Origin: Bacteroidetes bacterium GWF2_38_335
Lineage (GTDB): Bacteria; Bacteroidota; Bacteroidia; Bacteroidales; GWF2-38-335
Direction of reading: 5' to 3'
Assembly: GCA_001769535.1 (NCBI GenBank)
Contig: MEOH01000026.1
Span: 124,001-188,000, forward strand
DNA: 64,000 nt
Made by a program: the position numbers and the translations under genes. Position 1 is the first letter of the stretch. The number at the start of each line of letters is the position of its first letter. This document shows positions 1 to 64,000 of this stretch, piece after piece. The notes beneath the pieces were generated by a model, which saw nothing but the letters and a program-made list of their open reading frames with translations, ran no database searches and had not been told where the DNA came from.

Positions 1-1193
1 TTCTTGAACTTCGCGAAACGGCGAGCAAAGAGGAAATCAAACGGGCATACCGCAGATTGGCAAAGAAATACCACCCCGACATTAGCGATGATCCGGATGC
101 ACAAAATAAATTTATTTCGATTTGTGAGGCCTATGAGGTATTGATTGAAAGCAAAAAACCACTTTGGCAAAAAAATAAACATGATCTTGAAGAAACACTC
201 AGGAAAGCAAAAGAAAGAGCAGCGCAACGAGCCAAGGTTAAACAGGAGAAAATACAAAAAGATCTGGAGGAATTTAAAAAAAGCGGTCTATACGACATTG
301 TTCTTATTTTAAAGTATTTTCTTCACTTTATTATCCTGATTGCAGCACCGGTTTGTTTATTAATTCCATTTTATTTAGGATTTACAATTGATTACAAAGT
401 TGGACTGGCTTTGATTTTTGTCTTCATATTCGGTATTATTATATCGGTATATATTTATTCCCGGGGGGAAAAATACTTCAGATTGGGTAAGTTTTATTAT
501 ACCCGGAAAACCATAATAACCAGATTGAAATTAAAAAACATTCATTCTTCATTTGAATGTTTTTACTGCAAAGGGAAAAATGCCAATTCAAAATTTTATA
601 AAATCACACTATTAAAAGTAATGAATATTGAGCTTGAAACAGGAGGGGTTTTTTCGCACAGTGTCAGGTACCGCAGAAAATACAAAACACTTGAGATTCC
701 AAGAAGCAGAAAAGCGTTTATTGTCCATCTGATCAATTCATTATTAAAAGTTTTATCCATTGTTTTATGCATGATTTTTTTACAAATAGACAGTTTGTTA
801 TGGCGATTTATTCTTGGTGTTTTTGCGGGAGTGTTTTTATCATTGATGATGTCTTTTATTTCACAAACCCGGCCAAGAACTTCCTATTTGTTTACAAGGG
901 GCTTGTTACTGAAAATACTTATATGGATCAATTTAATAATGTATTTTACCACCATCACAAATGACTTTAATTTCCAGGTATCACGCTTTGTTCCGGTTTT
1001 GATAACGCTGCTTATATTTTTTGATGCGGTTTTGGATGCAATATTTGACGGAATACCCAATAATTTTTCTCAAAAACCATTTCTTGTTCAACCCGAGTCG
1101 GTTAACAATCTTAAAGAAAATGGTTACAGAGGGTATTTATCAGCACCGATATTATCGGTAGTGTTTCCATTTTTCAAATGGCTTTTTGGATAA
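1..1193 (+). CDS. J-domain (DnaJ-like) multi-pass membrane protein, 5' partial
   Basis: The reading frame is open from base 3 and the true start lies upstream of the window. The first ~45 visible residues are the second half of a J domain: helix II ([11 protein letters not shown]), the invariant HPD loop and helix III ([11 protein letters not shown]). HPD stimulates Hsp70 ATPase in this family. A charged, Lys/Glu-rich helical stretch follows (roughly 40-80 residues further on), then several hydrophobic segments that look like four to six membrane helices. There is no Gly/Phe linker, zinc finger or DnaJ C-terminal domain, so this is not DnaJ itself but a membrane-tethered J protein (type III), presumably recruiting DnaK to the inner membrane. 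Its substrate is unknown. It ends with TAA 3 bp from the end of the convergent trmD. Confidence 0.75.
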
Positions 1194-1196
1194 GTT

Positions 1197-1880
1197 TTAT
1201 TTACTGAGTAAATCAGGCCTTAACCGCTTTGTTCGTTCAACAGACTGATCTTCGCGCCATTGATCAATAATCTTTTGATTACCGGATAATAATACATCAG
1301 GCACTTTCCATCCATTATAATCGGCAGGTCTGGTATAAACCGGAGCCGAAAGCAGGTTATCCTGAAAAGAATCAGAAAGGGCTGAAGTTTCATCCGAAAT
1401 GGCTCCCGGAAGCAATCTTACAACACAATCAGTAATTACAGCGGCAGCCAGCTCACCTCCCGTTAACACATAATCACCAATAGAAATTTCACGGGTAATC
1501 AAATGCTCCCTGATTCTGTGATCAATGCCTTTATAATGTCCACAAAGAATGATGATGTTTTTTTTAATTGACAGCATATTGGCCATTTGCTGATTGAATT
1601 GCTCTCCATCGGGTGAGGTATAAATGATTTCATCATAATCACGTTCCTTTTTCAATTTTTCAATCAGATCGGCAATGGGCTGTATGGTCATTACCATTCC
1701 GGCTCCCCCGCCAAAAGGATAATCATCGGTCTTTTTATGTTTGTCGGTTGAATAATCACGTATATTATATATGTTTATTTCTGTAATATTTTTTTCAACC
1801 GCTCTTTTAATAATTGAATGGTTAAACGCACCATTTAACAGGTCGGGGAGCACAGTTAATATATCAATTCTCATTTTCAT
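1197..1880 (-). CDS. trmD: tRNA (guanine-N1-)-methyltransferase TrmD
   Basis: TrmD uses S-adenosylmethionine to methylate N1 of G37 in tRNAs and so prevents +1 frameshifting. The SPOUT-family knot motifs are visible: FGGGAGMVM near residue 60 and [12 protein letters not shown] near residue 135, with IDILTVLPD at the N terminus. At ~227 residues the length is normal. The frame is open further upstream to 1940, but the family start is MRIDILT or [10 protein letters not shown] chose the ATG at 1880 because GGGAGG lies about 9 nt before it, which is rare in this window; the ATG at 1874 is the alternative. The sequence TACTTTTG just before GGGAGG also matches the Bacteroidota -7 box, so the purine run may instead be at the transcript 5' end. 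It is divergent from the DUF349 gene and convergent with the J-domain gene. Confidence 0.95.
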
Positions 1881-2040
1881 CTGATTTATCCTCCCAAAAG
1901 TATGTTTTTTTTTACAATTAGGCATCTTAAATATAAGCAAATATGGTTATTGGCAAAATATTGGATTTCAGATGTGATTTTTGCTAAAATGCTAATTAAA
2001 TATAAAAATTGCTGTCGTTCGTAAAATAATACACTTTTGG

Positions 2041-2072
2041 TTTGAGGTTTATAGCTTAAATCAGTATTTTCG
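2041..2072 (+). promoter_or_regulatory. Possible promoter of the DUF349 gene
   Basis: TTTG at 2041-2044 and TATTTTCG at 2065-2072 are separated by 20 nt. This approximates the Bacteroidota sigma-ABfr pattern TTTG-N19-21-TAnnTTTG, with one mismatch in the -7 box. It would give a 5' leader of about 65-70 nt before the ATG at 2147. Confidence 0.3.
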
Positions 2073-2146
2073 TAGGTTTAAAAAACAAGTTGATTTTTGG
2101 TTAAATACCACAATTTTAATATTTTAGGATTTTTAGAACTTTATTT

Positions 2147-4108
2147 ATGGAAGACAACGAGTTGAAAAAAGGAATGGAAGAAGGAACTGAAAACGCAAAT
2201 TTTCAACCGGAAAACGCAACAGAAGAAGTAATTGTTCCAGAGCAAACTGAAACAGTTAATGAACCTGAACAGAGTGAATCCGCGAGACCGGATGAACTAA
2301 TTGACCAGCTATTCGAATCATCTGCGGCTGTCATTGAGACAGAAATTGAAAAAAAGGATGAGGAACAGGAAGAAATTGAAAAAGAAGATTTTTCATTGCT
2401 GTCAAAAGAACAGCTTATTGAAAAACTTTCCTGGCTGCTTGAAAACAAACCGGTAAGCAAACTGAAAAATGCCGTTGACCTTATCAAATTGTGTTTCTAC
2501 AAGATTCTCAATGCTGAACAGGAACAGAAAAAAGCTGCTTTTATTGAACTCGGCAATAATGCCGAAGAATTTGTAAAAGATCAGGATGCTCAGGAAGAGC
2601 TTTTTAAGGGATATCTTTCCAGGTATAAGGAATATAAAGTAAAGCAACTTCAGGAATCTGAAAAGGAAAAACAGACAAATCTGGAGAAAAAATACGCCAT
2701 TGTTTCAAAAATCAGTGAGCTGATCAATGGCACTGAATCATTGAATAAAACATTTCATGAGTTCAGAGACCTCCAGGATCAGTGGAGAGATACCGGACTT
2801 GTTCCCCAATCTGAAATGAAACACCTGTGGGTTGCATACAATCATGCCGTTGAGAAGTTTTATGATTTTATAAAAATTAATAAGGAACTTAGGGATCTTG
2901 ACTTCAGGAAAAACATGGAAGCCAAAATTGAGCTTTGTGAAAAAACTGAAGCCCTTCTTCTCGAGCCAATGATCATTCAGGCATTCAGAACTTTACAAAC
3001 ATATCACGATAAGTGGAAAGAAATTGGTCCGGTTCCCCAGGAAAAAAGGGAAGAAATTTGGGAACGATTTAAACTGGCCACTTCAGGGCTAAATAAAAAA
3101 CATCAGGAATATTTTGACAATCTGCGTAACAGTCAACAAAACAACCTGCTGTCAAAAACACATCTTTGCGAAAAACTTGAGGAAATCAGCGTAAAAGATC
3201 TTGACACGCCAAAAAAATGGGAAGATGTTACCAAGGATATCATTGAAATCCAGAAAGTATGGAAAACCATCGGTCCTGTTCCTAAAAGCCACAATACACA
3301 AATTTTTGAAAGATATAAGAAAGCCTGTGACAGCTTTTTTGCAGCTAAACGGGAGTTTTATGGTTCAGTAAAAGAAGAAGAATCAAATAATCTTCAGCTT
3401 AAAACTGATATTTGTATGCAGGCCGAGTCAATGCAGGATAGCACAGACTGGAAAAAAACCACCGAGGATTTAATCCGTCTTCAGAAAAAATGGAAACAAA
3501 TTGGTCCTGTTTCCAGAAAACATTCAGATATTGTCTGGAAAAGGTTTAGAGCAGCCTGTGATCATTTTTTCAGTAAAAAATCGGAATATTTCTCAACTAT
3601 TGATAAAGTATTTGAAGAAAACCTTGCCCGTAAAAATGAACTTATCGAAAAGGTGAAAAACCTTGACATGACCGGCGAAGACCGTGAAGCACTGAAAATA
3701 CTTCAAGGTTATCAAAAAGAATGGGCTGAAATTGGTCATGTTCCTTTTGATAAAAAAGATGAGATTCAGGATGTTTTCAGAGAAGCCCTGAACGAAAAAT
3801 TTGAAAAACTGAAAATTGATGACGAAGAGCTTGGAGTTATCCGTTTTAAAAATAAAATTGATGGCTACAACCAGCAGTCAAAAAATAAAAACAAGATAAT
3901 CCTTGAACAGGAAAGACTTGAAAATAAACTTAAGACTTTTGAAAACGATATTATTACTCTTGAAAATAATATCGGATTTTTCTCCAAATCAAAGAATTCA
4001 GAGGCAATCAAAAAAGACTTTGAAGAAAAAATCATTCAAAACCGCAAAAAAATTGAGCAACTTAAAAGCAAACTGACTATTATTTATGATATTTTGTACA
4101 AATCCTAA
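2147..4108 (+). CDS. DUF349 repeat protein
   Basis: A 653-residue soluble, highly charged, predominantly helical protein. The first ~100 residues are acidic and low complexity (Glu/Gln/Pro-rich). From about residue 190 to 560 it has five copies of the DUF349 repeat, each with the signature W-x-x-I/T-G-x-V/P-P followed by an aromatic/basic helix (for example KWKEIGPVPQEKREEIWERF and KWKQIGPVSRKHSDIVWKRF). The last ~90 residues look like a coiled coil. DUF349 proteins are widespread in Bacteroidota. Their biochemical role is not established, though some bacterial members have been linked to cell-surface or cell-shape phenotypes. There is no signal peptide. It overlaps no gene, and the following lipoprotein starts 14 bp after its stop, so the two are probably cotranscribed. 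Confidence 0.85.
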   Translation: MEDNELKKGMEEGTENANFQPENATEEVIVPEQTETVNEPEQSESARPDELIDQLFESSAAVIETEIEKKDEEQEEIEKEDFSLLSKEQLIEKLSWLLENKPVSKLKNAVDLIKLCFYKILNAEQEQKKAAFIELGNNAEEFVKDQDAQEELFKGYLSRYKEYKVKQLQESEKEKQTNLEKKYAIVSKISELINGTESLNKTFHEFRDLQDQWRDTGLVPQSEMKHLWVAYNHAVEKFYDFIKINKELRDLDFRKNMEAKIELCEKTEALLLEPMIIQAFRTLQTYHDKWKEIGPVPQEKREEIWERFKLATSGLNKKHQEYFDNLRNSQQNNLLSKTHLCEKLEEISVKDLDTPKKWEDVTKDIIEIQKVWKTIGPVPKSHNTQIFERYKKACDSFFAAKREFYGSVKEEESNNLQLKTDICMQAESMQDSTDWKKTTEDLIRLQKKWKQIGPVSRKHSDIVWKRFRAACDHFFSKKSEYFSTIDKVFEENLARKNELIEKVKNLDMTGEDREALKILQGYQKEWAEIGHVPFDKKDEIQDVFREALNEKFEKLKIDDEELGVIRFKNKIDGYNQQSKNKNKIILEQERLENKLKTFENDIITLENNIGFFSKSKNSEAIKKDFEEKIIQNRKKIEQLKSKLTIIYDILYKS

Positions 4109-4121
4109 AACAATTATTTAT

Positions 4122-4967
4122 ATGCTTAACAAATCCTTGACATTTATTGTCCTGACTGCTTTTGCAGGTTTCGTGTTTTTCTCATGTGGTGAAAAAAAGG
4201 AAGAAAAAACCACAGGAACTGAGAAGAAAGATACTGTTGATACTTCTAAAACTGTTGCCCAAAGTGAATTAATGGGAAAACTCGAACTTTTTGTGTTAAA
4301 TGAATTTTTTCCTACAGAATCGTTTAAAACTTTAAAAGCATCCGGTGCAGCATACAATTCAAAAGTTTTGGCAGATGTGAAAAATGCTAAAAACCTGACT
4401 ACAAATTTTGTTAAGGCAATAAACCTTGGTGTATTTGGCGCCGATCTTAATTATTCTGTTTGCAATGATCAGGCACAGTCAGCCCTTTCATACCTCACCA
4501 CTTCAAAAACATTAACCGATGAATTGGATGTTCCAATGGCATTCGACGAAGAGGTAATGAAAAAATACCAGGAAAACATTAATAAACCTGACGAACTGAA
4601 TATGATTATTTTTGATGCTTATGACAAAACATCCCAAATGCTCAAAAGCAACGAACAACTTGAAATGTCTGCTCTGGTAATTGCAGGAAGCTGGTTCGAA
4701 GGCCTTTATCTGAATGTTGTTAATTATAAATCTGGCGATGATGTTAAATCATTCATCCTGCTTCAGAAAAACCAACTTGAAAAAGTTATCAGCATCTTCA
4801 GCGAATTTAAAGATAATGAATATATGGCTGGCCTTACAGCTGATTTTAACAGCATCATGGCGTTTTATACCGGTCTGAAAAAAGAAAATGAGATTTCCGC
4901 AGATGAAATGAAATCATTTGCAAAACTTTTAACATCAATCAGAGACAAAATCATTGTAAAGCAATAA
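4122..4967 (+). CDS. Putative lipoprotein, unknown function
   Basis: I chose the ATG at 4122, not the earlier in-frame start at 4086 inside the upstream gene, because it gives a clean lipoprotein signal: MLNKS, a hydrophobic core, and a lipobox ending FFSC (Cys at about residue 22), followed by a Lys/Glu-rich linker. The mature part (~260 residues) is helical and has no motif I recognise. It lies 14 bp behind the DUF349 gene and 36 bp before the TonB-dependent receptor, so it is probably an envelope protein made with them. Nothing in the sequence indicates a substrate. Confidence 0.7.
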   Translation: MLNKSLTFIVLTAFAGFVFFSCGEKKEEKTTGTEKKDTVDTSKTVAQSELMGKLELFVLNEFFPTESFKTLKASGAAYNSKVLADVKNAKNLTTNFVKAINLGVFGADLNYSVCNDQAQSALSYLTTSKTLTDELDVPMAFDEEVMKKYQENINKPDELNMIIFDAYDKTSQMLKSNEQLEMSALVIAGSWFEGLYLNVVNYKSGDDVKSFILLQKNQLEKVISIFSEFKDNEYMAGLTADFNSIMAFYTGLKKENEISADEMKSFAKLLTSIRDKIIVKQ

Positions 4968-5003
4968 ATTATAAACTAATAAATTAAAAATAAAGTTTAC
5001 CAG

Positions 5004-7334
5004 ATGAAAAAACAATTAATAGCCTTATTAGCGTTAACTTTATTTTTATCCCTTAAGACCGTAACCGCGCAAACTGGAACCATTCGCGGTTTTATTTATG
5101 AAAAAGAAACCGGTGAACCTTTACCTTTCACCAATGTTTATCTCAATGCAACCAATTATGGTGCAGCTACCGACATCAATGGGTATTATAATATTACCAG
5201 ACTGAAGCCGGGAAATTACACTATTATTGTTACCAACCTTGGTTATGATTCCCTTGCAATTCCTGTAACCGTAAAGGAAAATGAAATTATAACCAAAAAG
5301 CTGTATCTTGAAAAATCGGCTAAAATTCTGAATACCGTTACTGTAACAGCCGAAAGACAGGATATGCGAAGGGAAATAAAGGCATCTGTGACTAAAATCA
5401 CCCCGAAAACAATGTCAAAATTGCCCACAATTGGCAACGATGCAGATTTGGCTCAGGTGTTGCAAATTGTTCCGGGTGTCGTTTTTACCGGCGACCAGGG
5501 AGGACAACTTTATATAAGAGGCGGTTCGCCAATTCAAAACAAAGTGCTGCTTGACGGAATGACCATTTACAATCCTTTTCATTCTATCGGACTCTTTTCC
5601 GTTTTTGATTCCGATATCATTCGAAATGCTGATGTTTATACAGGCGGATTTGGTGCCGAATATGGCGGAAGAATCTCCTCTGTTATGGATATTTCAACAC
5701 GCGATGGAAACAAAAAGGGTTTTGAGGGAAAACTGTCTTCAAGTACATTTGGGTCAAAATTGCTGCTTGAGGGCCCAATTAAAAAAGCCGAAACAATTGG
5801 TGCCGGGGGAAGTTCTTCTTATATTTTTTCAGGAAAAACATCCTATCTCGAAGAATCATCCAAATTACTCTACACCTACATTGATTCTGGCGGTCTGCCC
5901 TTTAATTATACCGACCTATACGGGAAAATTTCATTAAACGGAAACAATGGAAGTAAAGTGAACCTTTTTGGATTTAAATTCAATGATAAAGTAAATTATC
6001 AGGCAGTTTCTGATTTGAACTGGAACACATACGGCATGGGAGCAAATGTTATTTTAGTCCCCGCAGGCTCTACTGTGTTGATGAAAATAAATACATCGTA
6101 CTCAAATTATGAGATCCAGTTAAAAGAAGTCGACCTCCTTCCCAGATATTCGAAAATTTCCGGTTATAATCTGGGACTTGAATTCGTGTATTTTTTCGGA
6201 AAAGATGAGTTTAATTATGGTTTTGAAACCAATGGTTATGCAACAGATTATACTTTTTACAGTTCGGTAGGCAGATTAATTAGCGATGCTCAAAACACCA
6301 CTGAACTTGGTGGGTTTTTTAAATACAAACACACCATCAAAGATAAAAGTGGGAAAAATGAAAAACTTCTCATTGAACCAAGTATCAGAATTCAGTATTA
6401 TGCATCTTTGCCTGAACTTTCCCCTGAACCAAGACTAGGTATGAAGTATAATATAAATGATTTTCTGAGAATAAAATTTGCTACAGGAATGTATTCGCAA
6501 AACTTTATATCGGCTAATTCAGATCGGGATGTAGTTAATTTATTTTATGGATTTCTATCAGGACCCGACAACTTACAGGATGAGTTTGATGGCAAAGAGG
6601 TAAATACAAAACTTCAAAAATCCAATCATTTTATTTTGGGTTGTGAACTTGATGTTACAAATGAAATTATCATCAATATTGAAGGGTATTATAAACGAAA
6701 TACCCAAATGACAAACATCAACCGAAATAAATTATTTGATGACGTAGGTGCAAATTATGACAAGCTTGATTATTTTAAAAAAGATTTTATTATTGAAAAG
6801 GGTGATGCCTACGGTGCTGATATTCTTATTAAATACAATCATAAAAGAATTTTTGTTTGGGCAGTTTATTCCTTGGGATATGTTACACGGTTTGACGGAT
6901 ACTTAAATTATGTGCCCCATTATGACAGAAGACATAATGTAAACCTGGTAGGATCCTATAATTTTGGGAAAACATTAAAATGGGAATTTGATGTGAGATG
7001 GAACCTGGGTTCAGGATTCCCTTTTACACAAACACAAGGATTTTATGAAAATGTTCCTTTCTATAATGGAATAAACACAGATTATACCACAATCAATGGT
7101 AACCTTGGTATTTTATATTCCGATCTCAACAAAGGAAGATTGCCTTATTACCACCGTTTGGATGCAACACTTAAAAGAACTTTTGAATTTACAGAAAGAA
7201 ACGTGCTTGAAATATCAATTGGTATCACCAATATCTATAACCGCGACAACATTTTTTATTTTGACAGGATTAAACATGAAAGAGTTGACCAGTTACCATT
7301 TATGCCAAGCATGGGATTAAATTTCAAATTCTGA
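5004..7334 (+). CDS. TonB-dependent receptor with N-terminal carboxypeptidase-regulatory-like domain
   Basis: A 776-residue outer-membrane receptor. In order: signal peptide (about 1-22, cleaved after TVTAQ); a CarboxypepD_reg-like beta-sandwich (25-110, [20 protein letters not shown]); a plug domain (about 125-235) with typical QVLQIVPGV and YIRGGSP...[10 protein letters not shown] motifs; then a ~540-residue beta-barrel of alternating strands ending in the outer-membrane-protein signature GLNFKF with terminal Phe. There is no SusD-like partner, so it is not a standard SusC/D glycan pair. The substrate cannot be inferred, and the preceding lipoprotein is the only candidate partner. It ends in TGA, a useful control showing that TGA terminates translation in this genome. 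pyrG starts 8 bp later. Confidence 0.9.
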
Positions 7335-7342
7335 AAAAAACT

Positions 7343-8944
7343 ATGAATACGACCAAGTACATATTTGTAACAGGAGGGGTTACTTCATCCCTTGGAAAAG
7401 GTATTATTTCTGCTTCTTTGGCCAAACTTCTTCAGGCCAGGGGATATAAAGTAACTATTCAGAAACTGGATCCTTACATCAATATTGATCCGGGAACACT
7501 GAATCCTTATGAGCATGGCGAATGCTATGTGACTGAAGACGGAGCTGAAACAGATCTTGATCTTGGTCATTATGAACGTTTTCTTGACATCACAACTTCT
7601 CAGTCAAACAACGTTACTACCGGCCGTATTTACCAAAATGTAATCAACAAGGAAAGAAGGGGTGATTTTTTAGGTAAAACTGTGCAAATAATTCCCCATA
7701 TCACTGATGAAATAAAAAGATGTATAAAACTTCTCGGCACCAAAAATAAATTTGATTTTGTGATTACCGAGATTGGAGGTACTGTTGGCGACATCGAGTC
7801 ATTGCCATATATTGAGGCTCTTCGCCAGTTAAAATGGGAGATGGGCAAAAATGTGCTGTCAATTCATCTTACTCTGGTACCTTTCCTTCATGCCGCAGGT
7901 GAACTTAAAACAAAACCTACACAGCATTCTGTAAAAATGCTCCTTGAATCAGGAGTTCAGCCTGATATTCTTGTTTTACGCACCGAACACCCCCTCGGCA
8001 AGGACATACGCCGGAAAGTTTCACTGTTTTGCAACGTTGATACTGACTCTGTTATTGAATCAAAGGATGTGTCAACTATATATGAAGTTCCCATTCTGAT
8101 GCAAGAGGAAAAGCTTGATGAGATTGTTCTTAAAAAACTTGGGATGTCTTTAAAAGAGCAGCCGAAACTTGAACCATGGAGAGAATTTCTGAAAAAACTC
8201 AAAAACCCGAGGTTTAAAACAACAATCGGACTTGTAGGAAAATATACCGAACTGGCAGATGCTTATAAATCAATAATAGAATCTTTTATTCATGCAGGCT
8301 CGGCAAATGAATGCGAAATTGATCTTAAACTGATTAATTCAGAAAATCTGAATGCTGAAAACTTTGAATCAAAACTTTCGAAGCTTAAAGGAATTCTTAT
8401 CGCTCCGGGTTTTGGCCACAGAGGAATTGAAGGTAAAATCCTTGCTGCAAAATACGCACGTGAGAAAAATATCCCTTTCCTGGGTATTTGTCTGGGCATG
8501 CAATGTGCCGTAATTGAATTTGCCAGAAATGTTCTTGGTTTTGAAAATGCCAATTCTACAGAAATGAACCGCACTACCGAATACCCTGTGATTGACCTCA
8601 TGGAAGATCAAAAAGGTGTGGTCGAAAAAGGAGGAACTATGCGTCTTGGTGGATACGAATGTCTTGTAAAAAAAGGATCTAAGGCGTATTCGGCATACGG
8701 AAAAAATATGGTAACTGAAAGACACAGACATCGTTACGAGTTTAATAATGCCTATTTCGAAGAATTTGAAAAAGCCGGAATGATTGCAACGGGTTTAAAC
8801 CCCGATACCGGTTTGGTTGAAATAATGGAAATCCCAAAACATAAATGGTTTGTAGGAGTTCAATTTCACCCCGAATATTCAAGCCGGGTAATTAAACCAC
8901 ATCCTTTATTTGTGTCTTTTGTAAAGTCAACAATTGAAAAATAA
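7343..8944 (+). CDS. pyrG: CTP synthase
   Basis: Makes CTP from UTP, ATP and glutamine, the last step of de novo cytidine nucleotide synthesis. At 533 residues it has normal length and both domains. The N-terminal synthetase (1-265) carries [22 protein letters not shown] and the [13 protein letters not shown] loop. The C-terminal class I glutamine amidotransferase (about 285-533) has the oxyanion/nucleophile motif GICLGMQ, with Cys near residue 380, and the His-Glu pair in QFHPEYSS. It lies 8 bp after the receptor gene and 25 bp before yidC. The pyrG-yidC pair is a common Bacteroidota arrangement. Confidence 0.98.
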
Positions 8945-8969
8945 TTATTAATCATACAACTTTAATAAC

Positions 8970-11087
8970 ATGGGAATGGATAGAAATTCGGTGATTGGAT
9001 TGTTATTGATAGGAGCCCTGTTTGTAGGGTTTATCTTTTATCAGAATTCAATCAGCGAAAACCAAAAGGAAAAGTATTTTGAAGAAAATGTAAACAGAGG
9101 CGATAGCCTTTCTAAAAGAGCAGACGTACTGTTTATTGAGGGAAAACAGGCATTTGAGAAATCACTTGTTGACAGTTTAAAAAAAGACAGTCTGATTTTA
9201 GCAGCATCAGAAATTCTTCCAAAAGCAAGAAGTAAGTTTGAAGAGGCAATAACAAGCTATAGCCGCGCCCTGAAAGCTAAAAAGGACGAAAAGCAACCAA
9301 CTGAAATGATTACAATGCTGACTAAAAAACAAATTGAAATTGACAGTCTGCTTAAAATCATTACCCCTGTTGCCGACTCAATGCCTGTTAAAACAGATAC
9401 CATTTCAAGCGGAAAAGAAGTGACAGTCAGCAATGACTCTGTTGCAAAACCTGCTTTAATAGCTCCAATGTTTACAGAAAATAAGAAAGTTGTTTCCGAT
9501 ACTTTCATTCTCGAAAACAGCAAAGTTAAAGCTACTATTTTATCTAAAGGGGCAAAGCTCGAATCAGTTGAACTTACCGAATTTAAAAAGCATCCTAAGC
9601 ATGAAGATACCCGTTTGATTTTGTTCGAAGGGGATTCAAATGTTTTTGACCTTCGCTATTTTATCGACCGCAAAGATGTTTCAACTAAAAACAAGGTATT
9701 TGAAACAAAGGGTGTCATTGAAAAGGCTGACGGTTCAAAAGAAATTACCCTTTTGCTTTACGCCGATACACTTAAAAAGAAATATATTGAATTCAGGTAT
9801 TCATTGCCATCAGACGGATACATGATGGACTTTGAAATCAGCTTCAATGGAATGAAGGCCATGATGACTCAGGGGGCTCCGGTTGTTTTGAATTGGAAAA
9901 TGACCTTGCCAAGTCTTGAAAAAGGATATATTAATGAAGATTCATATTGCACAGCTTATTTTAAAGCTAATGAAGATGTTGACTACCTGTCTGAAACCAG
10001 TTCAGAAGATAGTGAAGAAATAAATTACAAAGTTGATTGGATTGCCTTTAAACACCAGTTCTTTTCAACGGTAATCATTGCTAAAAACCAATTTGAATCG
10101 GCCACCATTTCAAGTGTCAAATTGGATGATCCAAAGGAAAATTTCCTAAAAACCATTACTGCAAGCATGACACTTCCTGAGCCGGGAGATGGAAAAACAT
10201 CAATTCCTTTTAATATCTATTTTGGACCAAATAAATATAACATCCTGAGTGATCAGGGCGAAGGTCTTGATCTTGAACAGATGATTCCCCTGGGCTGGAG
10301 TTTCTTCCTGATGGAGTGGATTAACAGGTTTGCTGTAATTCCTGTTTTCAATTTTCTGGAGGTTTATATCGGCAATTATGGTATTATTATATTGATTCTT
10401 ACAATTCTCCTTAAAGTTGTACTATTTCCACTTACCTATAAATCATATCTTTCCACTGCCAAAATGAAAGTTGTAAAACCACAGCTTGATAAGGCACTTG
10501 AAAAGATTCCGAAAGAAAAAATGCAGGAACGCCAACAGGCAACTATGGCTTTCTACAAAAAAGTAGGAGTGAACCCGCTTGGGGGATGTTTGCCTATGGT
10601 AGTTCAGTTCCCAATTCTTATTTCAATGTTCAGGTTTTTCCCTGCATCCTTCGAATTAAGACAGCAACCATTCCTTTGGGCAGATGACCTCTCTGCTTAT
10701 GACTCGGTTGCCAGTCTGCCTTTCGAAATACCAATGTACGGAGCACACATTTCTCTGTTTACCTTGCTTATGACCATTTCGACGATTATTTATACCAGAA
10801 TGAATATGCAGATGAACACTGGTCCGCAAATGCCCGGAATGAAAGTGATGATGTATTTGTTCCCGATCATGTTCCTGTTCTTCCTGAATAACTATTCCTC
10901 TGGTTTGAGCTACTATTATTTGGTTGCCAACCTGATCACCTTTGCTCAGATGTGGGCCATTAGAAGATTCCTTGTTGATGACAACAAGATTCTGGATAAA
11001 CTGGAAGCAAATAAGAAAAAACCCGTTACCAAATCAAAATTCCAGCTCAAACTGGAAGAAATGCAAAAAAGAAACGCAAAAAAATAA
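8970..11087 (+). CDS. yidC: Membrane protein insertase YidC/Oxa1
   Basis: Inserts and folds inner-membrane proteins, alone or with SecYEG. It starts MGMDRNSVIG; the Met at 8976 (MDRNSVIGLLL) matches the family start better, and both are possible. TM1 is residues ~7-23. A periplasmic region follows, with the usual beta-supersandwich at about 170-430. The conserved five-helix Oxa1 core (about 465-680) is recognisable by WINRFAVIPVFNFLE, YGIIILILTILLKVVLFPLTYKS, PLGGCLPMVVQFPILISMFRF and the C-terminal basic tail. It is longer than most Bacteroidota YidC proteins because of an extra helical, Lys/Ser-rich segment of ~110 residues right after TM1 (about 30-140). A strong terminator follows. Confidence 0.95.
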   Translation: MGMDRNSVIGLLLIGALFVGFIFYQNSISENQKEKYFEENVNRGDSLSKRADVLFIEGKQAFEKSLVDSLKKDSLILAASEILPKARSKFEEAITSYSRALKAKKDEKQPTEMITMLTKKQIEIDSLLKIITPVADSMPVKTDTISSGKEVTVSNDSVAKPALIAPMFTENKKVVSDTFILENSKVKATILSKGAKLESVELTEFKKHPKHEDTRLILFEGDSNVFDLRYFIDRKDVSTKNKVFETKGVIEKADGSKEITLLLYADTLKKKYIEFRYSLPSDGYMMDFEISFNGMKAMMTQGAPVVLNWKMTLPSLEKGYINEDSYCTAYFKANEDVDYLSETSSEDSEEINYKVDWIAFKHQFFSTVIIAKNQFESATISSVKLDDPKENFLKTITASMTLPEPGDGKTSIPFNIYFGPNKYNILSDQGEGLDLEQMIPLGWSFFLMEWINRFAVIPVFNFLEVYIGNYGIIILILTILLKVVLFPLTYKSYLSTAKMKVVKPQLDKALEKIPKEKMQERQQATMAFYKKVGVNPLGGCLPMVVQFPILISMFRFFPASFELRQQPFLWADDLSAYDSVASLPFEIPMYGAHISLFTLLMTISTIIYTRMNMQMNTGPQMPGMKVMMYLFPIMFLFFLNNYSSGLSYYYLVANLITFAQMWAIRRFLVDDNKILDKLEANKKKPVTKSKFQLKLEEMQKRNAKK

Positions 11088-11106
11088 TGCGTTTTCAGAA
11101 TACACG

Positions 11107-11147
11107 AACCACGAATGCAGTATACACTGCGTTCGTGGTTTTTTTTT
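11107..11147 (+). terminator. Rho-independent terminator after yidC
   Basis: A perfect 15-bp stem (one G-T pair) with arms AACCACGAATGCAGT (11107-11121) and ACTGCGTTCGTGGTT (11126-11140), a 4-nt loop, and a run of T immediately after. It lies 20 bp behind the yidC stop. The outer arm AACCACGAA/TTCGTGGTT is shared with the terminator at 45001. Confidence 0.9.
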
Positions 11148-11370
11148 GAATATTTTAAATGCCATTTCATAATTATGGGCTGCTGAAAAACTGATACCAA
11201 ATTGATTTATATATTTTTATTATTGGTTTGTTCACTATTAGATGCATGGATTTTACAGTATTCATTCATTTTTCTTTACATTGGAAAATCGTTTTCATTT
11301 CCGCCGCAAAAAGCATCATCTTTCTATATTTGTTTTCGGGCGGCGGTATTACCTATCCTTATCCAATTTC

Positions 11371-11436
11371 TACAGAGGTCATGGTGCTCTGCACCAAATG
11401 TGTTTTCTAATGGTGCAGAGCACCACAACCTCTGTA
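11371..11436. repeat. Long imperfect inverted repeat (REP/MITE-like palindrome)
   Basis: Left arm: TACAGAGGT (11371-11379), two unpaired bases, then TGGTGCTCTGCACCA (11382-11396). Right arm: TGGTGCAGAGCACCA (11411-11425), two unpaired bases, then ACCTCTGTA (11428-11436). The loop is 14 nt. Each 15-mer is itself nearly palindromic (GGTGC...GCACC), so the unit can fold as one long hairpin or as two small ones. It lies far from either flanking gene end (284 bp after yidC), has no T run, and so is not an obvious terminator. It resembles dispersed intergenic palindromes of Bacteroidota genomes; a cruciform protein site or a structured RNA are alternatives. Confidence 0.7.
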
Positions 11437-11445
11437 GGTTAAAAT

Positions 11446-11480
11446 TTACGGTGAATAAAAAAAGGTACAGAGTACCGTAA
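11446..11480. repeat. Short inverted repeat next to the long palindrome
   Basis: TTACGGT (11446-11452) and ACCGTAA (11474-11480) are perfect 7-bp arms. A small GGTAC-AGA-GTACC hairpin sits in the second half. It is ten bases from the long palindrome and probably part of the same element. Confidence 0.45.
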
Positions 11481-11629
11481 CCTTCTTTGACAATTATTAA
11501 TATTCGACTTAACCAGCAGGCCCAAATTAAAATCTAATCAAAAATATTATATGTTAATAAAAAGTTCATAATTTTTTCATCATTAAAACCATATTTTTAT
11601 AATTTTAGCCCGGTAAAAAGCACGTAATT

Positions 11630-14149
11630 ATGAATTATATTCAAAACGAAAATTTAAAACTCGCATACGATTTTGTACAATTTACCGGATTGAACATCTT
11701 TCTTACCGGAAAAGCAGGTACGGGAAAAACTACTTTTTTAAAAAGTCTGAGGTCCAATTTATTTAAAAGGATGATTGTAGTCGCTCCAACCGGCGTAGCA
11801 GCTATCAATGCAGGAGGGGTGACGATTCATTCATTCTTCCAATTGCCTTTTGGTCCATTTATTTCAACAGAATTTGCAAAGTCTAAAAGAACATTTGAAG
11901 ATGAAAATTCTGCTGAAAAATTTTATGCGAATAAGTTCAACAGGGAAAAAATAAAAATTATAAAAAGTCTTGACCTCCTCATAATTGATGAGATCAGCAT
12001 GGTACGTGCCGACCTGCTCGACGCCATTGACGATGTGCTGAGGCGCTATAAAAACCGAAACCTGCCGTTTGGCGGTGTGCAGTTGCTGATGATTGGCGAT
12101 CTCCATCAGCTTGCTCCGGTTGTGCGTGATGAGGACCACATGATTTTAAAGGATTATTACGATTCATACTTTTTCTTCGGCTCAAGGGCTTTGCAAAAAA
12201 CAAGTTTTATCAGCATAGAACTTACTCATATTTTCAGGCAGTCGGATGAGCATTTCATTAATTTACTCAATAATATCAGGGATAAGAAAAACCTTGACGA
12301 AACAATTGCTGAACTAAATAAAAGATATATTCCCGGTTTTAACCCCGAGGAAAAAGATGGCTTTATTACCCTCACAACTCATAACAGCCAATCTCAAACC
12401 ATTAATGAACGTAAATTAAAAGATTTAAAGGGTAAATCAAAAAAATTCACAGCAACAACAAAAGGTGAATTTCCTGATTACTCTTTTCCCACAGAAAAAG
12501 AGCTTGAGCTGAAAATTAATGCTCAGGTAATGTTTGTAAAAAATGACCTGTCTCCTGAAAAACTCTTTTTTAATGGTAAAATCGGAACCATAACCGGCTT
12601 CGAGGATGATAAAATACTTGTGAAATGTAAAGATGACGATTCTGAAATTCAGGTCGAGATAGCCGAATGGAATAATATCCGTTACGAAATTAATGACGAC
12701 ACCAAAGAAATAAAGGAAGAAGTAATTGGCTCCTTTTTCCAATACCCGCTCAAACTTGCATGGGCTATAACCATTCATAAATCGCAGGGACTAACTTTCG
12801 AAAAAGCCATAATTGATGCAAAGGATGCTTTTGCATTCGGACAGGTTTACGTTGCACTGAGTCGATGCAAAACCCTCGACGGACTCGTTCTGTCATCACC
12901 TGTTGGACAGTCTGGAATAAAAAGTGATTTTTCGGTTTCTGAATTCAATTCCCAAATGGAAAAAAACCGTCCGGATGACGGTCTCCTCCAAAAAGCACGC
13001 AGAGAATTTGAACAGTTGCTGATTATTGATCTGTTTGATTATGAGTCGATAAAACGAAGGTTTGGATATTTCTTAAAAGTTTTCAAAGAAAATGAAAGTG
13101 CTGTGGATTTACTTTCTTCTCTCGATTATAGCGACATTTTTAATAGTTTCAGATCAGAAATTTATGATGTTTCGGTGAAGTTTCACAAACAGCTTAAAGA
13201 AATGGTTAATGCGGCATCAGAACCTGAAAGGGATTTGAAATTGCAGGATAGAATTAAATCGGGAGCAAGCTATTTTTATGAAAAAACCGGTGCCATTCTT
13301 TGGGAGGATATTAGTGTGGCTCGTGTGGATTCTGATAACAAAGCAATTCAAAAAACATTGAATGACGCTCTGGTAAAAATTAAAGAGGAATTATATCCCA
13401 AAATGGCTTGCCTGGAGCATTGTAAAGGGGGATTTTCAACAAAAAAATATCTTGAAATAAAAGCCAAAGCTTCCATAAACGAAATGGGAGCGAAGAAGCC
13501 TGAAAAAATAAAAAAAGAAGTAAAAACCGACCTGACAAAACATCCAATACTATATAACCTGCTGCGCGATTGGCGTGCTGTTAAATCGGAGGAATTAAAC
13601 CTGCCCCGTTACGCCATCATGCACCAAAATACACTGGCTGGCGTTTTGGAATTTTTACCTGTCGAGATCGATCATTTAAAACCCCTCAGGGGATTTGGCA
13701 AACAAACCATTGAAAAATTCGGAGCAGAGATTGTCAGTATTGTTAAAAAATACGTTGATGAAAACCATGTTGATATTTCTGTTATCGACAGGAAACTAAG
13801 ATCTAAGAAAAAAGAGAAAACATTAAAAGTTGATTCCAAGGCAGTGAGTATGGAACTTTATAAATCCGGAAAAAGTATTCAGCAGATTGCAGCTGAAAGG
13901 GGATTTACAGCTTCAACCATCGAAACACATCTGGCTCATTTTGTGGGCACTGGAGAGCTTATGGCGGAATTATTTGTTGACAAGGAAAAGATTAGCAAAG
14001 CAAGTGAATATTTTCTGAAGGAAAAGAATTTCAGTCTGTCCCCTGCAATAGAAAACCTCGGCCCAGACTACACCTATAGTCAACTGCGGATAATAATCAA
14101 ACACCTTCAATTCAAAGGTCTGATCAGTTTAATTGAACAAAAAGAATAA
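11630..14149 (+). CDS. PIF1-like SF1B helicase with C-terminal HRDC and helix-turn-helix domains
   Basis: An 839-residue ATP-dependent DNA helicase. The Walker A box is FLTGKAGTGKTTFLKSL (about residues 24-40), and Walker B is LDLLIIDEISMVRADLLD (about 117-134). Further SF1B motifs include GGVQLLMIGDLHQLAPVV and the late AITIHKSQGLTFEKAIID and VYVALSRCKTLDGL, typical of PIF1/RecD2-like enzymes. A linker follows, then an HRDC domain (about 640-710, LLRDWRAVKSEELNLPRYAI), which binds DNA in RecQ-like helicases. A winged or simple HTH module (about 745-835, SIQQIAAERGFTASTIETHL) closes the protein. The architecture is recurrent in Bacteroidota. It likely acts in replication-fork or recombination repair, though the exact substrate is not visible. 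It stands alone behind the long non-coding gap. Confidence 0.88.
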   Translation: MNYIQNENLKLAYDFVQFTGLNIFLTGKAGTGKTTFLKSLRSNLFKRMIVVAPTGVAAINAGGVTIHSFFQLPFGPFISTEFAKSKRTFEDENSAEKFYANKFNREKIKIIKSLDLLIIDEISMVRADLLDAIDDVLRRYKNRNLPFGGVQLLMIGDLHQLAPVVRDEDHMILKDYYDSYFFFGSRALQKTSFISIELTHIFRQSDEHFINLLNNIRDKKNLDETIAELNKRYIPGFNPEEKDGFITLTTHNSQSQTINERKLKDLKGKSKKFTATTKGEFPDYSFPTEKELELKINAQVMFVKNDLSPEKLFFNGKIGTITGFEDDKILVKCKDDDSEIQVEIAEWNNIRYEINDDTKEIKEEVIGSFFQYPLKLAWAITIHKSQGLTFEKAIIDAKDAFAFGQVYVALSRCKTLDGLVLSSPVGQSGIKSDFSVSEFNSQMEKNRPDDGLLQKARREFEQLLIIDLFDYESIKRRFGYFLKVFKENESAVDLLSSLDYSDIFNSFRSEIYDVSVKFHKQLKEMVNAASEPERDLKLQDRIKSGASYFYEKTGAILWEDISVARVDSDNKAIQKTLNDALVKIKEELYPKMACLEHCKGGFSTKKYLEIKAKASINEMGAKKPEKIKKEVKTDLTKHPILYNLLRDWRAVKSEELNLPRYAIMHQNTLAGVLEFLPVEIDHLKPLRGFGKQTIEKFGAEIVSIVKKYVDENHVDISVIDRKLRSKKKEKTLKVDSKAVSMELYKSGKSIQQIAAERGFTASTIETHLAHFVGTGELMAELFVDKEKISKASEYFLKEKNFSLSPAIENLGPDYTYSQLRIIIKHLQFKGLISLIEQKE

Positions 14150-14190
14150 CAAGTCCCATCTTCCTAATTTATACCCACTTCTCACAACTA

Positions 14191-14218
14191 GCTACTTGCT
14201 ACTCGCTACTTGTTACTA
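14191..14218. repeat. Degenerate heptamer tandem repeat
   Basis: Four head-to-tail 7-mers: GCTACTT, GCTACTC, GCTACTT, GTTACTA. They lie in the 76-bp gap between the convergent ends of the helicase gene and the DUF1573 gene. Probably a short low-complexity tract with no coding role. Confidence 0.7.
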
Positions 14219-14225
14219 GCACCCC

Positions 14226-15044
14226 TCAATGTCCTCCGCTATTTCCTCCGCCAAGCACAGTGCCTTTTATTCTGAGAGAAATAACAGGGTTTTTGGGATC
14301 ATTGGTATTTACTGTAATGGATTTATTTTGGTTTCCATTTTTTCCTGCTGTGTTAAATGAAACAGAAATCTTACTTGATTCTCCTGCTTTTATTGGTTTA
14401 CCAGCTTGACTGGCAGCAGTGCAGCCTCAGGACCCCTTAACACGGCGAATCTCAAGATCATTTCGTCCAAGATTCTTAAATGTGAAATCATAGGTTATTT
14501 TAGCGCCTTGTTCAACTGATCCAAAGTCATAAACTAATGTGTCAAATTTTACAATTGGGGCTTCTTCTAACTGCTTTTTTGTGTATTTGGTAAAGTCTTC
14601 GTCCAGACTGCAGTTGAAATTCAGTGCGTTTTGTTTATAAGTTGTTGTGTCTCCATTAACTACTACAAACACCGAAAAGGTAGTAGAACCCCATTGCTGC
14701 ATTCCTTCTTTGTTTTTGTGCAACTTTGGTGTGTAGGTAGTTACTATAATTCCTTCTTTGCCTGGTTTAAGGGTAGCCGGAGCATTTACCAACTTTAAAT
14801 AAGCAGGAAGGTCTTTGTAAGTCAGTTTGATTTTTGTTTTTGAAACATTCTTTATTTTAACAGTATCTATTCTAACCGAGTTGATGTCTATATTGCCCAT
14901 CGATACGGTATTTTTTAACACTTTAACAGCACCGTTTCCCCATTGAAAAGGGTAGTCAGGTTGGGTATTTCCCGGTTTATCCTGCGATATTGCTGCATAG
15001 GACAGGACCAGAGAAATAAACAGAATTGAAAATAGTTTATTCAT
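14226..15044 (-). CDS. DUF1573 domain protein interrupted by an in-frame TGA at the conserved Cys (candidate selenoprotein or nonsense mutant)
   Basis: The start is the ATG at 15044 (signal peptide MNKLF to AAISQ). The frame runs to a TGA at 14427-14429 (codon 206) and then continues open in the same frame for 66 more codons to a TGA at 14226-14228. The continuation is unmistakably the same domain. Before the stop comes DFGSVEQGAKITYDFTF...NDLEIRRVKGS, and directly after it GCTAASQAGKPIKAGESSKI, then NTNDPKNPVISLRIKGTV. DUF1573 proteins carry the signature SCGCT here, so the TGA replaces its first Cys. A 5-bp stem, UGCCA/UGGUA, with loop GUCAAGC lies 16 nt behind the TGA. That is compatible with a relaxed bacterial SECIS, but weak. 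Otherwise it is a single-base nonsense change or error. Residues ~40-140 form an extra N-terminal domain, probably beta-sandwich. Secreted or periplasmic; role unknown. Confidence 0.75.
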
Positions 15045-15064
15045 AATATGATTTATATAGCATT

Positions 15065-15095
15065 CAAAATTAATTAATAATATTTCAAAGGTCAA
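15065..15095 (-). promoter_or_regulatory. Promoter of the DUF1573 gene
   Basis: On the minus strand TTG (15095-15093) is followed 20 nt later by TAATTTTG (15072-15065), matching the Bacteroidota pattern TTTG/TTG-N19-20-TAnnTTTG. It predicts transcription from about 15058, with a leader of roughly 13 nt. It suggests the gene can be transcribed apart from the lipoprotein genes upstream. Confidence 0.5.
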
Positions 15096-15209
15096 TTTTT
15101 TGCCAGATTTTATCATATTATTAACAAAAGGTTGGTTATAGAATGCAACCCTGTAAAAAAAACCACCAACACAAATCAATGCATTGGTGGTAAAATAAAA
15201 AAAAATATT

Positions 15210-16283
15210 TTAAAAAAACTTTTGTGTTTCGAAAGCTGAATTGCACAGGTGTATTTCAATCACTGTTCCTTTAAACAGTTTTGAAATGCCTTCTTTTAGC
15301 TTTTTGGCGTAATCGGCGATATCCTGCGATTCAAGATCCAATCCCTTTCTCATTACAAACTTAACCTGCAGATTTTTATCTTCCCTTTTTACCTGTACCG
15401 AAGTGTTTTTCTGCTCGGCAAAATAATTTGTCTCAAGCCATTTGGCCAGCTTTTCTGCATCTTCTTTGGTTACAGTCTCGGTATAGCAAAGCTCACCATC
15501 GATTACTTCAATCTCAGTTCCGAAATTGTACTTTTCAATATTGCTTTCATCCCAGGGTATTTCTTTCCTTGATTCAAACATGGAATTGCAGAAATTAATC
15601 ACAACCGGACTATTATTCAGAAGTTTGCTGATTTCAACCTGTGAAAAAACTGCATTGGCAACAAGAGATTCATCTTCCACATCCACATCATCCCTGAAAA
15701 CAAAATTGACTATGTATGAGTTGCCTGACTTGTCAAGCTGAACAGAGCTGTTCTTTTGAAATACAAAGTAACTTGGTTCGAGATATTCAGAAACGGTTTG
15801 GGCTTCTTCCTTACTCACATTTTTATAGAATAAGTCTCCATTGGCAGTGGCAATTACCTCACCGAATTCTATTGCAGCAGCCAGCTTATCGTTCCATTCT
15901 AACTTTTTGTTCATTTCGAAAGAACGGTCACAGAGCCACACTTCAATTTCAGCACCATTCAATTCCTTGCTGAGTGATACCTGCACAATCCTGAAAGCAT
16001 TAATTACAGCTACAGATTCAAGATCAGCACCTTCAACAGTTACAAATTTCACAATGAATACATCACCATCTTTGTCAATCTGAACAGAAGGCTTTTCATT
16101 GGCTGCAGGGAAAAAGTTTTCTTTAAGCCAGTCGGCTATTTTTTGGGCATCTTGTTCTTCAACATTCTCTGAATAATATACTTCCCCGTTTTCAACATCA
16201 ATCATTGTTCCATAGTCGTTACAGGAAATTATCAGAAGCGCTGAAAATAAAATCGCCAGCGTAACAATTAAGTATTTTTTCAT
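15210..16283 (-). CDS. Lipoprotein with three tandem copies of an unrecognised ~110-residue domain
   Basis: A 357-residue protein with a lipoprotein signal (MKKYL, hydrophobic core, lipobox LIISC, Cys near 21). The mature part is three homologous units at about 25-140, 140-250 and 250-357. Each starts with G-x-x-I-x-x-x-x-G-E/D-L/V-x-Y (for example GELCYTETVTKEDAEKLAKW), continues with a WLE-x-x-YF helix end, a VQ-x-x-K/D-x-D strand, and closes with I-x-x-x-x-C-x-x-x-F-E (for example IEIHLCNSAFETQ). The Cys near the end of each unit is conserved. The neighbour upstream (16286-16672) is the same domain as a single copy and ends 2 bp from this start. I do not recognise the family; no enzymatic motif is seen. 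Probably periplasm-facing and outer-membrane anchored. Confidence 0.75.
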   Translation of the reverse strand: MKKYLIVTLAILFSALLIISCNDYGTMIDVENGEVYYSENVEEQDAQKIADWLKENFFPAANEKPSVQIDKDGDVFIVKFVTVEGADLESVAVINAFRIVQVSLSKELNGAEIEVWLCDRSFEMNKKLEWNDKLAAAIEFGEVIATANGDLFYKNVSKEEAQTVSEYLEPSYFVFQKNSSVQLDKSGNSYIVNFVFRDDVDVEDESLVANAVFSQVEISKLLNNSPVVINFCNSMFESRKEIPWDESNIEKYNFGTEIEVIDGELCYTETVTKEDAEKLAKWLETNYFAEQKNTSVQVKREDKNLQVKFVMRKGLDLESQDIADYAKKLKEGISKLFKGTVIEIHLCNSAFETQKFF

Positions 16284-16285
16284 TT

Positions 16286-16672
16286 TTATTTAACTACTTT
16301 TTGAGTTTCAAGTTTGTCGTCGCAAAGGTGAATTTCAACTTTTGAATCGGGAAATACGGTTTTCACGCCTTCTAAAAGCATATTGGCATAGGCAACAACA
16401 TTCTCATCATCCAGATTTACATCATCGCGGACAACAAATTTTGCCTGAAAAACATCGCCTTCTTTTTCCAACTGAACTGATGCATCCTTGTTCTGTACAA
16501 AATAGTTTTCCTCGAGCCATTTTCCAAGTTTGTTGGCATCGTCTTCAGTTACATTTGAAGTGTAGAACAATTCGCCGTCTTTAAGTTCAATCTTTGTTCC
16601 GTGATTTGAACATGACGAAATAAAAATAACTGCCATCATCAGCAGCATTAATGGTAATAATCTCTTTTTCAT
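16286..16672 (-). CDS. Small lipoprotein, single-domain paralogue of the downstream triple-domain protein
   Basis: A 128-residue protein with a lipobox FISSC (Cys near 21). The remaining ~105 residues match each unit of the downstream protein: GTKIELKDGELFYTSNVTED, KWLEENYF, VQLEKEGDVFQAKFVVRDD and VEIHLCDDKLETQ. Only 2 bp separate its stop from the next start, so the pair is translated from one mRNA. It lies 10 bp behind WbqC. The arrangement looks like gene duplication followed by internal triplication of one copy. Function unknown. Confidence 0.75.
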   Translation of the reverse strand: MKKRLLPLMLLMMAVIFISSCSNHGTKIELKDGELFYTSNVTEDDANKLGKWLEENYFVQNKDASVQLEKEGDVFQAKFVVRDDVNLDDENVVAYANMLLEGVKTVFPDSKVEIHLCDDKLETQKVVK

Positions 16673-16682
16673 TTTATTCTAT

Positions 16683-17303
16683 TTAAAGGTTAATAATATT
16701 TTCTGTACCCGGACCTTCATTAAAAATAAGATCTAAAATGCTCAGATTCTCCAGAAAACCGTGTTTTGGTTCAAAAACCTGATAATATTTTGCTGATTCA
16801 AAAAACGGATCCTCTTTTTTCATTCTTTGCTTGGGATGAATACCAAACCTGAAATCTGAACTGCCAATATACTCATTTTCAAAATCCGATGTGTATTTTA
16901 TCTCACAATTAATATCCAAAATTTTCAACAGAACGGCGAGAATATCCTGATTCAAATCCCAGAGAAAAACATACTTTTTTGAGAAAAAATGCTCTATTTC
17001 AGGAAAATAATGCTCGAAATAAGGTGAGTTTTTGTAGGCTGATTCTATTGCCCGAAAATGAATTTTCTGCCAGTTTTCGTCGTAATCAATCTTAACATCT
17101 TTAATTTTTGTTTTTGATGTGGCTTGCTTTTCTATAGGAATACTCAATGTAAGTCTGCCATTTGCTCCGTATATCTCACACCGGTTGCGATAGGATTGCT
17201 TTGAATAGTTTTCAAACTTTTCTATGTACACTGTATCGCCCTTTGCCAGCTTGTTCATGTACTGCAGAGGCGGAAAATATGCGGTAGACAGGTAAAATAT
17301 CAT
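16683..17303 (-). CDS. WbqC-like family protein
   Basis: The start is the ATG at 17303 (MIFYLSTAYFPPLQYM), 8 bp after the hexosaminidase stop. The frame extends to a TTG at 17315, but that would overlap the upstream gene and lacks homology. 206 residues. The N-terminal YFPPLQY, the NRCEIYGANGRLTLSIPI strand and the FEHYFPEIEHFF segment match the WbqC family (related to the cysteine-protease-like fold of O-antigen cluster genes). The family has no proven activity; members often sit in surface-polysaccharide or lipoprotein-export loci in Bacteroidota. Here it is sandwiched between GH20 and two lipoproteins in one minus-strand unit. Confidence 0.8.
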   Translation of the reverse strand: MIFYLSTAYFPPLQYMNKLAKGDTVYIEKFENYSKQSYRNRCEIYGANGRLTLSIPIEKQATSKTKIKDVKIDYDENWQKIHFRAIESAYKNSPYFEHYFPEIEHFFSKKYVFLWDLNQDILAVLLKILDINCEIKYTSDFENEYIGSSDFRFGIHPKQRMKKEDPFFESAKYYQVFEPKHGFLENLSILDLIFNEGPGTENIINL

Positions 17304-17311
17304 TTTATTGA

Positions 17312-19567
17312 TCAATTAACAATTATCTCATCGGCAAACACCCAGCATTTTCCTCCGGCCCCCTGATGCCATGACGGGCAGATTCCTGTGTTGATTCCGA
17401 TTACCTTGATATATTTTGCTTTCAGTCCTTCAAAACTTTTTTCGTATTTCTTAACAATTGTCTCTGAGGCTGATTGCGGAATATCTGTAATAATTTCTGC
17501 TTCTTTTTTATAAGTTTTGCCATCCAGACTCGAATAGAATTCCACTTTTACAGGTAAAAATATCCAATGGGGCACTAGCTGGAAAAAGTTTACGGAAATG
17601 CTTTTAATTTCTGTTTTTGCATCAAAGGTAATTATTGCTTCAAGATTTTCCTTTTCAAATCCCTGCCATATTCCGTCGTTGTAATTGTCGGACGAACCAA
17701 TTAGTCCGTCGGTCAGACTACCTTCGCCGGTGCCTTTGTATTTATCTGCGTAGGGGAATTTGATTACCGGAATGAGGCCGATAGCTTTGTGAACGTTTAC
17801 TTCCTTTTTCATTGCATCTCCGATAATTTTGCTTTTTCTGGCTGCAATGGCTTTAATTTCACAGGACTTTTCAATGGTAATTTCTTTTGAATATTTTGGA
17901 GATTTAAGTGTGGGCTCGCTGCCGTCAACAGTGTAATAAACATCAATATAATCAAGTTTGTTTTCAATTTTAAACAGATATTTTCCTTTCCCTGAGGATG
18001 TAAGGGTAAGATCAAACGGACTTTCTTCAAACCCGTAATCCACATTCATCAGGTCGAGTCTGTCATAGAATGAAGCCAGTCTTTTTCTGAAATCTTCAAA
18101 ATCCCTGTTATGGTATGTCCATAAAACTTCGCTCAGGGCAAGGATTCTTGGAAATACCCGGCGATCAACCTTTTCCTGCGGCGCACTTTCGGTCCACATG
18201 CAGCATTCAGAACCCAGAATGTATTTTGCTTTGTCTTTTGAAAGTTCTTTGGGAACCGGATTGAAACTGTACACTTTTTTAAGATTGGTATTCTTTTCTC
18301 CGGCATCCAGATAAACCTCACCGGCCGGTGACATCACCACATAATGGTTTGAATTCGCTGCTTCGATTCCGCCTTCAAAACCTCTCCATGACTGTACGGT
18401 GGCTGTTTCGGCCAATCCGCCTTCCAATATCTCATCCCAGCCAATGAGTTTTTTTCCTTTCGAAGAAAGGTACTTTTCTACGCGTTTGATAAAATAACTC
18501 TGCAGTTCCTTTTCATCTTTCAGTCCTTCCTTTTTAATTCTGGCCTGACACTTAGGGCAGGCACTCCAGCGATCCTTGGGAACTTCGTCGCCGCCAATGT
18601 GGATGTATTGCGAAGGGAAAAGTTCAATTACTTCGTCAAGCACATTTTCGATAAACTCAAATGTATTCTCGTTTCCGGCACAATATACATCCTTGTGAAC
18701 ACCCCAGTTGGTTTCCACTTCGAACGGATCGCCTGTGCAGGAAATTTCGGGATAGGAGGCGAGGGCAGCCTTGCAATGACCGGGCATTTCAATTTCAGGG
18801 ATTATTTCCACATGGCGTTCGCTTGCATAGTCAATTATTTCCCTTATGTCTTCCTGCGAATAAAAGCCACCGTGTTTGTTTCCCTGATAATCGGTGCGCC
18901 AGGCCGATTTTTCGGTAAGTAACGGGTATTTTTTTATTTCAATGCGCCAGCCCTGATCTTCGGTCAGATGCCAGTGAAAACGATTCATTTTAAGCATGGC
19001 CAGCAGGTCAATATATTTCTTCACAAATTCCTTGTCCATGAAATGCCTGCAGCAGTCGAGTAACATTCCGCGCCACCGAAAAACCGGCTTATCAGCGATG
19101 GTGAGGCAGGGGACTTTCCACTCAAATTTTTCAATAATTTTCTGGTTTTCAATTTCTTTTGGCAGCAATTGTCTGAGGGTTTGCATCCCATAAAACAATC
19201 CTGCTTTTGCATTGGCCGATATTTTTATGAAGTCTTGAGTGATTTCAAGTAAATAACCCTCAGTACCAAGGGTATCTGGCGATTTGACAATTACCAGTTC
19301 AATGGAGTTTTCGGGTCCGTCACCCTTCAGTGCAGGTGCAAAAAAACGGGATAAATACATTCCTTCAGCATTGCTTTTATCAAATATCAGGGAAGTATTG
19401 GCCGAAAAAACAAAATATCCCGTTCCAGTTGTCATGGATTGGGGGCGGGGAATGAGGTTTAATTCGCCGGAATCTGTTTTTTTTTCCGTGGTATTTTCAT
19501 TTTGGCTGTTGCATGAAACAAGGGCTAAGAGGAAAAAAAAGGAAATAATTCTGAAATATGTATGCAT
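17312..19567 (-). CDS. Beta-N-acetylhexosaminidase, GH20, lipoprotein
   Basis: Removes terminal beta-linked GlcNAc/GalNAc from glycans by substrate-assisted catalysis. Lipobox LALVSC (Cys19) anchors it in the envelope. Residues ~35-155 form the GH20b domain; ~160-505 the TIM barrel, with HWHLTEDQGWRIE (198-210) and the catalytic Asp-Glu pair in HIGGDEVPKDRW (Asp327, Glu328). The C-terminal ~540-600 segment is a chitobiase-type Fn3-like domain (VYYTVDGSEPTLKSPKYS), and ~605-751 looks like a galactose-binding (F5/8-type C) beta-sandwich. Full length at 751 residues. It is the first gene of a minus-strand series (GH20, WbqC, two lipoproteins). Likely used for host, algal or chitin-type glycan scavenging or peptidoglycan-fragment trimming; the exact substrate is not deducible. 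Confidence 0.93.
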   Translation of the reverse strand: MHTYFRIISFFFLLALVSCNSQNENTTEKKTDSGELNLIPRPQSMTTGTGYFVFSANTSLIFDKSNAEGMYLSRFFAPALKGDGPENSIELVIVKSPDTLGTEGYLLEITQDFIKISANAKAGLFYGMQTLRQLLPKEIENQKIIEKFEWKVPCLTIADKPVFRWRGMLLDCCRHFMDKEFVKKYIDLLAMLKMNRFHWHLTEDQGWRIEIKKYPLLTEKSAWRTDYQGNKHGGFYSQEDIREIIDYASERHVEIIPEIEMPGHCKAALASYPEISCTGDPFEVETNWGVHKDVYCAGNENTFEFIENVLDEVIELFPSQYIHIGGDEVPKDRWSACPKCQARIKKEGLKDEKELQSYFIKRVEKYLSSKGKKLIGWDEILEGGLAETATVQSWRGFEGGIEAANSNHYVVMSPAGEVYLDAGEKNTNLKKVYSFNPVPKELSKDKAKYILGSECCMWTESAPQEKVDRRVFPRILALSEVLWTYHNRDFEDFRKRLASFYDRLDLMNVDYGFEESPFDLTLTSSGKGKYLFKIENKLDYIDVYYTVDGSEPTLKSPKYSKEITIEKSCEIKAIAARKSKIIGDAMKKEVNVHKAIGLIPVIKFPYADKYKGTGEGSLTDGLIGSSDNYNDGIWQGFEKENLEAIITFDAKTEIKSISVNFFQLVPHWIFLPVKVEFYSSLDGKTYKKEAEIITDIPQSASETIVKKYEKSFEGLKAKYIKVIGINTGICPSWHQGAGGKCWVFADEIIVN

Positions 19568-19589
19568 CTTTTTTAGTATTTTATTGCGT

Positions 19590-19597
19590 CAAATGTA
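19590..19597 (-). promoter_or_regulatory. -7 box upstream of the GH20 gene
   Basis: On the minus strand this reads TACATTTG, a match to TAnnTTTG, 22 bases before the GH20 ATG. No clear -33 TTTG is seen at the usual distance. Confidence 0.35.
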
Positions 19598-19695
19598 TAA
19601 CAAAAGAGAATATTGTTTATTAGATGTTTTTGTTTTTTATTAGTTTTATAAAAAAAATAACGCAAATAATCCAATGGAGATTCACACTTGACCAT

Positions 19696-20238
19696 ATGAA
19701 AAAACTAACCATACTAATAATGCTTATATTAATTTCTTCTTTGATTTTCAGTCAGGATAGCACCTCGTATAAACTTACAGCCACAAAAATAACAAAGGGA
19801 AATACTACTGAAAAACAAGTAAAAATCTATGAAATTGAAACCGAATCTTACTTAAAAATTAAAACTCAATCAGGAGATGTAATTAGAACAACCAATTCAT
19901 ACAAAATAACAGAAAATGCAATTGTTTTTGAAAATTCAAACACTGTTAAACTGACTGATATTGAGTCGATAACAGCAACTTATAAAATCAGTGAAGGAAA
20001 AAAATCCCTTGGAGAAATTTTGATTGTTTATGCACCGATTGCAATCATAACCGGAGTAATAATATTAATTACCAGTTCACTTGACTCACTTTTTGAAAAC
20101 GAAAGCACAGCCAAATTAGCCGTGGGAATTTTTTTTGGCAGCACAGCACTTCCTGCAAAGATTTTTGGAAATAAATTATCTAATCACCAAAAAACATTTT
20201 ACACGAATAAATGGAAAATAGAATCTGTTTCGGAATAA
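19696..20238 (+). CDS. Secreted or membrane protein of unknown function
   Basis: The ATG at 19696 (MKKLTILIMLILISSLIFSQ) gives a good signal peptide; the open frame further upstream (19624) is hydrophobic noise. 180 residues. After the signal, residues ~20-100 are polar and strand-rich, followed by one clear hydrophobic segment (about 108-130, ILIVYAPIAIITGVIILITS) and a shorter one with small residues (about 140-160). No family recognised. It is convergent with the receiver-domain gene, with 3 bp between stops. Confidence 0.6.
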   Translation: MKKLTILIMLILISSLIFSQDSTSYKLTATKITKGNTTEKQVKIYEIETESYLKIKTQSGDVIRTTNSYKITENAIVFENSNTVKLTDIESITATYKISEGKKSLGEILIVYAPIAIITGVIILITSSLDSLFENESTAKLAVGIFFGSTALPAKIFGNKLSNHQKTFYTNKWKIESVSE

Positions 20239-20241
20239 ACC

Positions 20242-20733
20242 CTAAAACAAATCCGGGTAAAAACTGTGCAAAACAATTGTTGTGGCAACTAATGCTGCTA
20301 TTCCAATCAAAAACATCTTTGTGATCTTTCTAACCTGCCTGAGTTTATTGAATGAACTCAGCGAGTGAATACGCTGTTTGATTTTTTGAAAAGACTGGTT
20401 GTTTTTTACTATAAAACTGTCAGCCCCCATTTCCATCGATTTGTTTGCAATATCCATTTCCCTTTTACCAGAAAGAAAAATTACGTGAGTGTCCGGACTG
20501 GTTTCTTTGAATTCCTTTAAAACCTCAATTCCGTTTTTTCCGCTCAGCTGATAATCCAAAATCAGAAAATCAGGCTTTTCAGAAATTTTTTCAAGACATT
20601 CCTCTCCACTGAAAAATGTTTTTATTTTATTGAAATTGAATTTATTAAGATTTGCTTTAATCAGTTTCTGGTAAAATATTTCATCTTCTACTACAAAAAT
20701 CAACGGATCCCTATGTAACCGTAAACTAATCAT
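20242..20733 (-). CDS. Response-regulator receiver domain with C-terminal membrane anchor
   Basis: A 163-residue protein. Residues 10-125 form a complete CheY-like receiver: acidic pair Glu16-Asp17, phospho-acceptor Asp60 in FLILDYQLSG, Ser88 (FLSGK) in the Thr/Ser position and Lys110 in FIVK. No DNA-binding or enzymatic output domain follows. Instead a short basic helix (LRQVRKITK) leads to one hydrophobic segment (about 140-158, FLIGIAALVATTIVL) and a five-residue tail. That architecture suggests a membrane-tethered single-domain response regulator. No histidine kinase is adjacent, so its partner is unknown. It is divergent from the OmpA/PD40 gene, with a 269-bp AT-rich gap. Confidence 0.85.
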   Translation of the reverse strand: MISLRLHRDPLIFVVEDEIFYQKLIKANLNKFNFNKIKTFFSGEECLEKISEKPDFLILDYQLSGKNGIEVLKEFKETSPDTHVIFLSGKREMDIANKSMEMGADSFIVKNNQSFQKIKQRIHSLSSFNKLRQVRKITKMFLIGIAALVATTIVLHSFYPDLF

Positions 20734-21002
20734 ATTTATAAGTATTTAATTACTTAAATATACGAATTTTTGCGGCGATTTCCTTATTTTTTTGATGTCT
20801 ATTCTTTTTTAAGTGACGAATGTAGCTGTATGCTAAACTGATGAAAAAACTGATTTATTTTACTGATTTTCTGTTTTTTAATTTGAAAATGTATTTGGTA
20901 AAACTTTCAATTTCATATTCAACTTGTAAACTTAAATACAAATAAATGGTGCATTAATAGCGTTTTACTATTATCAGAAGTTTTTTTTTATATTTTTGAA
21001 AG

Positions 21003-22934
21003 ATGAAAAGTACTTTACTCAGAATTAGTTTTTCGGTAATTTTTATATCTGTTTTCATGACTTTAACTGGTCAGAATGATCTTAAATATAAACTTTACAA
21101 CGATGCTGTAAAATGTTATTATTCAAAAGATTTTAATGGCGCTAACAAAATTATTTCAACCGCAATCCAGCTTGATTCATTACGGGTAAACTCACATTTG
21201 CTAAAAGCTGCAATACTCACTGAATTGAAAGACTATTCCGGATCAATCAGAAGCTATAAAAAAGCTCTTTCGCTAAAGGGCGACTCATTGGTGTATACCT
21301 ATTTTGACCTTGCTGAAGTTTTGTTTGCCTGCGGGCAGTATAATGATGCTAAAACAAATTACAATACTTTTCTTGGTAAACAGAAGGAAAAGGAAACTGA
21401 CGAAACCGTTTGGGCAGCAAAACAGCTTCTTTCCTGTGATTTTGCAATTGAAGCGATGAAAAATCCTGTAGAGTTCAAACCCGAAAACCTGGGGAAAAAT
21501 GTCAATTCAACCTTTGATGAATATCTCCCTTCACTCACTGCTGACGGAAGTTTGCTGGTTATAACCCGAAAAGTACTTAAAAACGATCCTTATGGCATAT
21601 ATGGAAAAGTTTATCAGGAAGATTTTTATGAATGTTCAAAAGCCGGAGATTCATGGACATTGGCCAAACCACTCAGAGGAGCCATAAATACTGATTCTAA
21701 TGAAGGGGCACAAACTATTTCAGCTGATGGTAAATATATGTTTTTCACTGCTTGTCAACGAGATGACGGAATGGGTGAATGTGACATTTATTTCGCTGTG
21801 AAATCCGGAGCAGGTTGGAGTCCGGCACAAAATCTCAAAAACCCTGTCAATACAGAATTTTGGGAATCACAACCAAGCATTTCATCAGACAACACAACAC
21901 TTTACTTTTCCAGTACCAGATCGGGAGGATATGGCGGGTTGGATTTATGGAAAGCCACAATCAGCGCAGGGGGGATTATTTCTGAACCTGAAAATCTGGG
22001 ACCGCAAATCAACACGGAATATAATGAGTCGGGTCCATTTATCCATCCCGATAACCGTACATTGTATTTTTCTTCCAATGGATTACCCGGAATGGGTGGA
22101 ACAGATTTATTTTACTCCAGACTAGGCGATGACAACACGTGGAGTACCCCGGTAAATCTTGGCTATCCAATTAATTCGCAGGGAAATGAAAACAGTCTGG
22201 TCCTTAACTCAAAAGGTGACCTAGCATATATTTCTTCTGAAAGGGAGGGCGGATTAGGAGGTATTGATCTCTACACATTTAAATTGTATGAAAAAGCCCG
22301 ACCAGCCGAAGTAACATACCTGAAGGGCATTGTATATGATGCAGTGACGAAGAAGCCATTGTCAGCAAAATTCGAGTTTATTAACCTGGAAACCGGAGAA
22401 AAAATAATCAGTTCCGTTTCATCAAGGGATAAAGGCGATTTTCTGGTATGCATCCCTGCTGATAAGAATTACGCGCTAAATGTATCCTGCGATGGATATA
22501 TGTTTTTTTCAGAAAATTTCTCTTTTATTGTTGATGCCAACACTCCAAAACCCTATGTAAAAGATATTCCTTTACAGCCAATCAAAGAAGGGGAAAAAAT
22601 TATTCTGAAGAATGTATTCTTCGAAACGGGTGCGTTTGCCTTAAAACCCGAATCAAAAGCCGAACTTAATATATTGGTGGGATTCATGAACCAGCATCCC
22701 GGAATGCAGATTGAAGTTTCAGGGCATACCGACGATGTGGGAACCGAAGAAAGCAATCAGATTCTTTCTCAAAACAGAGCAAAATCAGTTTATGATTACC
22801 TCATTTCACAGGGTGTTGTCAAAACAAATATCACTTATATCGGGTACGGTGAAAAACAACCTGTTTCCGACAATACCAGCGAAGAAGGAAAGGCTCAAAA
22901 CAGAAGGACTGAGTTTAAAATTATAAAACTATGA
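21003..22934 (+). CDS. OmpA-family protein with TPR, PD40 and carboxypeptidase-regulatory-like domains
   Basis: A 643-residue envelope protein. Signal peptide 1-23 (ends LTGQ). TPR-like helices run ~25-145. A PD40/WD40-like propeller region runs ~155-425, with repeated DG/DN-x-x-L-Y/I-F-S/T-S motifs (TLYFSSTRSGGYGGLDLW; LYFSSNGLPGMGGTDLF). A carboxypeptidase-regulatory-like domain runs ~430-525. A C-terminal OmpA domain runs ~535-643 (VFFETGAFALKPES, VSGHTDDVGTEESN, NRRTEFKI), which binds peptidoglycan non-covalently. The architecture is common in Bacteroidota and includes relatives of the T9SS component PorE/SprF-partner proteins. It ends in ATGA overlapping the first of two tandem lipoproteins, so it is translationally coupled to them. 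Confidence 0.9.
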   Translation: MKSTLLRISFSVIFISVFMTLTGQNDLKYKLYNDAVKCYYSKDFNGANKIISTAIQLDSLRVNSHLLKAAILTELKDYSGSIRSYKKALSLKGDSLVYTYFDLAEVLFACGQYNDAKTNYNTFLGKQKEKETDETVWAAKQLLSCDFAIEAMKNPVEFKPENLGKNVNSTFDEYLPSLTADGSLLVITRKVLKNDPYGIYGKVYQEDFYECSKAGDSWTLAKPLRGAINTDSNEGAQTISADGKYMFFTACQRDDGMGECDIYFAVKSGAGWSPAQNLKNPVNTEFWESQPSISSDNTTLYFSSTRSGGYGGLDLWKATISAGGIISEPENLGPQINTEYNESGPFIHPDNRTLYFSSNGLPGMGGTDLFYSRLGDDNTWSTPVNLGYPINSQGNENSLVLNSKGDLAYISSEREGGLGGIDLYTFKLYEKARPAEVTYLKGIVYDAVTKKPLSAKFEFINLETGEKIISSVSSRDKGDFLVCIPADKNYALNVSCDGYMFFSENFSFIVDANTPKPYVKDIPLQPIKEGEKIILKNVFFETGAFALKPESKAELNILVGFMNQHPGMQIEVSGHTDDVGTEESNQILSQNRAKSVYDYLISQGVVKTNITYIGYGEKQPVSDNTSEEGKAQNRRTEFKIIKL

Positions 22935-23395
22935 GAATATCCCTACTTAAATCCGAGAAAAATTTCTGGCTTCTATTATTGACAGTTATTGCTTTCTTTA
23001 CCGGATGTGAAAGCAAAGTAGAAAGAAAAGATGATGATTCCGGCGACGGAGAAAAATATGGAGTAAGACAGGCAACATATTCTCTTGATCTGGCAATTCT
23101 TGATGAATCAAAAAAACCAATGGACGGGGTTCTTGTTGAGGTGATTGACACACTAGAAAATATACATGACAGTATATATACAGATTCTTCAGGCATAGCA
23201 GTATTTACCTATTACGACAGACAAATCGGCAATCGGGAAATCGCACTTAAAATTAAAGGACCTGACAGTAAATATCCTGATAAAGATACGACTATTATTT
23301 ATCGGGAAGATGAGTTCAAAGGTGGCTCTGATGATGGCTGGGACTGGGGCGAAGCAGTCAAAACCATAACCATGACATTGGAAAGAAAAAAATAG
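22931..23395 (+). CDS. Putative lipoprotein, resembling radical-SAM-associated lipoproteins
   Basis: 154 residues, overlapping the OmpA gene stop by four bases (ATGA). The signal is unusual because ~12 polar residues precede the hydrophobic core; the lipobox is FFTGC (Cys near 26). After an Asp/Gly-rich linker comes KYGVRQATYSLDL, then DESKKPMDGVLVEV and TDSSGIAVFTY, an Ig-like/CarboxypepD-type beta-sandwich. The YG-x-x-x-A-x-Y motif behind the linker resembles what I remember of the 'radical SAM-associated putative lipoprotein' family of Bacteroidetes, but no radical SAM gene is nearby, so this assignment is tentative. A paralogue follows 4 bp later. Confidence 0.65.
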   Translation: MRISLLKSEKNFWLLLLTVIAFFTGCESKVERKDDDSGDGEKYGVRQATYSLDLAILDESKKPMDGVLVEVIDTLENIHDSIYTDSSGIAVFTYYDRQIGNREIALKIKGPDSKYPDKDTTIIYREDEFKGGSDDGWDWGEAVKTITMTLERKK

Positions 23396-23399
23396 ACTT

Positions 23400-23882
23400 A
23401 TGAAAAAACGGATCTTAAAAATTGAAAAACGTTTTTGGTTGTTGTTGCTCTTCTTAACAGGAATCATTACCGGTTGCAGCACACAGCCTTCAAAATCAGG
23501 CGAGACAAAAGATTATGATGATACGGGTGCAACCGAATATGGCTGTCCGCATGCTTCATATTCACTAAATATAAAAATAACCGACCAAAACAGCAAGGAA
23601 ATTAGCGGTATTGAAGTAGCGTTTGTTGATTCAGCTGAAAATTCATTCCCAATTGAAATAACCGATTCTACTGGTATTGCAAATTATTCGACCATGGGGT
23701 TTCCTGACGGCAAATTGGTAATTGTTAAAATAAGGGATATTGACGGTAAAACCAATGGTCAGTTCAGAGATATGGATACCAGTATTGCTTTTGATCCTGG
23801 CGATCTTGTTGATGAAAACGACGACACATGGGATCAGGGTGAGGCATTTAAGGAATTAACGGTAAAGCTGAAGAAAAAATAA
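23400..23882 (+). CDS. Putative lipoprotein, tandem paralogue of the preceding gene
   Basis: 160 residues. The N terminus is again a polar/basic stretch (MKKRILKIEKRFW) before the hydrophobic core, and the lipobox is IITGC (Cys near 26). The layout matches the preceding gene: Asp-rich linker, EYGCPHASYSLNIKI, SKEISGIEVAFVD, TDSTGIANY, and a C-terminal DDTWDQGEAFKELTV that parallels DDGWDWGEAVKTITM. They are clearly duplicates that have diverged strongly. It is translated with the OmpA gene and the first copy. The function is unknown; surface exposure is plausible from the acidic linker. Confidence 0.65.
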   Translation: MKKRILKIEKRFWLLLLFLTGIITGCSTQPSKSGETKDYDDTGATEYGCPHASYSLNIKITDQNSKEISGIEVAFVDSAENSFPIEITDSTGIANYSTMGFPDGKLVIVKIRDIDGKTNGQFRDMDTSIAFDPGDLVDENDDTWDQGEAFKELTVKLKKK

Positions 23883-23886
23883 TACA

Positions 23887-24450
23887 TTATTCATCAAATC
23901 TCAGCTGACTTTCAGGCTTTGTATGGATGCAGTAAGCCAATCCTATTTGAAGTACCAGTGAGTTTTCAATAAAGTTATCAAGTTCTGCTGCAGGAAAGGT
24001 AAAATCATAGGTATATGCCAATCTGAACCTGAAATTAATTTTGCTATCAGTTGAAGAGTTAAACAGTAAGGATATTTCGGGCCGGACATAAAATCCCGGC
24101 TCGCCAGCTAATTGATAATAGCCTGCTTGTAAGCCGATCAATGGAAAAAAATAAGGATTTCGCAATAAACAGCACGGAAGCGGTTTAATAAAAAATTTTC
24201 CGCCGGCCATAAAGTTGGTGCCGTTGTAAAAATCAAATGACAATCCGTAACCGGAAAATTTAAAATCTTTATAACCCGGGTAAATCCTGTCTTTGGTGAT
24301 ATCAATAGAATAAAAATTGTAATCTCCTTTAAAGTTTAATCCGCCAAAAACGGAATATGAATCGGTATATTCATCTTCAATTTGGGCATGAGAGAATGAA
24401 TAGCTCAGTAGGAATATCGACAAAAACACAAATTTAAAAGCGGTTTTCAT
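23887..24450 (-). CDS. Putative outer-membrane beta-barrel protein
   Basis: 187 residues with a signal peptide ending SFSHAQ (about 1-22). The mature part is rich in alternating aromatic and Gly/Asn residues (SVFGGLNFKGDYNFYSI, GYGLSFDFYNGTNFMAGGKFF, LRNPYFFPLIGLQAGYY), consistent with a small 8-stranded barrel. No terminal Phe signature; the end is acidic (LRFDE). The family is not identified. It is convergent with the tandem lipoprotein genes and follows the patatin gene by 38 bp on the same strand. Confidence 0.6.
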   Translation of the reverse strand: MKTAFKFVFLSIFLLSYSFSHAQIEDEYTDSYSVFGGLNFKGDYNFYSIDITKDRIYPGYKDFKFSGYGLSFDFYNGTNFMAGGKFFIKPLPCCLLRNPYFFPLIGLQAGYYQLAGEPGFYVRPEISLLFNSSTDSKINFRFRLAYTYDFTFPAAELDNFIENSLVLQIGLAYCIHTKPESQLRFDE

Positions 24451-24488
24451 AAGCCGTTTTTAATTAATCTGAGCAAATATAAGAAAAA

Positions 24489-25493
24489 TTACTCTAAAAA
24501 ATCTGTTGCAAATTTTTGTCCGCTTTCAATAAGCAGTTTTTTCTCATGTTCGCTTAGCTTTCTGATTTTTGACGCAATGCCTTCTGAAGATACCGAAATG
24601 GTTCGCTCCCAGTCAAATTGTTCCAGCGTACTGCGGTTCAGGTTTTCAATTGCAATTATATAAAAAGCATTCACATAATCACTTACACTTTTTATTTCAA
24701 GTGGAACAAGTTCTTTTGTTTCAGCATCACTGGCAATTTGATTTTTTGTATCGATTCTTATTCCAATGGTTGAATAATCGGGAATTCTAATTAGCCTGCC
24801 GTTTTCGGAGTATATACTGTCAAAAATAAAAATAGGAAAATTGCCCAAAATGCCGCCATCGACCATCACATCCAAAGAACAATCCTTGCTTTGTTTTTCA
24901 TAGGTTTTTCCCTTCTCATCAACAAATACAGCTTCAAAATAGAGTGGGATAGACATTGAAATCCTGACTGCATCCTTAACCTTCATTTCCGGGTAATTTT
25001 GATGAGAAAACACTACCAGTTTTTGTTTATTTAAACAGGTTGCCGTTACATAAAGATTTTTAAAGCCCATTTGACTCAGTTCTGCAAATGTAATTTCGGA
25101 ATTACCACATTTATCCAATATGATTTTATCGAGCCATGATAAAAATGCATCCGGTTTGTACCATCCATATTTGTGAGTTGTTCGGTAAATACCGCCAATG
25201 AATATGTAAGCGCCATCATTGAATTTTTGAAATTTTGTTTCAGAAATTATTTTTTCAATTTCATTTGAAGTATAACCCAGAGAAACCATTAAAGCAGTGA
25301 TTGCTCCGGCCGAAGTGCCACCCACGTTTTCAATTTTTCCCATGACGCCTTTTTCCTCCAGCACACTCAGCACCCCGCAATAGGCGATACCACGTACGCC
25401 GGCTCCTTCGAAAATGAGATTTTTCCATGTCTGTTGTGAATACAAACCAGACAGACAAAAAGTCCCGAATAAAAGAAAAAGAATTTTTTTCAT
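24489..25493 (-). CDS. Secreted patatin-like phospholipase
   Basis: A 334-residue lipid acyl hydrolase. Signal peptide ~1-19 (ends GLYSQ). The three patatin motifs are present: oxyanion loop FEGAGVRGIAYCGVL (about 28-42), nucleophile elbow GTSAG (Ser near 62), and the dyad Asp in VDGGILGNFPI (about 212-222). It has the length of a single patatin domain and no beta-barrel, unlike the second patatin in the window (37538-39817). Likely a periplasmic or secreted phospholipase or lipid deacylase. It lies downstream of the LRR gene, separated by a terminator. Confidence 0.88.
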   Translation of the reverse strand: MKKILFLLFGTFCLSGLYSQQTWKNLIFEGAGVRGIAYCGVLSVLEEKGVMGKIENVGGTSAGAITALMVSLGYTSNEIEKIISETKFQKFNDGAYIFIGGIYRTTHKYGWYKPDAFLSWLDKIILDKCGNSEITFAELSQMGFKNLYVTATCLNKQKLVVFSHQNYPEMKVKDAVRISMSIPLYFEAVFVDEKGKTYEKQSKDCSLDVMVDGGILGNFPIFIFDSIYSENGRLIRIPDYSTIGIRIDTKNQIASDAETKELVPLEIKSVSDYVNAFYIIAIENLNRSTLEQFDWERTISVSSEGIASKIRKLSEHEKKLLIESGQKFATDFLE

Positions 25494-25540
25494 GGCTTAA
25501 ATTTTCTATTAAAGACAATATTTTTCACTATGAGTTGCAT

Positions 25541-25568
25541 AAAAAAACTCCCGACTTTCGGCGGGAGT
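25541..25568 (-). terminator. Rho-independent terminator after the LRR gene
   Basis: On the minus strand ACTCCCG (from 25568) pairs with CGGGAGT (ending 25547), with an 8-nt loop containing GAAA, and is followed by seven T. It sits 23 bp beyond the stop of the 25591 gene. Confidence 0.85.
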
Positions 25569-25590
25569 CAACCACGATCCGTCTTTACAA

Positions 25591-28050
25591 TCACTTTGAA
25601 GCCAGCATAGTGCGTGCTTCTTCCAGTGAAGTTTTTTCGGGGTTTATCAATTCAATCTTTATTGGATTTTCAGGGTTTTTCACAAATTTTTCAAATTCCT
25701 TTGCATCAACCATGGCAAAAGATTTATCAGGCATGATCACAACAAGACGTGAATTCACATCGGTCTGATAACTGATTTCACTGTCCCCGAAAAACACTGA
25801 AACGCCAATCATATAATCGTTTAAAACATAAATAAATTCAGGTAATATCGGATTATTTTCTTTGTCAGAGAACCGGGCAAGGACATTTTCCCGGGGCAAT
25901 TTGTTCAATCTGTCAATGTTCGCAACTCCAAACCTTATGGGCTCAATGGTTCTTAGTACTTTATCATCGAGTTTTTCCGGATCATAGGAAAAAGTAAACT
26001 GGTAATCGTTGTAATTTTTCATTTTTTCATTGAACGCTGCAAGATCTTTTTCATATTTTATTTTTGCCAATGAATCTTCCCTGAGCGCCATGGCATTTCT
26101 TTGGTTAAATATTTTTATTGAGTCTGCATATACTTTTTCGGCAAGGATTTTATTGTCTTTCCAGGTGGCAACATCTTCGGTATATTCTTTTGCCTTCTCA
26201 GCAAATTCCTCATAAGCCTTGTTGTATTTATTGTCAATTTTATCCCATAATCTGGTTCGGGCATCATATAGCTTTTTGTATTTGGTGTACTGGAACATCA
26301 ATTTAAAGTCTTTTGCCGAAAAAGGATCAGCATCCAGTTTAATTGTGTCCCTGCCCAGCTCAAGTGTCAGAGTAAAAGTGTTTTCTTTCTTTTCAATGGA
26401 GATATCAGTGAGTGCTTTGCCATTATCGGTGAGTGTTTTGAATTTTTTGTATGCATCGGCCGATTCCCCGCTGCATCTCCATGAAAATTCCTTCAGGTAA
26501 GCCAGCTCTTTAAGCGCTTTATAATGAAATTTCTGAAGTTTTTCGCCCCGTGGATTGTTTGGTATAGCAATCTTAAAAACATTGCGATTGTTGTTTTCAG
26601 CGAATGTGATGTATGTTTTACATCTGTATATTTCATAATCAAAAACCGGAGCAACGGGTTCCTCAGGTATATTCAATTCTGGTTTATCAAGGGTATCCAG
26701 ATTACTTCTCCAGAATGGCGGCTGGGGTTTCATTACAACGGACTTTCCTTTAGTCAGGTCATTTTGCCCTGTTTCAACCCAATTGTTTTGGGTTTCATCA
26801 TAAAAATACTCATTCATTTCAGGATCGTTACTTGGCGAAGCAAGGTTGATGGCTACCCTGTTTTCTGCTTCAAGGTTTGGCTGGAGTGCCTGACCATTTT
26901 TATACACATCAAGTCTGAACATTCCGGCCGAAACAAAAGGATACTCTGTGCCTTCGGAATTGGTTGTCATGGGAATTCCACTCAGAAATACATCTGTCGC
27001 ATTTGTATATTCCTCATATTCGACTTTTACGTTTCCGGTTACTATATTTCCGTATTTATCTTTGAGTGAGTTGGCCGGAATGCTGATCAATGTACCTGAT
27101 TTAGCAGGCAATACCGTGTCTTTTCCTGCGGTTATATTGAATACTTGCGTTTCAACAAGGATTCCCTTAAGTGGCGGATCAATTTTCTTAGCCATCACGG
27201 GAATATCATAAAGAACATGGCAGGAGGGAAGAAGTGCGAACATTTCCATTCTGATTTTCCTTCCCGATTCATTGTTTCGCACATCCAGCATTCTGAGGTT
27301 TTGCATTTTGCAAATATCAACACCCACACTGTCAATCTTATTTCCCGACAGATTCAGCAATGTCAGGTTGTTCAGATTGGCAAAACCATCGGGTATTTTA
27401 GTCAGTCCGCAATTTTCAATCCCAATTTCCTTAAGTTCTTTAAATCGTCTTAGATACGCGAATAAACTGTCCTGTTTTAATTCCGATGCCCCTTTTATAA
27501 CAATGCTTTGCAAACCTTCAATATTTATTAATCCGGCCGGAATATATTTCATTTCTTTAAATGAAATTTCAAGATGTTTCAGTGAACTCATCACTGAAAT
27601 TATTCCGGGCACACTTTCATCTTCTTCTCCTGAAACCGCCAGCTTCTCAAGTTTTTTAAATTCAGAAATCAATACCACCGAAGTCGATGAGGCAATCCTG
27701 TCGTTGTTTGTAAGATCAAGAGACTTGAGCTTTTTCAGATTGGTTAAAAAAATTGGAATTTCAGTCAGTTCATTATCCGAAAGATCAAGAATTCTGAGGT
27801 TTTTCAGGGTTGATATTTGCTCGGGTAGTTTTCTAAAATAATTTCCTGAAATATCAAGATGTTTCAGGTTTTTAAACTGGCTGACAGAATCGGGCAGGGA
27901 AGTTATTCCCTGATTTGAGAGATCAAGTTTCACAACCTTTTGAGGATTTTTAAAAGCCTCATTCAGATTGTAAAATGTGTTTTTGTTTGTCTGGGATTGA
28001 GATACTGACAAAAAAAGCAACACGCTGACAACAGTTAATGCGAGTTTCAT
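25591..28050 (-). CDS. Secreted leucine-rich-repeat protein
   Basis: The ATG at 28050 gives MKLALTVVSVLLFLSVSQSQ, a clean signal peptide; the frame is open to 28086 without homology. 819 residues. Residues ~30-270 are leucine-rich repeats with the LxxLxLSxNxLxxLP pattern (LKHLDISGNYFRKLPEQIS; LRILDLSDNELTEIPIFL). Residues ~300-420 form a beta-rich domain (GTLISIPANSLKDKYGN...NVKVEYEEYTNATDVFLSG), a module often seen in Bacteroidota secreted proteins. The last ~350 residues are charged and partly helical (coiled-coil-like between about 600 and 720). No T9SS tail is seen. Likely periplasmic or surface-exposed; the binding partner is unknown. Confidence 0.8.
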   Translation of the reverse strand: MKLALTVVSVLLFLSVSQSQTNKNTFYNLNEAFKNPQKVVKLDLSNQGITSLPDSVSQFKNLKHLDISGNYFRKLPEQISTLKNLRILDLSDNELTEIPIFLTNLKKLKSLDLTNNDRIASSTSVVLISEFKKLEKLAVSGEEDESVPGIISVMSSLKHLEISFKEMKYIPAGLINIEGLQSIVIKGASELKQDSLFAYLRRFKELKEIGIENCGLTKIPDGFANLNNLTLLNLSGNKIDSVGVDICKMQNLRMLDVRNNESGRKIRMEMFALLPSCHVLYDIPVMAKKIDPPLKGILVETQVFNITAGKDTVLPAKSGTLISIPANSLKDKYGNIVTGNVKVEYEEYTNATDVFLSGIPMTTNSEGTEYPFVSAGMFRLDVYKNGQALQPNLEAENRVAINLASPSNDPEMNEYFYDETQNNWVETGQNDLTKGKSVVMKPQPPFWRSNLDTLDKPELNIPEEPVAPVFDYEIYRCKTYITFAENNNRNVFKIAIPNNPRGEKLQKFHYKALKELAYLKEFSWRCSGESADAYKKFKTLTDNGKALTDISIEKKENTFTLTLELGRDTIKLDADPFSAKDFKLMFQYTKYKKLYDARTRLWDKIDNKYNKAYEEFAEKAKEYTEDVATWKDNKILAEKVYADSIKIFNQRNAMALREDSLAKIKYEKDLAAFNEKMKNYNDYQFTFSYDPEKLDDKVLRTIEPIRFGVANIDRLNKLPRENVLARFSDKENNPILPEFIYVLNDYMIGVSVFFGDSEISYQTDVNSRLVVIMPDKSFAMVDAKEFEKFVKNPENPIKIELINPEKTSLEEARTMLASK

Positions 28051-28218
28051 GGTAGTGTTTTTTAATAAAACGAAATAAGAAAGCAAATTATTATTCGTCG
28101 TTTTATTATTGTAAGTTATTAATGGTCAGCGTGTAAAAATAAAATATCCTGCAGAAGTTCTGCCGGTGGTTGTATATATATAATGCTAAAAAAAATGAAA
28201 GGGTAGCCTGAGGTTTAA

Positions 28219-28258
28219 AGCCGCGAATGCACAATATATTATTCGCGCATTCGCGGCT
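28219..28258 (-). terminator. Long inverted repeat downstream of the MuiA-like gene, possible terminator
   Basis: Arms AGCCGCGAATGC (28219-28230) and GCATTCGCGGCT (28247-28258), 12 bp perfect, loop 16 nt. It lies 6 bp beyond the stop of the 28265 gene. The T tract behind it on the minus strand is short (TTT), so termination strength is uncertain. The GCGAATGC core is reminiscent of the other terminator-like palindromes at 11107 and 45001. Confidence 0.6.
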
Positions 28259-28264
28259 AAATAC

Positions 28265-30268
28265 CTACTCTATTCCTATGCTCACATAATCAGGATATTT
28301 AACCTCATATTTCAAAGTAATCACTTTCTTTTCATTTGCTCCCAAACTAATGTCCCAACTGATTTTTCCGGTATTTTCATCAATTTTTCCACCGGATGTT
28401 TCCAACCGCTCCACTTCAATCGATTTGCGGTCTGATAACGGAAACTGATCATCAATCACGATTCTTATTTTAGAGCTGCGGTTGTTTTTTACCGTAACGT
28501 CGAAAGCTCTTGTTTCTTTTACTGTTGTGCCTACAAACCTTTTATCGAACAGTTCTTTGTTCCCTTCTCTTTTTACAATGATGTTGTTGTCTATACCCAG
28601 AGCAATTTTCAATGTGTCACCTGTGTAATTTGCATTGATAACATTACTTCCGGTAAAAGTTCCCATAAAATAGATATTCGACTTTCCGCTGAGCAGGTTC
28701 AACTCTGTCCAATTGGGAATCTCTGCTGTAAGATATACGTTGCAATCGAGCTTGGGAACAGCATGATAAATAAAGTCAACCGGCAGTTTCACTTCTTTTA
28801 TTTTTAAGATGTTATCATTGCCATCTGATAAAATTGTGTAAGGAATTTCTATATCGTATTCCAGACTGGTGATGGCGGTTTTTACTGTGTTTGAGATGTA
28901 GTTGTTTGATTCGTAATTGTTGTTTTTTACACCATCCACATAAAAATCAACTCCGCCTTCTCTTGCACCACGTCCGGGTATTTTCATAACTCCTCCGGAA
29001 GCATCACCATATCCTGCAGGTAAACCACCTGAATAAAGGTCAACCCTCGAAGGATCTTCCTTGTCAATTAATGAATTTCTATAGGTTTTTACTTCAACAG
29101 CTGATAAAAGCTGAGCCGATTCTGCAAGTATGAAATTCTGAAAAGTGATGTGGTCACTGCTGACAACCACATTACTGACTTCACTATTTTCATAACCTAT
29201 AAAAGAGACTCTCAAGCTATAATAACCAGGCTGAATGGGTTTTATGATATAATTGCCATCCAAATCAGTGGTTGCACCTGTTTGCACTTTACCATCTTTT
29301 AAAACTGCAACTGATGCAAAAGGAATTGCCTCATTGTTTTTTTTATCCCTCACCGAACCTTTTATTGCACCGATACCATTTTGATTTGCTGGTGTTTGAA
29401 CTGAATATGGATTGTAACCTCCCAGATACCATTTTTTTATCTCCGGTTGCTGTCCGCCCACAGAAGGATTTCCTGTCGAAAGTTTTATCCTCACATTCTT
29501 CCAGTCTTCACCGGTTGATTGGTAAACACCTGCATTATATATGATACTTAGTGGTTTTGTAATGTCATCAACCCTGAAATCGTATAATGGTTCCCATCCG
29601 GCACCTGAAATATAATAGGTGAAATTCAGGTCATTTGTCAAATATTCACTGCAGTCAAGTGTAATATATACCTGTGAATATGTCTTACGTTTTTTTACCG
29701 AAATTTTATTTAATTCATTGTTCAGTTCAAGGATTTTCTCCCGTATTTTCTCGGTTTCAGTATATATATTCAGCTTGTTTTGCCTTATTTCATTGAGTCG
29801 CAAGCGGTAAAAGTCGGCTGCCTCTTTAATACTTGAAACAGCAGAGCCTTCATCCTTGTTCAACATACTGTTTTTCATCATGATTTCCTCTTCCAGATCA
29901 AAAACACTCAGTTTATTTTGATTTTCGCTGATTTTCAGTCGCAAAGCTTCAATTTTGTCATTTATAAGCGTTTCTTCCGGATTTTTCTTCGCAGATTCAT
30001 TGTAATCAAGCATGTGCTTAACATTCAGAATAACAATTTTATCCACGCCTTCCACTCTCAGACTTTTCGGGTCGAGTTCCATGGGAAGTTCATTTATTAA
30101 AATGACATGCTTGCCTTTGGCTAATTTCAAATCAGCCTTGCGTGTAACCTGTGCACCTGAGAAAAACACCGTTACATTGGTGATTTTTGAATCAAGTGTT
30201 AGTGTGTCGATGGTACAGTATGCTGCTCCGGATACCAGAACAAGCATCAGAATAAATAGATTTTTCAT
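28265..30268 (-). CDS. MuiA-family (DUF4140/DUF4139) protein with inserted carboxypeptidase-regulatory-like domain
   Basis: 667 residues. Signal peptide ~1-18. DUF4140 lies at about 20-130 (ITNVTVFFSGAQVTRKADL, LPMELDPKSLRVEG). A coiled coil follows at ~90-200. DUF4139 spans ~205-660 (LNFTYYISGAGWEPLYDFR, GNPSVGG, FDVTVKNNRSSKIRIVIDDQFPLSD). Within DUF4139, at about 305-395, is an inserted CarboxypepD_reg-like domain (GAIKGSVRDKKNNEAIPFAS). Behind it comes a plug-like stretch (SGGLPAGYGDASGGV, DFYVDGVK) recalling TonB-dependent receptor plugs. MuiA-family proteins are named after a mucoidy-inhibition phenotype; mechanism unknown. Likely periplasmic or outer-membrane associated. Confidence 0.82.
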   Translation of the reverse strand: MKNLFILMLVLVSGAAYCTIDTLTLDSKITNVTVFFSGAQVTRKADLKLAKGKHVILINELPMELDPKSLRVEGVDKIVILNVKHMLDYNESAKKNPEETLINDKIEALRLKISENQNKLSVFDLEEEIMMKNSMLNKDEGSAVSSIKEAADFYRLRLNEIRQNKLNIYTETEKIREKILELNNELNKISVKKRKTYSQVYITLDCSEYLTNDLNFTYYISGAGWEPLYDFRVDDITKPLSIIYNAGVYQSTGEDWKNVRIKLSTGNPSVGGQQPEIKKWYLGGYNPYSVQTPANQNGIGAIKGSVRDKKNNEAIPFASVAVLKDGKVQTGATTDLDGNYIIKPIQPGYYSLRVSFIGYENSEVSNVVVSSDHITFQNFILAESAQLLSAVEVKTYRNSLIDKEDPSRVDLYSGGLPAGYGDASGGVMKIPGRGAREGGVDFYVDGVKNNNYESNNYISNTVKTAITSLEYDIEIPYTILSDGNDNILKIKEVKLPVDFIYHAVPKLDCNVYLTAEIPNWTELNLLSGKSNIYFMGTFTGSNVINANYTGDTLKIALGIDNNIIVKREGNKELFDKRFVGTTVKETRAFDVTVKNNRSSKIRIVIDDQFPLSDRKSIEVERLETSGGKIDENTGKISWDISLGANEKKVITLKYEVKYPDYVSIGIE

Positions 30269-30331
30269 GGCCTTATGTTTTTGAGATTAATCTAACTTTT
30301 ACTTAAATGATGCCATGAAATGGGGAATTAC

Positions 30332-30359
30332 ATAAAACCCCGGGTTTTGGTCCGGGGTT
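30332..30359 (-). terminator. Rho-independent terminator after the seven-repeat T9SS cargo gene
   Basis: On the minus strand AACCCCGG (30359-30352) pairs with CCGGGGTT (30343-30336), loop 8 nt, followed by a short T tract. It lies 26 bp beyond the stop codon at 30385. Confidence 0.8.
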
Positions 30360-30384
30360 GAATTATTCCTGCTAATAAGAAATA

Positions 30385-31932
30385 TTAATCAGCTTTTATA
30401 AACCTGCTAATTCTTTTTCCTTTTTCAGTAATTATTTCAATTGTATATAAACCGGGATTAATGCCGGTAACATCAATTTTATTTGAGTTGGAGGATATCT
30501 GCTCTGAAAAAATAATTTTTCCGGTAATGTCACGTATATTGATCAGTGAATTTATTTGGGTTTCAATGATTAATTCATTTACAGCAGGATTTGGATAAAT
30601 ATTGATTTCTGAAAACTCATTTTCTGATATGCCGGTTGTCCCGCTGACCTTCAGAACCCAGGCATCTTTATTTCCGTGGTTTCCGGTTACATCACCATCA
30701 ATGGAATAGGTAAAACCGCAAACAACTGCAGCGCCGCCGCTGGTTTCTATTACACTGTGCGCCTCATCCTGATCGGTACCGCCACAGGCACGTTGCCACT
30801 GGATTGTTCCGGTTGCATTAATTTTCAAAACCCAGATATCGATGGGATAGAAGGATCCATGAGTTCCGGTGACATCTCCATCGTTGGATGTAGTCAATCC
30901 GGCCAGTAAATAACCTCCGTCGCTGGTTGTGCAAAAGGTTTCTGCCTGATCATCGGCTGTTCCCCCGTAGCATTTTTGCCAGGTAATTGATCCGGTGCTG
31001 GTCATTTTCACAAACCAGTAATCATTTTCAGCACTGTGAATGCTTGTAATATCTCCGTTATTTGAATCGGTATAACCAAGCATGGCATAACCACCATCGG
31101 AAGTCTGGTGTATATCGTTAGCTTCTTCATCTTCTGAACCGCCAAAGGATTTCTGCCATTCAATGGCTCCGGCACTACTTACCTTTACAACCCAGCTATC
31201 TTCATTTCCGTGATTTCCGCTGACATCACTATCAACTGAGCCACTTCGTCCGCAAAGTATTGCTCCGTTATCAGATGTGGCATCTACAGCATAAGACTCA
31301 TCGTATAAGGATCCTCCATAACAATGCGCCCAGGTTTTATTTCCTGACGCGTCAGTTTTAACAAGGAAATAGTCTGCTTCACCTTTCGGATCGGTTATAT
31401 CTCCATCATTTGAATAGGATCGACCGCTAATGTAATAACTTCCATCACTTGATACATCAATATCTGCGCCTGTTTCATCGTATGAGCCGCCGAAGCATTT
31501 TTGCCAAAGCAATGTACCGCTTTCATCGATTTTTATTACCCAGATATCGGTACTGTAATCATCATGGTTTCCGGAAACATCTCCATCGTTTGAGTAGGTG
31601 TATCCGGTAATGACGTATCCGCCGCCCGGAGCAGCAACCACGGCTTCAGCTTCGTCATTGGCAGTGCCTCCAAAACATTTCTGCCAGATAATATTTCCCG
31701 AATCATCGGTTTTAATGACCAAAAAATCATCTTCGCCATGATTTCCGCTCACATCACCGTTATTTGAATCGGTATATCCAACAATGATAAAACCGCCTCC
31801 GACAGCCGGAATAATATCATTGGCGTATTCGCCGTTTGTCCCGCCATAACAATTTTGCCAGATCAGGGAAGTCTGGGCATGTGAAAAAACAGAAAATACA
31901 AAAATTGCTGCAAGAGTAAAAAATGTTTTCAT
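30385..31932 (-). CDS. Secreted seven-repeat protein with T9SS type A sorting domain
   Basis: 515 residues. Signal peptide ends SHAQ (about 1-20). Seven repeats of ~58 residues follow (about 22-430). Each begins W-x-x-C/S-x-GG (IWQKCFGGTANDEAEAV), contains a GG/DGG-x-x-x-x-G strand, a SNDGDVSGNHG-type acidic loop, and closes with a D-x-W-V-x-K-strand. Seven units strongly suggest a seven-bladed beta-propeller (inference). The last ~75 residues are a Por-type T9SS sorting domain (INIYPNPAVNELIIE...NPGLYTIEIITEKGKRISRFIK), so the protein should cross the outer membrane and become surface-attached or released. The Asp/Asn-rich loops may bind calcium. Ligand unknown. Confidence 0.88.
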   Translation of the reverse strand: MKTFFTLAAIFVFSVFSHAQTSLIWQNCYGGTNGEYANDIIPAVGGGFIIVGYTDSNNGDVSGNHGEDDFLVIKTDDSGNIIWQKCFGGTANDEAEAVVAAPGGGYVITGYTYSNDGDVSGNHDDYSTDIWVIKIDESGTLLWQKCFGGSYDETGADIDVSSDGSYYISGRSYSNDGDITDPKGEADYFLVKTDASGNKTWAHCYGGSLYDESYAVDATSDNGAILCGRSGSVDSDVSGNHGNEDSWVVKVSSAGAIEWQKSFGGSEDEEANDIHQTSDGGYAMLGYTDSNNGDITSIHSAENDYWFVKMTSTGSITWQKCYGGTADDQAETFCTTSDGGYLLAGLTTSNDGDVTGTHGSFYPIDIWVLKINATGTIQWQRACGGTDQDEAHSVIETSGGAAVVCGFTYSIDGDVTGNHGNKDAWVLKVSGTTGISENEFSEINIYPNPAVNELIIETQINSLINIRDITGKIIFSEQISSNSNKIDVTGINPGLYTIEIITEKGKRISRFIKAD

Positions 31933-31968
31933 AGTAATAGATGTAAATGGTTTCGGATGTGAAATTAA

Positions 31969-33102
31969 TTAAATAAAATCAATCTCAAAACAGACAATTT
32001 CAGACTTTGTTCCCAAACGAATGGGAGCACCCCACAGTCCGAGTCCCGAAGAAACATAAAAATGGGTATTTTCTTTTTTCTTATATCCATAAACCATTTC
32101 ATAAAATAACGAAACCACATAATTAAAAGGGACAATTTGTCCGTTGTGGGTGTGGCCCGAAATCTGAAGGTCGACTTTGTTTTCAACTGCATCAGAAAGC
32201 CTTACCGGCTGGTGGTCCATGACGATCAGCGGGAGGGAGGGGTTGCAGTTTTCAATTACACTGGAAAGCGGTTTGCGGTTTTTATTCATCAGATCATCCC
32301 GTCCGGCTAAAACGAAAAGATCATCTATAACCTCAAAAGAATCGCGCAGCAATTTTATTTCGGATTCCTGAATAATTTTTATGGCCTCATTGGTTTTGCC
32401 AATATATTCATGGTTTCCGAGAATGGCATAGGTTCCGTATTTTGATTTGAGTTTTTTCAGCACTTCCTGCATATTCTGCTTTCTGACCGATTCCATGTTG
32501 CGGTCAAACAAATCACCGGCGATGAGGATTATATCGGGATTGCATCCATTGATCATTTCAACATATTTTTCAAGGCGTTTCCTGTTTATCAGGTCTCCCA
32601 GATGCACATCACTCACAGCAACTGCATTTATTTTTCCACCATTTCCATTTCTTTTGGAAATACTGAGTTTAAGCTTAACAATGGCTGGTGATCTAAAATG
32701 CAGGTATCCGATAATGGAAAAAAGAATGAGCAAAAAAATGACCAGACCGAAATAGGCAAGTTCTGTCTCATTCAGGTTTTTGGTTATGAAATCCGGGTAA
32801 ATACCAAAAAGATAATTGGTGAGCCATATCAAATCTCCCAACAAAGCCATGGCAATAAAATAAAACAGTGAGATCATCCAGAAGCCGCCAATGCGCTCAA
32901 AAATCATGACAATTGAGCGGCGCATGACTTTTTCAAGACTGAAAGCCAGAAAAAATGAAAAGGAACAAAGAACAAAAACAGGGATATAAACGGCATGAAC
33001 AATACTGTTGTCGGGCAAAGCTAAATATCCACTGATAAAAACGTACCAGCTTAAAGCTACAAAAGCGGCAAAAAACACAAGGAAAAACAGGTTCTTGTTC
33101 AT
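31969..33102 (-). CDS. Membrane metallophosphoesterase
   Basis: 377 residues. Residues 1-140 hold four hydrophobic segments (near 5-25, 33-55, 72-95 and 118-140), followed by a calcineurin-like catalytic domain (~155-375) with the metal-binding motifs DVHLG, GDLFDRN, GNHEY and GHTHNGQ. The architecture matches the YaeI-like/UDP-diacylglucosamine hydrolase-related membrane phosphoesterases common in Bacteroidota. The substrate is unknown; lipid or cell-wall phosphoesters are plausible. It sits 37 bp upstream of the T9SS cargo gene on the same strand. Confidence 0.9.
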   Translation of the reverse strand: MNKNLFFLVFFAAFVALSWYVFISGYLALPDNSIVHAVYIPVFVLCSFSFFLAFSLEKVMRRSIVMIFERIGGFWMISLFYFIAMALLGDLIWLTNYLFGIYPDFITKNLNETELAYFGLVIFLLILFSIIGYLHFRSPAIVKLKLSISKRNGNGGKINAVAVSDVHLGDLINRKRLEKYVEMINGCNPDIILIAGDLFDRNMESVRKQNMQEVLKKLKSKYGTYAILGNHEYIGKTNEAIKIIQESEIKLLRDSFEVIDDLFVLAGRDDLMNKNRKPLSSVIENCNPSLPLIVMDHQPVRLSDAVENKVDLQISGHTHNGQIVPFNYVVSLFYEMVYGYKKKENTHFYVSSGLGLWGAPIRLGTKSEIVCFEIDFI

Positions 33103-33207
33103 GTAATGTTTAAAAATGCAAAATTAGTGATAATTATAAAACCCGGGATAATAATAGCGGAAAAGCTCTCAGATTTAATAAAATCAGAAGCCTTTATTAT
33201 AAAAACT

Positions 33208-33639
33208 TTACTTTTGTTTCTTGTATTTTTTAACCAAATTTTTGTACTCCTTTGTCAGAATCATTTCTTTGAACCAATCGTTACTTTCTGCTTCCCTGGG
33301 GTTTGAGGTATACTGTATGAATTCTTCATACCAAATAAGCGCATTTTTTATATCTCCTGCAATGGCATATGTTTCAGCCAAATGATAAACATGTGCACTA
33401 TGATCGATATGATTAGGGTAATTTGAGATAAGGGCATTTAATTCCTTTTGTTTATATTCCACATATTTATTAAGATAAATCTTATAGTTTTTCTCATCTT
33501 TAACAGAAAGCGTCATAAGTTCCAAATAAACATCTGCATTTTCGGGATCGGTTTTAATCGCTTTCATATATGTTTCAAAAGCTTTTACTGAGTCCTTAAA
33601 TAAATCACGATATAAATCTCCCACATAAACAATCTGCAT
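33208..33639 (-). CDS. TPR-containing C-terminal part of the caspase-TPR gene, separated by an in-frame TGA
   Basis: A 143-codon open frame beginning at a possible ATG (33639). It is in the same frame as the upstream caspase gene, whose TGA is at 33673-33675, and the eleven codons between them are also open (DSIATNINPDV). The sequence continues the TPR helix pattern without a break (VGDLYRDLFKDSVKAFETYMKAI; AHVYHLAETYAIAGDIKNALIWYEEF). The simplest reading is one 710-codon gene split by a single nonsense codon. A separately translated small TPR protein, or a base-call error, are alternatives. It has no signal of its own. Confidence 0.6.
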   Translation of the reverse strand: MQIVYVGDLYRDLFKDSVKAFETYMKAIKTDPENADVYLELMTLSVKDEKNYKIYLNKYVEYKQKELNALISNYPNHIDHSAHVYHLAETYAIAGDIKNALIWYEEFIQYTSNPREAESNDWFKEMILTKEYKNLVKKYKKQK

Positions 33640-33672
33640 GACATCGGGATTAATGTTAGTGGCAATTGAATC

Positions 33673-35340
33673 TCATTTTTCAAGATACTCCAGTGCCAGG
33701 ACTGTGTCTTTGGTTCTGTAATAATGATCTATAAGTAATGAATGAATAGGACCATAATCCGGGTTTATTTTCAATCCTTTATTAATAAGAGCAACTGCTT
33801 CATCACTTTTTTTCAATTTAAATAGTGTTCTGGCAGCACTTTTATAGGCCCACATCCAGTTAGGTGATAATTCAACAGCTTTCAGAAAACTTTCTGCAGC
33901 AATATCAAAATTACCCATATTAAAATTTGCAATACCTTTAATAAAATAAGCCGGACTGAAATCAGGATCTGTGTTAAGCAAGGCTTCAATATTTTGAAAT
34001 CCCTCTTTAAAATTATTTGAATCAAAGGAATTAAATGATTTAACAAAAAGATATCTGCATTTGATACTATTATAGGATATTTCAGTTGAATCAGTCATTG
34101 AGTAAGCTATTCCGAGCTCCTTGTATGCCTTTGGAATGGAAAATTCATTTGGTGATTCTTTTCCTTCTAATAAGCAGTTGATTGTGATTTGGGTTGTATT
34201 TTGAAGTGCTGCAATTAACGATCTTTTAGCTGGTGAGTGTACCAACGAAGCATTTTTATTTTCTAAAAGCTTTTTATATAATTCAACTGCATTTCCATAC
34301 ACAGGGTGACTTTCTGTCAGATAATTATTCGTTATACAAAACCTGAAATCCATATACATTTTGTAAGTAGAACTGTCCAGTTGCTTTTTCAGATCATCCT
34401 CAAATCCCCTGAAAGCCACATCCCCGTTGGTCAATATTTCATTTGATTGCATTTTCTTAAGATTTGCAAAAGTAATACTGTCGATTACGGAAAGGATAAC
34501 TGCCGGATTCCCAATAACTGAAGGATTTTGTGCGAAGTTTGTTTCTGCTGGTATTTTATCTGTCAGGTAAATATTGATTTCTCCAACTGTAATTTTTTTA
34601 TCATTATTACGATCAGCAAACCCCATCATTCCTTTAACAAGATAATATGTAAAAACGCCGGCACCACCATTCCATTTATCACTTTCATAGGAAAGCTCTC
34701 CTGGCTGTGAAGACAATATTTTTACTGTATTTTCGACTGATTGCTGCAACGCTGTTGTAGTATTGGTTATTCCTTCTAATCCGCCCGCCAGTTTTCCCGA
34801 TTTACAGGCATCAGTGATAATGATCACCTTTGCTTTATTTTTCTGAACAAGAGTTGCAGAATATTGCTGCAGATAAATTACAGGCAAAGCTCCGCCGGCC
34901 ATGTAAGATGATTTTGGGCAATCATTTGCAAGCAGGAAGCCATTTTGAAACATGGTTTTGTTTTCAAGATCTCCATGGCCAGCGAAATAGAATATCACTG
35001 TTTCGCCTTCTTTGGTTTGGTCAATAAGCCATTCAAGAGCCGCAATCATATTTGGAAAAGTGGCTTTTTCATTTAGCAGGAGGGTGGCGTTGTCGGGAGA
35101 GACTCTTCCACCTTCGGGGGATGTCATGAAATTATAAAATGCAAGGGCATCGGTGTGAGCATAGTTCAGCGACTCAATATTTTGATAGGTTGATACACCT
35201 ATTACCAAAAGCTTGAGATCAGAATTAACCTGATTGACCATATTATTGCTTTTATTTCCCACATTGTTCCTTTCCTGGGAAACCGCACATGTTACCGTAA
35301 ACAGAATGATGCTAAATAAAAAGTACTTTTTCATTTTCAT
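33673..35340 (-). CDS. Secreted caspase-family (C14) peptidase with TPR repeats, probably truncated by an in-frame TGA
   Basis: 555 residues to the TGA. Two starts are possible, 35340 (MKMKKYFLF) or 35334; a signal peptide ends near residue 21. The caspase-like p20 domain spans ~42-280: LLVIGVSTYQ, catalytic His122 in FYFAGHGD and catalytic Cys179 in IIITDACKSGKL. Residues ~310-555 are TPR helices (FSPAYFIKGIANFNMGNFDIAAESFLKAVELSP is one repeat region). The frame stops at TGA 33673-33675 in the middle of a TPR helix and stays open behind it to 33208. Such metacaspase/caspase-TPR proteins are frequent in Bacteroidota; their proteolytic targets are generally unknown. It follows the DUF5655 gene with a 9-bp gap. 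Confidence 0.82.
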   Translation of the reverse strand: MKMKKYFLFSIILFTVTCAVSQERNNVGNKSNNMVNQVNSDLKLLVIGVSTYQNIESLNYAHTDALAFYNFMTSPEGGRVSPDNATLLLNEKATFPNMIAALEWLIDQTKEGETVIFYFAGHGDLENKTMFQNGFLLANDCPKSSYMAGGALPVIYLQQYSATLVQKNKAKVIIITDACKSGKLAGGLEGITNTTTALQQSVENTVKILSSQPGELSYESDKWNGGAGVFTYYLVKGMMGFADRNNDKKITVGEINIYLTDKIPAETNFAQNPSVIGNPAVILSVIDSITFANLKKMQSNEILTNGDVAFRGFEDDLKKQLDSSTYKMYMDFRFCITNNYLTESHPVYGNAVELYKKLLENKNASLVHSPAKRSLIAALQNTTQITINCLLEGKESPNEFSIPKAYKELGIAYSMTDSTEISYNSIKCRYLFVKSFNSFDSNNFKEGFQNIEALLNTDPDFSPAYFIKGIANFNMGNFDIAAESFLKAVELSPNWMWAYKSAARTLFKLKKSDEAVALINKGLKINPDYGPIHSLLIDHYYRTKDTVLALEYLEK

Positions 35341-35349
35341 TTTTCAGGT

Positions 35350-35754
35350 TTAATTAATAAGTAAGTATGCCTCTTTTAACCAAGTTATCATCTGCTTGTC
35401 TATTTCATCAGGATGATCGATATGAATAGTATGTGCCACACGGTTTTTTGAAAGGCGCTGGAATTTTGAAACCGGAAATTCGTTTACCTCGCGGCCCAAA
35501 CAAAAATTAATCTCCACAAATTTTTTTCTCACTTTGATTTCAAGAAATGATGAAGAGGTCTTTAGAAAAATTGCAGATTTTACGGCATAAACATTGACCG
35601 GACCAATACCCATTACCTTTTCCAGAAGTTTATCAAATATTTTTCTGACATTTTCAGATTTGTTTTTAAAATGTTTTTCAACTTTAGTCACCATACAGGA
35701 ATGCGACTGGTTGGTAGTTTTAAAGGATCGGTTGCAGTTGGGGCATTGCCACAT
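35350..35754 (-). CDS. DUF5655 domain protein with N-terminal zinc-ribbon-like motif
   Basis: 134 residues. It begins MWQCPNCNRSFKTTNQSHSC, a CPxC...HxC cluster that looks like a small zinc-binding finger. The rest (about 30-134) matches DUF5655: HFKNKSENVRKIFDKLLE, VNVYAVKSAIFLK, FLEIKVRKKFVEINF and the HTIHIDHPDEIDKQM ending. DUF5655 proteins are predicted nucleic-acid-binding or transport-like small proteins with no confirmed role. It lies immediately upstream of the caspase-TPR gene, likely on one transcript, but a functional link is not evident. Confidence 0.8.
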   Translation of the reverse strand: MWQCPNCNRSFKTTNQSHSCMVTKVEKHFKNKSENVRKIFDKLLEKVMGIGPVNVYAVKSAIFLKTSSSFLEIKVRKKFVEINFCLGREVNEFPVSKFQRLSKNRVAHTIHIDHPDEIDKQMITWLKEAYLLIN

Positions 35755-35798
35755 TTTTTATGATTTTGCGATTCAACAATATTAATCAATAAACCTGC

Positions 35799-35835
35799 AA
35801 AAAACAAAAACACCTGCCAACAAAATCAACAGGTG
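35799..35835 (-). terminator. Rho-independent terminator after the 35860 gene
   Basis: On the minus strand CACCTG (35835-35830) pairs with CAGGTG (35816-35811), with a 13-nt loop and a T-rich tract (TTTTTGTTTT) behind it. It is 25 bp past the stop of the small secreted protein gene. Confidence 0.7.
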
Positions 35836-35859
35836 CTTTCATATTTATTTTTTGCAGAA

Positions 35860-36210
35860 TCAGTCTTTCAATGTTATAGACAAATCCGCACTCATTACAA
35901 ATGTGGTTATTGATGAATAAGGGACTACAGTTATCCCTGAAATAGTGGCTTTGGTGTTATCAGTATAATAAACCAGATTTACTGAAGTGGCTGTAAACTC
36001 AACTGTTGTCTGATCACCAGTATACTTCGAATAAGTGTAATTGTAAGTACCATCTGTATAAAACGTTTTGTTGTTATTTACATACACACTGTTAAATTTA
36101 GTAACTCCCATTTTGGTTTTTGTTGTTTCAAAATCGGTTTTTGTTACCTGAGCAAATCCGGCCATACTTATAACACCGGATAATAATAAGAGAATAAATA
36201 GTTTTTTCAT
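35860..36210 (-). CDS. Small secreted protein, unknown function
   Basis: 116 residues with a signal peptide ending AGFAQ (about 1-21). The mature part is ~95 residues and rich in Thr, Tyr and Val in a strand-like alternation (TFYTDGTYNYTYSKYTG). No family is recognised, and it has no sorting tail. It has its own terminator, so it is probably monocistronic. Confidence 0.6.
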   Translation of the reverse strand: MKKLFILLLLSGVISMAGFAQVTKTDFETTKTKMGVTKFNSVYVNNNKTFYTDGTYNYTYSKYTGDQTTVEFTATSVNLVYYTDNTKATISGITVVPYSSITTFVMSADLSITLKD

Positions 36211-36326
36211 AGTCTTTGAATTTAATTTTTCCTTACTCTTTTATGGATTTTCGGGAAACTCCGTTTTCATCAAACAATATTACTGAATTATTACGAATAA
36301 AAATTAATAATCTGTTTTCAAACCAA

Positions 36327-36668
36327 TCATTTTTCATCCATCTCCAACTCAACAACCTTTTCAATCTCATTCATTTCGGATTTAAACAGATAGCCATCTT
36401 TTTTATACTCCATTAAAATATCATAGCATCCGAATGCACAACCTACCATCATGTATGCTTCGAAGGTACCGGTGGAGTCGGTAGTGCCTGCCGCATGGTT
36501 TTTTGTGTAATCGCCATTTTTGCCGGCTTTTGCTTCTACAAATACTCCCTGCAAAGGTTTTCCTGTATTTTTATCTACAACTGTTACCAAAATATGCATC
36601 TGTGCCTCACATGAAGCAAGAAAAGCAATGACTGTAAAAACTGCCCATATTTTAATGAATGTTTTCAT
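36327..36668 (-). CDS. Small lipoprotein with a carboxypeptidase-regulatory-like/transthyretin-type domain
   Basis: 113 residues. Lipobox AFLASC (Cys near 20). The mature part reads ILVTVVDKNTGKPLQGVFVEAKAG and GTTDSTGTFEAYM, the pattern of a CarboxypepD_reg/Ig-like beta-sandwich. Two Cys (GCAFGC) occur in a central strand. Its ATG at 36668 lies 17 bp inside the 3' end of the TerC gene, so translation is likely coupled to it. The function is unknown. Confidence 0.65.
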   Translation of the reverse strand: MKTFIKIWAVFTVIAFLASCEAQMHILVTVVDKNTGKPLQGVFVEAKAGKNGDYTKNHAAGTTDSTGTFEAYMMVGCAFGCYDILMEYKKDGYLFKSEMNEIEKVVELEMDEK

Positions 36669-37377
36669 GTTGATCTGTTTTTATTGTTTTTCTGTTCATG
36701 CGCATCTGCAATATATCCACCAACAGTGAAAAAGCCATGGCAAAATAAATGTAGCCCTTTGGAATTTCAAGTCCGCATCCCTCAGCTACCAGCGAAAATC
36801 CTATAATCAACAAAAATGCCAGTGCCAACATCTTAAATGCAGGATGCTTTTCCACAAAACGACTGATCGGACCCGATGCAAAAAGCATTACCACAAGTGT
36901 TACGATCACAGCCACATACATCACCCATATTTCGCGCACCATTCCGATGGCCGTAATAATTGAGTCAATGGAAAAAACCATATCCATGATTAAAATCTGA
37001 ATGATAACCTGAGAAAAGGTAATAGCTAAAATATTTGGTTTATTCTCCTCGTGACCACCTTCCATCTTATGGTAAATTTCTGAGGTGCTCTTATAAATCA
37101 AAAACAGTCCTCCGGCCGCCAAAATCAGATCTTTTCCTGAAAAACCCTGGTCTAAAACTGTAAACAAATCATCGTCAAGTTTAATAATTACCGAAATAAT
37201 TGCCAGCAAACCCAACCTGAGTAATGCAGCCAAAACCAAACCAACCTGCCGTGCTTTCTTTTGCTGATGAACAGGCAATTTACCTGCCAATATTGAAATG
37301 AAAATGATATTATCAATACCCAACACTATTTCAAGGGCTATCAGACTAACAAGCGCAATAATTATTTCGTATTCCAT
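36652..37377 (-). CDS. TerC-family integral membrane protein
   Basis: 241 residues with about seven membrane helices. The TerC signatures are present: LEIVLGIDNIIFIS near residues 16-29 and MDMVFSIDSIITAIGM near 130-145, each with the acidic residues thought to coordinate metal. Family members include Alx/MeeF-type manganese exporters; metal efflux or support of metalation of exported proteins is the best inference. It is full length. It overlaps the downstream small lipoprotein by 17 bp, and a repeat-rich 160-bp gap separates it from the patatin gene end. Confidence 0.88.
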   Translation of the reverse strand: MEYEIIIALVSLIALEIVLGIDNIIFISILAGKLPVHQQKKARQVGLVLAALLRLGLLAIISVIIKLDDDLFTVLDQGFSGKDLILAAGGLFLIYKSTSEIYHKMEGGHEENKPNILAITFSQVIIQILIMDMVFSIDSIITAIGMVREIWVMYVAVIVTLVVMLFASGPISRFVEKHPAFKMLALAFLLIIGFSLVAEGCGLEIPKGYIYFAMAFSLLVDILQMRMNRKTIKTDQHENIH

Positions 37378-37461
37378 AACGTTATTTTATCCGATAAATA
37401 TAGAGAAAAATTTGGTTTTATTAGCAACTGAAATTAATTGCGAATTTTCGGTTTTACCATC

Positions 37462-37535
37462 GCGGTCTTGCTGAGGCGGTCTTGCAGAGGCAAGACCCTA
37501 CAAACTTCACTGCGCACTCCGCACTGCGCACTCCC
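37462..37535. repeat. Tandem 14-mers and hairpin between the patatin and terC genes
   Basis: GCGGTCTTGCTGAG (37462-37475) is followed by GCGGTCTTGCAGAG (37476-37489) and then the reverse complement GCAAGACC (37490-37497), making a hairpin GGTCTTGC-AGAG-GCAAGACC. A second tandem pair of 14-mers follows: CACTGCGCACTCCG (37508-37521) and CACTGCGCACTCCC (37522-37535), ending two bases before the patatin gene. It looks like a small dispersed repeat; there is no T run supporting a terminator. Confidence 0.65.
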
Positions 37536-37537
37536 AA

Positions 37538-39817
37538 CTAATATATTCCCCGTTTATTAAATAAAATATATCCAAAATTAAACAGCAGATAAAATTTCTT
37601 TCCTTCCTTATCGTAGTAATTAAGGGAAATGGCGGCCGGACCAGCAGGGGTGTGGTAAATAAAAGCTGTGGATCCCATAAAATATCTGTGAATAAAAGGT
37701 TTTTCATATACCGCCTCATGTGATGATGATTCTGCAATTTTCCTGTAGGGCTGAAAAATATACCCCTCAATCCTGAAATCAAATTTTTCAGTTATGCTGA
37801 ACACATTTTTCAATCCTGCAGCTACAAAAGAATGGGCACGGTAATTTGTCAGAAACTGAGTACTGCTGTGTGGAGATGGAGAAAAAACCGGGGCAGCCAG
37901 CATGGTGGAATTGTAATTTGAAAGAAAATCCTGTGTGGAATGTAATGCCTGAAAATATAGTCCAAGTGAATAAACCTTTCCCGAACGCAGGTATTTATTC
38001 AGTAAAAAATTAGCCGAAAACCAGCTATGGTTTTCTCGTACTTCACTTATTGTTGTTGCTGTGGTTCCAGGATAATATGTTTCCATTCCGTCAACAAACC
38101 TGATTCTGAATGAAGCAAAAGTCCCCTTATTTCCATACTGCGCATAATTCAGTGTCTTTTTTTCTATTGAAGTATGCAATGTATAATAGTCAAAATAAGT
38201 CTTATCAGCAAAATCAGCGGTTGAATAGTCGGTTTGGTAGTATTTGTCCAGTGCATCTGCCAGAGCAAATCCTGAAATGAATCTTGCTTTATTGCCAAGG
38301 GGCAGACCGATATTTGACTGAAAATTTGTTTCGTTTTGAATCAGAAATGCAGGTTTCACATCTATAAAAAACCAATCGGCATTCGACCTGAAATAATCCC
38401 ACCTGTTAAAAGTAAAAGAAGCATCAATAAAAAAAGGTATGCGGGTAGGAACATCCATGCGCCCCATAACCTGAGCAGAACTGTAAAACTTGCCAAAAAA
38501 AGCATTTCCTTTAATGCTGTAGGCTTGTTGATTGAGATGTCTGAATTCAAAGCCTGCAAACATTTGATTTATGGGACTGGATGAAATATTTCCACCAATT
38601 TTCGCTTTGAATTTCTTTCGTTTTTTTATATCCAGGAAAAGATCAAAAAAACGGGTATCAGGGTTATAACGTGAGATAGGATATATCGATTCTATTTTAT
38701 CATCGGCTATCAGTTTGAAATATTGGTTTTTCAATTCATTGGAAGAAATAATTTTTTTATTGTGCCTAAGACTCCGGGTAATATACACCCTTTGTCTGCT
38801 GTTAAGTCCTTTAATATCAATATTCTGAAAATACATTTCAAGCAAAGAATCCCGGTAGGCTATTCTTTGGTCACGTATTGTCTGTGGATCTACACGTCTC
38901 GAAATTCTTGATTTTATTTCTTCAATTTTATCATTTGCAGCAAGATATCCGGTAATGGTCAGATAATCCACTTTGCTAAAATCCATTAAACCCACATTTT
39001 GAATTTTCGGTTCAATCAGAACACCCTTTTCTTCGGGAATGTTATAATTTGTTTTTCCAAGAAGCATGTTTTCAATTTGCAAAATCAGATCATCTTCAGT
39101 TGGTTTTTGGGAATTGGAAACCACTTTTGAACCAATGATAATATCCGGCTTAAAATCTTCTTCCATCACGTCAATGGGGAAATTGTTGTGCATACCGCCG
39201 TCAAAAAGTAATTTTCCGTTTACGGTAACGGGTTTGAAATAAAACGGATACGTCATGGAAGCTCTAATGGCAGAAGGAAGTTCGCCTTTTCTGAAAACAA
39301 CCGGACTGTTTGTGTGAACGTCTGAGGCCAGGCAGCGGTATGGGACAAACAGACTGTCGAAATCATATCCTGCTTTGGCAATGGCAGGAGAGAAGAGTTC
39401 CATAAATGCAAAGTCCATTTGATGCGTAGGAACCAGATTGGTTGGTAATATTGGTCTGAATACCGAATCATTTGAAAAATCAAGCTCCAGCCATGACGGA
39501 GTCGCATCTTCCTCTTTAAAATAGAATTTGTACTCTTCGGGCATAATACCAAAAGCCCAGTTGTTAAATGCTTCAGATTTTATCAAAGCTTCCATTTCTT
39601 CGGTGGAATAGCCAATTGCATATAGTCCGCCAATTATTGCCCCCATCGAAGTGCCGGCAATGTAATCTATCGGAATGCCATTTTCCTCCAACGCCCTTAT
39701 TACTCCTATATGAGCAAGGCCTTTCGCACCACCGCCACTGAGAACCAATCCCACCTTCTGGCTTTTCGCACTTAAAACAATAAAAAAAACGAGCAATATG
39801 AATGATGCTTTTCTCAA
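37538..39817 (-). CDS. Patatin-like phospholipase with C-terminal BamA-like beta-barrel
   Basis: 759 residues. Signal peptide ~1-20 (ends SAKSQ). Patatin domain ~22-310: oxyanion loop LVLSGGGAKGLAHIGV, nucleophile elbow GTSMG (Ser near 58) and catalytic Asp in FDGGMHNNFPID. A POTRA-like segment follows (~325-385, RVYITRSLRHNKKI...). From ~395 to the end is an outer-membrane beta-barrel of aromatic-alternating strands ending FNFGYILFNKRGIY. The layout patatin-POTRA-barrel matches the type Vd (PlpD-like) autotransporters, so the lipase domain is probably presented at the outer membrane. It is divergent from the 39901 lipoprotein gene. Confidence 0.9.
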   Translation of the reverse strand: MRKASFILLVFFIVLSAKSQKVGLVLSGGGAKGLAHIGVIRALEENGIPIDYIAGTSMGAIIGGLYAIGYSTEEMEALIKSEAFNNWAFGIMPEEYKFYFKEEDATPSWLELDFSNDSVFRPILPTNLVPTHQMDFAFMELFSPAIAKAGYDFDSLFVPYRCLASDVHTNSPVVFRKGELPSAIRASMTYPFYFKPVTVNGKLLFDGGMHNNFPIDVMEEDFKPDIIIGSKVVSNSQKPTEDDLILQIENMLLGKTNYNIPEEKGVLIEPKIQNVGLMDFSKVDYLTITGYLAANDKIEEIKSRISRRVDPQTIRDQRIAYRDSLLEMYFQNIDIKGLNSRQRVYITRSLRHNKKIISSNELKNQYFKLIADDKIESIYPISRYNPDTRFFDLFLDIKKRKKFKAKIGGNISSSPINQMFAGFEFRHLNQQAYSIKGNAFFGKFYSSAQVMGRMDVPTRIPFFIDASFTFNRWDYFRSNADWFFIDVKPAFLIQNETNFQSNIGLPLGNKARFISGFALADALDKYYQTDYSTADFADKTYFDYYTLHTSIEKKTLNYAQYGNKGTFASFRIRFVDGMETYYPGTTATTISEVRENHSWFSANFLLNKYLRSGKVYSLGLYFQALHSTQDFLSNYNSTMLAAPVFSPSPHSSTQFLTNYRAHSFVAAGLKNVFSITEKFDFRIEGYIFQPYRKIAESSSHEAVYEKPFIHRYFMGSTAFIYHTPAGPAAISLNYYDKEGKKFYLLFNFGYILFNKRGIY

Positions 39818-39875
39818 AAGATAATTTAGCTTTAATAATTCATCAAAATTGATGAAAAAATCATTTGCTTATACT

Positions 39876-39883
39876 TAATTTTG
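39876..39883 (+). promoter_or_regulatory. -7 box upstream of the 39901 lipoprotein gene
   Basis: TAATTTTG matches TAnnTTTG and lies 17 bases before the ATG at 39901. No convincing -33 element is seen at the usual spacing. Confidence 0.4.
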
Positions 39884-39900
39884 CAAAAAAAATTAAACAA

Positions 39901-40524
39901 ATGAGATACATATTATTTTTCGCTGCAGCTTTTACTCTTTTTTCATGCTCTGAAAATGAAAAAAAAGAAGAAAAAAAGGAAATAAAAAATGACACTACCG
40001 CTCAGGCCGATTCATCCGAAGCAGCTCAACTTACCAAAGATTTCGAACTAGATCGCACCGATACAATTGAGATTGGGGATGTTAACATGGATAAAAACCC
40101 CGATTTTCTATATATCAACCCTGTGAAATTTTATCAGACCGAAAATGTTATTGACTCACAGTCTGTAGAACTCAGTTTTTCATGCAAACTTCCTTCAATA
40201 ATCCATTACAATGGCTTTCAGGGTTTGGCGGTAAATGTTGGTGACCTGAACAATGACAAGATTTGTGAGATAGTTTATTATCCCGATTGGTACACGAGCA
40301 ACTGGACCGGATTGTTCCTTTACAGTTTAATAAAGGGAGAATGGAAACTGATTGCCGGATCATCTGCATTTCGTCCATTTATTGACGAATACGAAAAAGG
40401 GCCCGAAGATTACATCAAATCAAGGTTCAAAAAAATTGATAATAAATCCTTTAAAATGTTCAGTTCTACTATGGGTTCCGATGATTTTAAGGATACTGTG
40501 GAAGTGGTATTTTTTCCCGAATAG
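39901..40524 (+). CDS. Putative lipoprotein, unknown function
   Basis: I chose the ATG at 39901 over the earlier frame opening (39865) because it gives MRYILFFAAAFTLFSC, a compact lipobox with Cys16, followed by a Glu/Lys-rich linker. 207 residues. The mature part includes GDVNMDKNPDFLYI and VGDLNNDKICEIVYY, resembling FG-GAP/VCBS-type Asp-rich calcium-binding loops (DxNxDxxxD), so a partial beta-propeller-like fold is possible. No catalytic motif. It is convergent with the GDPD gene, and its terminator lies inside that gene's 3' end. Confidence 0.65.
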   Translation: MRYILFFAAAFTLFSCSENEKKEEKKEIKNDTTAQADSSEAAQLTKDFELDRTDTIEIGDVNMDKNPDFLYINPVKFYQTENVIDSQSVELSFSCKLPSIIHYNGFQGLAVNVGDLNNDKICEIVYYPDWYTSNWTGLFLYSLIKGEWKLIAGSSAFRPFIDEYEKGPEDYIKSRFKKIDNKSFKMFSSTMGSDDFKDTVEVVFFPE

Positions 40525-40526
40525 AT

Positions 40527-41324
40527 TCAATCCAAAAGTTTTAAAATATGCTTAACCCTGTCTGTCTGAATACAGTCAGGGTTTTTCATTATAGCTTCCC
40601 TGTTCTTTTTTTTTGTATTCACATTCCACACAGCCACTTTCAAGTTATTTTTCTTTGCCAGATCAATTTGTTCCAGGGTTATTTTATTTAACGAAATTGT
40701 TATTCCCCAAAACCCGTTTTTGTTGGCAATTTCAAACCCTTTTTCAAATGATTCCGGATATATAAATAGTTTTAGTTCCGGGTTCTGTTTTTGAATCAAA
40801 ACAAGAAATTTTTCATTTTGTGATTCAATATATACATTGTTTTGTAAATCAAACCTTTTAATAGTATTAATTAAACAATTAATATAAGCATTGTAATAAG
40901 CATCTGTTTGATCATTTGCAGACTTTAATTTGCAGTCAAATGTGTAATAAAAATCCTTTACATTTTTGATTCCCGATAACAAAGAATCCAGGGCAATAAT
41001 CGGGTAACCAAATACCAAATAATTCCGCACAACCAAATCTGAAATTGATTTATATGTATATGCGTTTACCGGGCCCTCTGCTTTTGTCTTTGAATCCAGT
41101 TCAAAATCATGAAAGCAAACCAAAACACTGTCTTTTGTCATCTGCACATCAATTTCTACTCCGGCCGCCCCCGATCTCAAACATTTTATGATAGATTTTT
41201 CTGAGTCCATGGGATAAAAGTTGCTGTAGCCCATGCCTCCGTGTCCCAGAATTTTTATTTTAGGAGTATAACAGGAGCATAAAAGTACTCCGGTCAATAT
41301 TATTAAAGCCAATTCTTTACGCAC
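40527..41324 (-). CDS. Glycerophosphodiester phosphodiesterase-family lipoprotein
   Basis: 265 residues. Lipobox LLCSC (Cys near 18). The GDPD TIM-barrel signatures are present: GHGGMGY at the start, GAAGVEIDVQMTKDSVLVCFHD (the E-D metal ligands and HD), later YYTFDCKLK and the C-terminal VAVWNVNTKKK. The usual first motif HRG reads HGG, so one normally conserved Arg is missing; the remaining metal-binding residues are intact. It probably hydrolyses deacylated phospholipid head groups (glycerophosphodiesters) to glycerol-3-phosphate. The last 30 bp overlap a + strand terminator hairpin. Confidence 0.85.
   Translation of the reverse strand: MRKELALIILTGVLLCSCYTPKIKILGHGGMGYSNFYPMDSEKSIIKCLRSGAAGVEIDVQMTKDSVLVCFHDFELDSKTKAEGPVNAYTYKSISDLVVRNYLVFGYPIIALDSLLSGIKNVKDFYYTFDCKLKSANDQTDAYYNAYINCLINTIKRFDLQNNVYIESQNEKFLVLIQKQNPELKLFIYPESFEKGFEIANKNGFWGITISLNKITLEQIDLAKKNNLKVAVWNVNTKKKNREAIMKNPDCIQTDRVKHILKLLD
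40554..40586 (+). terminator. Terminator of the 39901 gene, inside the convergent GDPD coding end
   Basis: Arms AACCCTG (40554-40560) and CAGGGTT (40577-40583) extend past one T-T mismatch to CTGT/ACAG, loop CTGAAT, with a T run behind. It is 30 bp past the stop at 40524 and lies within the 3' end of the oppositely oriented GDPD gene. Confidence 0.75.
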
Positions 41325-41396
41325 TTTTCAAAAAAAAATGAAAATCAGATTATTTGACAATGTCAGGAAAAAATCGGAAATTGCAATAAAAAAATT

Positions 41397-42464
41397 ATGA
41401 AATTGTTAATCGGTTTGCTTCTAATAACTGAAATAGTTATTGGTCAGTTCACTACAAGCATAAATCCCGGAATCTCATTAAATGAATTCAAAAATACGAA
41501 TAAAGGAATAATTCCTGAAAAAGTGTATTTTGAAAAATATGTTACTTTGAATGACCGATTATGCTTAATTGACGGGGATTTCGGACTTAATTTTTCTAAA
41601 GACACGCTGGTTTCAGTATTATTCAGCTCAACCGGTGGCCACTTCTATCCCGGAATACAAAAAGACCCATCCTTGATAAAAAAGGCCTTTGACGAACAAT
41701 ATGAAGCTTTTCTCTCTGTTTTTGATGATTACTCAAGATTATTCGGAACGCCTGACAGTCTGTGCCGTGCCGACACACTTTTCAAAGGTTATTCTGAAGA
41801 AATGTATACTTATAAAATAATTCATGCGAGATGGGACCTGGAAAAAACAATAATTGATCTGGATTTTGATTTTTCGGGTATAAACGAGTCCCAGTATTTT
41901 GAGATAAATGCAGCCCCGACTACATATTATTACAGTTTTAAGGCATTTTTCAGAATTAGCACCACAAAAGGTGAACAGTTTAAGGGAAAATTTAACCCAG
42001 GCACTTCAATTCATGAGTTTGTTAGGGAATTTCCGGGTTTGATCGAAGGGGGAGCCAGCATAACAGGTGTCTGGTCAGATGTTTGCGAATATGCCGGAAT
42101 TAATGGATCTGTTTCATATACCTTCGAATATGACACATTGCTTCATTACACATTTCAGCCGTTCAATAAGTACAATGAGGATAATGAAGCCAATCTCAAA
42201 GTTCTGCTAAAAGCTTATGAAACTGCTAAAGCAGAGCTTACAAAGATTTATGGTGACCCCAGTGAAATTATCGAAGACAACAAAAAACCCTATCAGGAAA
42301 TTAAAAAAAAATACATTTATGGCTGCGAAATAGCCATTTCCAAATGGAAGTTTAAGGATGTCTGGGTAATTTTGCGGCTTGATATATCAGGAGGAAAGGG
42401 TGAAACCTGGCTTGATTTTACTGTCAATGTTTGCCGTCCGGGTGATTTTTCATTTGAATATTAG
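41397..42464 (+). CDS. Secreted protein of unknown function
   Basis: 355 residues with a short signal peptide (MKLLIGLLLITEIVIGQ). Two related halves are suggested by FTTSINPGISLNEFKNTNKGIIPEKVYF early and FKGKFNPGTSIHEFVREFPGLIEGG at about residue 195. Each half is followed by a DxxLxYTFxPFN-like strand and a helix with a TKIYGDPSE/SRLFGTPDS element. So a tandem duplication of a ~180-residue domain is likely. I do not recognise the family. The methyltransferase gene starts 5 bp behind its stop, so the two may be cotranscribed. Confidence 0.6.
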   Translation: MKLLIGLLLITEIVIGQFTTSINPGISLNEFKNTNKGIIPEKVYFEKYVTLNDRLCLIDGDFGLNFSKDTLVSVLFSSTGGHFYPGIQKDPSLIKKAFDEQYEAFLSVFDDYSRLFGTPDSLCRADTLFKGYSEEMYTYKIIHARWDLEKTIIDLDFDFSGINESQYFEINAAPTTYYYSFKAFFRISTTKGEQFKGKFNPGTSIHEFVREFPGLIEGGASITGVWSDVCEYAGINGSVSYTFEYDTLLHYTFQPFNKYNEDNEANLKVLLKAYETAKAELTKIYGDPSEIIEDNKKPYQEIKKKYIYGCEIAISKWKFKDVWVILRLDISGGKGETWLDFTVNVCRPGDFSFEY

Positions 42465-42468
42465 TTTT

Positions 42469-43062
42469 ATGAAAGAAAAATGGAATCAGAGATATGCTGC
42501 AAAGGATTTTGTCTATGGAACAGAACCCAATCTTTTTTTTAAAGAGTTAATTGACAAAACAAAACCTGGAAAATTATTGCTCCCGGCCGAAGGCGAAGGT
42601 AGAAATGCCGTTTATGCAGCATCAATGGGATGGGAGGTACATGCTTTCGATTACAGCACAGTTGCTGTAAACAAAGGATTGGATTTTGCCAAATCAAAAG
42701 GAGTGACCATTAATTATTTTTCGGGTGATTTTGAAAATTTCAACACCACTGAAAAATTTGATCTCATTGCATTGCTTTATACTCACATGGAACCCCGTTT
42801 GAAAAAACTTTTTTTGGGAAATCTGCATAATTTCCTGAAACCGGAGGGAAAAATCATTGCCGAATTTTTCTCAAAGGAACAAATTCATAACAATACCGGA
42901 GGTCCGCAGGACATTGATTTATTATACAGTCTGGATGAAGTAAAAACCCTTTTTTCCTTTATGAAACAAGATCTTGCAGTTCAAGAAACTATCTGGCTTG
43001 AGGAAGGCCTCCTGCATGTCGGTAAATCCGACGTCATACGACTAATCATGTCCAACACCTAA
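42469..43062 (+). CDS. Class I SAM-dependent methyltransferase (TehB/thiopurine-like)
   Basis: The ATG at 42469 (MKEKWNQRYAAKDFVYGTEPN) is the family start; the frame opens earlier inside the upstream gene. 197 residues. SAM-binding motif I appears as LLLPAEGEGRNAVYAASMGW (E-G-E-G-R-N), typical of the TehB/TPMT-like group, followed by VHAFDYS, DFENF and FDLIALLYTHM. The small-molecule or lipid acceptor cannot be told from sequence. It ends just before a palindromic repeat. Confidence 0.85.
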   Translation: MKEKWNQRYAAKDFVYGTEPNLFFKELIDKTKPGKLLLPAEGEGRNAVYAASMGWEVHAFDYSTVAVNKGLDFAKSKGVTINYFSGDFENFNTTEKFDLIALLYTHMEPRLKKLFLGNLHNFLKPEGKIIAEFFSKEQIHNNTGGPQDIDLLYSLDEVKTLFSFMKQDLAVQETIWLEEGLLHVGKSDVIRLIMSNT

Positions 43063-43065
43063 CCC

Positions 43066-43090
43066 TGTAAAGACGCACGGCGTGCGTCTC
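43066..43090. repeat. Short palindrome of the GTAgAGACGCA type
   Basis: AGACGCAC (43071-43078), loop GGC, GTGCGTCT (43082-43089), preceded by CTGTA. It begins 8 bp after the methyltransferase stop. It shares the right arm and following bases (TGCGTCTCATA) with the element at 47182-47207, suggesting a dispersed intergenic repeat family. No T run follows. Confidence 0.7.
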
Positions 43091-43123
43091 ATATTAACAT
43101 CTGATATTATTAATAAAAATTAT

Positions 43124-43579
43124 ATGCCAACCGAAATTGAAAAAAAATTCCTTGTAAAAGGTACAGCCTGGAAAGGAGAAATCAAGGGAACAAAAATCAC
43201 ACAGGGCTATCTGCTCTCCAACAATCTGATTATGGCCCGCGTCAGAGTATATGGCAAAAAAGGGTACATCACACTCAAGGGAAAAAGAAAAGGTATCAGC
43301 CGTACTGAATATGAGTATGAAATTCCGGTTCGTGAAGCAAAAGAGCTGCTTTTATACTGTGAAGACAGGGTTTTGGAAAAGATTAGGTATAAAATTCCCT
43401 ATAAAAATGAAGTTTTTGAGGTGGATGAATTTCTTGGAATCAATAAAGGTCTGGTCCTTGCTGAAATAGAATTAAAATCAGAAGAACAGAAATTTGAAAA
43501 ACCCCATTGGCTGGGCAAAGATGTTAGCCAGAATAAAAAATACTACAACTCGAATTTGGTCAAATCCAAACTTAAATAA
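43124..43579 (+). CDS. CYTH-domain protein (triphosphate tunnel metalloenzyme family)
   Basis: The ATG at 43124 starts MPTEIEKKFLVKG, the CYTH signature ExExK; the frame opens earlier in the repeat. 151 residues. The tunnel pattern of alternating charged strands is visible (ITQGYLL, MARVRVYGKKGYITLKGKRKG, RTEYEYEIP, VFEVDEFLG, LVLAEIELKSE), with basic residues to bind the phosphate chain and Glu pairs for metal. Members hydrolyse inorganic triphosphate or related substrates. It overlaps the convergent T9SS gene by 8 bp. Confidence 0.9.
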   Translation: MPTEIEKKFLVKGTAWKGEIKGTKITQGYLLSNNLIMARVRVYGKKGYITLKGKRKGISRTEYEYEIPVREAKELLLYCEDRVLEKIRYKIPYKNEVFEVDEFLGINKGLVLAEIELKSEEQKFEKPHWLGKDVSQNKKYYNSNLVKSKLK

Positions 43580-44339
43580 GAATTAAAGATTTAACGGCTG
43601 CTTTATTGTCTTTGTTTATTTTAATGTAGTATTTACCCGGAGTAAGGTGCTTGAGGTTTAAAAGCTCCTTTTCAAAGATTATATGCTTTTCAAATATTAC
43701 TTTTCCCATAACGTCGTAGATTTCAATATCCGATCCGGATGCATTGGTCAAATTGACTTCACCTTCGGCCGGGTTTGGAAAAACACTTATTTCCTTTTCA
43801 GAATCTATTTCCTGTGTTTCAGATAAATCAGGTGTCCAGGTCAGGTGTATTGAATTAAAATAGGTTTGGTTGGCGTAGGTGGTATCAATAGCCGCTGCGC
43901 CTTTTACAAAGGAACAATAGTATACTTTTCCGGTTGCATTGGCCGAAGTAAATTCAATATAAACCCGGTAAGTTCCGTCTGCTAACAAAGTGCCACTGTT
44001 GTTTTTACCATTCCAGGAAACATTTTGAGGGTTGTTAACACCTGTATTGTGGTTTGAAATGGTTGAACCTGTAATTGCATCGGTTGCATTATAAGAATTC
44101 GAGGTTGCATTTTTAAAATTGGTCAGAAACTGCCTGTAAGAAGGATTTGAAGACATAAACTTTCTTGTTTTTACCCAATTGCCGCTGTTGTCGGCTATCC
44201 AGATTGCCAAAATGTGTTTTGGGGAATGTTCAGCAGTATAATTTACAGTAGTAGCCGTAAAAGTCATAGTGCCTGCAGTCTGCGAAAATAATATCTGACT
44301 TATAAAAAAGGCAATTATTAAGCTCAATAATCTTTTCAT
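43572..44339 (-). CDS. DUF2271 domain protein with T9SS type A sorting domain
   Basis: 255 residues. Signal peptide ~1-19 (ends ILFSQ). Residues 22-165 match DUF2271, a periplasmic or secreted domain (VNYTAEHSPKHILAIWIAD, WVKTRKFM, DAITGSTISNHN, NVSWNGKNNSGTLLADGTYRVYIEF). The C-terminal ~70 residues form a Por-type sorting tail (ISVFPNPAEGEVNL...LTPGKYYIKINKDNKAAVKSLIL), marking it for the type IX secretion system. The function of DUF2271 is unclear; some members are near flavin-trafficking proteins. It is divergent from the 44517 gene. Confidence 0.85.
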   Translation of the reverse strand: MKRLLSLIIAFFISQILFSQTAGTMTFTATTVNYTAEHSPKHILAIWIADNSGNWVKTRKFMSSNPSYRQFLTNFKNATSNSYNATDAITGSTISNHNTGVNNPQNVSWNGKNNSGTLLADGTYRVYIEFTSANATGKVYYCSFVKGAAAIDTTYANQTYFNSIHLTWTPDLSETQEIDSEKEISVFPNPAEGEVNLTNASGSDIEIYDVMGKVIFEKHIIFEKELLNLKHLTPGKYYIKINKDNKAAVKSLILI

Positions 44340-44492
44340 ATTCGTTTAATTTTAAATGCAAATTTATAACATATTTCTAAAATATAAATATTTTCAGATA
44401 TTTTTATCTTTTTATACATACTGCATTTTTTTTGTTAAAAACTCTGTTTATCTCTTTTTAATTTTATGGGAACTTTTCAGTTTTATTGCGGT

Positions 44493-44500
44493 TATATTTG
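44493..44500 (+). promoter_or_regulatory. -7 box upstream of the 44517 gene
   Basis: TATATTTG, a perfect TAnnTTTG match, ending 16 bases before the ATG at 44517. A clear -33 TTTG is not seen. Confidence 0.45.
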
Positions 44501-44516
44501 CAAAAAATAAAGAATT

Positions 44517-44987
44517 ATGAAAAAAATTGCATTGATTGTGTTAATATTTGTGGCAGCTGTTGCTGCAAAGGCGCAGGATTATAATACCGGGATAGGGATC
44601 AGGTTAGGTCCATTTAGTGGAGTTACCCTAAAGCACTTTTTGGGCGAAGGAAAAGCTGTTGAAGGAATTCTTAACACAAGATACCATGGATTTAGTATAC
44701 ATGGACTTATTGAATTTGAAAAACCATTGGGAGATGTTTCCGGGTTAAGCTGGTATTTTGGCTTTGGCGGCCATATCGGCTTTTATGACAGATACAATTT
44801 TCCGGATCATTATGCATATCATGAAGATATTGTGACGATAGGAGCAGATGGTATTTTAGGTATTGAATATACATTTGAAGAAATTCCTCTTAATCTGAGT
44901 ATTGATTGGAAACCACAAATTGACCTTATTGGGTATGGTGAATTTTGGGGTGATGGTTTTGCTCTTTCTGCAAGGTATATTTTTTAA
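44517..44987 (+). CDS. Small outer-membrane beta-barrel protein, unknown function
   Basis: 156 residues with a signal peptide ending AAKAQ (about 1-19). The mature part alternates hydrophobic and Gly/polar residues in about eight strands (GIGIRLGPFSGVTLKHFL, GLSWYFGFGGHIGFYD, IVTIGADGILGIEYTF, ALSARYIF) and ends in Phe, an outer-membrane-barrel C-terminal signature. Likely a small porin-like or structural barrel. It is monocistronic: preceded by a -7 box and followed by a strong terminator. Confidence 0.75.
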   Translation: MKKIALIVLIFVAAVAAKAQDYNTGIGIRLGPFSGVTLKHFLGEGKAVEGILNTRYHGFSIHGLIEFEKPLGDVSGLSWYFGFGGHIGFYDRYNFPDHYAYHEDIVTIGADGILGIEYTFEEIPLNLSIDWKPQIDLIGYGEFWGDGFALSARYIF

Positions 44988-45000
44988 TCCTTTAAAAAAA

Positions 45001-45036
45001 AACCACGAATACATGAAATGTGTTCGTGGTTTTTTT
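45001..45036 (+). terminator. Rho-independent terminator after the small barrel gene
   Basis: Arms AACCACGAATACAT (45001-45014) and ATGTGTTCGTGGTT (45018-45031), loop GAA, followed by T6. It is 13 bp beyond the stop. Nine outer base pairs are identical to those of the yidC terminator. Confidence 0.92.
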
Positions 45037-45184
45037 CATTTATGCTTCAGTTTTAATCTGTCCAAACCTCAAAATTAATCAAGCATAAATTGTTTTTCAT
45101 AAGTAAAAACAATACTTTAACACCCATTTAAAAGTATTAAGACAAATTTTATATTAAATTAATGTAATATCCGTGCTAATGCAG

Positions 45185-45192
45185 TACTTTTG
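45185..45192 (+). promoter_or_regulatory. -7 box of the glycogen operon
   Basis: TACTTTTG matches TAnnTTTG and ends 30 bases before the ATG at 45223, the first gene of the alpha-glucan cluster. No clear -33 element is seen at the expected spacing. Confidence 0.45.
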
Positions 45193-45222
45193 CGAATTAA
45201 TTCTATTACATTTCTATACAAA

Positions 45223-47184
45223 ATGGGATATATTAAATTCGACAAACTTCAACTTATAAATCTTGAATACAGTTTGCAGCGTGAATTGTTACGTTCAAAC
45301 CGTGCCGGATCTTATGCCAGCACAACCATTGTTGGCTGTAATACAAGAAAATACCACGGATTGCTTATTTGTCCGATGGATGATCTTGACGGTGAAAACC
45401 ACTTGATATTATCTTCGGTTGATATTTCTATAAAACAACATGATGCCACTTTTAATCTTGGCATTCGAAAATACCCGGGTGGAAATTACGATCCAAAAGG
45501 TCATAAGTATGTCCGTGATCTTGAATCTGAACCAATTCCCAAAACAACTTTCAGGGTTGGCGGAGTGGTTTTGGACAGGGAAAACATCCTCGTCGAAAAT
45601 GAAGAGCGCATCATGGTCAGATATACTCTTGTTGATGCACACTCGCCAACAACAATAGTCCTTAAACCATTCCTTGCCTGTCGAAATGTTCATAAGCTTT
45701 CAAAAGCAAATATGAACGTAAATTATAAATACAAACTTATTCCAAACGGAATAAAATACAGGATGTATCCTGAATACAAACCTCTTTACATTCAAATTTC
45801 AAAAACACCTGAATATGTTCATGTCCCGAATTGGTATTACAATGTCGAATACCATGAAGAACAGGTAAGGGGATACGATTATCAGGAAGATCTTTTCGTG
45901 CCGGGATATTTCGAAATACCTATGAAAAAAGGTGACAGTATTATCTTTTCTCTGGGATTCAATGAAATTAACCCCGTGACTTTGAAAAAGAAGTTCCTTA
46001 CCGAATGGGAAAAGAGAACTCCGCGCAACAACTACGAAAACTGCCTGATTAATGCAGCCAAACAGTTTGTTGTAAAAAGAGACAAACGTACTGAAATCAT
46101 TGCAGGCTTCCCCTGGTTTGGAAGATGGGGAAGAGATACTTTCATCTCTCTGCCCGGATTGACTCTTTCCTATGGCGATGTAAAAACCTGCAAAGCTGTT
46201 CTTGACACCATGTCTTCCGAATTAAAAGATGCCCTCTTCCCAAATATCGGACATGGAAGCAGTGCTGTGATGAATTCTGTGGATGCAGCTATGTGGTATT
46301 TCTGGGCTCTTCAAATGTATGCACAATATACAGGAAAACAGCACACCATTTGGAAAGAATATGGAAAAAAAATGAAACTGATCCTGAATGGATTCAGAAA
46401 CGGAACCCACTATAATATTAAAATGCAGGAAAACGGATTGATCTATGCTGGTCAGTCAGGCGTTGCACTAACATGGATGGATGCCGTTGTGGATGGAAAA
46501 CCCGTTACTCCGCGTACCGGATGTCAGGTTGAAATCAACGCTCTTTGGTACAATGCCGTTTGTTTCAGCCTTGAGGTTGCAGAATTTGAAGATGATAATG
46601 CATTCATTGAAAAATGGAAAGACCTTCCGGAATTGATTAGAAATTCATTCAATGAAAATTTCTGGAACCCTGAAAAAAAATATCTTGCCGATTACACAAA
46701 TGGTGATTATAAAGATTGGAGCATCAGACCAAATCAGGTAATTGCGACTTCTTTGCCTTATTCACCAATCAGCGATGAAATAAAAGATTTTGTTCTTGAG
46801 GTGGTAAGACAAGTACTGCTTACTCCTAAAGGATTACGCACCCTCTCACCTGGAAATATTGCATATAAAGGCCGTTATGAAGGAAACCAGCATGACCGCG
46901 ATAATGCTTACCATCAGGGAACTGTCTGGCCATGGCTCCTCGGACATTTCGCCGGAGGATATCTTAGCATTCATGGCAAAAGCGGCTACAACTTTGTAAA
47001 AAAATTGTATGAAGCATTTGAAGAAGACATGACCGTTCATGGCATTGGAACAATATCAGAAATTTATGACGGAGATCCGCCACACCAACCACGGGGAGCA
47101 ATATCACAAGCATGGAGCGTTGGTGAATTGCTGCGCATCAAATGTATGCTCGAGGAATGTAAAGGCAAAAAACAAAAACCGTAG
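45223..47184 (+). CDS. Amylo-alpha-1,6-glucosidase (glycogen debranching enzyme)
   Basis: Start ATG at 45223 (MGYIKFDKLQL); an in-frame TTG 33 bases upstream overlaps the -7 box. 653 residues, normal for the bacterial GDE_N_bis/GDE_C type. The N-terminal domain (~15-250) carries SNRAGSYASTTIVGCNTRKYHGLL. The C-terminal (alpha/alpha)6 catalytic domain (~275-640) has AGFPWFGRWGRDTFISLPGL, QSGVALTWMDA and HDRDNAYHQGTVWPWLLG with acidic catalytic residues of the GH133-like group. It removes alpha-1,6 branches of glycogen. It leads an operon with DUF2934, GT4, GH57 and the GT3-phosphorylase fusion. Confidence 0.95.
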   Translation: MGYIKFDKLQLINLEYSLQRELLRSNRAGSYASTTIVGCNTRKYHGLLICPMDDLDGENHLILSSVDISIKQHDATFNLGIRKYPGGNYDPKGHKYVRDLESEPIPKTTFRVGGVVLDRENILVENEERIMVRYTLVDAHSPTTIVLKPFLACRNVHKLSKANMNVNYKYKLIPNGIKYRMYPEYKPLYIQISKTPEYVHVPNWYYNVEYHEEQVRGYDYQEDLFVPGYFEIPMKKGDSIIFSLGFNEINPVTLKKKFLTEWEKRTPRNNYENCLINAAKQFVVKRDKRTEIIAGFPWFGRWGRDTFISLPGLTLSYGDVKTCKAVLDTMSSELKDALFPNIGHGSSAVMNSVDAAMWYFWALQMYAQYTGKQHTIWKEYGKKMKLILNGFRNGTHYNIKMQENGLIYAGQSGVALTWMDAVVDGKPVTPRTGCQVEINALWYNAVCFSLEVAEFEDDNAFIEKWKDLPELIRNSFNENFWNPEKKYLADYTNGDYKDWSIRPNQVIATSLPYSPISDEIKDFVLEVVRQVLLTPKGLRTLSPGNIAYKGRYEGNQHDRDNAYHQGTVWPWLLGHFAGGYLSIHGKSGYNFVKKLYEAFEEDMTVHGIGTISEIYDGDPPHQPRGAISQAWSVGELLRIKCMLEECKGKKQKP

Positions 47185-47207
47185 AGACACATCAACATGC
47201 GTCTCAT
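47182..47207. repeat. Short palindrome of the GTAgAGACGCA type (second copy)
   Basis: GAGACACAT (47184-47192), loop CAAC, ATGCGTCTC (47197-47205), one mismatch. It overlaps the stop codon of the debranching enzyme gene and shares TGCGTCTCATA with the element at 43066-43090. Its position right behind a stop codon is the same. Confidence 0.65.
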
Positions 47208-47244
47208 AATCATATATGAATCTAATAAACAAATAAATACAAAG

Positions 47245-47607
47245 ATGAAAAACGAAAAAAAAGTAACAAAAACCAAACCCGCAGCTAAGAAAACTGCAGC
47301 AAAAACTGAAATTAAAAAAACAACTGCTAAAGCTCCTGTAGCTAAAACTGAAGCTAAAAAAACTACTGCTGCAAAAAAACCTGCTGCAAAAACTGAAGTT
47401 AAAAAAACAACTGTTGCAAAAAAACCTGCTGCAAAAAAGACTGAAGTTAAAAAACCTGCTGTAAAAAAATCCGTTAAAATAACTGATGAGATGATTACCA
47501 AACGCGCATACGAAATTTACCTCGAAAGCGGTTGTGTTGAAGGAAGGGATTTGGAAAACTGGAATCAGGCAATTAACGAATTAACCAAAAGCGGAAAGAA
47601 AAACTAA
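47245..47607 (+). CDS. Lys/Ala-rich protein with C-terminal DUF2934 domain
   Basis: 120 residues; I chose the ATG at 47245 over the earlier opening in the repeat. Residues 1-75 consist almost only of Lys, Ala, Thr, Pro and Val in AAKKPAAKTEVKKTT-type repeats, resembling histone H1/Hc1-like basic tails. The last ~45 residues (MITKRAYEIYLESGCVEGRD, ENWNQAINEL) match DUF2934, a short helical domain. The basic tail could bind DNA, RNA or polyanions; no experimental role is known to me. It sits between the debranching enzyme and the GT4 enzyme of the glycogen operon, 19 bp before the latter. Confidence 0.8.
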   Translation: MKNEKKVTKTKPAAKKTAAKTEIKKTTAKAPVAKTEAKKTTAAKKPAAKTEVKKTTVAKKPAAKKTEVKKPAVKKSVKITDEMITKRAYEIYLESGCVEGRDLENWNQAINELTKSGKKN

Positions 47608-47626
47608 CTAAAACCGGGAAAACGGA

Positions 47627-48910
47627 ATGAAAGTTCTAATGTTTGGCTGGGAGTTTCCTCCTCATATTACCGGAGGATTGGGAACTGCCTGCTATGGACT
47701 GACAAAAGGGCTTGCCCACTTTGGTGTGGACATGATTTTTGTTGTGCCTAAATCGTACGGAGATGAAGATGAGAGCTTCCTTCGCCTCAGGGATGCCGGT
47801 CAGGTTGCCCTGAGCGAGGAACTGATCAACTATGAAGAATTCTGGAAAAAAATCACCTACCTCGAAGTCGGCTCTACCCTCATTCCTTATATGTCTCCCG
47901 AAGAATTTGAGCTTGCCTTTGAAGGTAAAATACTGGATCATACTGAAATAAAAAAATCCGTTATTTCAAAACACTTTAAGTTTTCCGGAACTTATGGAAA
48001 AAACCTGATGCATGAAGTTTCACGGTATGCTCTGATTGCCGCCGCTATTGCAGAAACAAATCAGTTTGATGTGATACACTCACATGACTGGCTCACTTAC
48101 CCGGCAGGAATTGCTGCCAAAGAAGTTTCTGGAAAACCCCTTGTTATTCATGTTCATGCCACTGAATTTGACCGTAGTGGTGAACATATTAACCATCAGG
48201 TGTTTGATATTGAAAAGAAAGGTATGGAAGTGGCCGATAAAGTAATTACCGTCAGCAACCTTACCCGCAATATTGTCATTGAAAGATATGGGATCGATCC
48301 GGATAAAGTAGTTACTGTGCATAATGCTGTGGATCCTGTTACTATAAATAATGAAATTACAAACACTAAAGGGGTGGATGAGAAGATTGTTACCTTTTTG
48401 GGTAGAATTACTTTTCAAAAAGGCCCCGAATATTTTATTGAAGCAGCAAATAAAGTACTGAAAAAAGATCCCAATGTAAGATTTGTTATGGCAGGAAGCG
48501 GGGATATGATGAACAGAATGATTAAGCGGGTCGCAGAATTGGGCATTGCCACTAAATTTCACTTTGCCGGATTCCTTAAAGGCAGCGAGGTTGTGGATAT
48601 GTTTTCAATGAGCGATGTTTATGTTATGCCTTCCGTTTCTGAACCATTTGGTATTTCACCTCTTGAAGCCATGAGATCAAGCGTTCCGGTAATTATTTCC
48701 AAACAATCTGGCGTATCTGAAATTTTACACCACGCAATCAAAGTTGATTTCTGGGATATCGATGCCATGGCCGATGCCATTTACGGTCTTTTAAATTACA
48801 ATGCCATTTCAAGCATGTTCCGCACTCTTGGTAAAGATGAGGTGGAAAACCTTAAATGGGAAAATGCAGCTTTTAAAGTTAAAGAAATTTATAAATCAGT
48901 TATATCATAA
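47627..48910 (+). CDS. GT4-family glycosyltransferase, glycogen synthase-like
   Basis: 427 residues, start MKVLMFGWEFPPHITGGLGTAC. The N-terminal Rossmann half has the GGLGT nucleotide-sugar loop and HSHDWLTYPAGI. The C-terminal half has VTFLGRITFQKGPEYFI and the EPFGISPLEAM motif typical of GT4 retaining transferases (EX7E). It resembles bacterial glycogen or maltodextrin synthases using ADP- or UDP-glucose. In the operon it follows debranching and DUF2934 genes and overlaps nothing; the GH57 gene starts 1 bp after its stop. Confidence 0.88.
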   Translation: MKVLMFGWEFPPHITGGLGTACYGLTKGLAHFGVDMIFVVPKSYGDEDESFLRLRDAGQVALSEELINYEEFWKKITYLEVGSTLIPYMSPEEFELAFEGKILDHTEIKKSVISKHFKFSGTYGKNLMHEVSRYALIAAAIAETNQFDVIHSHDWLTYPAGIAAKEVSGKPLVIHVHATEFDRSGEHINHQVFDIEKKGMEVADKVITVSNLTRNIVIERYGIDPDKVVTVHNAVDPVTINNEITNTKGVDEKIVTFLGRITFQKGPEYFIEAANKVLKKDPNVRFVMAGSGDMMNRMIKRVAELGIATKFHFAGFLKGSEVVDMFSMSDVYVMPSVSEPFGISPLEAMRSSVPVIISKQSGVSEILHHAIKVDFWDIDAMADAIYGLLNYNAISSMFRTLGKDEVENLKWENAAFKVKEIYKSVIS

Positions 48911-48911
48911 C

Positions 48912-50102
48912 ATGCGTACAATTTGCTTCTATTTTCAGGTCCACCAACCTTTCAGGTTAAAACGATACAGATTTTTTGATATCGGTCATGACCCTTATTA
49001 TTTTGATGAATTTGCCAACAAGTCCATCATGCGAAAGGTTGCCGAAAAATGCTACCTGCCTGCCAATCAGGTTTTTCTTGATTTGGTTAAGGAATATGGA
49101 GGACGGTTTAAAATATCCTATTCCATTTCAGGTACTGCAATTGACCAGTTTGAAATGTATGCACCCGATGTCCTCGAAAGTTTTAAAAAACTTGCTGCGA
49201 CCGGCCATGTTGAATTTATTTCAGAGACCTATTCGCACTCCCTGTCGGCCCTTAAAAGTAAAGATGAATTTGAAAGACAGGTTAAATTGCATAGAAATAA
49301 AATTGAACAGCATTTTGGTATTGTTCCGAAAACATTCAGAAATACTGAGCTTATATACTCCGACAAAGTAGGTGAGATGGTTGCCGACATGGGCTATAAA
49401 GTAATGCTCATGGAAGGTGCTAAACATGTTCTTGGTTGGAAAAGTCCAAATTACGTTTATTGCAATCCAATTAATCCAAAACTGAACCTGCTTCTTAAAA
49501 ACTTTCAGCTCAGTGATGACATTGCTTTCCGTTTTTCAAACAGGGGATGGGACGGCTGGCCATTAACTGCCGAAAAATTTGTCGGATGGCTTAACCAGCT
49601 TGACCGCCGCGAAGAGGTCATTAACCTTTTTATGGACTATGAAACCTTCGGCGAACATCAATGGAAAGAAACCGGAATTTTTGATTTTCTGAAGGCATTG
49701 CCCCGCACAGTTTTTAATATGTCTGATTTTGGCTTCAACACTCCCTCCGAAGTCGTTGAAAAAATTGATCCTGTTGGTGTGGTTAATGTTCCTTATCCAT
49801 GTTCATGGGCAGATGAAGAACGAGATCTTACTGCCTGGCTGGGAAATGCTCTGCAGGATGAGGCTTTTAACAATCTTTATAGCTTAATTGATAAAGTAGA
49901 AAAATGTGGCAGCCCTGATTTGAAGCGTGATTGGTTGTATCTTCAAACCAGCGACCATTTTTACTATATGTGTACAAAATGGTTTTCGGATGGTGATGTT
50001 CATAAGTACTTTAACCCGTACAATAGTCCCTATGAGGCCTTTATTAACTATATGAACATCCTCAGCGATTTTATCATCCGCTTGAATAAATGCACCAGAT
50101 AG
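48912..50102 (+). CDS. GH57-family alpha-amylase / alpha-glucanotransferase
   Basis: The ATG at 48912 (MRTICFYFQVHQPFRLKRY) matches the GH57 start; the frame opens further upstream inside the GT4 gene. 396 residues. GH57 conserved regions are visible: HQPF, GHVEFISETYSHSL, PKTFRNTELIYSD with the probable catalytic Glu region, and NLFMDYETFGEHQW with the Asp-x-Glu motif. GH57 enzymes cleave or transfer alpha-1,4-glucans; together with the neighbours this points to glycogen remodelling in the cytoplasm. No signal peptide. Confidence 0.9.
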   Translation: MRTICFYFQVHQPFRLKRYRFFDIGHDPYYFDEFANKSIMRKVAEKCYLPANQVFLDLVKEYGGRFKISYSISGTAIDQFEMYAPDVLESFKKLAATGHVEFISETYSHSLSALKSKDEFERQVKLHRNKIEQHFGIVPKTFRNTELIYSDKVGEMVADMGYKVMLMEGAKHVLGWKSPNYVYCNPINPKLNLLLKNFQLSDDIAFRFSNRGWDGWPLTAEKFVGWLNQLDRREEVINLFMDYETFGEHQWKETGIFDFLKALPRTVFNMSDFGFNTPSEVVEKIDPVGVVNVPYPCSWADEERDLTAWLGNALQDEAFNNLYSLIDKVEKCGSPDLKRDWLYLQTSDHFYYMCTKWFSDGDVHKYFNPYNSPYEAFINYMNILSDFIIRLNKCTR

Positions 50103-50149
50103 CATTTATTTTTTTTAAATAACATTCTAAATTAATTCATTATAAATCA

Positions 50150-53100
50150 ATGAGTAATAAATCATATAAACCAGATGCTGTATTTGAAATAAGTTGGGAA
50201 GTTTGTAATAAAGTAGGTGGAATACACACTGTTATATCAACAAAAACACTTTCATTTCAGGAAAAAATCTGTCTTAATCACATTTTCATCGGTCCGGAAT
50301 TATGGCGCGAATCAGCCGAACACCCCGAGTTTATTGAAGATAACGAATTATTCAATGCTTGGAAAGAAAAAGCTTTTGAAGAAGGCCTCTCAGTAAAAAC
50401 AGGTAGATGGGATATCCCCGGAAACCCTGCCGTAATTCTTGTCGATTTCAGTACATTTATCATTAAAAAAGATGAAATATTCGCCCACTTTTGGGAATTA
50501 TATAAGCTCGATTCGTTGTCTGGTCAATGGGATTATATCGAGCCTGCTCTTTTCGGATATGCTGCAGGCAAAGTTGTTGAAAGTTTCGTAAACTTTAATT
50601 TTCCTCCCAGACACAAAGTTATTGCACAGTTTCATGAATGGATGACCGGTACAGGTATTCTATACCTCGAGGATGTAATGCCCCGCATCGGAACGGTTTT
50701 TACAACCCATGCCACCGCCCTGGGAAGATGTATTTCAGGAAACGGCCTTCCTCTTTACGAAAATATCAGTCAGTATAATAGCGAAGCTCTTGCTCATGAA
50801 TTTAATGTTGCATCCAAACATTCTCTTGAAAAACTTTCTGCAATAAATGCCGATGTTTTCACAACAGTTAGCGAAATTACCGGAAACGAATGCAGGCATT
50901 TCTTTGGAAAAGAAGTAGACCTGATTACTCCTAATGGTTTCGAAAATTCTTTTGTTCCCGATCAGAAAGTTTTTGACAAAAAGAAAAAAGCAGCTCGTGT
51001 ATTATTGACAAAAGTTGCTGAAACACTTGTCGAAACAAAGATTGACAACAACACTCTGTTAATAGCTACCTCCGGTAGATACGAATTTTCAAACAAAGGA
51101 TACAACATTTACATTGATGCACTTGGTGCTTTAAATAAAAATAAAGAGCTTAACAGAAATATCGTAGCCTTTCTTTTAGTACCCGCAAATAATTATGGTG
51201 CCCGCAAAGAACTGTATAACAGACTGTATGAGGGCGGTACGGAAGTGATTGAAAATAACGTACTTACCCATAACCTGCATGATCCTGATTGTGATCCGGT
51301 TATTAGCAGCATAAAAAGAAATGAACTTTTTAACCGCCCCGAAGATAAAGTAAAAGTAATCTTTGTCCCCAGCTATTTGAATGGCAACGATGGAATATTT
51401 AATGTAAAGTATTATGATCTGCTTATCGGTTTCGATATAACTGTTTTTGCTTCATACTACGAACCATGGGGTTATACACCTATGGAAAGTATTGCTTTCG
51501 GCGTTCCCACAATTTCAACAACTTTGGCCGGTTTTGGCAAATGGGTAAAAGATCACATGGATAAAAACAATGAATCCGTTTTTGTTATTGACAGAAACGA
51601 TAACAACTATAATCAGGTTGTGGATGCCATTGTAAACAGAATAATAAAATGTTCCGGTAAATCAGCCGATGAAAAAAATAAGGTTAATGAATCAGCTAAA
51701 GATATGTCGGACCATTTCCTGTGGAAAAATCTGATAACATACTATGAAGAAGCATACAAATTAGCATTTATGAACGTGGAAAAAAGAAAAGAAAAAATTG
51801 TAGATGTGCAAACTACTGTAAATCCTGTTGCAAAACAAAGCGAATCTTCATGCAATAAACCTCAATGGAGAAAAATTGACGTTCAGGTTAGTATGCCCGA
51901 AAGGTTTAAAGGTCTTTCAGAAATTGCTCATAATACCTGGTGGTTCTGGAACTACAATGCAATGGAACTTTTCAAATTCATTGATCTTGATTTATGGAGA
52001 GAATCTTCCTATAATCCGATTATTTTTCTTGAAAATGTCACTGCAAACAGACTAAGGGAACTTGAAACCGATGATATTTATACAAAAAAATATGATGAGG
52101 TTTACGCCGAATACATTGCCTACATGGAAAAAGGAAATGAGAAAAAAGGACCAAAAGTTGCTTATTTCTCCATGGAATTTGGTTTGAATGACACATTGAA
52201 AATATTCTCAGGCGGTTTGGGTATCCTGGCCGGTGATTATCTTAAAGAAGCCAGCGATTGCAATGTGAATATGTTTGGTTTGGGTTTGCTCTACCGACAT
52301 GGCTATTTTTCACAAACCCTTTCAGTAAGTGGAGAACAACAGGCTACTTATGTACCCCAGGATTTTTCACGACTCCCAGTTTCCCCTGTAAGAGATTCTC
52401 ATGGCAACCTATTGGTAATCAATGTGAAACTTCCGGGCAGAAACGTCTATGTTAAAGTATGGAAAGCGCTTGTCGGAAGGGTAGATCTCTTTTTGCTCGA
52501 CACAGATCATGAACTCAATCAGGAAGCAGACAGAATGATTACCCATCAGCTTTACGGGGGTAATAACGAAAACCGTCTGAAACAGGAAATGATCCTGGGT
52601 ATTGGCGGTATCAGAGCAATAAATGAATTAAAACTGAAACCGGATATTTATCATTGTAATGAAGGCCATGCAGCATTTATCGGTCTTGAAAGATTGAGGG
52701 TGCTTAGAACAAAACGTAATCTGAAATTTAATGAAGCACTCGAAATAATCAGGGCTTCAACTCTGTTTACAACCCACACGCCGGTGCCTGCCGGTCACGA
52801 CGCTTTCGACGAAAACCTGCTCAGGGTTTACATGTCGCATTATCCCGAACGTCTTAAAATCACCTGGGAAGAAATGATGAATCTTGGCATTAAAAAACCC
52901 GGCGACAAATTTTCCATGAGTAATCTGGCTGTTTCTCTATCTCAGGAAGTTAACGGCGTTTCCCGACTCCATGGGGAAGTATCCAAAAAAATGTTCGCCG
53001 AACTTTGGGAGGGTTACTTTTCACAGGAATCTCATATAGGTTACGTCACAAACGGAGTGCATTATCAATCATGGACTGCAAAAGCATGGAAACTTCTTTA

Positions 53101-54385
53101 TGAAAAGGAATTCGGACAAGGTTTTACTGAAAACCTTTCGGATTCAAAATATTGGAAAAAAATTCACAATGTTCCCGATGAAACTATCTGGGATATCAGA
53201 CTCTATCAACGTTTTAAACTTATCGAATACGTTCGCAACCGCGTTAGGAAAAACTGGGTAAGGACTTATGAAAATCCAAAAAATATTGTTGAAGTAATTA
53301 ATAATATTGACGAAAAGGTTCTAACAATTGGCTTTGCCCGAAGATTTGCAACTTATAAAAGAGCTCATCTTTTGTTTAAAAATCTTGAAAGACTCTCTGA
53401 ATTGCTGAATAACAAGGCAATGCCTGTTCAAATTCTCTTTGCCGGAAAAGCTCACCCACATGACAAAGCAGGGCAGGACCTCATTAAAATGATTGTGGAA
53501 ATTTCAAAACGACCACAATTTCTTGGCAAAATTGTCTTCCTTGAAAATTATGACATCGAACTTGCCAGAAAAATGGTACAGGGTGTTGATATCTGGATGA
53601 ATACACCAACCAGACCATTGGAAGCATCGGGTACCAGCGGAATGAAAGCTGTTATGAATGGCGCTCTCCATTTTAGTGTACTCGACGGATGGTGGTGCGA
53701 AGGTTACCGCCCCGAGGCAGGATGGGCACTTCCCGAGGAAAGAACTTACCAAAATCAGGATTTTCAGGACGAACTGGATGCCGAAACAATTTACGCCCTC
53801 CTCGAAAATGAAATCGTTCCGCTGTTCTATAAACGCAATGAAAAGGGTATTCCTGTTGGCTGGGTAAAGTATATTAAAAACTCACTGGCTGCTGTTGCTC
53901 CGCAATTTACCACCAAACGGATGATGGACGACTACTATGAGCGCTACTACAATAAACTCTACAAACGCTCGGTGGAAATGAAAAAAAATGACTACGAACT
54001 AGCCATTCAAATTGCCGAATGGAAAGCCAATGCAGTTAAAATGTGGAATGATATCGAAATTATTTCGGTAGATATTCCCGATTATATGAACCATCCCATC
54101 AAAATCACTGACCAATACGAAGGAACAGTGAAAATAAATATAAACGGATTTAAACCCGAAGAAATTGGTGTGGAACTTGTAATTGCCGACAAAATTACTG
54201 ACAATGAAACACATATATTCAGTAAATATGAAGGCGAAATCACTGAACAAGACGGAAACATTGTAACGTATAAAATACAACGTTTACCGGTAAAAGCTGG
54301 CACTTTTAACTATTCAATAAGGGTATTTGTTAAAAACGAACTACTTCCTTACAGACAGGATCTGCCGCTTGTAAAATGGATTTAA
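50150..54385 (+). CDS. Fused GT3 glycogen synthase and GT35 alpha-glucan phosphorylase
   Basis: 1411 residues, one continuous frame. Residues 1-545 form a GT3-type (eukaryote-like) glycogen synthase: EVCNKVGGIHTV at the start, FHEWMTGTGIL, FTTHATALGR and YYEPWGYTPMESIAFGVP near 435-455. A ~30-residue polar linker follows. Residues ~578-690 match DUF3417 (EIAHNTWWFWN). Residues ~690-1310 are an alpha-glucan phosphorylase, with EFGLNDTLKIFSGGLGILAGDYLK, FTTHTPVPAGHDAF, FARRFATYKRAHL and the PLP-binding Lys in EASGTSGMKAVMNG. The last ~90 residues are a beta-rich extension. Biosynthetic and degradative activities thus sit on one chain. Such fusions occur in Bacteroidota. A terminator follows. 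Confidence 0.93.
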   Translation: MSNKSYKPDAVFEISWEVCNKVGGIHTVISTKTLSFQEKICLNHIFIGPELWRESAEHPEFIEDNELFNAWKEKAFEEGLSVKTGRWDIPGNPAVILVDFSTFIIKKDEIFAHFWELYKLDSLSGQWDYIEPALFGYAAGKVVESFVNFNFPPRHKVIAQFHEWMTGTGILYLEDVMPRIGTVFTTHATALGRCISGNGLPLYENISQYNSEALAHEFNVASKHSLEKLSAINADVFTTVSEITGNECRHFFGKEVDLITPNGFENSFVPDQKVFDKKKKAARVLLTKVAETLVETKIDNNTLLIATSGRYEFSNKGYNIYIDALGALNKNKELNRNIVAFLLVPANNYGARKELYNRLYEGGTEVIENNVLTHNLHDPDCDPVISSIKRNELFNRPEDKVKVIFVPSYLNGNDGIFNVKYYDLLIGFDITVFASYYEPWGYTPMESIAFGVPTISTTLAGFGKWVKDHMDKNNESVFVIDRNDNNYNQVVDAIVNRIIKCSGKSADEKNKVNESAKDMSDHFLWKNLITYYEEAYKLAFMNVEKRKEKIVDVQTTVNPVAKQSESSCNKPQWRKIDVQVSMPERFKGLSEIAHNTWWFWNYNAMELFKFIDLDLWRESSYNPIIFLENVTANRLRELETDDIYTKKYDEVYAEYIAYMEKGNEKKGPKVAYFSMEFGLNDTLKIFSGGLGILAGDYLKEASDCNVNMFGLGLLYRHGYFSQTLSVSGEQQATYVPQDFSRLPVSPVRDSHGNLLVINVKLPGRNVYVKVWKALVGRVDLFLLDTDHELNQEADRMITHQLYGGNNENRLKQEMILGIGGIRAINELKLKPDIYHCNEGHAAFIGLERLRVLRTKRNLKFNEALEIIRASTLFTTHTPVPAGHDAFDENLLRVYMSHYPERLKITWEEMMNLGIKKPGDKFSMSNLAVSLSQEVNGVSRLHGEVSKKMFAELWEGYFSQESHIGYVTNGVHYQSWTAKAWKLLYEKEFGQGFTENLSDSKYWKKIHNVPDETIWDIRLYQRFKLIEYVRNRVRKNWVRTYENPKNIVEVINNIDEKVLTIGFARRFATYKRAHLLFKNLERLSELLNNKAMPVQILFAGKAHPHDKAGQDLIKMIVEISKRPQFLGKIVFLENYDIELARKMVQGVDIWMNTPTRPLEASGTSGMKAVMNGALHFSVLDGWWCEGYRPEAGWALPEERTYQNQDFQDELDAETIYALLENEIVPLFYKRNEKGIPVGWVKYIKNSLAAVAPQFTTKRMMDDYYERYYNKLYKRSVEMKKNDYELAIQIAEWKANAVKMWNDIEIISVDIPDYMNHPIKITDQYEGTVKININGFKPEEIGVELVIADKITDNETHIFSKYEGEITEQDGNIVTYKIQRLPVKAGTFNYSIRVFVKNELLPYRQDLPLVKWI

Positions 54386-54406
54386 TTTAATTGATCAATT
54401 ATTTAT

Positions 54407-54456
54407 CAGCCATTAAACAGAAAAAAAATAATCCTGTTTAATGGCTGTTTTTTTTT
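54407..54456 (+). terminator. Rho-independent terminator of the glycogen operon
   Basis: Arms CAGCCATTAAACAG (54407-54420) and CTGTTTAATGGCTG (54434-54447), a perfect 14-bp stem, A-rich 13-nt loop, and a long T run behind. It lies 21 bp behind the stop of the fusion gene. Confidence 0.93.
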
Positions 54457-54584
54457 CTTTAACTTTTTTTAATAAAAAACCCGCATGTTAATATTTGGTT
54501 AATCTTGAATTTTACCATATTTCTTGCTTACTTTGGAAGTAAATTTGATCAGGTACATTTTATTATAAATAATTAAGGTTTGTT

Positions 54585-55985
54585 ATGAAAAAACTGTATA
54601 GTGCTTTAGTTATTCTCCTGCTTACCGCAATAATTAGCAATTCATTTGCCGGCGGACATAAAATTAAATTCAAGATTACCGGACTTGCAGGTAAAACAGT
54701 TTATGTTGGCAATCATTATGGTGATAAACAATATATTACTGATACAATAGTAGTGGATGCCCAAAATTATTTTACACTTCAGGGTGAAAAAGAACTTGAG
54801 GGCGGAATTTATTTTGTCCTTAATAAAGACAAACAAATTCTTTTCGAGTTTTTTATTGTGGAACAACAGTTTTCTCTTGAAACCGATACGCTCGATTACA
54901 CTGCACATATGAAAGTTAAAGGTTCTCTTGAAAATGAAATCTACAATAATTTTAATAAATTTTTCTCAGCATCAAGAAAAAAATCCGTGGCTCTTGAAGC
55001 CAGATTGAAAAAAAATCAGAATAATGCCGATTCAACAAAAATTATTAAAGAACTAATTGAAAAAGCAGGAAAGGAACTGCAAACTTACATGGAGGATGTC
55101 ATTAAAAAATATCCCGACTGTCTGCTTACAAAAATATTTCTTATCAATAAACCCATTGATATTCCTGATGCTCCCGATCCCAAAGACACAACATTTGCAT
55201 TAAGATATCACCAAAAACATTATTTTGACTATACCGATTTTAGTGACCCAAGATTACTTAGAACCCCTGTGCTTCACACAAAAATTTATAATTACCTTGA
55301 CAGACTGGTTTACCCAATTCCTGATTCACTTAAAATTGCTGCCGAAATGATCTGCGAAAAATCAAGGGCAAATAAAGAGGTTTTCAGATACGTGGTTTCT
55401 AACCTCACTTATTATTATGAATCATCAAAATATATGGGAATGGATGCGGTTTTTGTGCACCTCGCCGATAAATATTACCTGAAAGGCGAAGCATGGTGGG
55501 CCGATACTGCTATTGTCAATAAAATACAGGACCGTGTAAATAAAATCAAACCAACACTGATCGGTGAAAAAGCCTATAACGTCAATTTTGTTGATACAAC
55601 CCTGGCTAAAATTTATTCGCTTTATGGCGTTAAAGCAGATTACACTCTTGTGTTCCTTTTCGATCCGGGCTGCGGACATTGTAAAACTGTTACCGCCGAA
55701 TTAATGGAAAATTACGACACACTTAAATCTTTAGGCGCCGAAGTGTATGCAATCTGCACTCAGCCCGAAATTGATAAATGGAAAAAATTTATCAGGGAAA
55801 GAAAACTCAAGTGGATTAACGTGGGACCTACAAGCAACGAATACCGCGACTATTATGATGTTTACCTGACGCCAATTATCTATCTGCTGGATAAGGAAAA
55901 ACGTATTGTGGCCAAGAAAATTGATGTGACCCAGGTTAAAGAAATCATTCGCCGTGAAAAAAAGAAAAAAGCGGATAAAGGTTAA
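54585..55985 (+). CDS. Secreted thioredoxin-like protein (DUF4369/DUF5106-type), copy 1
   Basis: 466 residues. Signal peptide ~1-22 (ends NSFAG). An N-terminal beta-rich DUF4369-like domain (~25-115, IKFKITGLAGKTVYVGNHYGDKQY) precedes a helical DUF5106-like region (~115-330), then a thioredoxin-fold C-terminal domain (~335-460) with the redox motif FLFDPGCGHCKTV (CGHC). The organisation resembles periplasmic TlpA/ResA-like disulfide oxidoreductases of Bacteroidota, likely reducing or isomerising extracytoplasmic disulfides. A tandem paralogue follows immediately. Confidence 0.85.
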   Translation: MKKLYSALVILLLTAIISNSFAGGHKIKFKITGLAGKTVYVGNHYGDKQYITDTIVVDAQNYFTLQGEKELEGGIYFVLNKDKQILFEFFIVEQQFSLETDTLDYTAHMKVKGSLENEIYNNFNKFFSASRKKSVALEARLKKNQNNADSTKIIKELIEKAGKELQTYMEDVIKKYPDCLLTKIFLINKPIDIPDAPDPKDTTFALRYHQKHYFDYTDFSDPRLLRTPVLHTKIYNYLDRLVYPIPDSLKIAAEMICEKSRANKEVFRYVVSNLTYYYESSKYMGMDAVFVHLADKYYLKGEAWWADTAIVNKIQDRVNKIKPTLIGEKAYNVNFVDTTLAKIYSLYGVKADYTLVFLFDPGCGHCKTVTAELMENYDTLKSLGAEVYAICTQPEIDKWKKFIRERKLKWINVGPTSNEYRDYYDVYLTPIIYLLDKEKRIVAKKIDVTQVKEIIRREKKKKADKG

Positions 55986-56010
55986 TCCAATCCCTTTAAT
56001 TTTTGTCTGT

Positions 56011-57429
56011 ATGCCTAAAAAACTCTGTGCCACAGAATTTTTTAATGTTAAAAAAACTTTTGTCTTTTTATTGTTCATTTTTTTATATTGCTTTTCAGTT
56101 TATTCTCAAGGACATAATATTTCGGTCGAAATAAAGGGTTATGCAAACAAAACTGTTTATCTTGGTAACTACTATGGCGATAAACAATATATTTCTGATA
56201 CTTTAAAAACAGATTCCAATGGGAAATTTAAAATAATAGGAGAGAAGAACCTTGAGGGTGGAATCTACTTTATTTTAAATACCGAAAAAACCATACTCTT
56301 CGAATTTCTTGTTTCTGAACAAAAATTCTCATTATCAACAGATTCGATTGATTTTAAAAACAATCTGAAAGTTAAACATTCAAAGGAAAATGAGATCTTT
56401 TTTGATTTCAACAGATTTTATGCAGAGAAAAGAAAAACTTTCATGGAATATGAGAAAAGAATTGAGACAAATAAAAACAATCCTGATTCTGTTACAGCTA
56501 TCAAAAGTCTCCTGAAGTCTACAGAAAAAGAAATTCAGGATTACATTGAAAATACCATTAAAAATTACCCTGACGCACTGATTTCCAAGATTTTCAACAT
56601 AAATAAATCAGTCGAAATACCTGAATCGCCTGATAAAAGCGATTCTACATTTGCCCTCAGATATCACCAACAGCACTTTTTTGATCTTACTGATTTCAGC
56701 GATCCCAGACTTCTTCACACCCCGGCACTAAACTCTAAAATATATACTTACCTTGATCGACTGGTTTATCCTGAACCCGATTCCCTGAAAAAAGCTGCTG
56801 AAATGATCTGCGAAAAAGCTAAAGCAAACAAAGATGTGTTCAGATACTGCTTGTCAAACCTCACTTATCATTTTATTACTTCAAACTTCATGTGGATGGA
56901 TGAGGTTTTTCTTCATCTGTATGATAAATATTTTTTGACCGGAGAAGCCACCTGGGCCGATACCTCAGTGCTTAATGAATATAAAAAAATTGCTGACAGA
57001 ATCAGATATAACCAAAAAGGAATGGTCGCTTATAATTTAAATTATATTGATACCAGCCGCACTAAAATATATCCGCTTCATAATATTAAAACTGATTTTA
57101 CCATAGTCTTCTTTTTCGATCCCGGCTGCGGACACTGCAAATCATCAACGGCAGCACTCAACGCTGATTATAATACATTAAGAATGATGGGAGCAGAGGT
57201 GTATGCTGTTTGCACCAAGCCCGAACATGATAAATGGACTAAATTTATCAGAGATAACAAGCTTAAATGGATAAATGTAGGCCCAACCGATATGAAATAC
57301 AAGGATATGTTCAATGTTTATACCGCACCAATTATTTATATCCTGGACAAGGAAAAAAGAATCATTGCGAAAAAACTTGACGCCGCAATGGTTAAAGAGT
57401 TTATTCTCAATTATAACCACGGCCTTTAG
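56011..57429 (+). CDS. Secreted thioredoxin-like protein (DUF4369/DUF5106-type), copy 2
   Basis: I chose the ATG at 56011; the frame opens at 55954 inside the first copy. 472 residues. The signal peptide is unusual in that ~15 polar/basic residues precede the hydrophobic core FVFLLFIFLYCFSVYSQ. The rest is collinear with copy 1: VEIKGYANKTVYLGNYYGDKQY, YHQQHFFDLTDFSDPRLL, and FFFDPGCGHCKSS (CGHC). The two copies are clearly a tandem duplication, with highest similarity around the DFSDPRLL and thioredoxin parts. The last codons and TAG stop overlap a palindrome (57415-57438). Confidence 0.85.
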   Translation: MPKKLCATEFFNVKKTFVFLLFIFLYCFSVYSQGHNISVEIKGYANKTVYLGNYYGDKQYISDTLKTDSNGKFKIIGEKNLEGGIYFILNTEKTILFEFLVSEQKFSLSTDSIDFKNNLKVKHSKENEIFFDFNRFYAEKRKTFMEYEKRIETNKNNPDSVTAIKSLLKSTEKEIQDYIENTIKNYPDALISKIFNINKSVEIPESPDKSDSTFALRYHQQHFFDLTDFSDPRLLHTPALNSKIYTYLDRLVYPEPDSLKKAAEMICEKAKANKDVFRYCLSNLTYHFITSNFMWMDEVFLHLYDKYFLTGEATWADTSVLNEYKKIADRIRYNQKGMVAYNLNYIDTSRTKIYPLHNIKTDFTIVFFFDPGCGHCKSSTAALNADYNTLRMMGAEVYAVCTKPEHDKWTKFIRDNKLKWINVGPTDMKYKDMFNVYTAPIIYILDKEKRIIAKKLDAAMVKEFILNYNHGL

Positions 57430-57438
57430 ACCGTGGTT
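57415..57438. repeat. Palindrome spanning the stop codon of the second thioredoxin-like gene
   Basis: AACCACGG (57415-57422), loop CCTTTAGA containing the TAG stop, CCGTGGTT (57431-57438). No T run follows, so it is a weak terminator candidate or a dispersed palindrome inserted at the gene end. Confidence 0.6.
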
Positions 57439-57523
57439 AATATGCCTGAGCATGAATACTAACCTTGAATACCCAACGCCAACAGAAATTTGTAACTTCT
57501 GTTCTGTTATTAATCAGCAAAAC

Positions 57524-57553
57524 TTGCCAAATCCCATATATTCTTTAAATTTG
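57524..57553 (+). promoter_or_regulatory. Promoter of the DUF4301 gene
   Basis: TTG (57524-57526), 19-nt spacer, TAAATTTG (57546-57553): a good match to the Bacteroidota TTTG-N19-TAnnTTTG promoter. Transcription would start near 57560, giving an ~11-nt leader before the ATG at 57571. Confidence 0.6.
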
Positions 57554-57570
57554 AAAAAAAAAACAATACC

Positions 57571-59058
57571 ATGTTTACGGATAAGGATATTAAACAAATT
57601 CAAGCCAAAGGTATAGATGTTTCTTGTGTGGAAAATCAACTTGGAAAATTCAAAACCGGGTTCCCTTTTCTGCCTGTTACTGCCCCGGCAACCATTGGAA
57701 ACGGAATTATCAGACTGAATGAAGATCAGGTCAAAGAATACGGATTATTGTACGATAAGGAAAAGGTACAGCTTGATCCGGTTAAATTTGTCCCGGCTTC
57801 TGGTGCCGCAACAAGGATGTTTAAGTCTTTATTCTCTTATTTAGATGACAGTGTTTTATCATCAGATATTCAGGAGTTTGCTAATAAAATTGAAAACTTT
57901 GCGTTTTACAGCGAACTGAAAAAAAATGCTGAATTGAAATCCATTGATATTTCCAATATTTCAAATTCTGATATTTTAAAGAATGTCATAAAAACTCTTT
58001 TAAATGAAATGGAATACGGTTCTCTGCCAAAAGGTTTACTGAAATTCCATAAATACAACGAATTTTCACGTACATCATTTGAAGAGCATCTGGTCGAAGG
58101 CTTCATGTATTCTGCAACTAACAATAATAACCTGGACTTGCACCTGACTGTTTCACCTGAACATGTTTCAAGGTTTGAAAAGTTGTTTAATCAGATCCGA
58201 GAATGCTATGAAAAGGAATATGGAATTAAAATCAATTTTACATATTCTGTTCAAAAACCATCTACCGACACCATAGCTGCTGATGAACAAAATTTACCTT
58301 TTCGAAACAGTGATGGCAATTTGCTCTTCCGTCCGGGTGGCCACGGAGCACTTATACATAATCTGAATGATATTAATGCCGGACTAATATTTATCAAAAA
58401 CATTGATAATGTAGTTCCTGACAGGTTAAAAGCAATAACCGTTGCTTATAAAAAAGCAATCGCAGGGGTTCTTATTGAAATCCGGAATAAAATTTTTGGT
58501 TTTTCACGAACCATTGACAAATCTGGTTTTACAACCAAGATTATAAATGAAATCAATGAGTTTTATAGAAAAGTGTTGTTTGTGCAAATACCTGAAAACC
58601 GCAGAAATGATAAGGATTTTATCCTCAGGATGCTAAACCGGCCCATTCGTGTTGCCGGAATGGTAAAGAATGAAGGAGAGCCGGGAGGCGGGCCGTTTTT
58701 TGCCCGAAACAACGATGGAACAATTTCTTTGCAGATTGCCGAATCATCACAGCTTGATCTGAAAAACCATGAAATTAAGGAAATGGCAGGCAAAGCCACT
58801 CATTTTAATCCGGTTGACCTTGTAGTTTCAACCAAAAACCATAAAGGTGAAAAATTTGATCTGTTAAAGTTTGTTGATGAAAAAACCGGCTTTATCACTG
58901 AAAAATCACAATCGGGGAAAACGCTAAAAGCTCAGGAATTGCCTGGTTTGTGGAATGGGGCTATGTCGGACTGGAATACTATTTTTGTTGAAGTTCCTCT
59001 AATAACGTTCAATCCGGTAAAAACAATTAATGACCTGCTCAGAGAAACGCACCAATAA
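57571..59058 (+). CDS. DUF4301 family protein
   Basis: 495 residues. The beginning MFTDKDIKQIQAKGIDV and LVPASGAATRMFK-like segment FVPASGAATRMFKSLF (about 75-90), plus HGALIHNLNDINAGLIFIKNIDNV (~265-290) and GMVKNEGEPGGGPFF (~370-384), match DUF4301. The AATRM loop resembles the nucleotide-binding loop of nucleotidyltransferases, so a sugar-nucleotide or nucleotide transferase-type fold is plausible, but activity is unproven. Soluble, no signal. It has its own promoter and shares a bidirectional terminator with xerD. Confidence 0.88.
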   Translation: MFTDKDIKQIQAKGIDVSCVENQLGKFKTGFPFLPVTAPATIGNGIIRLNEDQVKEYGLLYDKEKVQLDPVKFVPASGAATRMFKSLFSYLDDSVLSSDIQEFANKIENFAFYSELKKNAELKSIDISNISNSDILKNVIKTLLNEMEYGSLPKGLLKFHKYNEFSRTSFEEHLVEGFMYSATNNNNLDLHLTVSPEHVSRFEKLFNQIRECYEKEYGIKINFTYSVQKPSTDTIAADEQNLPFRNSDGNLLFRPGGHGALIHNLNDINAGLIFIKNIDNVVPDRLKAITVAYKKAIAGVLIEIRNKIFGFSRTIDKSGFTTKIINEINEFYRKVLFVQIPENRRNDKDFILRMLNRPIRVAGMVKNEGEPGGGPFFARNNDGTISLQIAESSQLDLKNHEIKEMAGKATHFNPVDLVVSTKNHKGEKFDLLKFVDEKTGFITEKSQSGKTLKAQELPGLWNGAMSDWNTIFVEVPLITFNPVKTINDLLRETHQ

Positions 59059-59070
59059 CAATATAAATAA

Positions 59071-59094
59071 AAAAGCCCCTTCCGGGGCTTTTTT
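59071..59094. terminator. Bidirectional terminator between DUF4301 and xerD
   Basis: AAAAGCCCC (59071-59079), loop TTCC, GGGGCTTTT (59084-59092), flanked by T on the plus strand and by A (T on the minus strand). It sits 12 bp beyond the DUF4301 stop and just beyond the xerD stop (59096), serving both convergent genes. Confidence 0.93.
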
Positions 59095-59095
59095 A

Positions 59096-59995
59096 TTATG
59101 ATCTTGGATGATACTGTATAATCGTATTTCGCAGATAATCCTTGTCAAGATGTGTGTAAATCTCAGTGGTAAGGATTGACTCATGGCCAAGCATTTCCTG
59201 AACTGCCCTAAGGTCAGCTCCGCCTTCTATAAGATGGGAGGCAAAGGAGTGGCGCAGGGTGTGCGGACTGATGCTCTTTGATAGTCCTATTTTTTTAGCA
59301 AGATTTTTAATGATGGTAAAAATCATTACCCTTGTAAGTCTGGTACCACGACGGTTAAGGAATAGAATGTTTTCATGTCCTTTCTGAATATCAATTTTCT
59401 TTCTGTAACCTTCCAGATAAAGATTGATTTCATTTACCGCCTTTTTACTGATGGGTATCAGTCTTTCCTTGTTAGCTTTACCTTCAATTTTGATAAATCC
59501 CAGATCAAAATAAAGATTGGTGAGTTTCAATCCGACAAGTTCTGAAACCCTTAAACCACAGCTGTACATTGTTTCCAGCATGGCTCTGTTTCTTTGTCCT
59601 TCGCGCTTGCCAGGTTCAATTGCATCAATTAATGCATCGATTTCTCTTAGTGAAAGTATTTCCGGAAGTTTGCGTCCAATTTTTGGAGCTTCCAGAAGTG
59701 CAGTAGGGTCTTTTATAATCAGGTCTTCTATAAGCAAAAACTTATAAAATGATTTTATTCCTGAAATTACTCTTGCCTGAGTTCTGGAACTCATACCATG
59801 TTCACTGATATGAGCAACAAATTCTTTTAGATGCTTAAGTTCAACCTTTTCAGGAGTAAGCTTAAGCTTTTTCAGCTCAAAGTAGTTTATGAGCTTTTTT
59901 ACATCTGAAATGTAGGCTTCAACGGAGTTCATTGACAGCGATTTTTCCAGTTGTAAATAGTTCTTGTAATTTTCAATCGTTTTTTCCCAATTCAT
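59096..59995 (-). CDS. xerD: Site-specific tyrosine recombinase XerD
   Basis: 299 residues, typical for XerD. N-terminal SAM-like DNA-binding domain ~1-95. The catalytic domain has all expected residues: Arg149 (CGLRVSEL), Lys173 (GKANKERLIP), His245 and Arg248 (SPHTLRHSFASHL), His271 (LGHES) and nucleophile Tyr280 (EIYTHL). It resolves chromosome dimers at dif, working with XerC and FtsK. The context (aroQ divergent, no cargo or att repeats) supports the housekeeping role over a mobile-element integrase. Confidence 0.93.
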   Translation of the reverse strand: MNWEKTIENYKNYLQLEKSLSMNSVEAYISDVKKLINYFELKKLKLTPEKVELKHLKEFVAHISEHGMSSRTQARVISGIKSFYKFLLIEDLIIKDPTALLEAPKIGRKLPEILSLREIDALIDAIEPGKREGQRNRAMLETMYSCGLRVSELVGLKLTNLYFDLGFIKIEGKANKERLIPISKKAVNEINLYLEGYRKKIDIQKGHENILFLNRRGTRLTRVMIFTIIKNLAKKIGLSKSISPHTLRHSFASHLIEGGADLRAVQEMLGHESILTTEIYTHLDKDYLRNTIIQYHPRS

Positions 59996-60043
59996 AATAT
60001 TGTTTTTTATTATTGATTACTAAAATAATTTACAAAATTAATC

Positions 60044-60051
60044 TATATTTG
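60044..60051 (+). promoter_or_regulatory. -7 box of aroQ
   Basis: TATATTTG, a perfect TAnnTTTG match, 27 bases before the aroQ ATG at 60079. No clear -33 box is seen at the standard spacing. Confidence 0.45.
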
Positions 60052-60078
60052 TTTAATTGACATTAAAAAGCAATAATA

Positions 60079-60501
60079 ATGTATATTCAGATAATAAATG
60101 GTCCAAATCTTAACCTTGTGGGTGTACGAGAAAAAAATATTTATGGTAACAAAAACTTTGACGAATATCTGAAAACATTAAATGAACATTATGATAACGT
60201 CAACTTAAAGTATTTTCAATCTAATATAGAAGGCGAGATTATAAACAAAATTCATGAGGTCGGATTTACTTTTGACGGCATCATTCTGAATGCCGGGGGA
60301 TACACTCATACCTCCGTTGCCATCGCTGATGCTGTTAAAGCCGTAAATTGCCCTGTCATAGAAGTTCATATTTCAAATATCCTGTCACGCGAAGATTTTA
60401 GACATAAATCACTGATTGGACCATACTGTAAAGGTTCTGTGATGGGATTCGGACTTGATTCGTACCGGCTTGCTTTAGAAAGTTTTGTTATAAACAAATA
60501 A
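60079..60501 (+). CDS. aroQ: Type II 3-dehydroquinate dehydratase
   Basis: 140 residues, the length of the dodecameric type II enzyme. It dehydrates 3-dehydroquinate to 3-dehydroshikimate in the shikimate pathway. Signatures: NGPNLNLVGVRE with Arg17, catalytic Tyr22 in NIYGN, the NAGGYTHTSVAIADA loop with the catalytic His, and VIEVHISNI. All catalytic residues are in place. Divergent from xerD. Confidence 0.97.
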   Translation: MYIQIINGPNLNLVGVREKNIYGNKNFDEYLKTLNEHYDNVNLKYFQSNIEGEIINKIHEVGFTFDGIILNAGGYTHTSVAIADAVKAVNCPVIEVHISNILSREDFRHKSLIGPYCKGSVMGFGLDSYRLALESFVINK

Positions 60502-60584
60502 TATTTTTCTCCTTTCTCTGCTGAAGGTAATTATTAATACAGCTTAATATTTTTTTGTACCTTTACAGAAATAATTTACATTGA

Positions 60585-61085
60585 ATGTCTGGCTTTATTT
60601 TAAGTTTGATTTTTTGTTCTTTGATGCACCCGGTGCATATTTCATCATTAAATATTGAATACAATGATTCCCGGAAAGCTTTTATCGTTTCTTTTAAAAT
60701 GAATAAGGAAGATTTAGAATCAGCTGTGCAGTTCAAATATAACAAAATTGTTAAAATTTTGGAAAACGAAGATAATAATGAGGCCGATAAATGGGTTAAT
60801 TCATATATTCTTGATAATTTTGCTTTGATAATTAATGATAAGGATAAAACTCGCAACAAATTGAAATTTGTCAGCAAATCAACCGATAATGAATCACTTT
60901 GGTTCATTTATGAGTATAAATTTAATGGCAAACTTAAATCAGTGGTTGTGAAAAACAGAATTTTACAGGATCTTTATATGGATCAGGTAAATTTGCTTAT
61001 CTTTACATATCGCGAAATACAAAATGCGTTTAAATTACGTTATAATGAGAATGTGGCTGAAATAGACCTGAAAAAAGTTTCATGA
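60585..61085 (+). CDS. DUF6702 family protein
   Basis: 166 residues. The N terminus (GFILSLIFCSLMHPVHISSLNI) is hydrophobic and probably a signal; the HPVHIS motif right after it and the following IEYNDSRKAFIVSFKMNKEDLESAV match the DUF6702 pattern of Bacteroidota. A beta-rich remainder. Function unknown; presumably periplasmic. Its stop overlaps the start of the next gene (ATGA), so it is translationally coupled to the large T9SS cargo. Confidence 0.75.
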   Translation: MSGFILSLIFCSLMHPVHISSLNIEYNDSRKAFIVSFKMNKEDLESAVQFKYNKIVKILENEDNNEADKWVNSYILDNFALIINDKDKTRNKLKFVSKSTDNESLWFIYEYKFNGKLKSVVVKNRILQDLYMDQVNLLIFTYREIQNAFKLRYNENVAEIDLKKVS

Positions 61086-63703
61086 GATTAATTTATACTT
61101 CAATATTGTTTTTATTTTGTCTTACTTCCTTTGCAACACACAACAGGGCAGGGGAAATAACCTACGAACATGTTGAGGGTTACAAATATAAATTTACTAT
61201 CCTTACATACACTTACACTCCTAGTCTGGCAAATGCCCAAAGGGATTATCTGCTGGTTTCCTGGGGAGATGGAACTTTATCTGAGGTTGAAAGGATTATT
61301 CAGGAAAGTCTGCCCGATGACTACGACCGAAATACCTATGTGGGTTACCACACATTTCCTGGTCCGGGCACTTTCGAAGTAATTATGTCTGATCCCAACA
61401 GGAACCTTGGTGTGGAAAACATTCCGAACTCTGTAAATGTGGTTTTTTCTATTAAAACTATTCTGCTCATCAATCCTGAAATAGGAAACAATTCTACTCC
61501 GGTACTGACGAATCCACCGGTTGACTGGGCGGCTGTCGGACAAATATTCATTCATAATCCGGCTGCTTTTGATCCTGATGGAGACAGTTTGTCTTACAAA
61601 CTGGGAATTTGTCTTGGTGAAAGTGGTGAAAATATTCCGGGCTACGAATATCCTGAGGCCAGTACTTCATTATACGTTAATTCCATAAACGGTGATTTGG
61701 TTTGGGATGCGCCAGTAGAACCCGGTATTTATAATATTGCCATGTTTATTGAAGAATGGCGGCGTGGTATAAAAATCGGCAAGATTGTCAGAGATATGCA
61801 GATAGAAGTAAAAAGTACCAATAACAAACCTCCAATTATTGAACCACTTGAAGATACCTGTGTACTGGAAGGTACTTTACTTGAAATTCCTGTGTATGCT
61901 TCTGATCCTGATGGCGGAATGATTACACTTTCTGCTTTTGGCGGTCCCTTGCTTTTATCTGATAGTCCGGCATTATTTCCCGTTTCGGAAGGCGATGGAA
62001 CTCTTGTTGACACTTTTGTCTGGCAAACCGTTTGCGCCCATGTCAGAAAAAATCCTTATCAGGTGGTTTTTAAAGTTAAGGATGACGGAACTTGCCCCAC
62101 ATGCGACGAAGATAACCGTGTAAGTCTCGTTGATCAGAAAAACCTTAATATTACAGTTGTCGGTCCGGCTCCCGAAAATCTTGTGCTTACTCCAACAAGT
62201 ACTTCTATTTTTGTTGATTGGGATCAAAGCTCATGCGATAAAGCTGTTGGTTATTTTATTTACAGGAGAATTTCATATTACGGCTTTGTTCCGGAACATT
62301 GTGAAACAGGCGTCCCCGCTTACACAGGTTACACCCTTGTTGCTACAGTGGACAGTCTCATTAATACAAGTTACCTTGATAATAATAACGGAATTGGCTT
62401 ACCTCAGGGTTATGAATATTGCTATATGGTTACTGCCTTTTACCCCGATGGAGCCGAAAGCTATGCTTCTGAAGAAATCTGCACCGACCTTGTAAAAGGC
62501 ATTCCTACCATTACAAATGTTGATGTGATCGAAACTGACCCTGTCGAGGGCATCATTAACGTGATTTGGTCGAAACCTACCGAATTTGATACCCTGCTTG
62601 CTCCGGGACCATACAGATACCTCATTTACAGATCTGAAGGATATTGGGGCGAAAGTCTTGTTTTGATAGATTCTTTAGAAAATTATGAAACCGACACAAC
62701 ATATCTTGATAGCGCATTAAATACATTTGAAAATCCGTATTCCTACAAAATTGAGTTCTGGAACGTCAACGATACTTTAAGATTCCTTATTGGCAGTCCG
62801 CATGTAGCATCTTCCGTATTTATTAATCTTGTGCCCGATGATAATGCTGTTATTATAAACATTAATAAAAACGTTCCCTGGATAGACACTGCTTATGTGA
62901 TTTACCGGAAAAACAACCTTTCAATGGCCTTCGATTCCATTGGCACCACACCACTTATTCAATTCAGGGATTCGGTTTTGCAAAACGGCGAGGAATATTG
63001 TTATAAGGTGAAAACCGCAGGGGGGTATGATGATCCGATGTTTGTTTATCCAATTATAAACAATTCTCAAATCAGTTGTTGCATTCCGGCCGATACAACC
63101 GCACCCTGCAAACCACAGCTTTTTGTTACAAGTTTATGCGACAGCATGGCAAACCGACTCACCTGGACAAATCCCAATCATTATTGTTGCGACGATGTGG
63201 TTTCCTATAAAATATACTATAAACCGGTTTTTACAGCCGCATTTACTTTCCTGACAGCGATAATGAATGTTAATGATACGCTTTATTTCCATTATCCCGA
63301 AAACACCATTGCCGGTTGTTATGTTGTAACGGCAGTTGACTCTTTTAATAATGAAAGTGCTTTTTCAAACTGGGTATGCGTTGATGAATGTACTTATTAT
63401 GTACTTCCAAATGTTTTCACGCCCAATGGTGATGGAATCAATGATCTTTATAAACCGGGACCATATAAATATGTAGATCATGTTGAGATGAAAATTTTCG
63501 ACCGGTGGGGAATTCTGGTTTATGAAACTACCAATCCCGATATCAATTGGGATGGATCTTATATGAAAAACGGCAAGATGGTCACAACCGGAGTTTACTA
63601 TTATATATGCGATGTATATGAAAACCGGCTTACCGGAATAATTCCCCGGAATTTGGTTGGATTCATTCACATCTTTGCTGAGGAAAAAACTAATAACGAA
63701 TAA
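61082..63703 (+). CDS. Large secreted protein with Fn3-like repeats and T9SS type B (gliding-motility-associated) C-terminal domain
   Basis: 873 residues. Signal peptide ~1-18 (ends TSFAT). The N-terminal part (~20-240) begins THNRAGEITYEHVEGYKYKFTI, seen in many Bacteroidota surface proteins. Ig/Fn3-type domains follow at about 245-365 (cadherin-like, with VYASDPDG), 375-475, 480-575 and 665-775. The C-terminal ~95 residues are the CHU_C-type sorting domain: YVLPNVFTPNGDGINDLY, MKIFDRWGILVYET and GVYYYICDV. Such tails direct export by the type IX secretion system and surface attachment. Several Cys pairs occur. Probably an adhesin or surface-scaffold protein; ligand unknown. A TPR gene follows 4 bp later. 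Confidence 0.9.
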   Translation: MRLIYTSILFLFCLTSFATHNRAGEITYEHVEGYKYKFTILTYTYTPSLANAQRDYLLVSWGDGTLSEVERIIQESLPDDYDRNTYVGYHTFPGPGTFEVIMSDPNRNLGVENIPNSVNVVFSIKTILLINPEIGNNSTPVLTNPPVDWAAVGQIFIHNPAAFDPDGDSLSYKLGICLGESGENIPGYEYPEASTSLYVNSINGDLVWDAPVEPGIYNIAMFIEEWRRGIKIGKIVRDMQIEVKSTNNKPPIIEPLEDTCVLEGTLLEIPVYASDPDGGMITLSAFGGPLLLSDSPALFPVSEGDGTLVDTFVWQTVCAHVRKNPYQVVFKVKDDGTCPTCDEDNRVSLVDQKNLNITVVGPAPENLVLTPTSTSIFVDWDQSSCDKAVGYFIYRRISYYGFVPEHCETGVPAYTGYTLVATVDSLINTSYLDNNNGIGLPQGYEYCYMVTAFYPDGAESYASEEICTDLVKGIPTITNVDVIETDPVEGIINVIWSKPTEFDTLLAPGPYRYLIYRSEGYWGESLVLIDSLENYETDTTYLDSALNTFENPYSYKIEFWNVNDTLRFLIGSPHVASSVFINLVPDDNAVIININKNVPWIDTAYVIYRKNNLSMAFDSIGTTPLIQFRDSVLQNGEEYCYKVKTAGGYDDPMFVYPIINNSQISCCIPADTTAPCKPQLFVTSLCDSMANRLTWTNPNHYCCDDVVSYKIYYKPVFTAAFTFLTAIMNVNDTLYFHYPENTIAGCYVVTAVDSFNNESAFSNWVCVDECTYYVLPNVFTPNGDGINDLYKPGPYKYVDHVEMKIFDRWGILVYETTNPDINWDGSYMKNGKMVTTGVYYYICDVYENRLTGIIPRNLVGFIHIFAEEKTNNE

Positions 63704-63707
63704 ATGC

Positions 63708-64000
63708 ATGTACAGAACTGGCTATAATATAATGATCGTTTTCCTGTTTTTGCTGCCGGCATTGTTATTTTCACAAAGCAGTAAGGATGATTTCATAAAC
63801 GCATCGGTTTTACTGATTAAAAAAGATTATCAGAAAGCCATCGATTATTCTGAAAAATGTATCAGCAATAACTTCCGTGTTGCCGAAGCAAACCTCATGG
63901 CAGGAAAAGCATATTACGAAATGGGAAATTTTGAAAAAGCAATTTCATGCTTTACCCAGGCAAATTCCGGTAAAAACAACGTTGCCGACCTGGAATTGGC
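63708..64000 (+). CDS. TPR-repeat protein, 3' partial
   Basis: The gene begins at 63708 (MYRTGYN) or, more likely by signal quality, at the Met nine codons later; both share the frame, which is open to the window end (about 97 codons visible). A hydrophobic core IVFLFLLPALLFSQ gives a signal peptide. TPR helices follow (DDFINASVLLIKKDYQKAI; EANLMAGKAYYEMGNFEKAI). It probably continues as a larger TPR or OmpA-type envelope protein cotranscribed with the T9SS cargo gene. The end is outside the window. Confidence 0.75.
   Translation, partial: MYRTGYNIMIVFLFLLPALLFSQSSKDDFINASVLLIKKDYQKAIDYSEKCISNNFRVAEANLMAGKAYYEMGNFEKAISCFTQANSGKNNVADLEL

Follow-up and report, generated by a model that had tools for sequence, protein, structure and literature searches.

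A probable selenocysteine codon in a DUF1573 gene of Bacteroidales, and a group of related Bacteroidota genes that share a covarying stem-loop

Background

The locus studied here raises the question of whether a TGA codon that lies within a DUF1573 gene of a Bacteroidales genome ends a broken gene, or is translated as selenocysteine (Sec) in an intact one. The gene was found in a stretch of 64,000 nucleotides (hereafter the window) from Bacteroidetes bacterium GWF2_38_335 (GCA_001769535.1, contig MEOH01000026.1, positions 124,001 to 188,000). An earlier note, made from the letters of the window alone, had described the gene as a candidate selenoprotein gene with a promoter upstream and a short hairpin behind the TGA, and had proposed that selA, selB, selC and selD be sought in the same genome, and that relatives be compared for alternation between cysteine and selenocysteine. 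The answer matters for annotation, which could turn such a gene into a truncated DUF1573 protein or a pseudogene.

Two reviews (PMC9312934, PMC13188914) already count DUF1573 (Pfam PF07610), with the motif UGC, among the selenoprotein families, both citing Zhang and Gladyshev (2007), with reference to an Olavius algarvensis symbiont; the novelty of the present case is therefore lower than the earlier note implied. NCBIfam includes a model named OS_HP2 family (seleno)protein (NF041425), which presumably describes the same family as the entry in the reviews. In the open-access full text that our search returned, DUF1573 appeared otherwise only in a paper on iron in Bacteroidetes, which mentions one gene in a passage that makes no reference to selenium, and the words Bacteroidota and Bacteroid- are absent from the main text of PMC13188914. 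What is added here is a Bacteroidota clade of probable DUF1573 selenoproteins, and the stem that goes with it.

Results and discussion

The reading frame across the TGA codon

The window gene lies on the minus strand (14226-15044) and encodes 272 residues with Sec at position 206 when the TGA is read through. It starts with an ATG at 15044 and keeps one frame throughout, with the TGA at 14429-14427 as codon 206 of 272, which is followed by 66 sense codons and an ordinary TGA stop at 14228-14226. Its translation around the TGA reads ..RRVKGS-TGA-GCTAASQ.., and in an alignment with homologues the TGA falls on the first of the two Cys in the SCGCT signature, so that the protein would carry U206 in the form SUGCT. 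The Ig-like DUF1573 domain (PF07610; residues 165-262, 14259-14552), delimited by the Pfam profile match and a structural model, runs across the TGA with a score of 105.2 bits against a gathering cut-off of 26.1. Thus, an in-frame UGA occupies a conserved Cys site with homology on either side of it, and the earlier note had rightly located both the TGA at this Cys and the 66 codons that lead to a normal stop in the same frame.

Recurrence of the TGA codon in related genes

In a search of 99 related genomes, the matches listed include four DUF1573 genes, from three genomes, with TGA at exactly this codon: the window gene and another gene of that genome (on contig C7), one in a genome of the same genus (G001) and one in G053, the last two genomes being Bacteroidales MAGs. 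Six other listed matches from this search hold TAA or TAG, five of them at the 3' end and one at the 5' end of the match, and in none of the six does it fall on the TGA codon. When 395 sampled genomes of the phylum were searched strictly (E 1e-30), matches came from four of them and included no further TGA form. A contig scan of named genomes with a single protein as query found no relative; with an alignment as query it returned 38 related loci, those of G001 and G053 among them. Two more Bacteroidota TGA genes (L065 and L067) were picked out by a script from the scan loci, and the TGA form was also seen in L078, L095 and L089, which come from MAGs titled Desulfobacterales, Desulfobacteraceae and Deltaproteobacteria, respectively. 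Furthermore, a DNA pattern for the TGA site gave eight matches in seven of 393 genomes of the order, all of them DUF1573 genes with TGA at this codon; G562 and G654 were new, and two others were the L065 and L067 genes again. The reversed control pattern matched in one genome. In total, eight Bacteroidota TGA genes were found in seven genomes, two in the window genome and one in each of the six others.

Before the pattern search, 52 distinct sites of the form [SGA]xGC[TS] had been collected from 102 sequences, of which 25 hold TGC, 18 TGT and 9 TGA at x, and none TAA or TAG; as the count took only Cys or a stop at x, leaving other residues aside, and the loci were gathered partly with Sec-form queries, the share of TGA is not its natural frequency. 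Among homologues with neither Cys nor TGA, that of G052 has Ser, and no site of this type was found by pattern in G023 and in G039:C281. The Cys/Sec alternation that the earlier note had proposed looking for is thus present, together with a conserved covarying stem downstream. Moreover, coding constraint among the eight Bacteroidota genes does not change at the TGA: pN/pS is 0.40 over the 45 codons that precede it and 0.41 over the 55 that follow.

Two of these loci deserve separate mention. The second Sec-type DUF1573 gene of the window genome (G000:C7:114027-114890, plus strand; L051:4028-4891) is 43% identical to the window gene and has a matching stem of its own. In G562, a short Cys-type DUF1573 gene with the signature SCGCI (L134:2258-2716, minus strand) lies directly upstream of the Sec-type gene (1279-2187), forming a Cys/Sec tandem.

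A covarying stem-loop downstream of the TGA

A SECIS-like hairpin, delimited by comparison of the TGA genes, is located at 14400-14414 on the minus strand, where GCCAG (14410-14414) can pair with CUGGU (14400-14404) around the loop UCAAG (14405-14409); in the window gene one extra U-A pair (14415 with 14399) lies beneath the stem. The bases are those that the earlier note had described, and its account of the spacing was loosely worded: the stem begins 11-12 nt past the TGA, and the loop, taken as GUCAAGC, follows after 16 nt. When columns are numbered from the T of the TGA as 1, columns 16-20 pair with 26-30, and in the eight Bacteroidota TGA genes 40 of 40 cells of this 5-bp stem, which starts 12 nt after the TGA, are paired. 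Two of the stem pairs are changed on both sides (C-G/U-A), a third alternates between G-C and G-U, and the remaining two are uninformative because they are invariant. As many cells paired, and as high a covariation score, were reached by 3 of 500 shuffles; the number of double-change pairs was matched by 35 of 500, for which reason the covariation signal is regarded as moderate, and the number of pair types by all 500. Sliding the partners by 1-3 columns left at most 37.5% of the cells paired.

The full stem is present in all eight Bacteroidota TGA genes versus one of 43 Cys homologues (Fisher p 1.4e-8), the one being L032; another, L024, has four of the five pairs. G562 and G654 were found via the DNA pattern, which fixes part of the 5' arm, and in the six TGA genes found otherwise than by this pattern the full stem is present in six of six versus one of 43 Cys homologues (p 5e-7). 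Under a synonymous-codon null that keeps the amino acids and codon usage of each gene, all five pairs are expected with a probability of 0.065-0.115 per gene. The product is 3e-9 for the eight genes and 3.9e-7 for the six without G562 and G654, on the assumption of independent genes; the genes are related, with synonymous sites far diverged (mean pS 0.72 and 0.63). Amino acids and codon choice, then, do not predict the stem. Folding energy was no better than chance (z = -0.30, -0.01 and -0.45), so that support for a conserved stem-loop is taken from covariation and from the codon test instead. In the eight genes, minimum-energy folds of 42 nt have energies of -6.2 to -10.2 kcal/mol, at or below -7.5 in seven of them, and in three of the eight the fold is not the covarying stem.

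The bSECIS consensus of the bSECISearch model, as given in PMC13188914, has a loop of 3-9 nt, a stem of 4-16 bp, a G in the first two loop positions, a spacing of 16-37 nt and a minimum free energy of at most -7.5 kcal/mol. The Bacteroidota hairpin resembles this consensus in its short stem and small loop and in the distance of the loop from the UGA (16-17 nt). It differs in that the 5-bp stem leaves no G in the first two loop positions, and in that several members have weak energies; the rule on G at the start of the loop (PMC13188914) is satisfied only if the structure is drawn as a 4-bp stem with a 7-nt loop, the closing G being counted as loop and the spacing as 16. The Bacteroidota stem is absent from the three deltaproteobacterial TGA genes (3, 3 and 1 of the 5 pairs), two of which have a different stem of 7 bp at nearly the same place.

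Selenocysteine machinery in the genomes

The window genome (G000; 5.27 Mb in 29 contigs) encodes the components that the earlier note had proposed seeking, and all four were found on contig C22 within about 10 kb: a tRNA-Sec with TCA anticodon, selA (512.7 bits, cut-off 267.9), selB (330.2 bits, cut-off 242.25) and selD (374.2 bits, cut-off 125). Between selB and selD lie ORFs that we take to encode a class V aminotransferase-like and a YedF-like protein. As to the other genomes, selA scored over its cut-off in six of the seven Bacteroidota TGA genomes versus 13 of 96 relatives for which no TGA form was listed (Fisher p 1.2e-4), although the two groups were sampled unalike, four of the seven TGA genomes having come from other searches; the 13 of 96 derive from 15 of 99 genomes with selA, less G000 and G053, and two of the 96 have no DUF1573 match at all. 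In a control set, the genomes of Cys-form loci, selA was found in one of five.

The searches for selB and tRNA-Sec covered the TGA genomes other than G562 and G654. UGA homologues occur in other Sec-using genomes. In one of the seven Bacteroidota genomes, G001, the TGA gene and its stem were found with no selA and no selB over the cut-off, and the best two matches to the tRNA-Sec model there are tRNA-Ser. This genome is a MAG of about 190 contigs, 95% complete; since the sel genes are clustered in G000, a single assembly gap could hide them in G001. In G493, the genome of L067, selA and selB are present and tRNA-Sec was not found, the best model match being a tRNA-Leu. Among the three deltaproteobacterial MAGs, selA was found in two and a tRNA-Sec with TCA anticodon in all three, and selB scored over its cut-off in one, with only fragments in the other two.

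Relationship to OS_HP2 and the origin of the Bacteroidota genes

The window gene is like the known DUF1573/OS_HP2 selenoproteins in having the same domain, Sec at the same Cys and the UGC motif. It is unlike them in its occurrence in Bacteroidota, its resident N-terminal Ig-like domain, its different stem and its score of 87.6 bits for NF041425, below the cut-off of 100. Also below this cut-off are the second gene of the window genome (89.5), G001 (92.5) and G562 (78.0), while four of the eight Bacteroidota genes exceed it (G053, 104.8; L065, 127.6; L067, 123.0; G654, 119.6), as do the three deltaproteobacterial genes (113.2-129.8), in which a stem likewise lies shortly behind the TGA. A Cys paralogue in the window genome (G000:C12) scores 76.0; it represents the Cys DUF1573 proteins of Bacteroidales and aligns over both domains with 36-39% identity, depending on the alignment, and it differs from the window gene in having SCGCT with a Cys codon and none of the five stem pairs.

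A tree of 54 domains was poorly resolved. With the hairpin-encoding columns included, 10 of the 11 TGA rows group together (83/93), two deltaproteobacterial genes among them; without these columns, a single group (93/85) unites the eight Bacteroidota rows, apart from the three deltaproteobacterial rows. On the reduced alignment, the AU test does not reject a single TGA clade (p 0.079 for all eleven rows, 0.318 for ten). An independent change from Cys to Sec in Bacteroidales is thus possible. We offer tentatively, as a scenario with rather less than even odds, that a two-domain DUF1573 protein already resident in Bacteroidales would have changed from Cys to Sec without any part of the deltaproteobacterial OS_HP2 lineage, acquired a hairpin of its own and been duplicated, giving an exported UGC redox factor beside Cys paralogues in the same genome; if this were true, an Ig-like fold would have come to carry a selenol active site more than once. 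In the same tree, the deltaproteobacterial candidate L089 (L089:2719-4092, plus strand) is placed away from L078/L095 as well as from the Bacteroidota genes, a hint of yet another origin.

Predicted export and fold

The first 20 or so residues (14985-15044) form a probable signal peptide, judged by eye from a hydrophobic stretch and from a helix at residues 2-18 of the model, where model confidence is low; the protein is thus probably exported. Residues 44-106 (14727-14915) form an N-terminal Ig-like stretch resembling ASH, with a match to PF15780 of 24.4 bits, below the cut-off of 27. The AlphaFold2 model, built with 34 aligned proteins, has a mean pLDDT of 91.2, and places U206 (modelled as Cys) and C208 at a turn between strands 199-204 and 208-212. 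Foldseek matched it to Ig domains of ASH/HYDIN type, with TM-scores to multi-domain chains near 0.3. One match (TM 0.57/0.68) is 2qsv, an uncharacterised protein from Porphyromonas gingivalis, which informs on fold only and not on function; a sequence search of solved structures gave no match under E 0.08. The window protein consists of two Ig-like domains, and no enzyme fold was seen in it.

Proposed reading and its alternatives

From the open frame, the recurrence of the TGA, the covarying stem, the equal coding constraint and the Sec machinery, all of them features of the sequences, we infer with high confidence that the TGA at codon 206 is a selenocysteine codon, and that a gene seemingly broken by a stop is very probably intact; the earlier reading as a candidate selenoprotein is thereby strengthened. 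In the proposed mechanism, the UGA at codon 206 would be read by tRNA-Sec brought by SelB, recoding being directed by the short stem-loop that starts 12 nt past the UGA, and a second UGA, at codon 273, would terminate the protein. The product would be an Ig-like (ASH/HYDIN-like) protein of two domains, with U206-G-C208 in its DUF1573 domain, and U206 and C208 would most likely form a reversible selenenylsulfide. The protein would most likely act outside the cytoplasm as a thiol/selenol redox factor, either a reductase or an isomerase of disulfides or oxidised thiols.

The redox step is the less secure part of this proposal. Because the protein combines a probable signal peptide and an Ig-like fold with a UGC motif, we favour an exported redox protein, with somewhat better than even confidence as regards the redox step. 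Adjacent Cys/Sec residues can chelate metals, and the protein might be a real selenoprotein in which U206 and C208 bind a metal or metalloid, or play a structural part, rather than act as a redox catalyst. Such a role would suit two Ig-like domains, a kind used in binding and scaffolding, with no enzyme fold in sight; we nevertheless think it less likely, as for most prokaryotic selenoprotein families a part in redox reactions is presumed (PMC9312934). In favour of the redox factor, by analogy, the CXC motif has been likened to CXXC in protein disulfide isomerase (PMC4316792, which references Woycechowsky and Raines 2003). Several lineages use Sec at the first Cys of CGC, which suggests that this residue is the reactive site in the widespread DUF1573 family and provides a way to test directly what its proteins do.

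Far less probable is that the TGA arose by nonsense mutation or a base-call error in a former Cys gene, with the 3' part untranslated. The family mostly has TGC or TGT at this site in our collection, one base away from TGA, and G001 has a TGA gene with no Sec genes detected. Another gene of the window, for a caspase-domain and TPR protein (33211-35343, minus strand), is also split by an in-frame TGA (33673-33675) into 556 and 154 codons, with no sign of Sec noticed, so that changes or errors of this kind may be present in the assembly. However, the same TGA stands in eight genes of seven Bacteroidota genomes, a recurrence for which neither a nonsense change nor a base-call error can account in general, with neither TAA nor TAG at any of the 52 sites; constraint past the TGA equals that before it, the stem covaries and Sec genes are present. 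Reassignment of TGA to sense, or its reading by a near-cognate tRNA in place of selenocysteine, would equally leave the frame open across the codon, and is the least probable reading of all, since the window gene itself ends in TGA, as do, among the window's 30 stop-to-stop ORFs with a length of 250 codons or more, seven (two of which are the interrupted genes themselves), and since the TGA falls exactly on a conserved Cys in a genome with a tRNA-Sec gene of anticodon TCA.

Surroundings of the gene

The earlier note had taken a promoter match at 15065-15095 as a sign of expression, a conclusion that was not supported, such sites being no commoner than expected: the 9/12 match that our scan found at 15106-15077 is one of six between 14000 and 15400, where shuffled sequence gives 4.2 (sd 1.7). 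The sigma-70 consensus is a poor guide in Bacteroidota. Between the upstream gene and the window gene lies a terminator-like hairpin with a T run (15162-15191, minus strand), weak in that one was found where 0.8 was expected in shuffles; together with a convergent downstream gene, it suggests a single-gene transcript. No shared neighbours were seen by eye around the eight TGA genes, two of whose loci span only 3 kb, and the context therefore gives no hint of function.

Two further features of the window were observed. A match to the DUF805b RNA (Rfam RF02914) is located at 36230-36264 on the minus strand, with 38.8 bits against a cut-off of 35.6. At 15210-16672, on the same strand, lie two adjoining genes for predicted lipoproteins of 357 and 128 aa, which, as judged by eye, seem to hold three copies and one copy, respectively, of one unit of about 100 residues.
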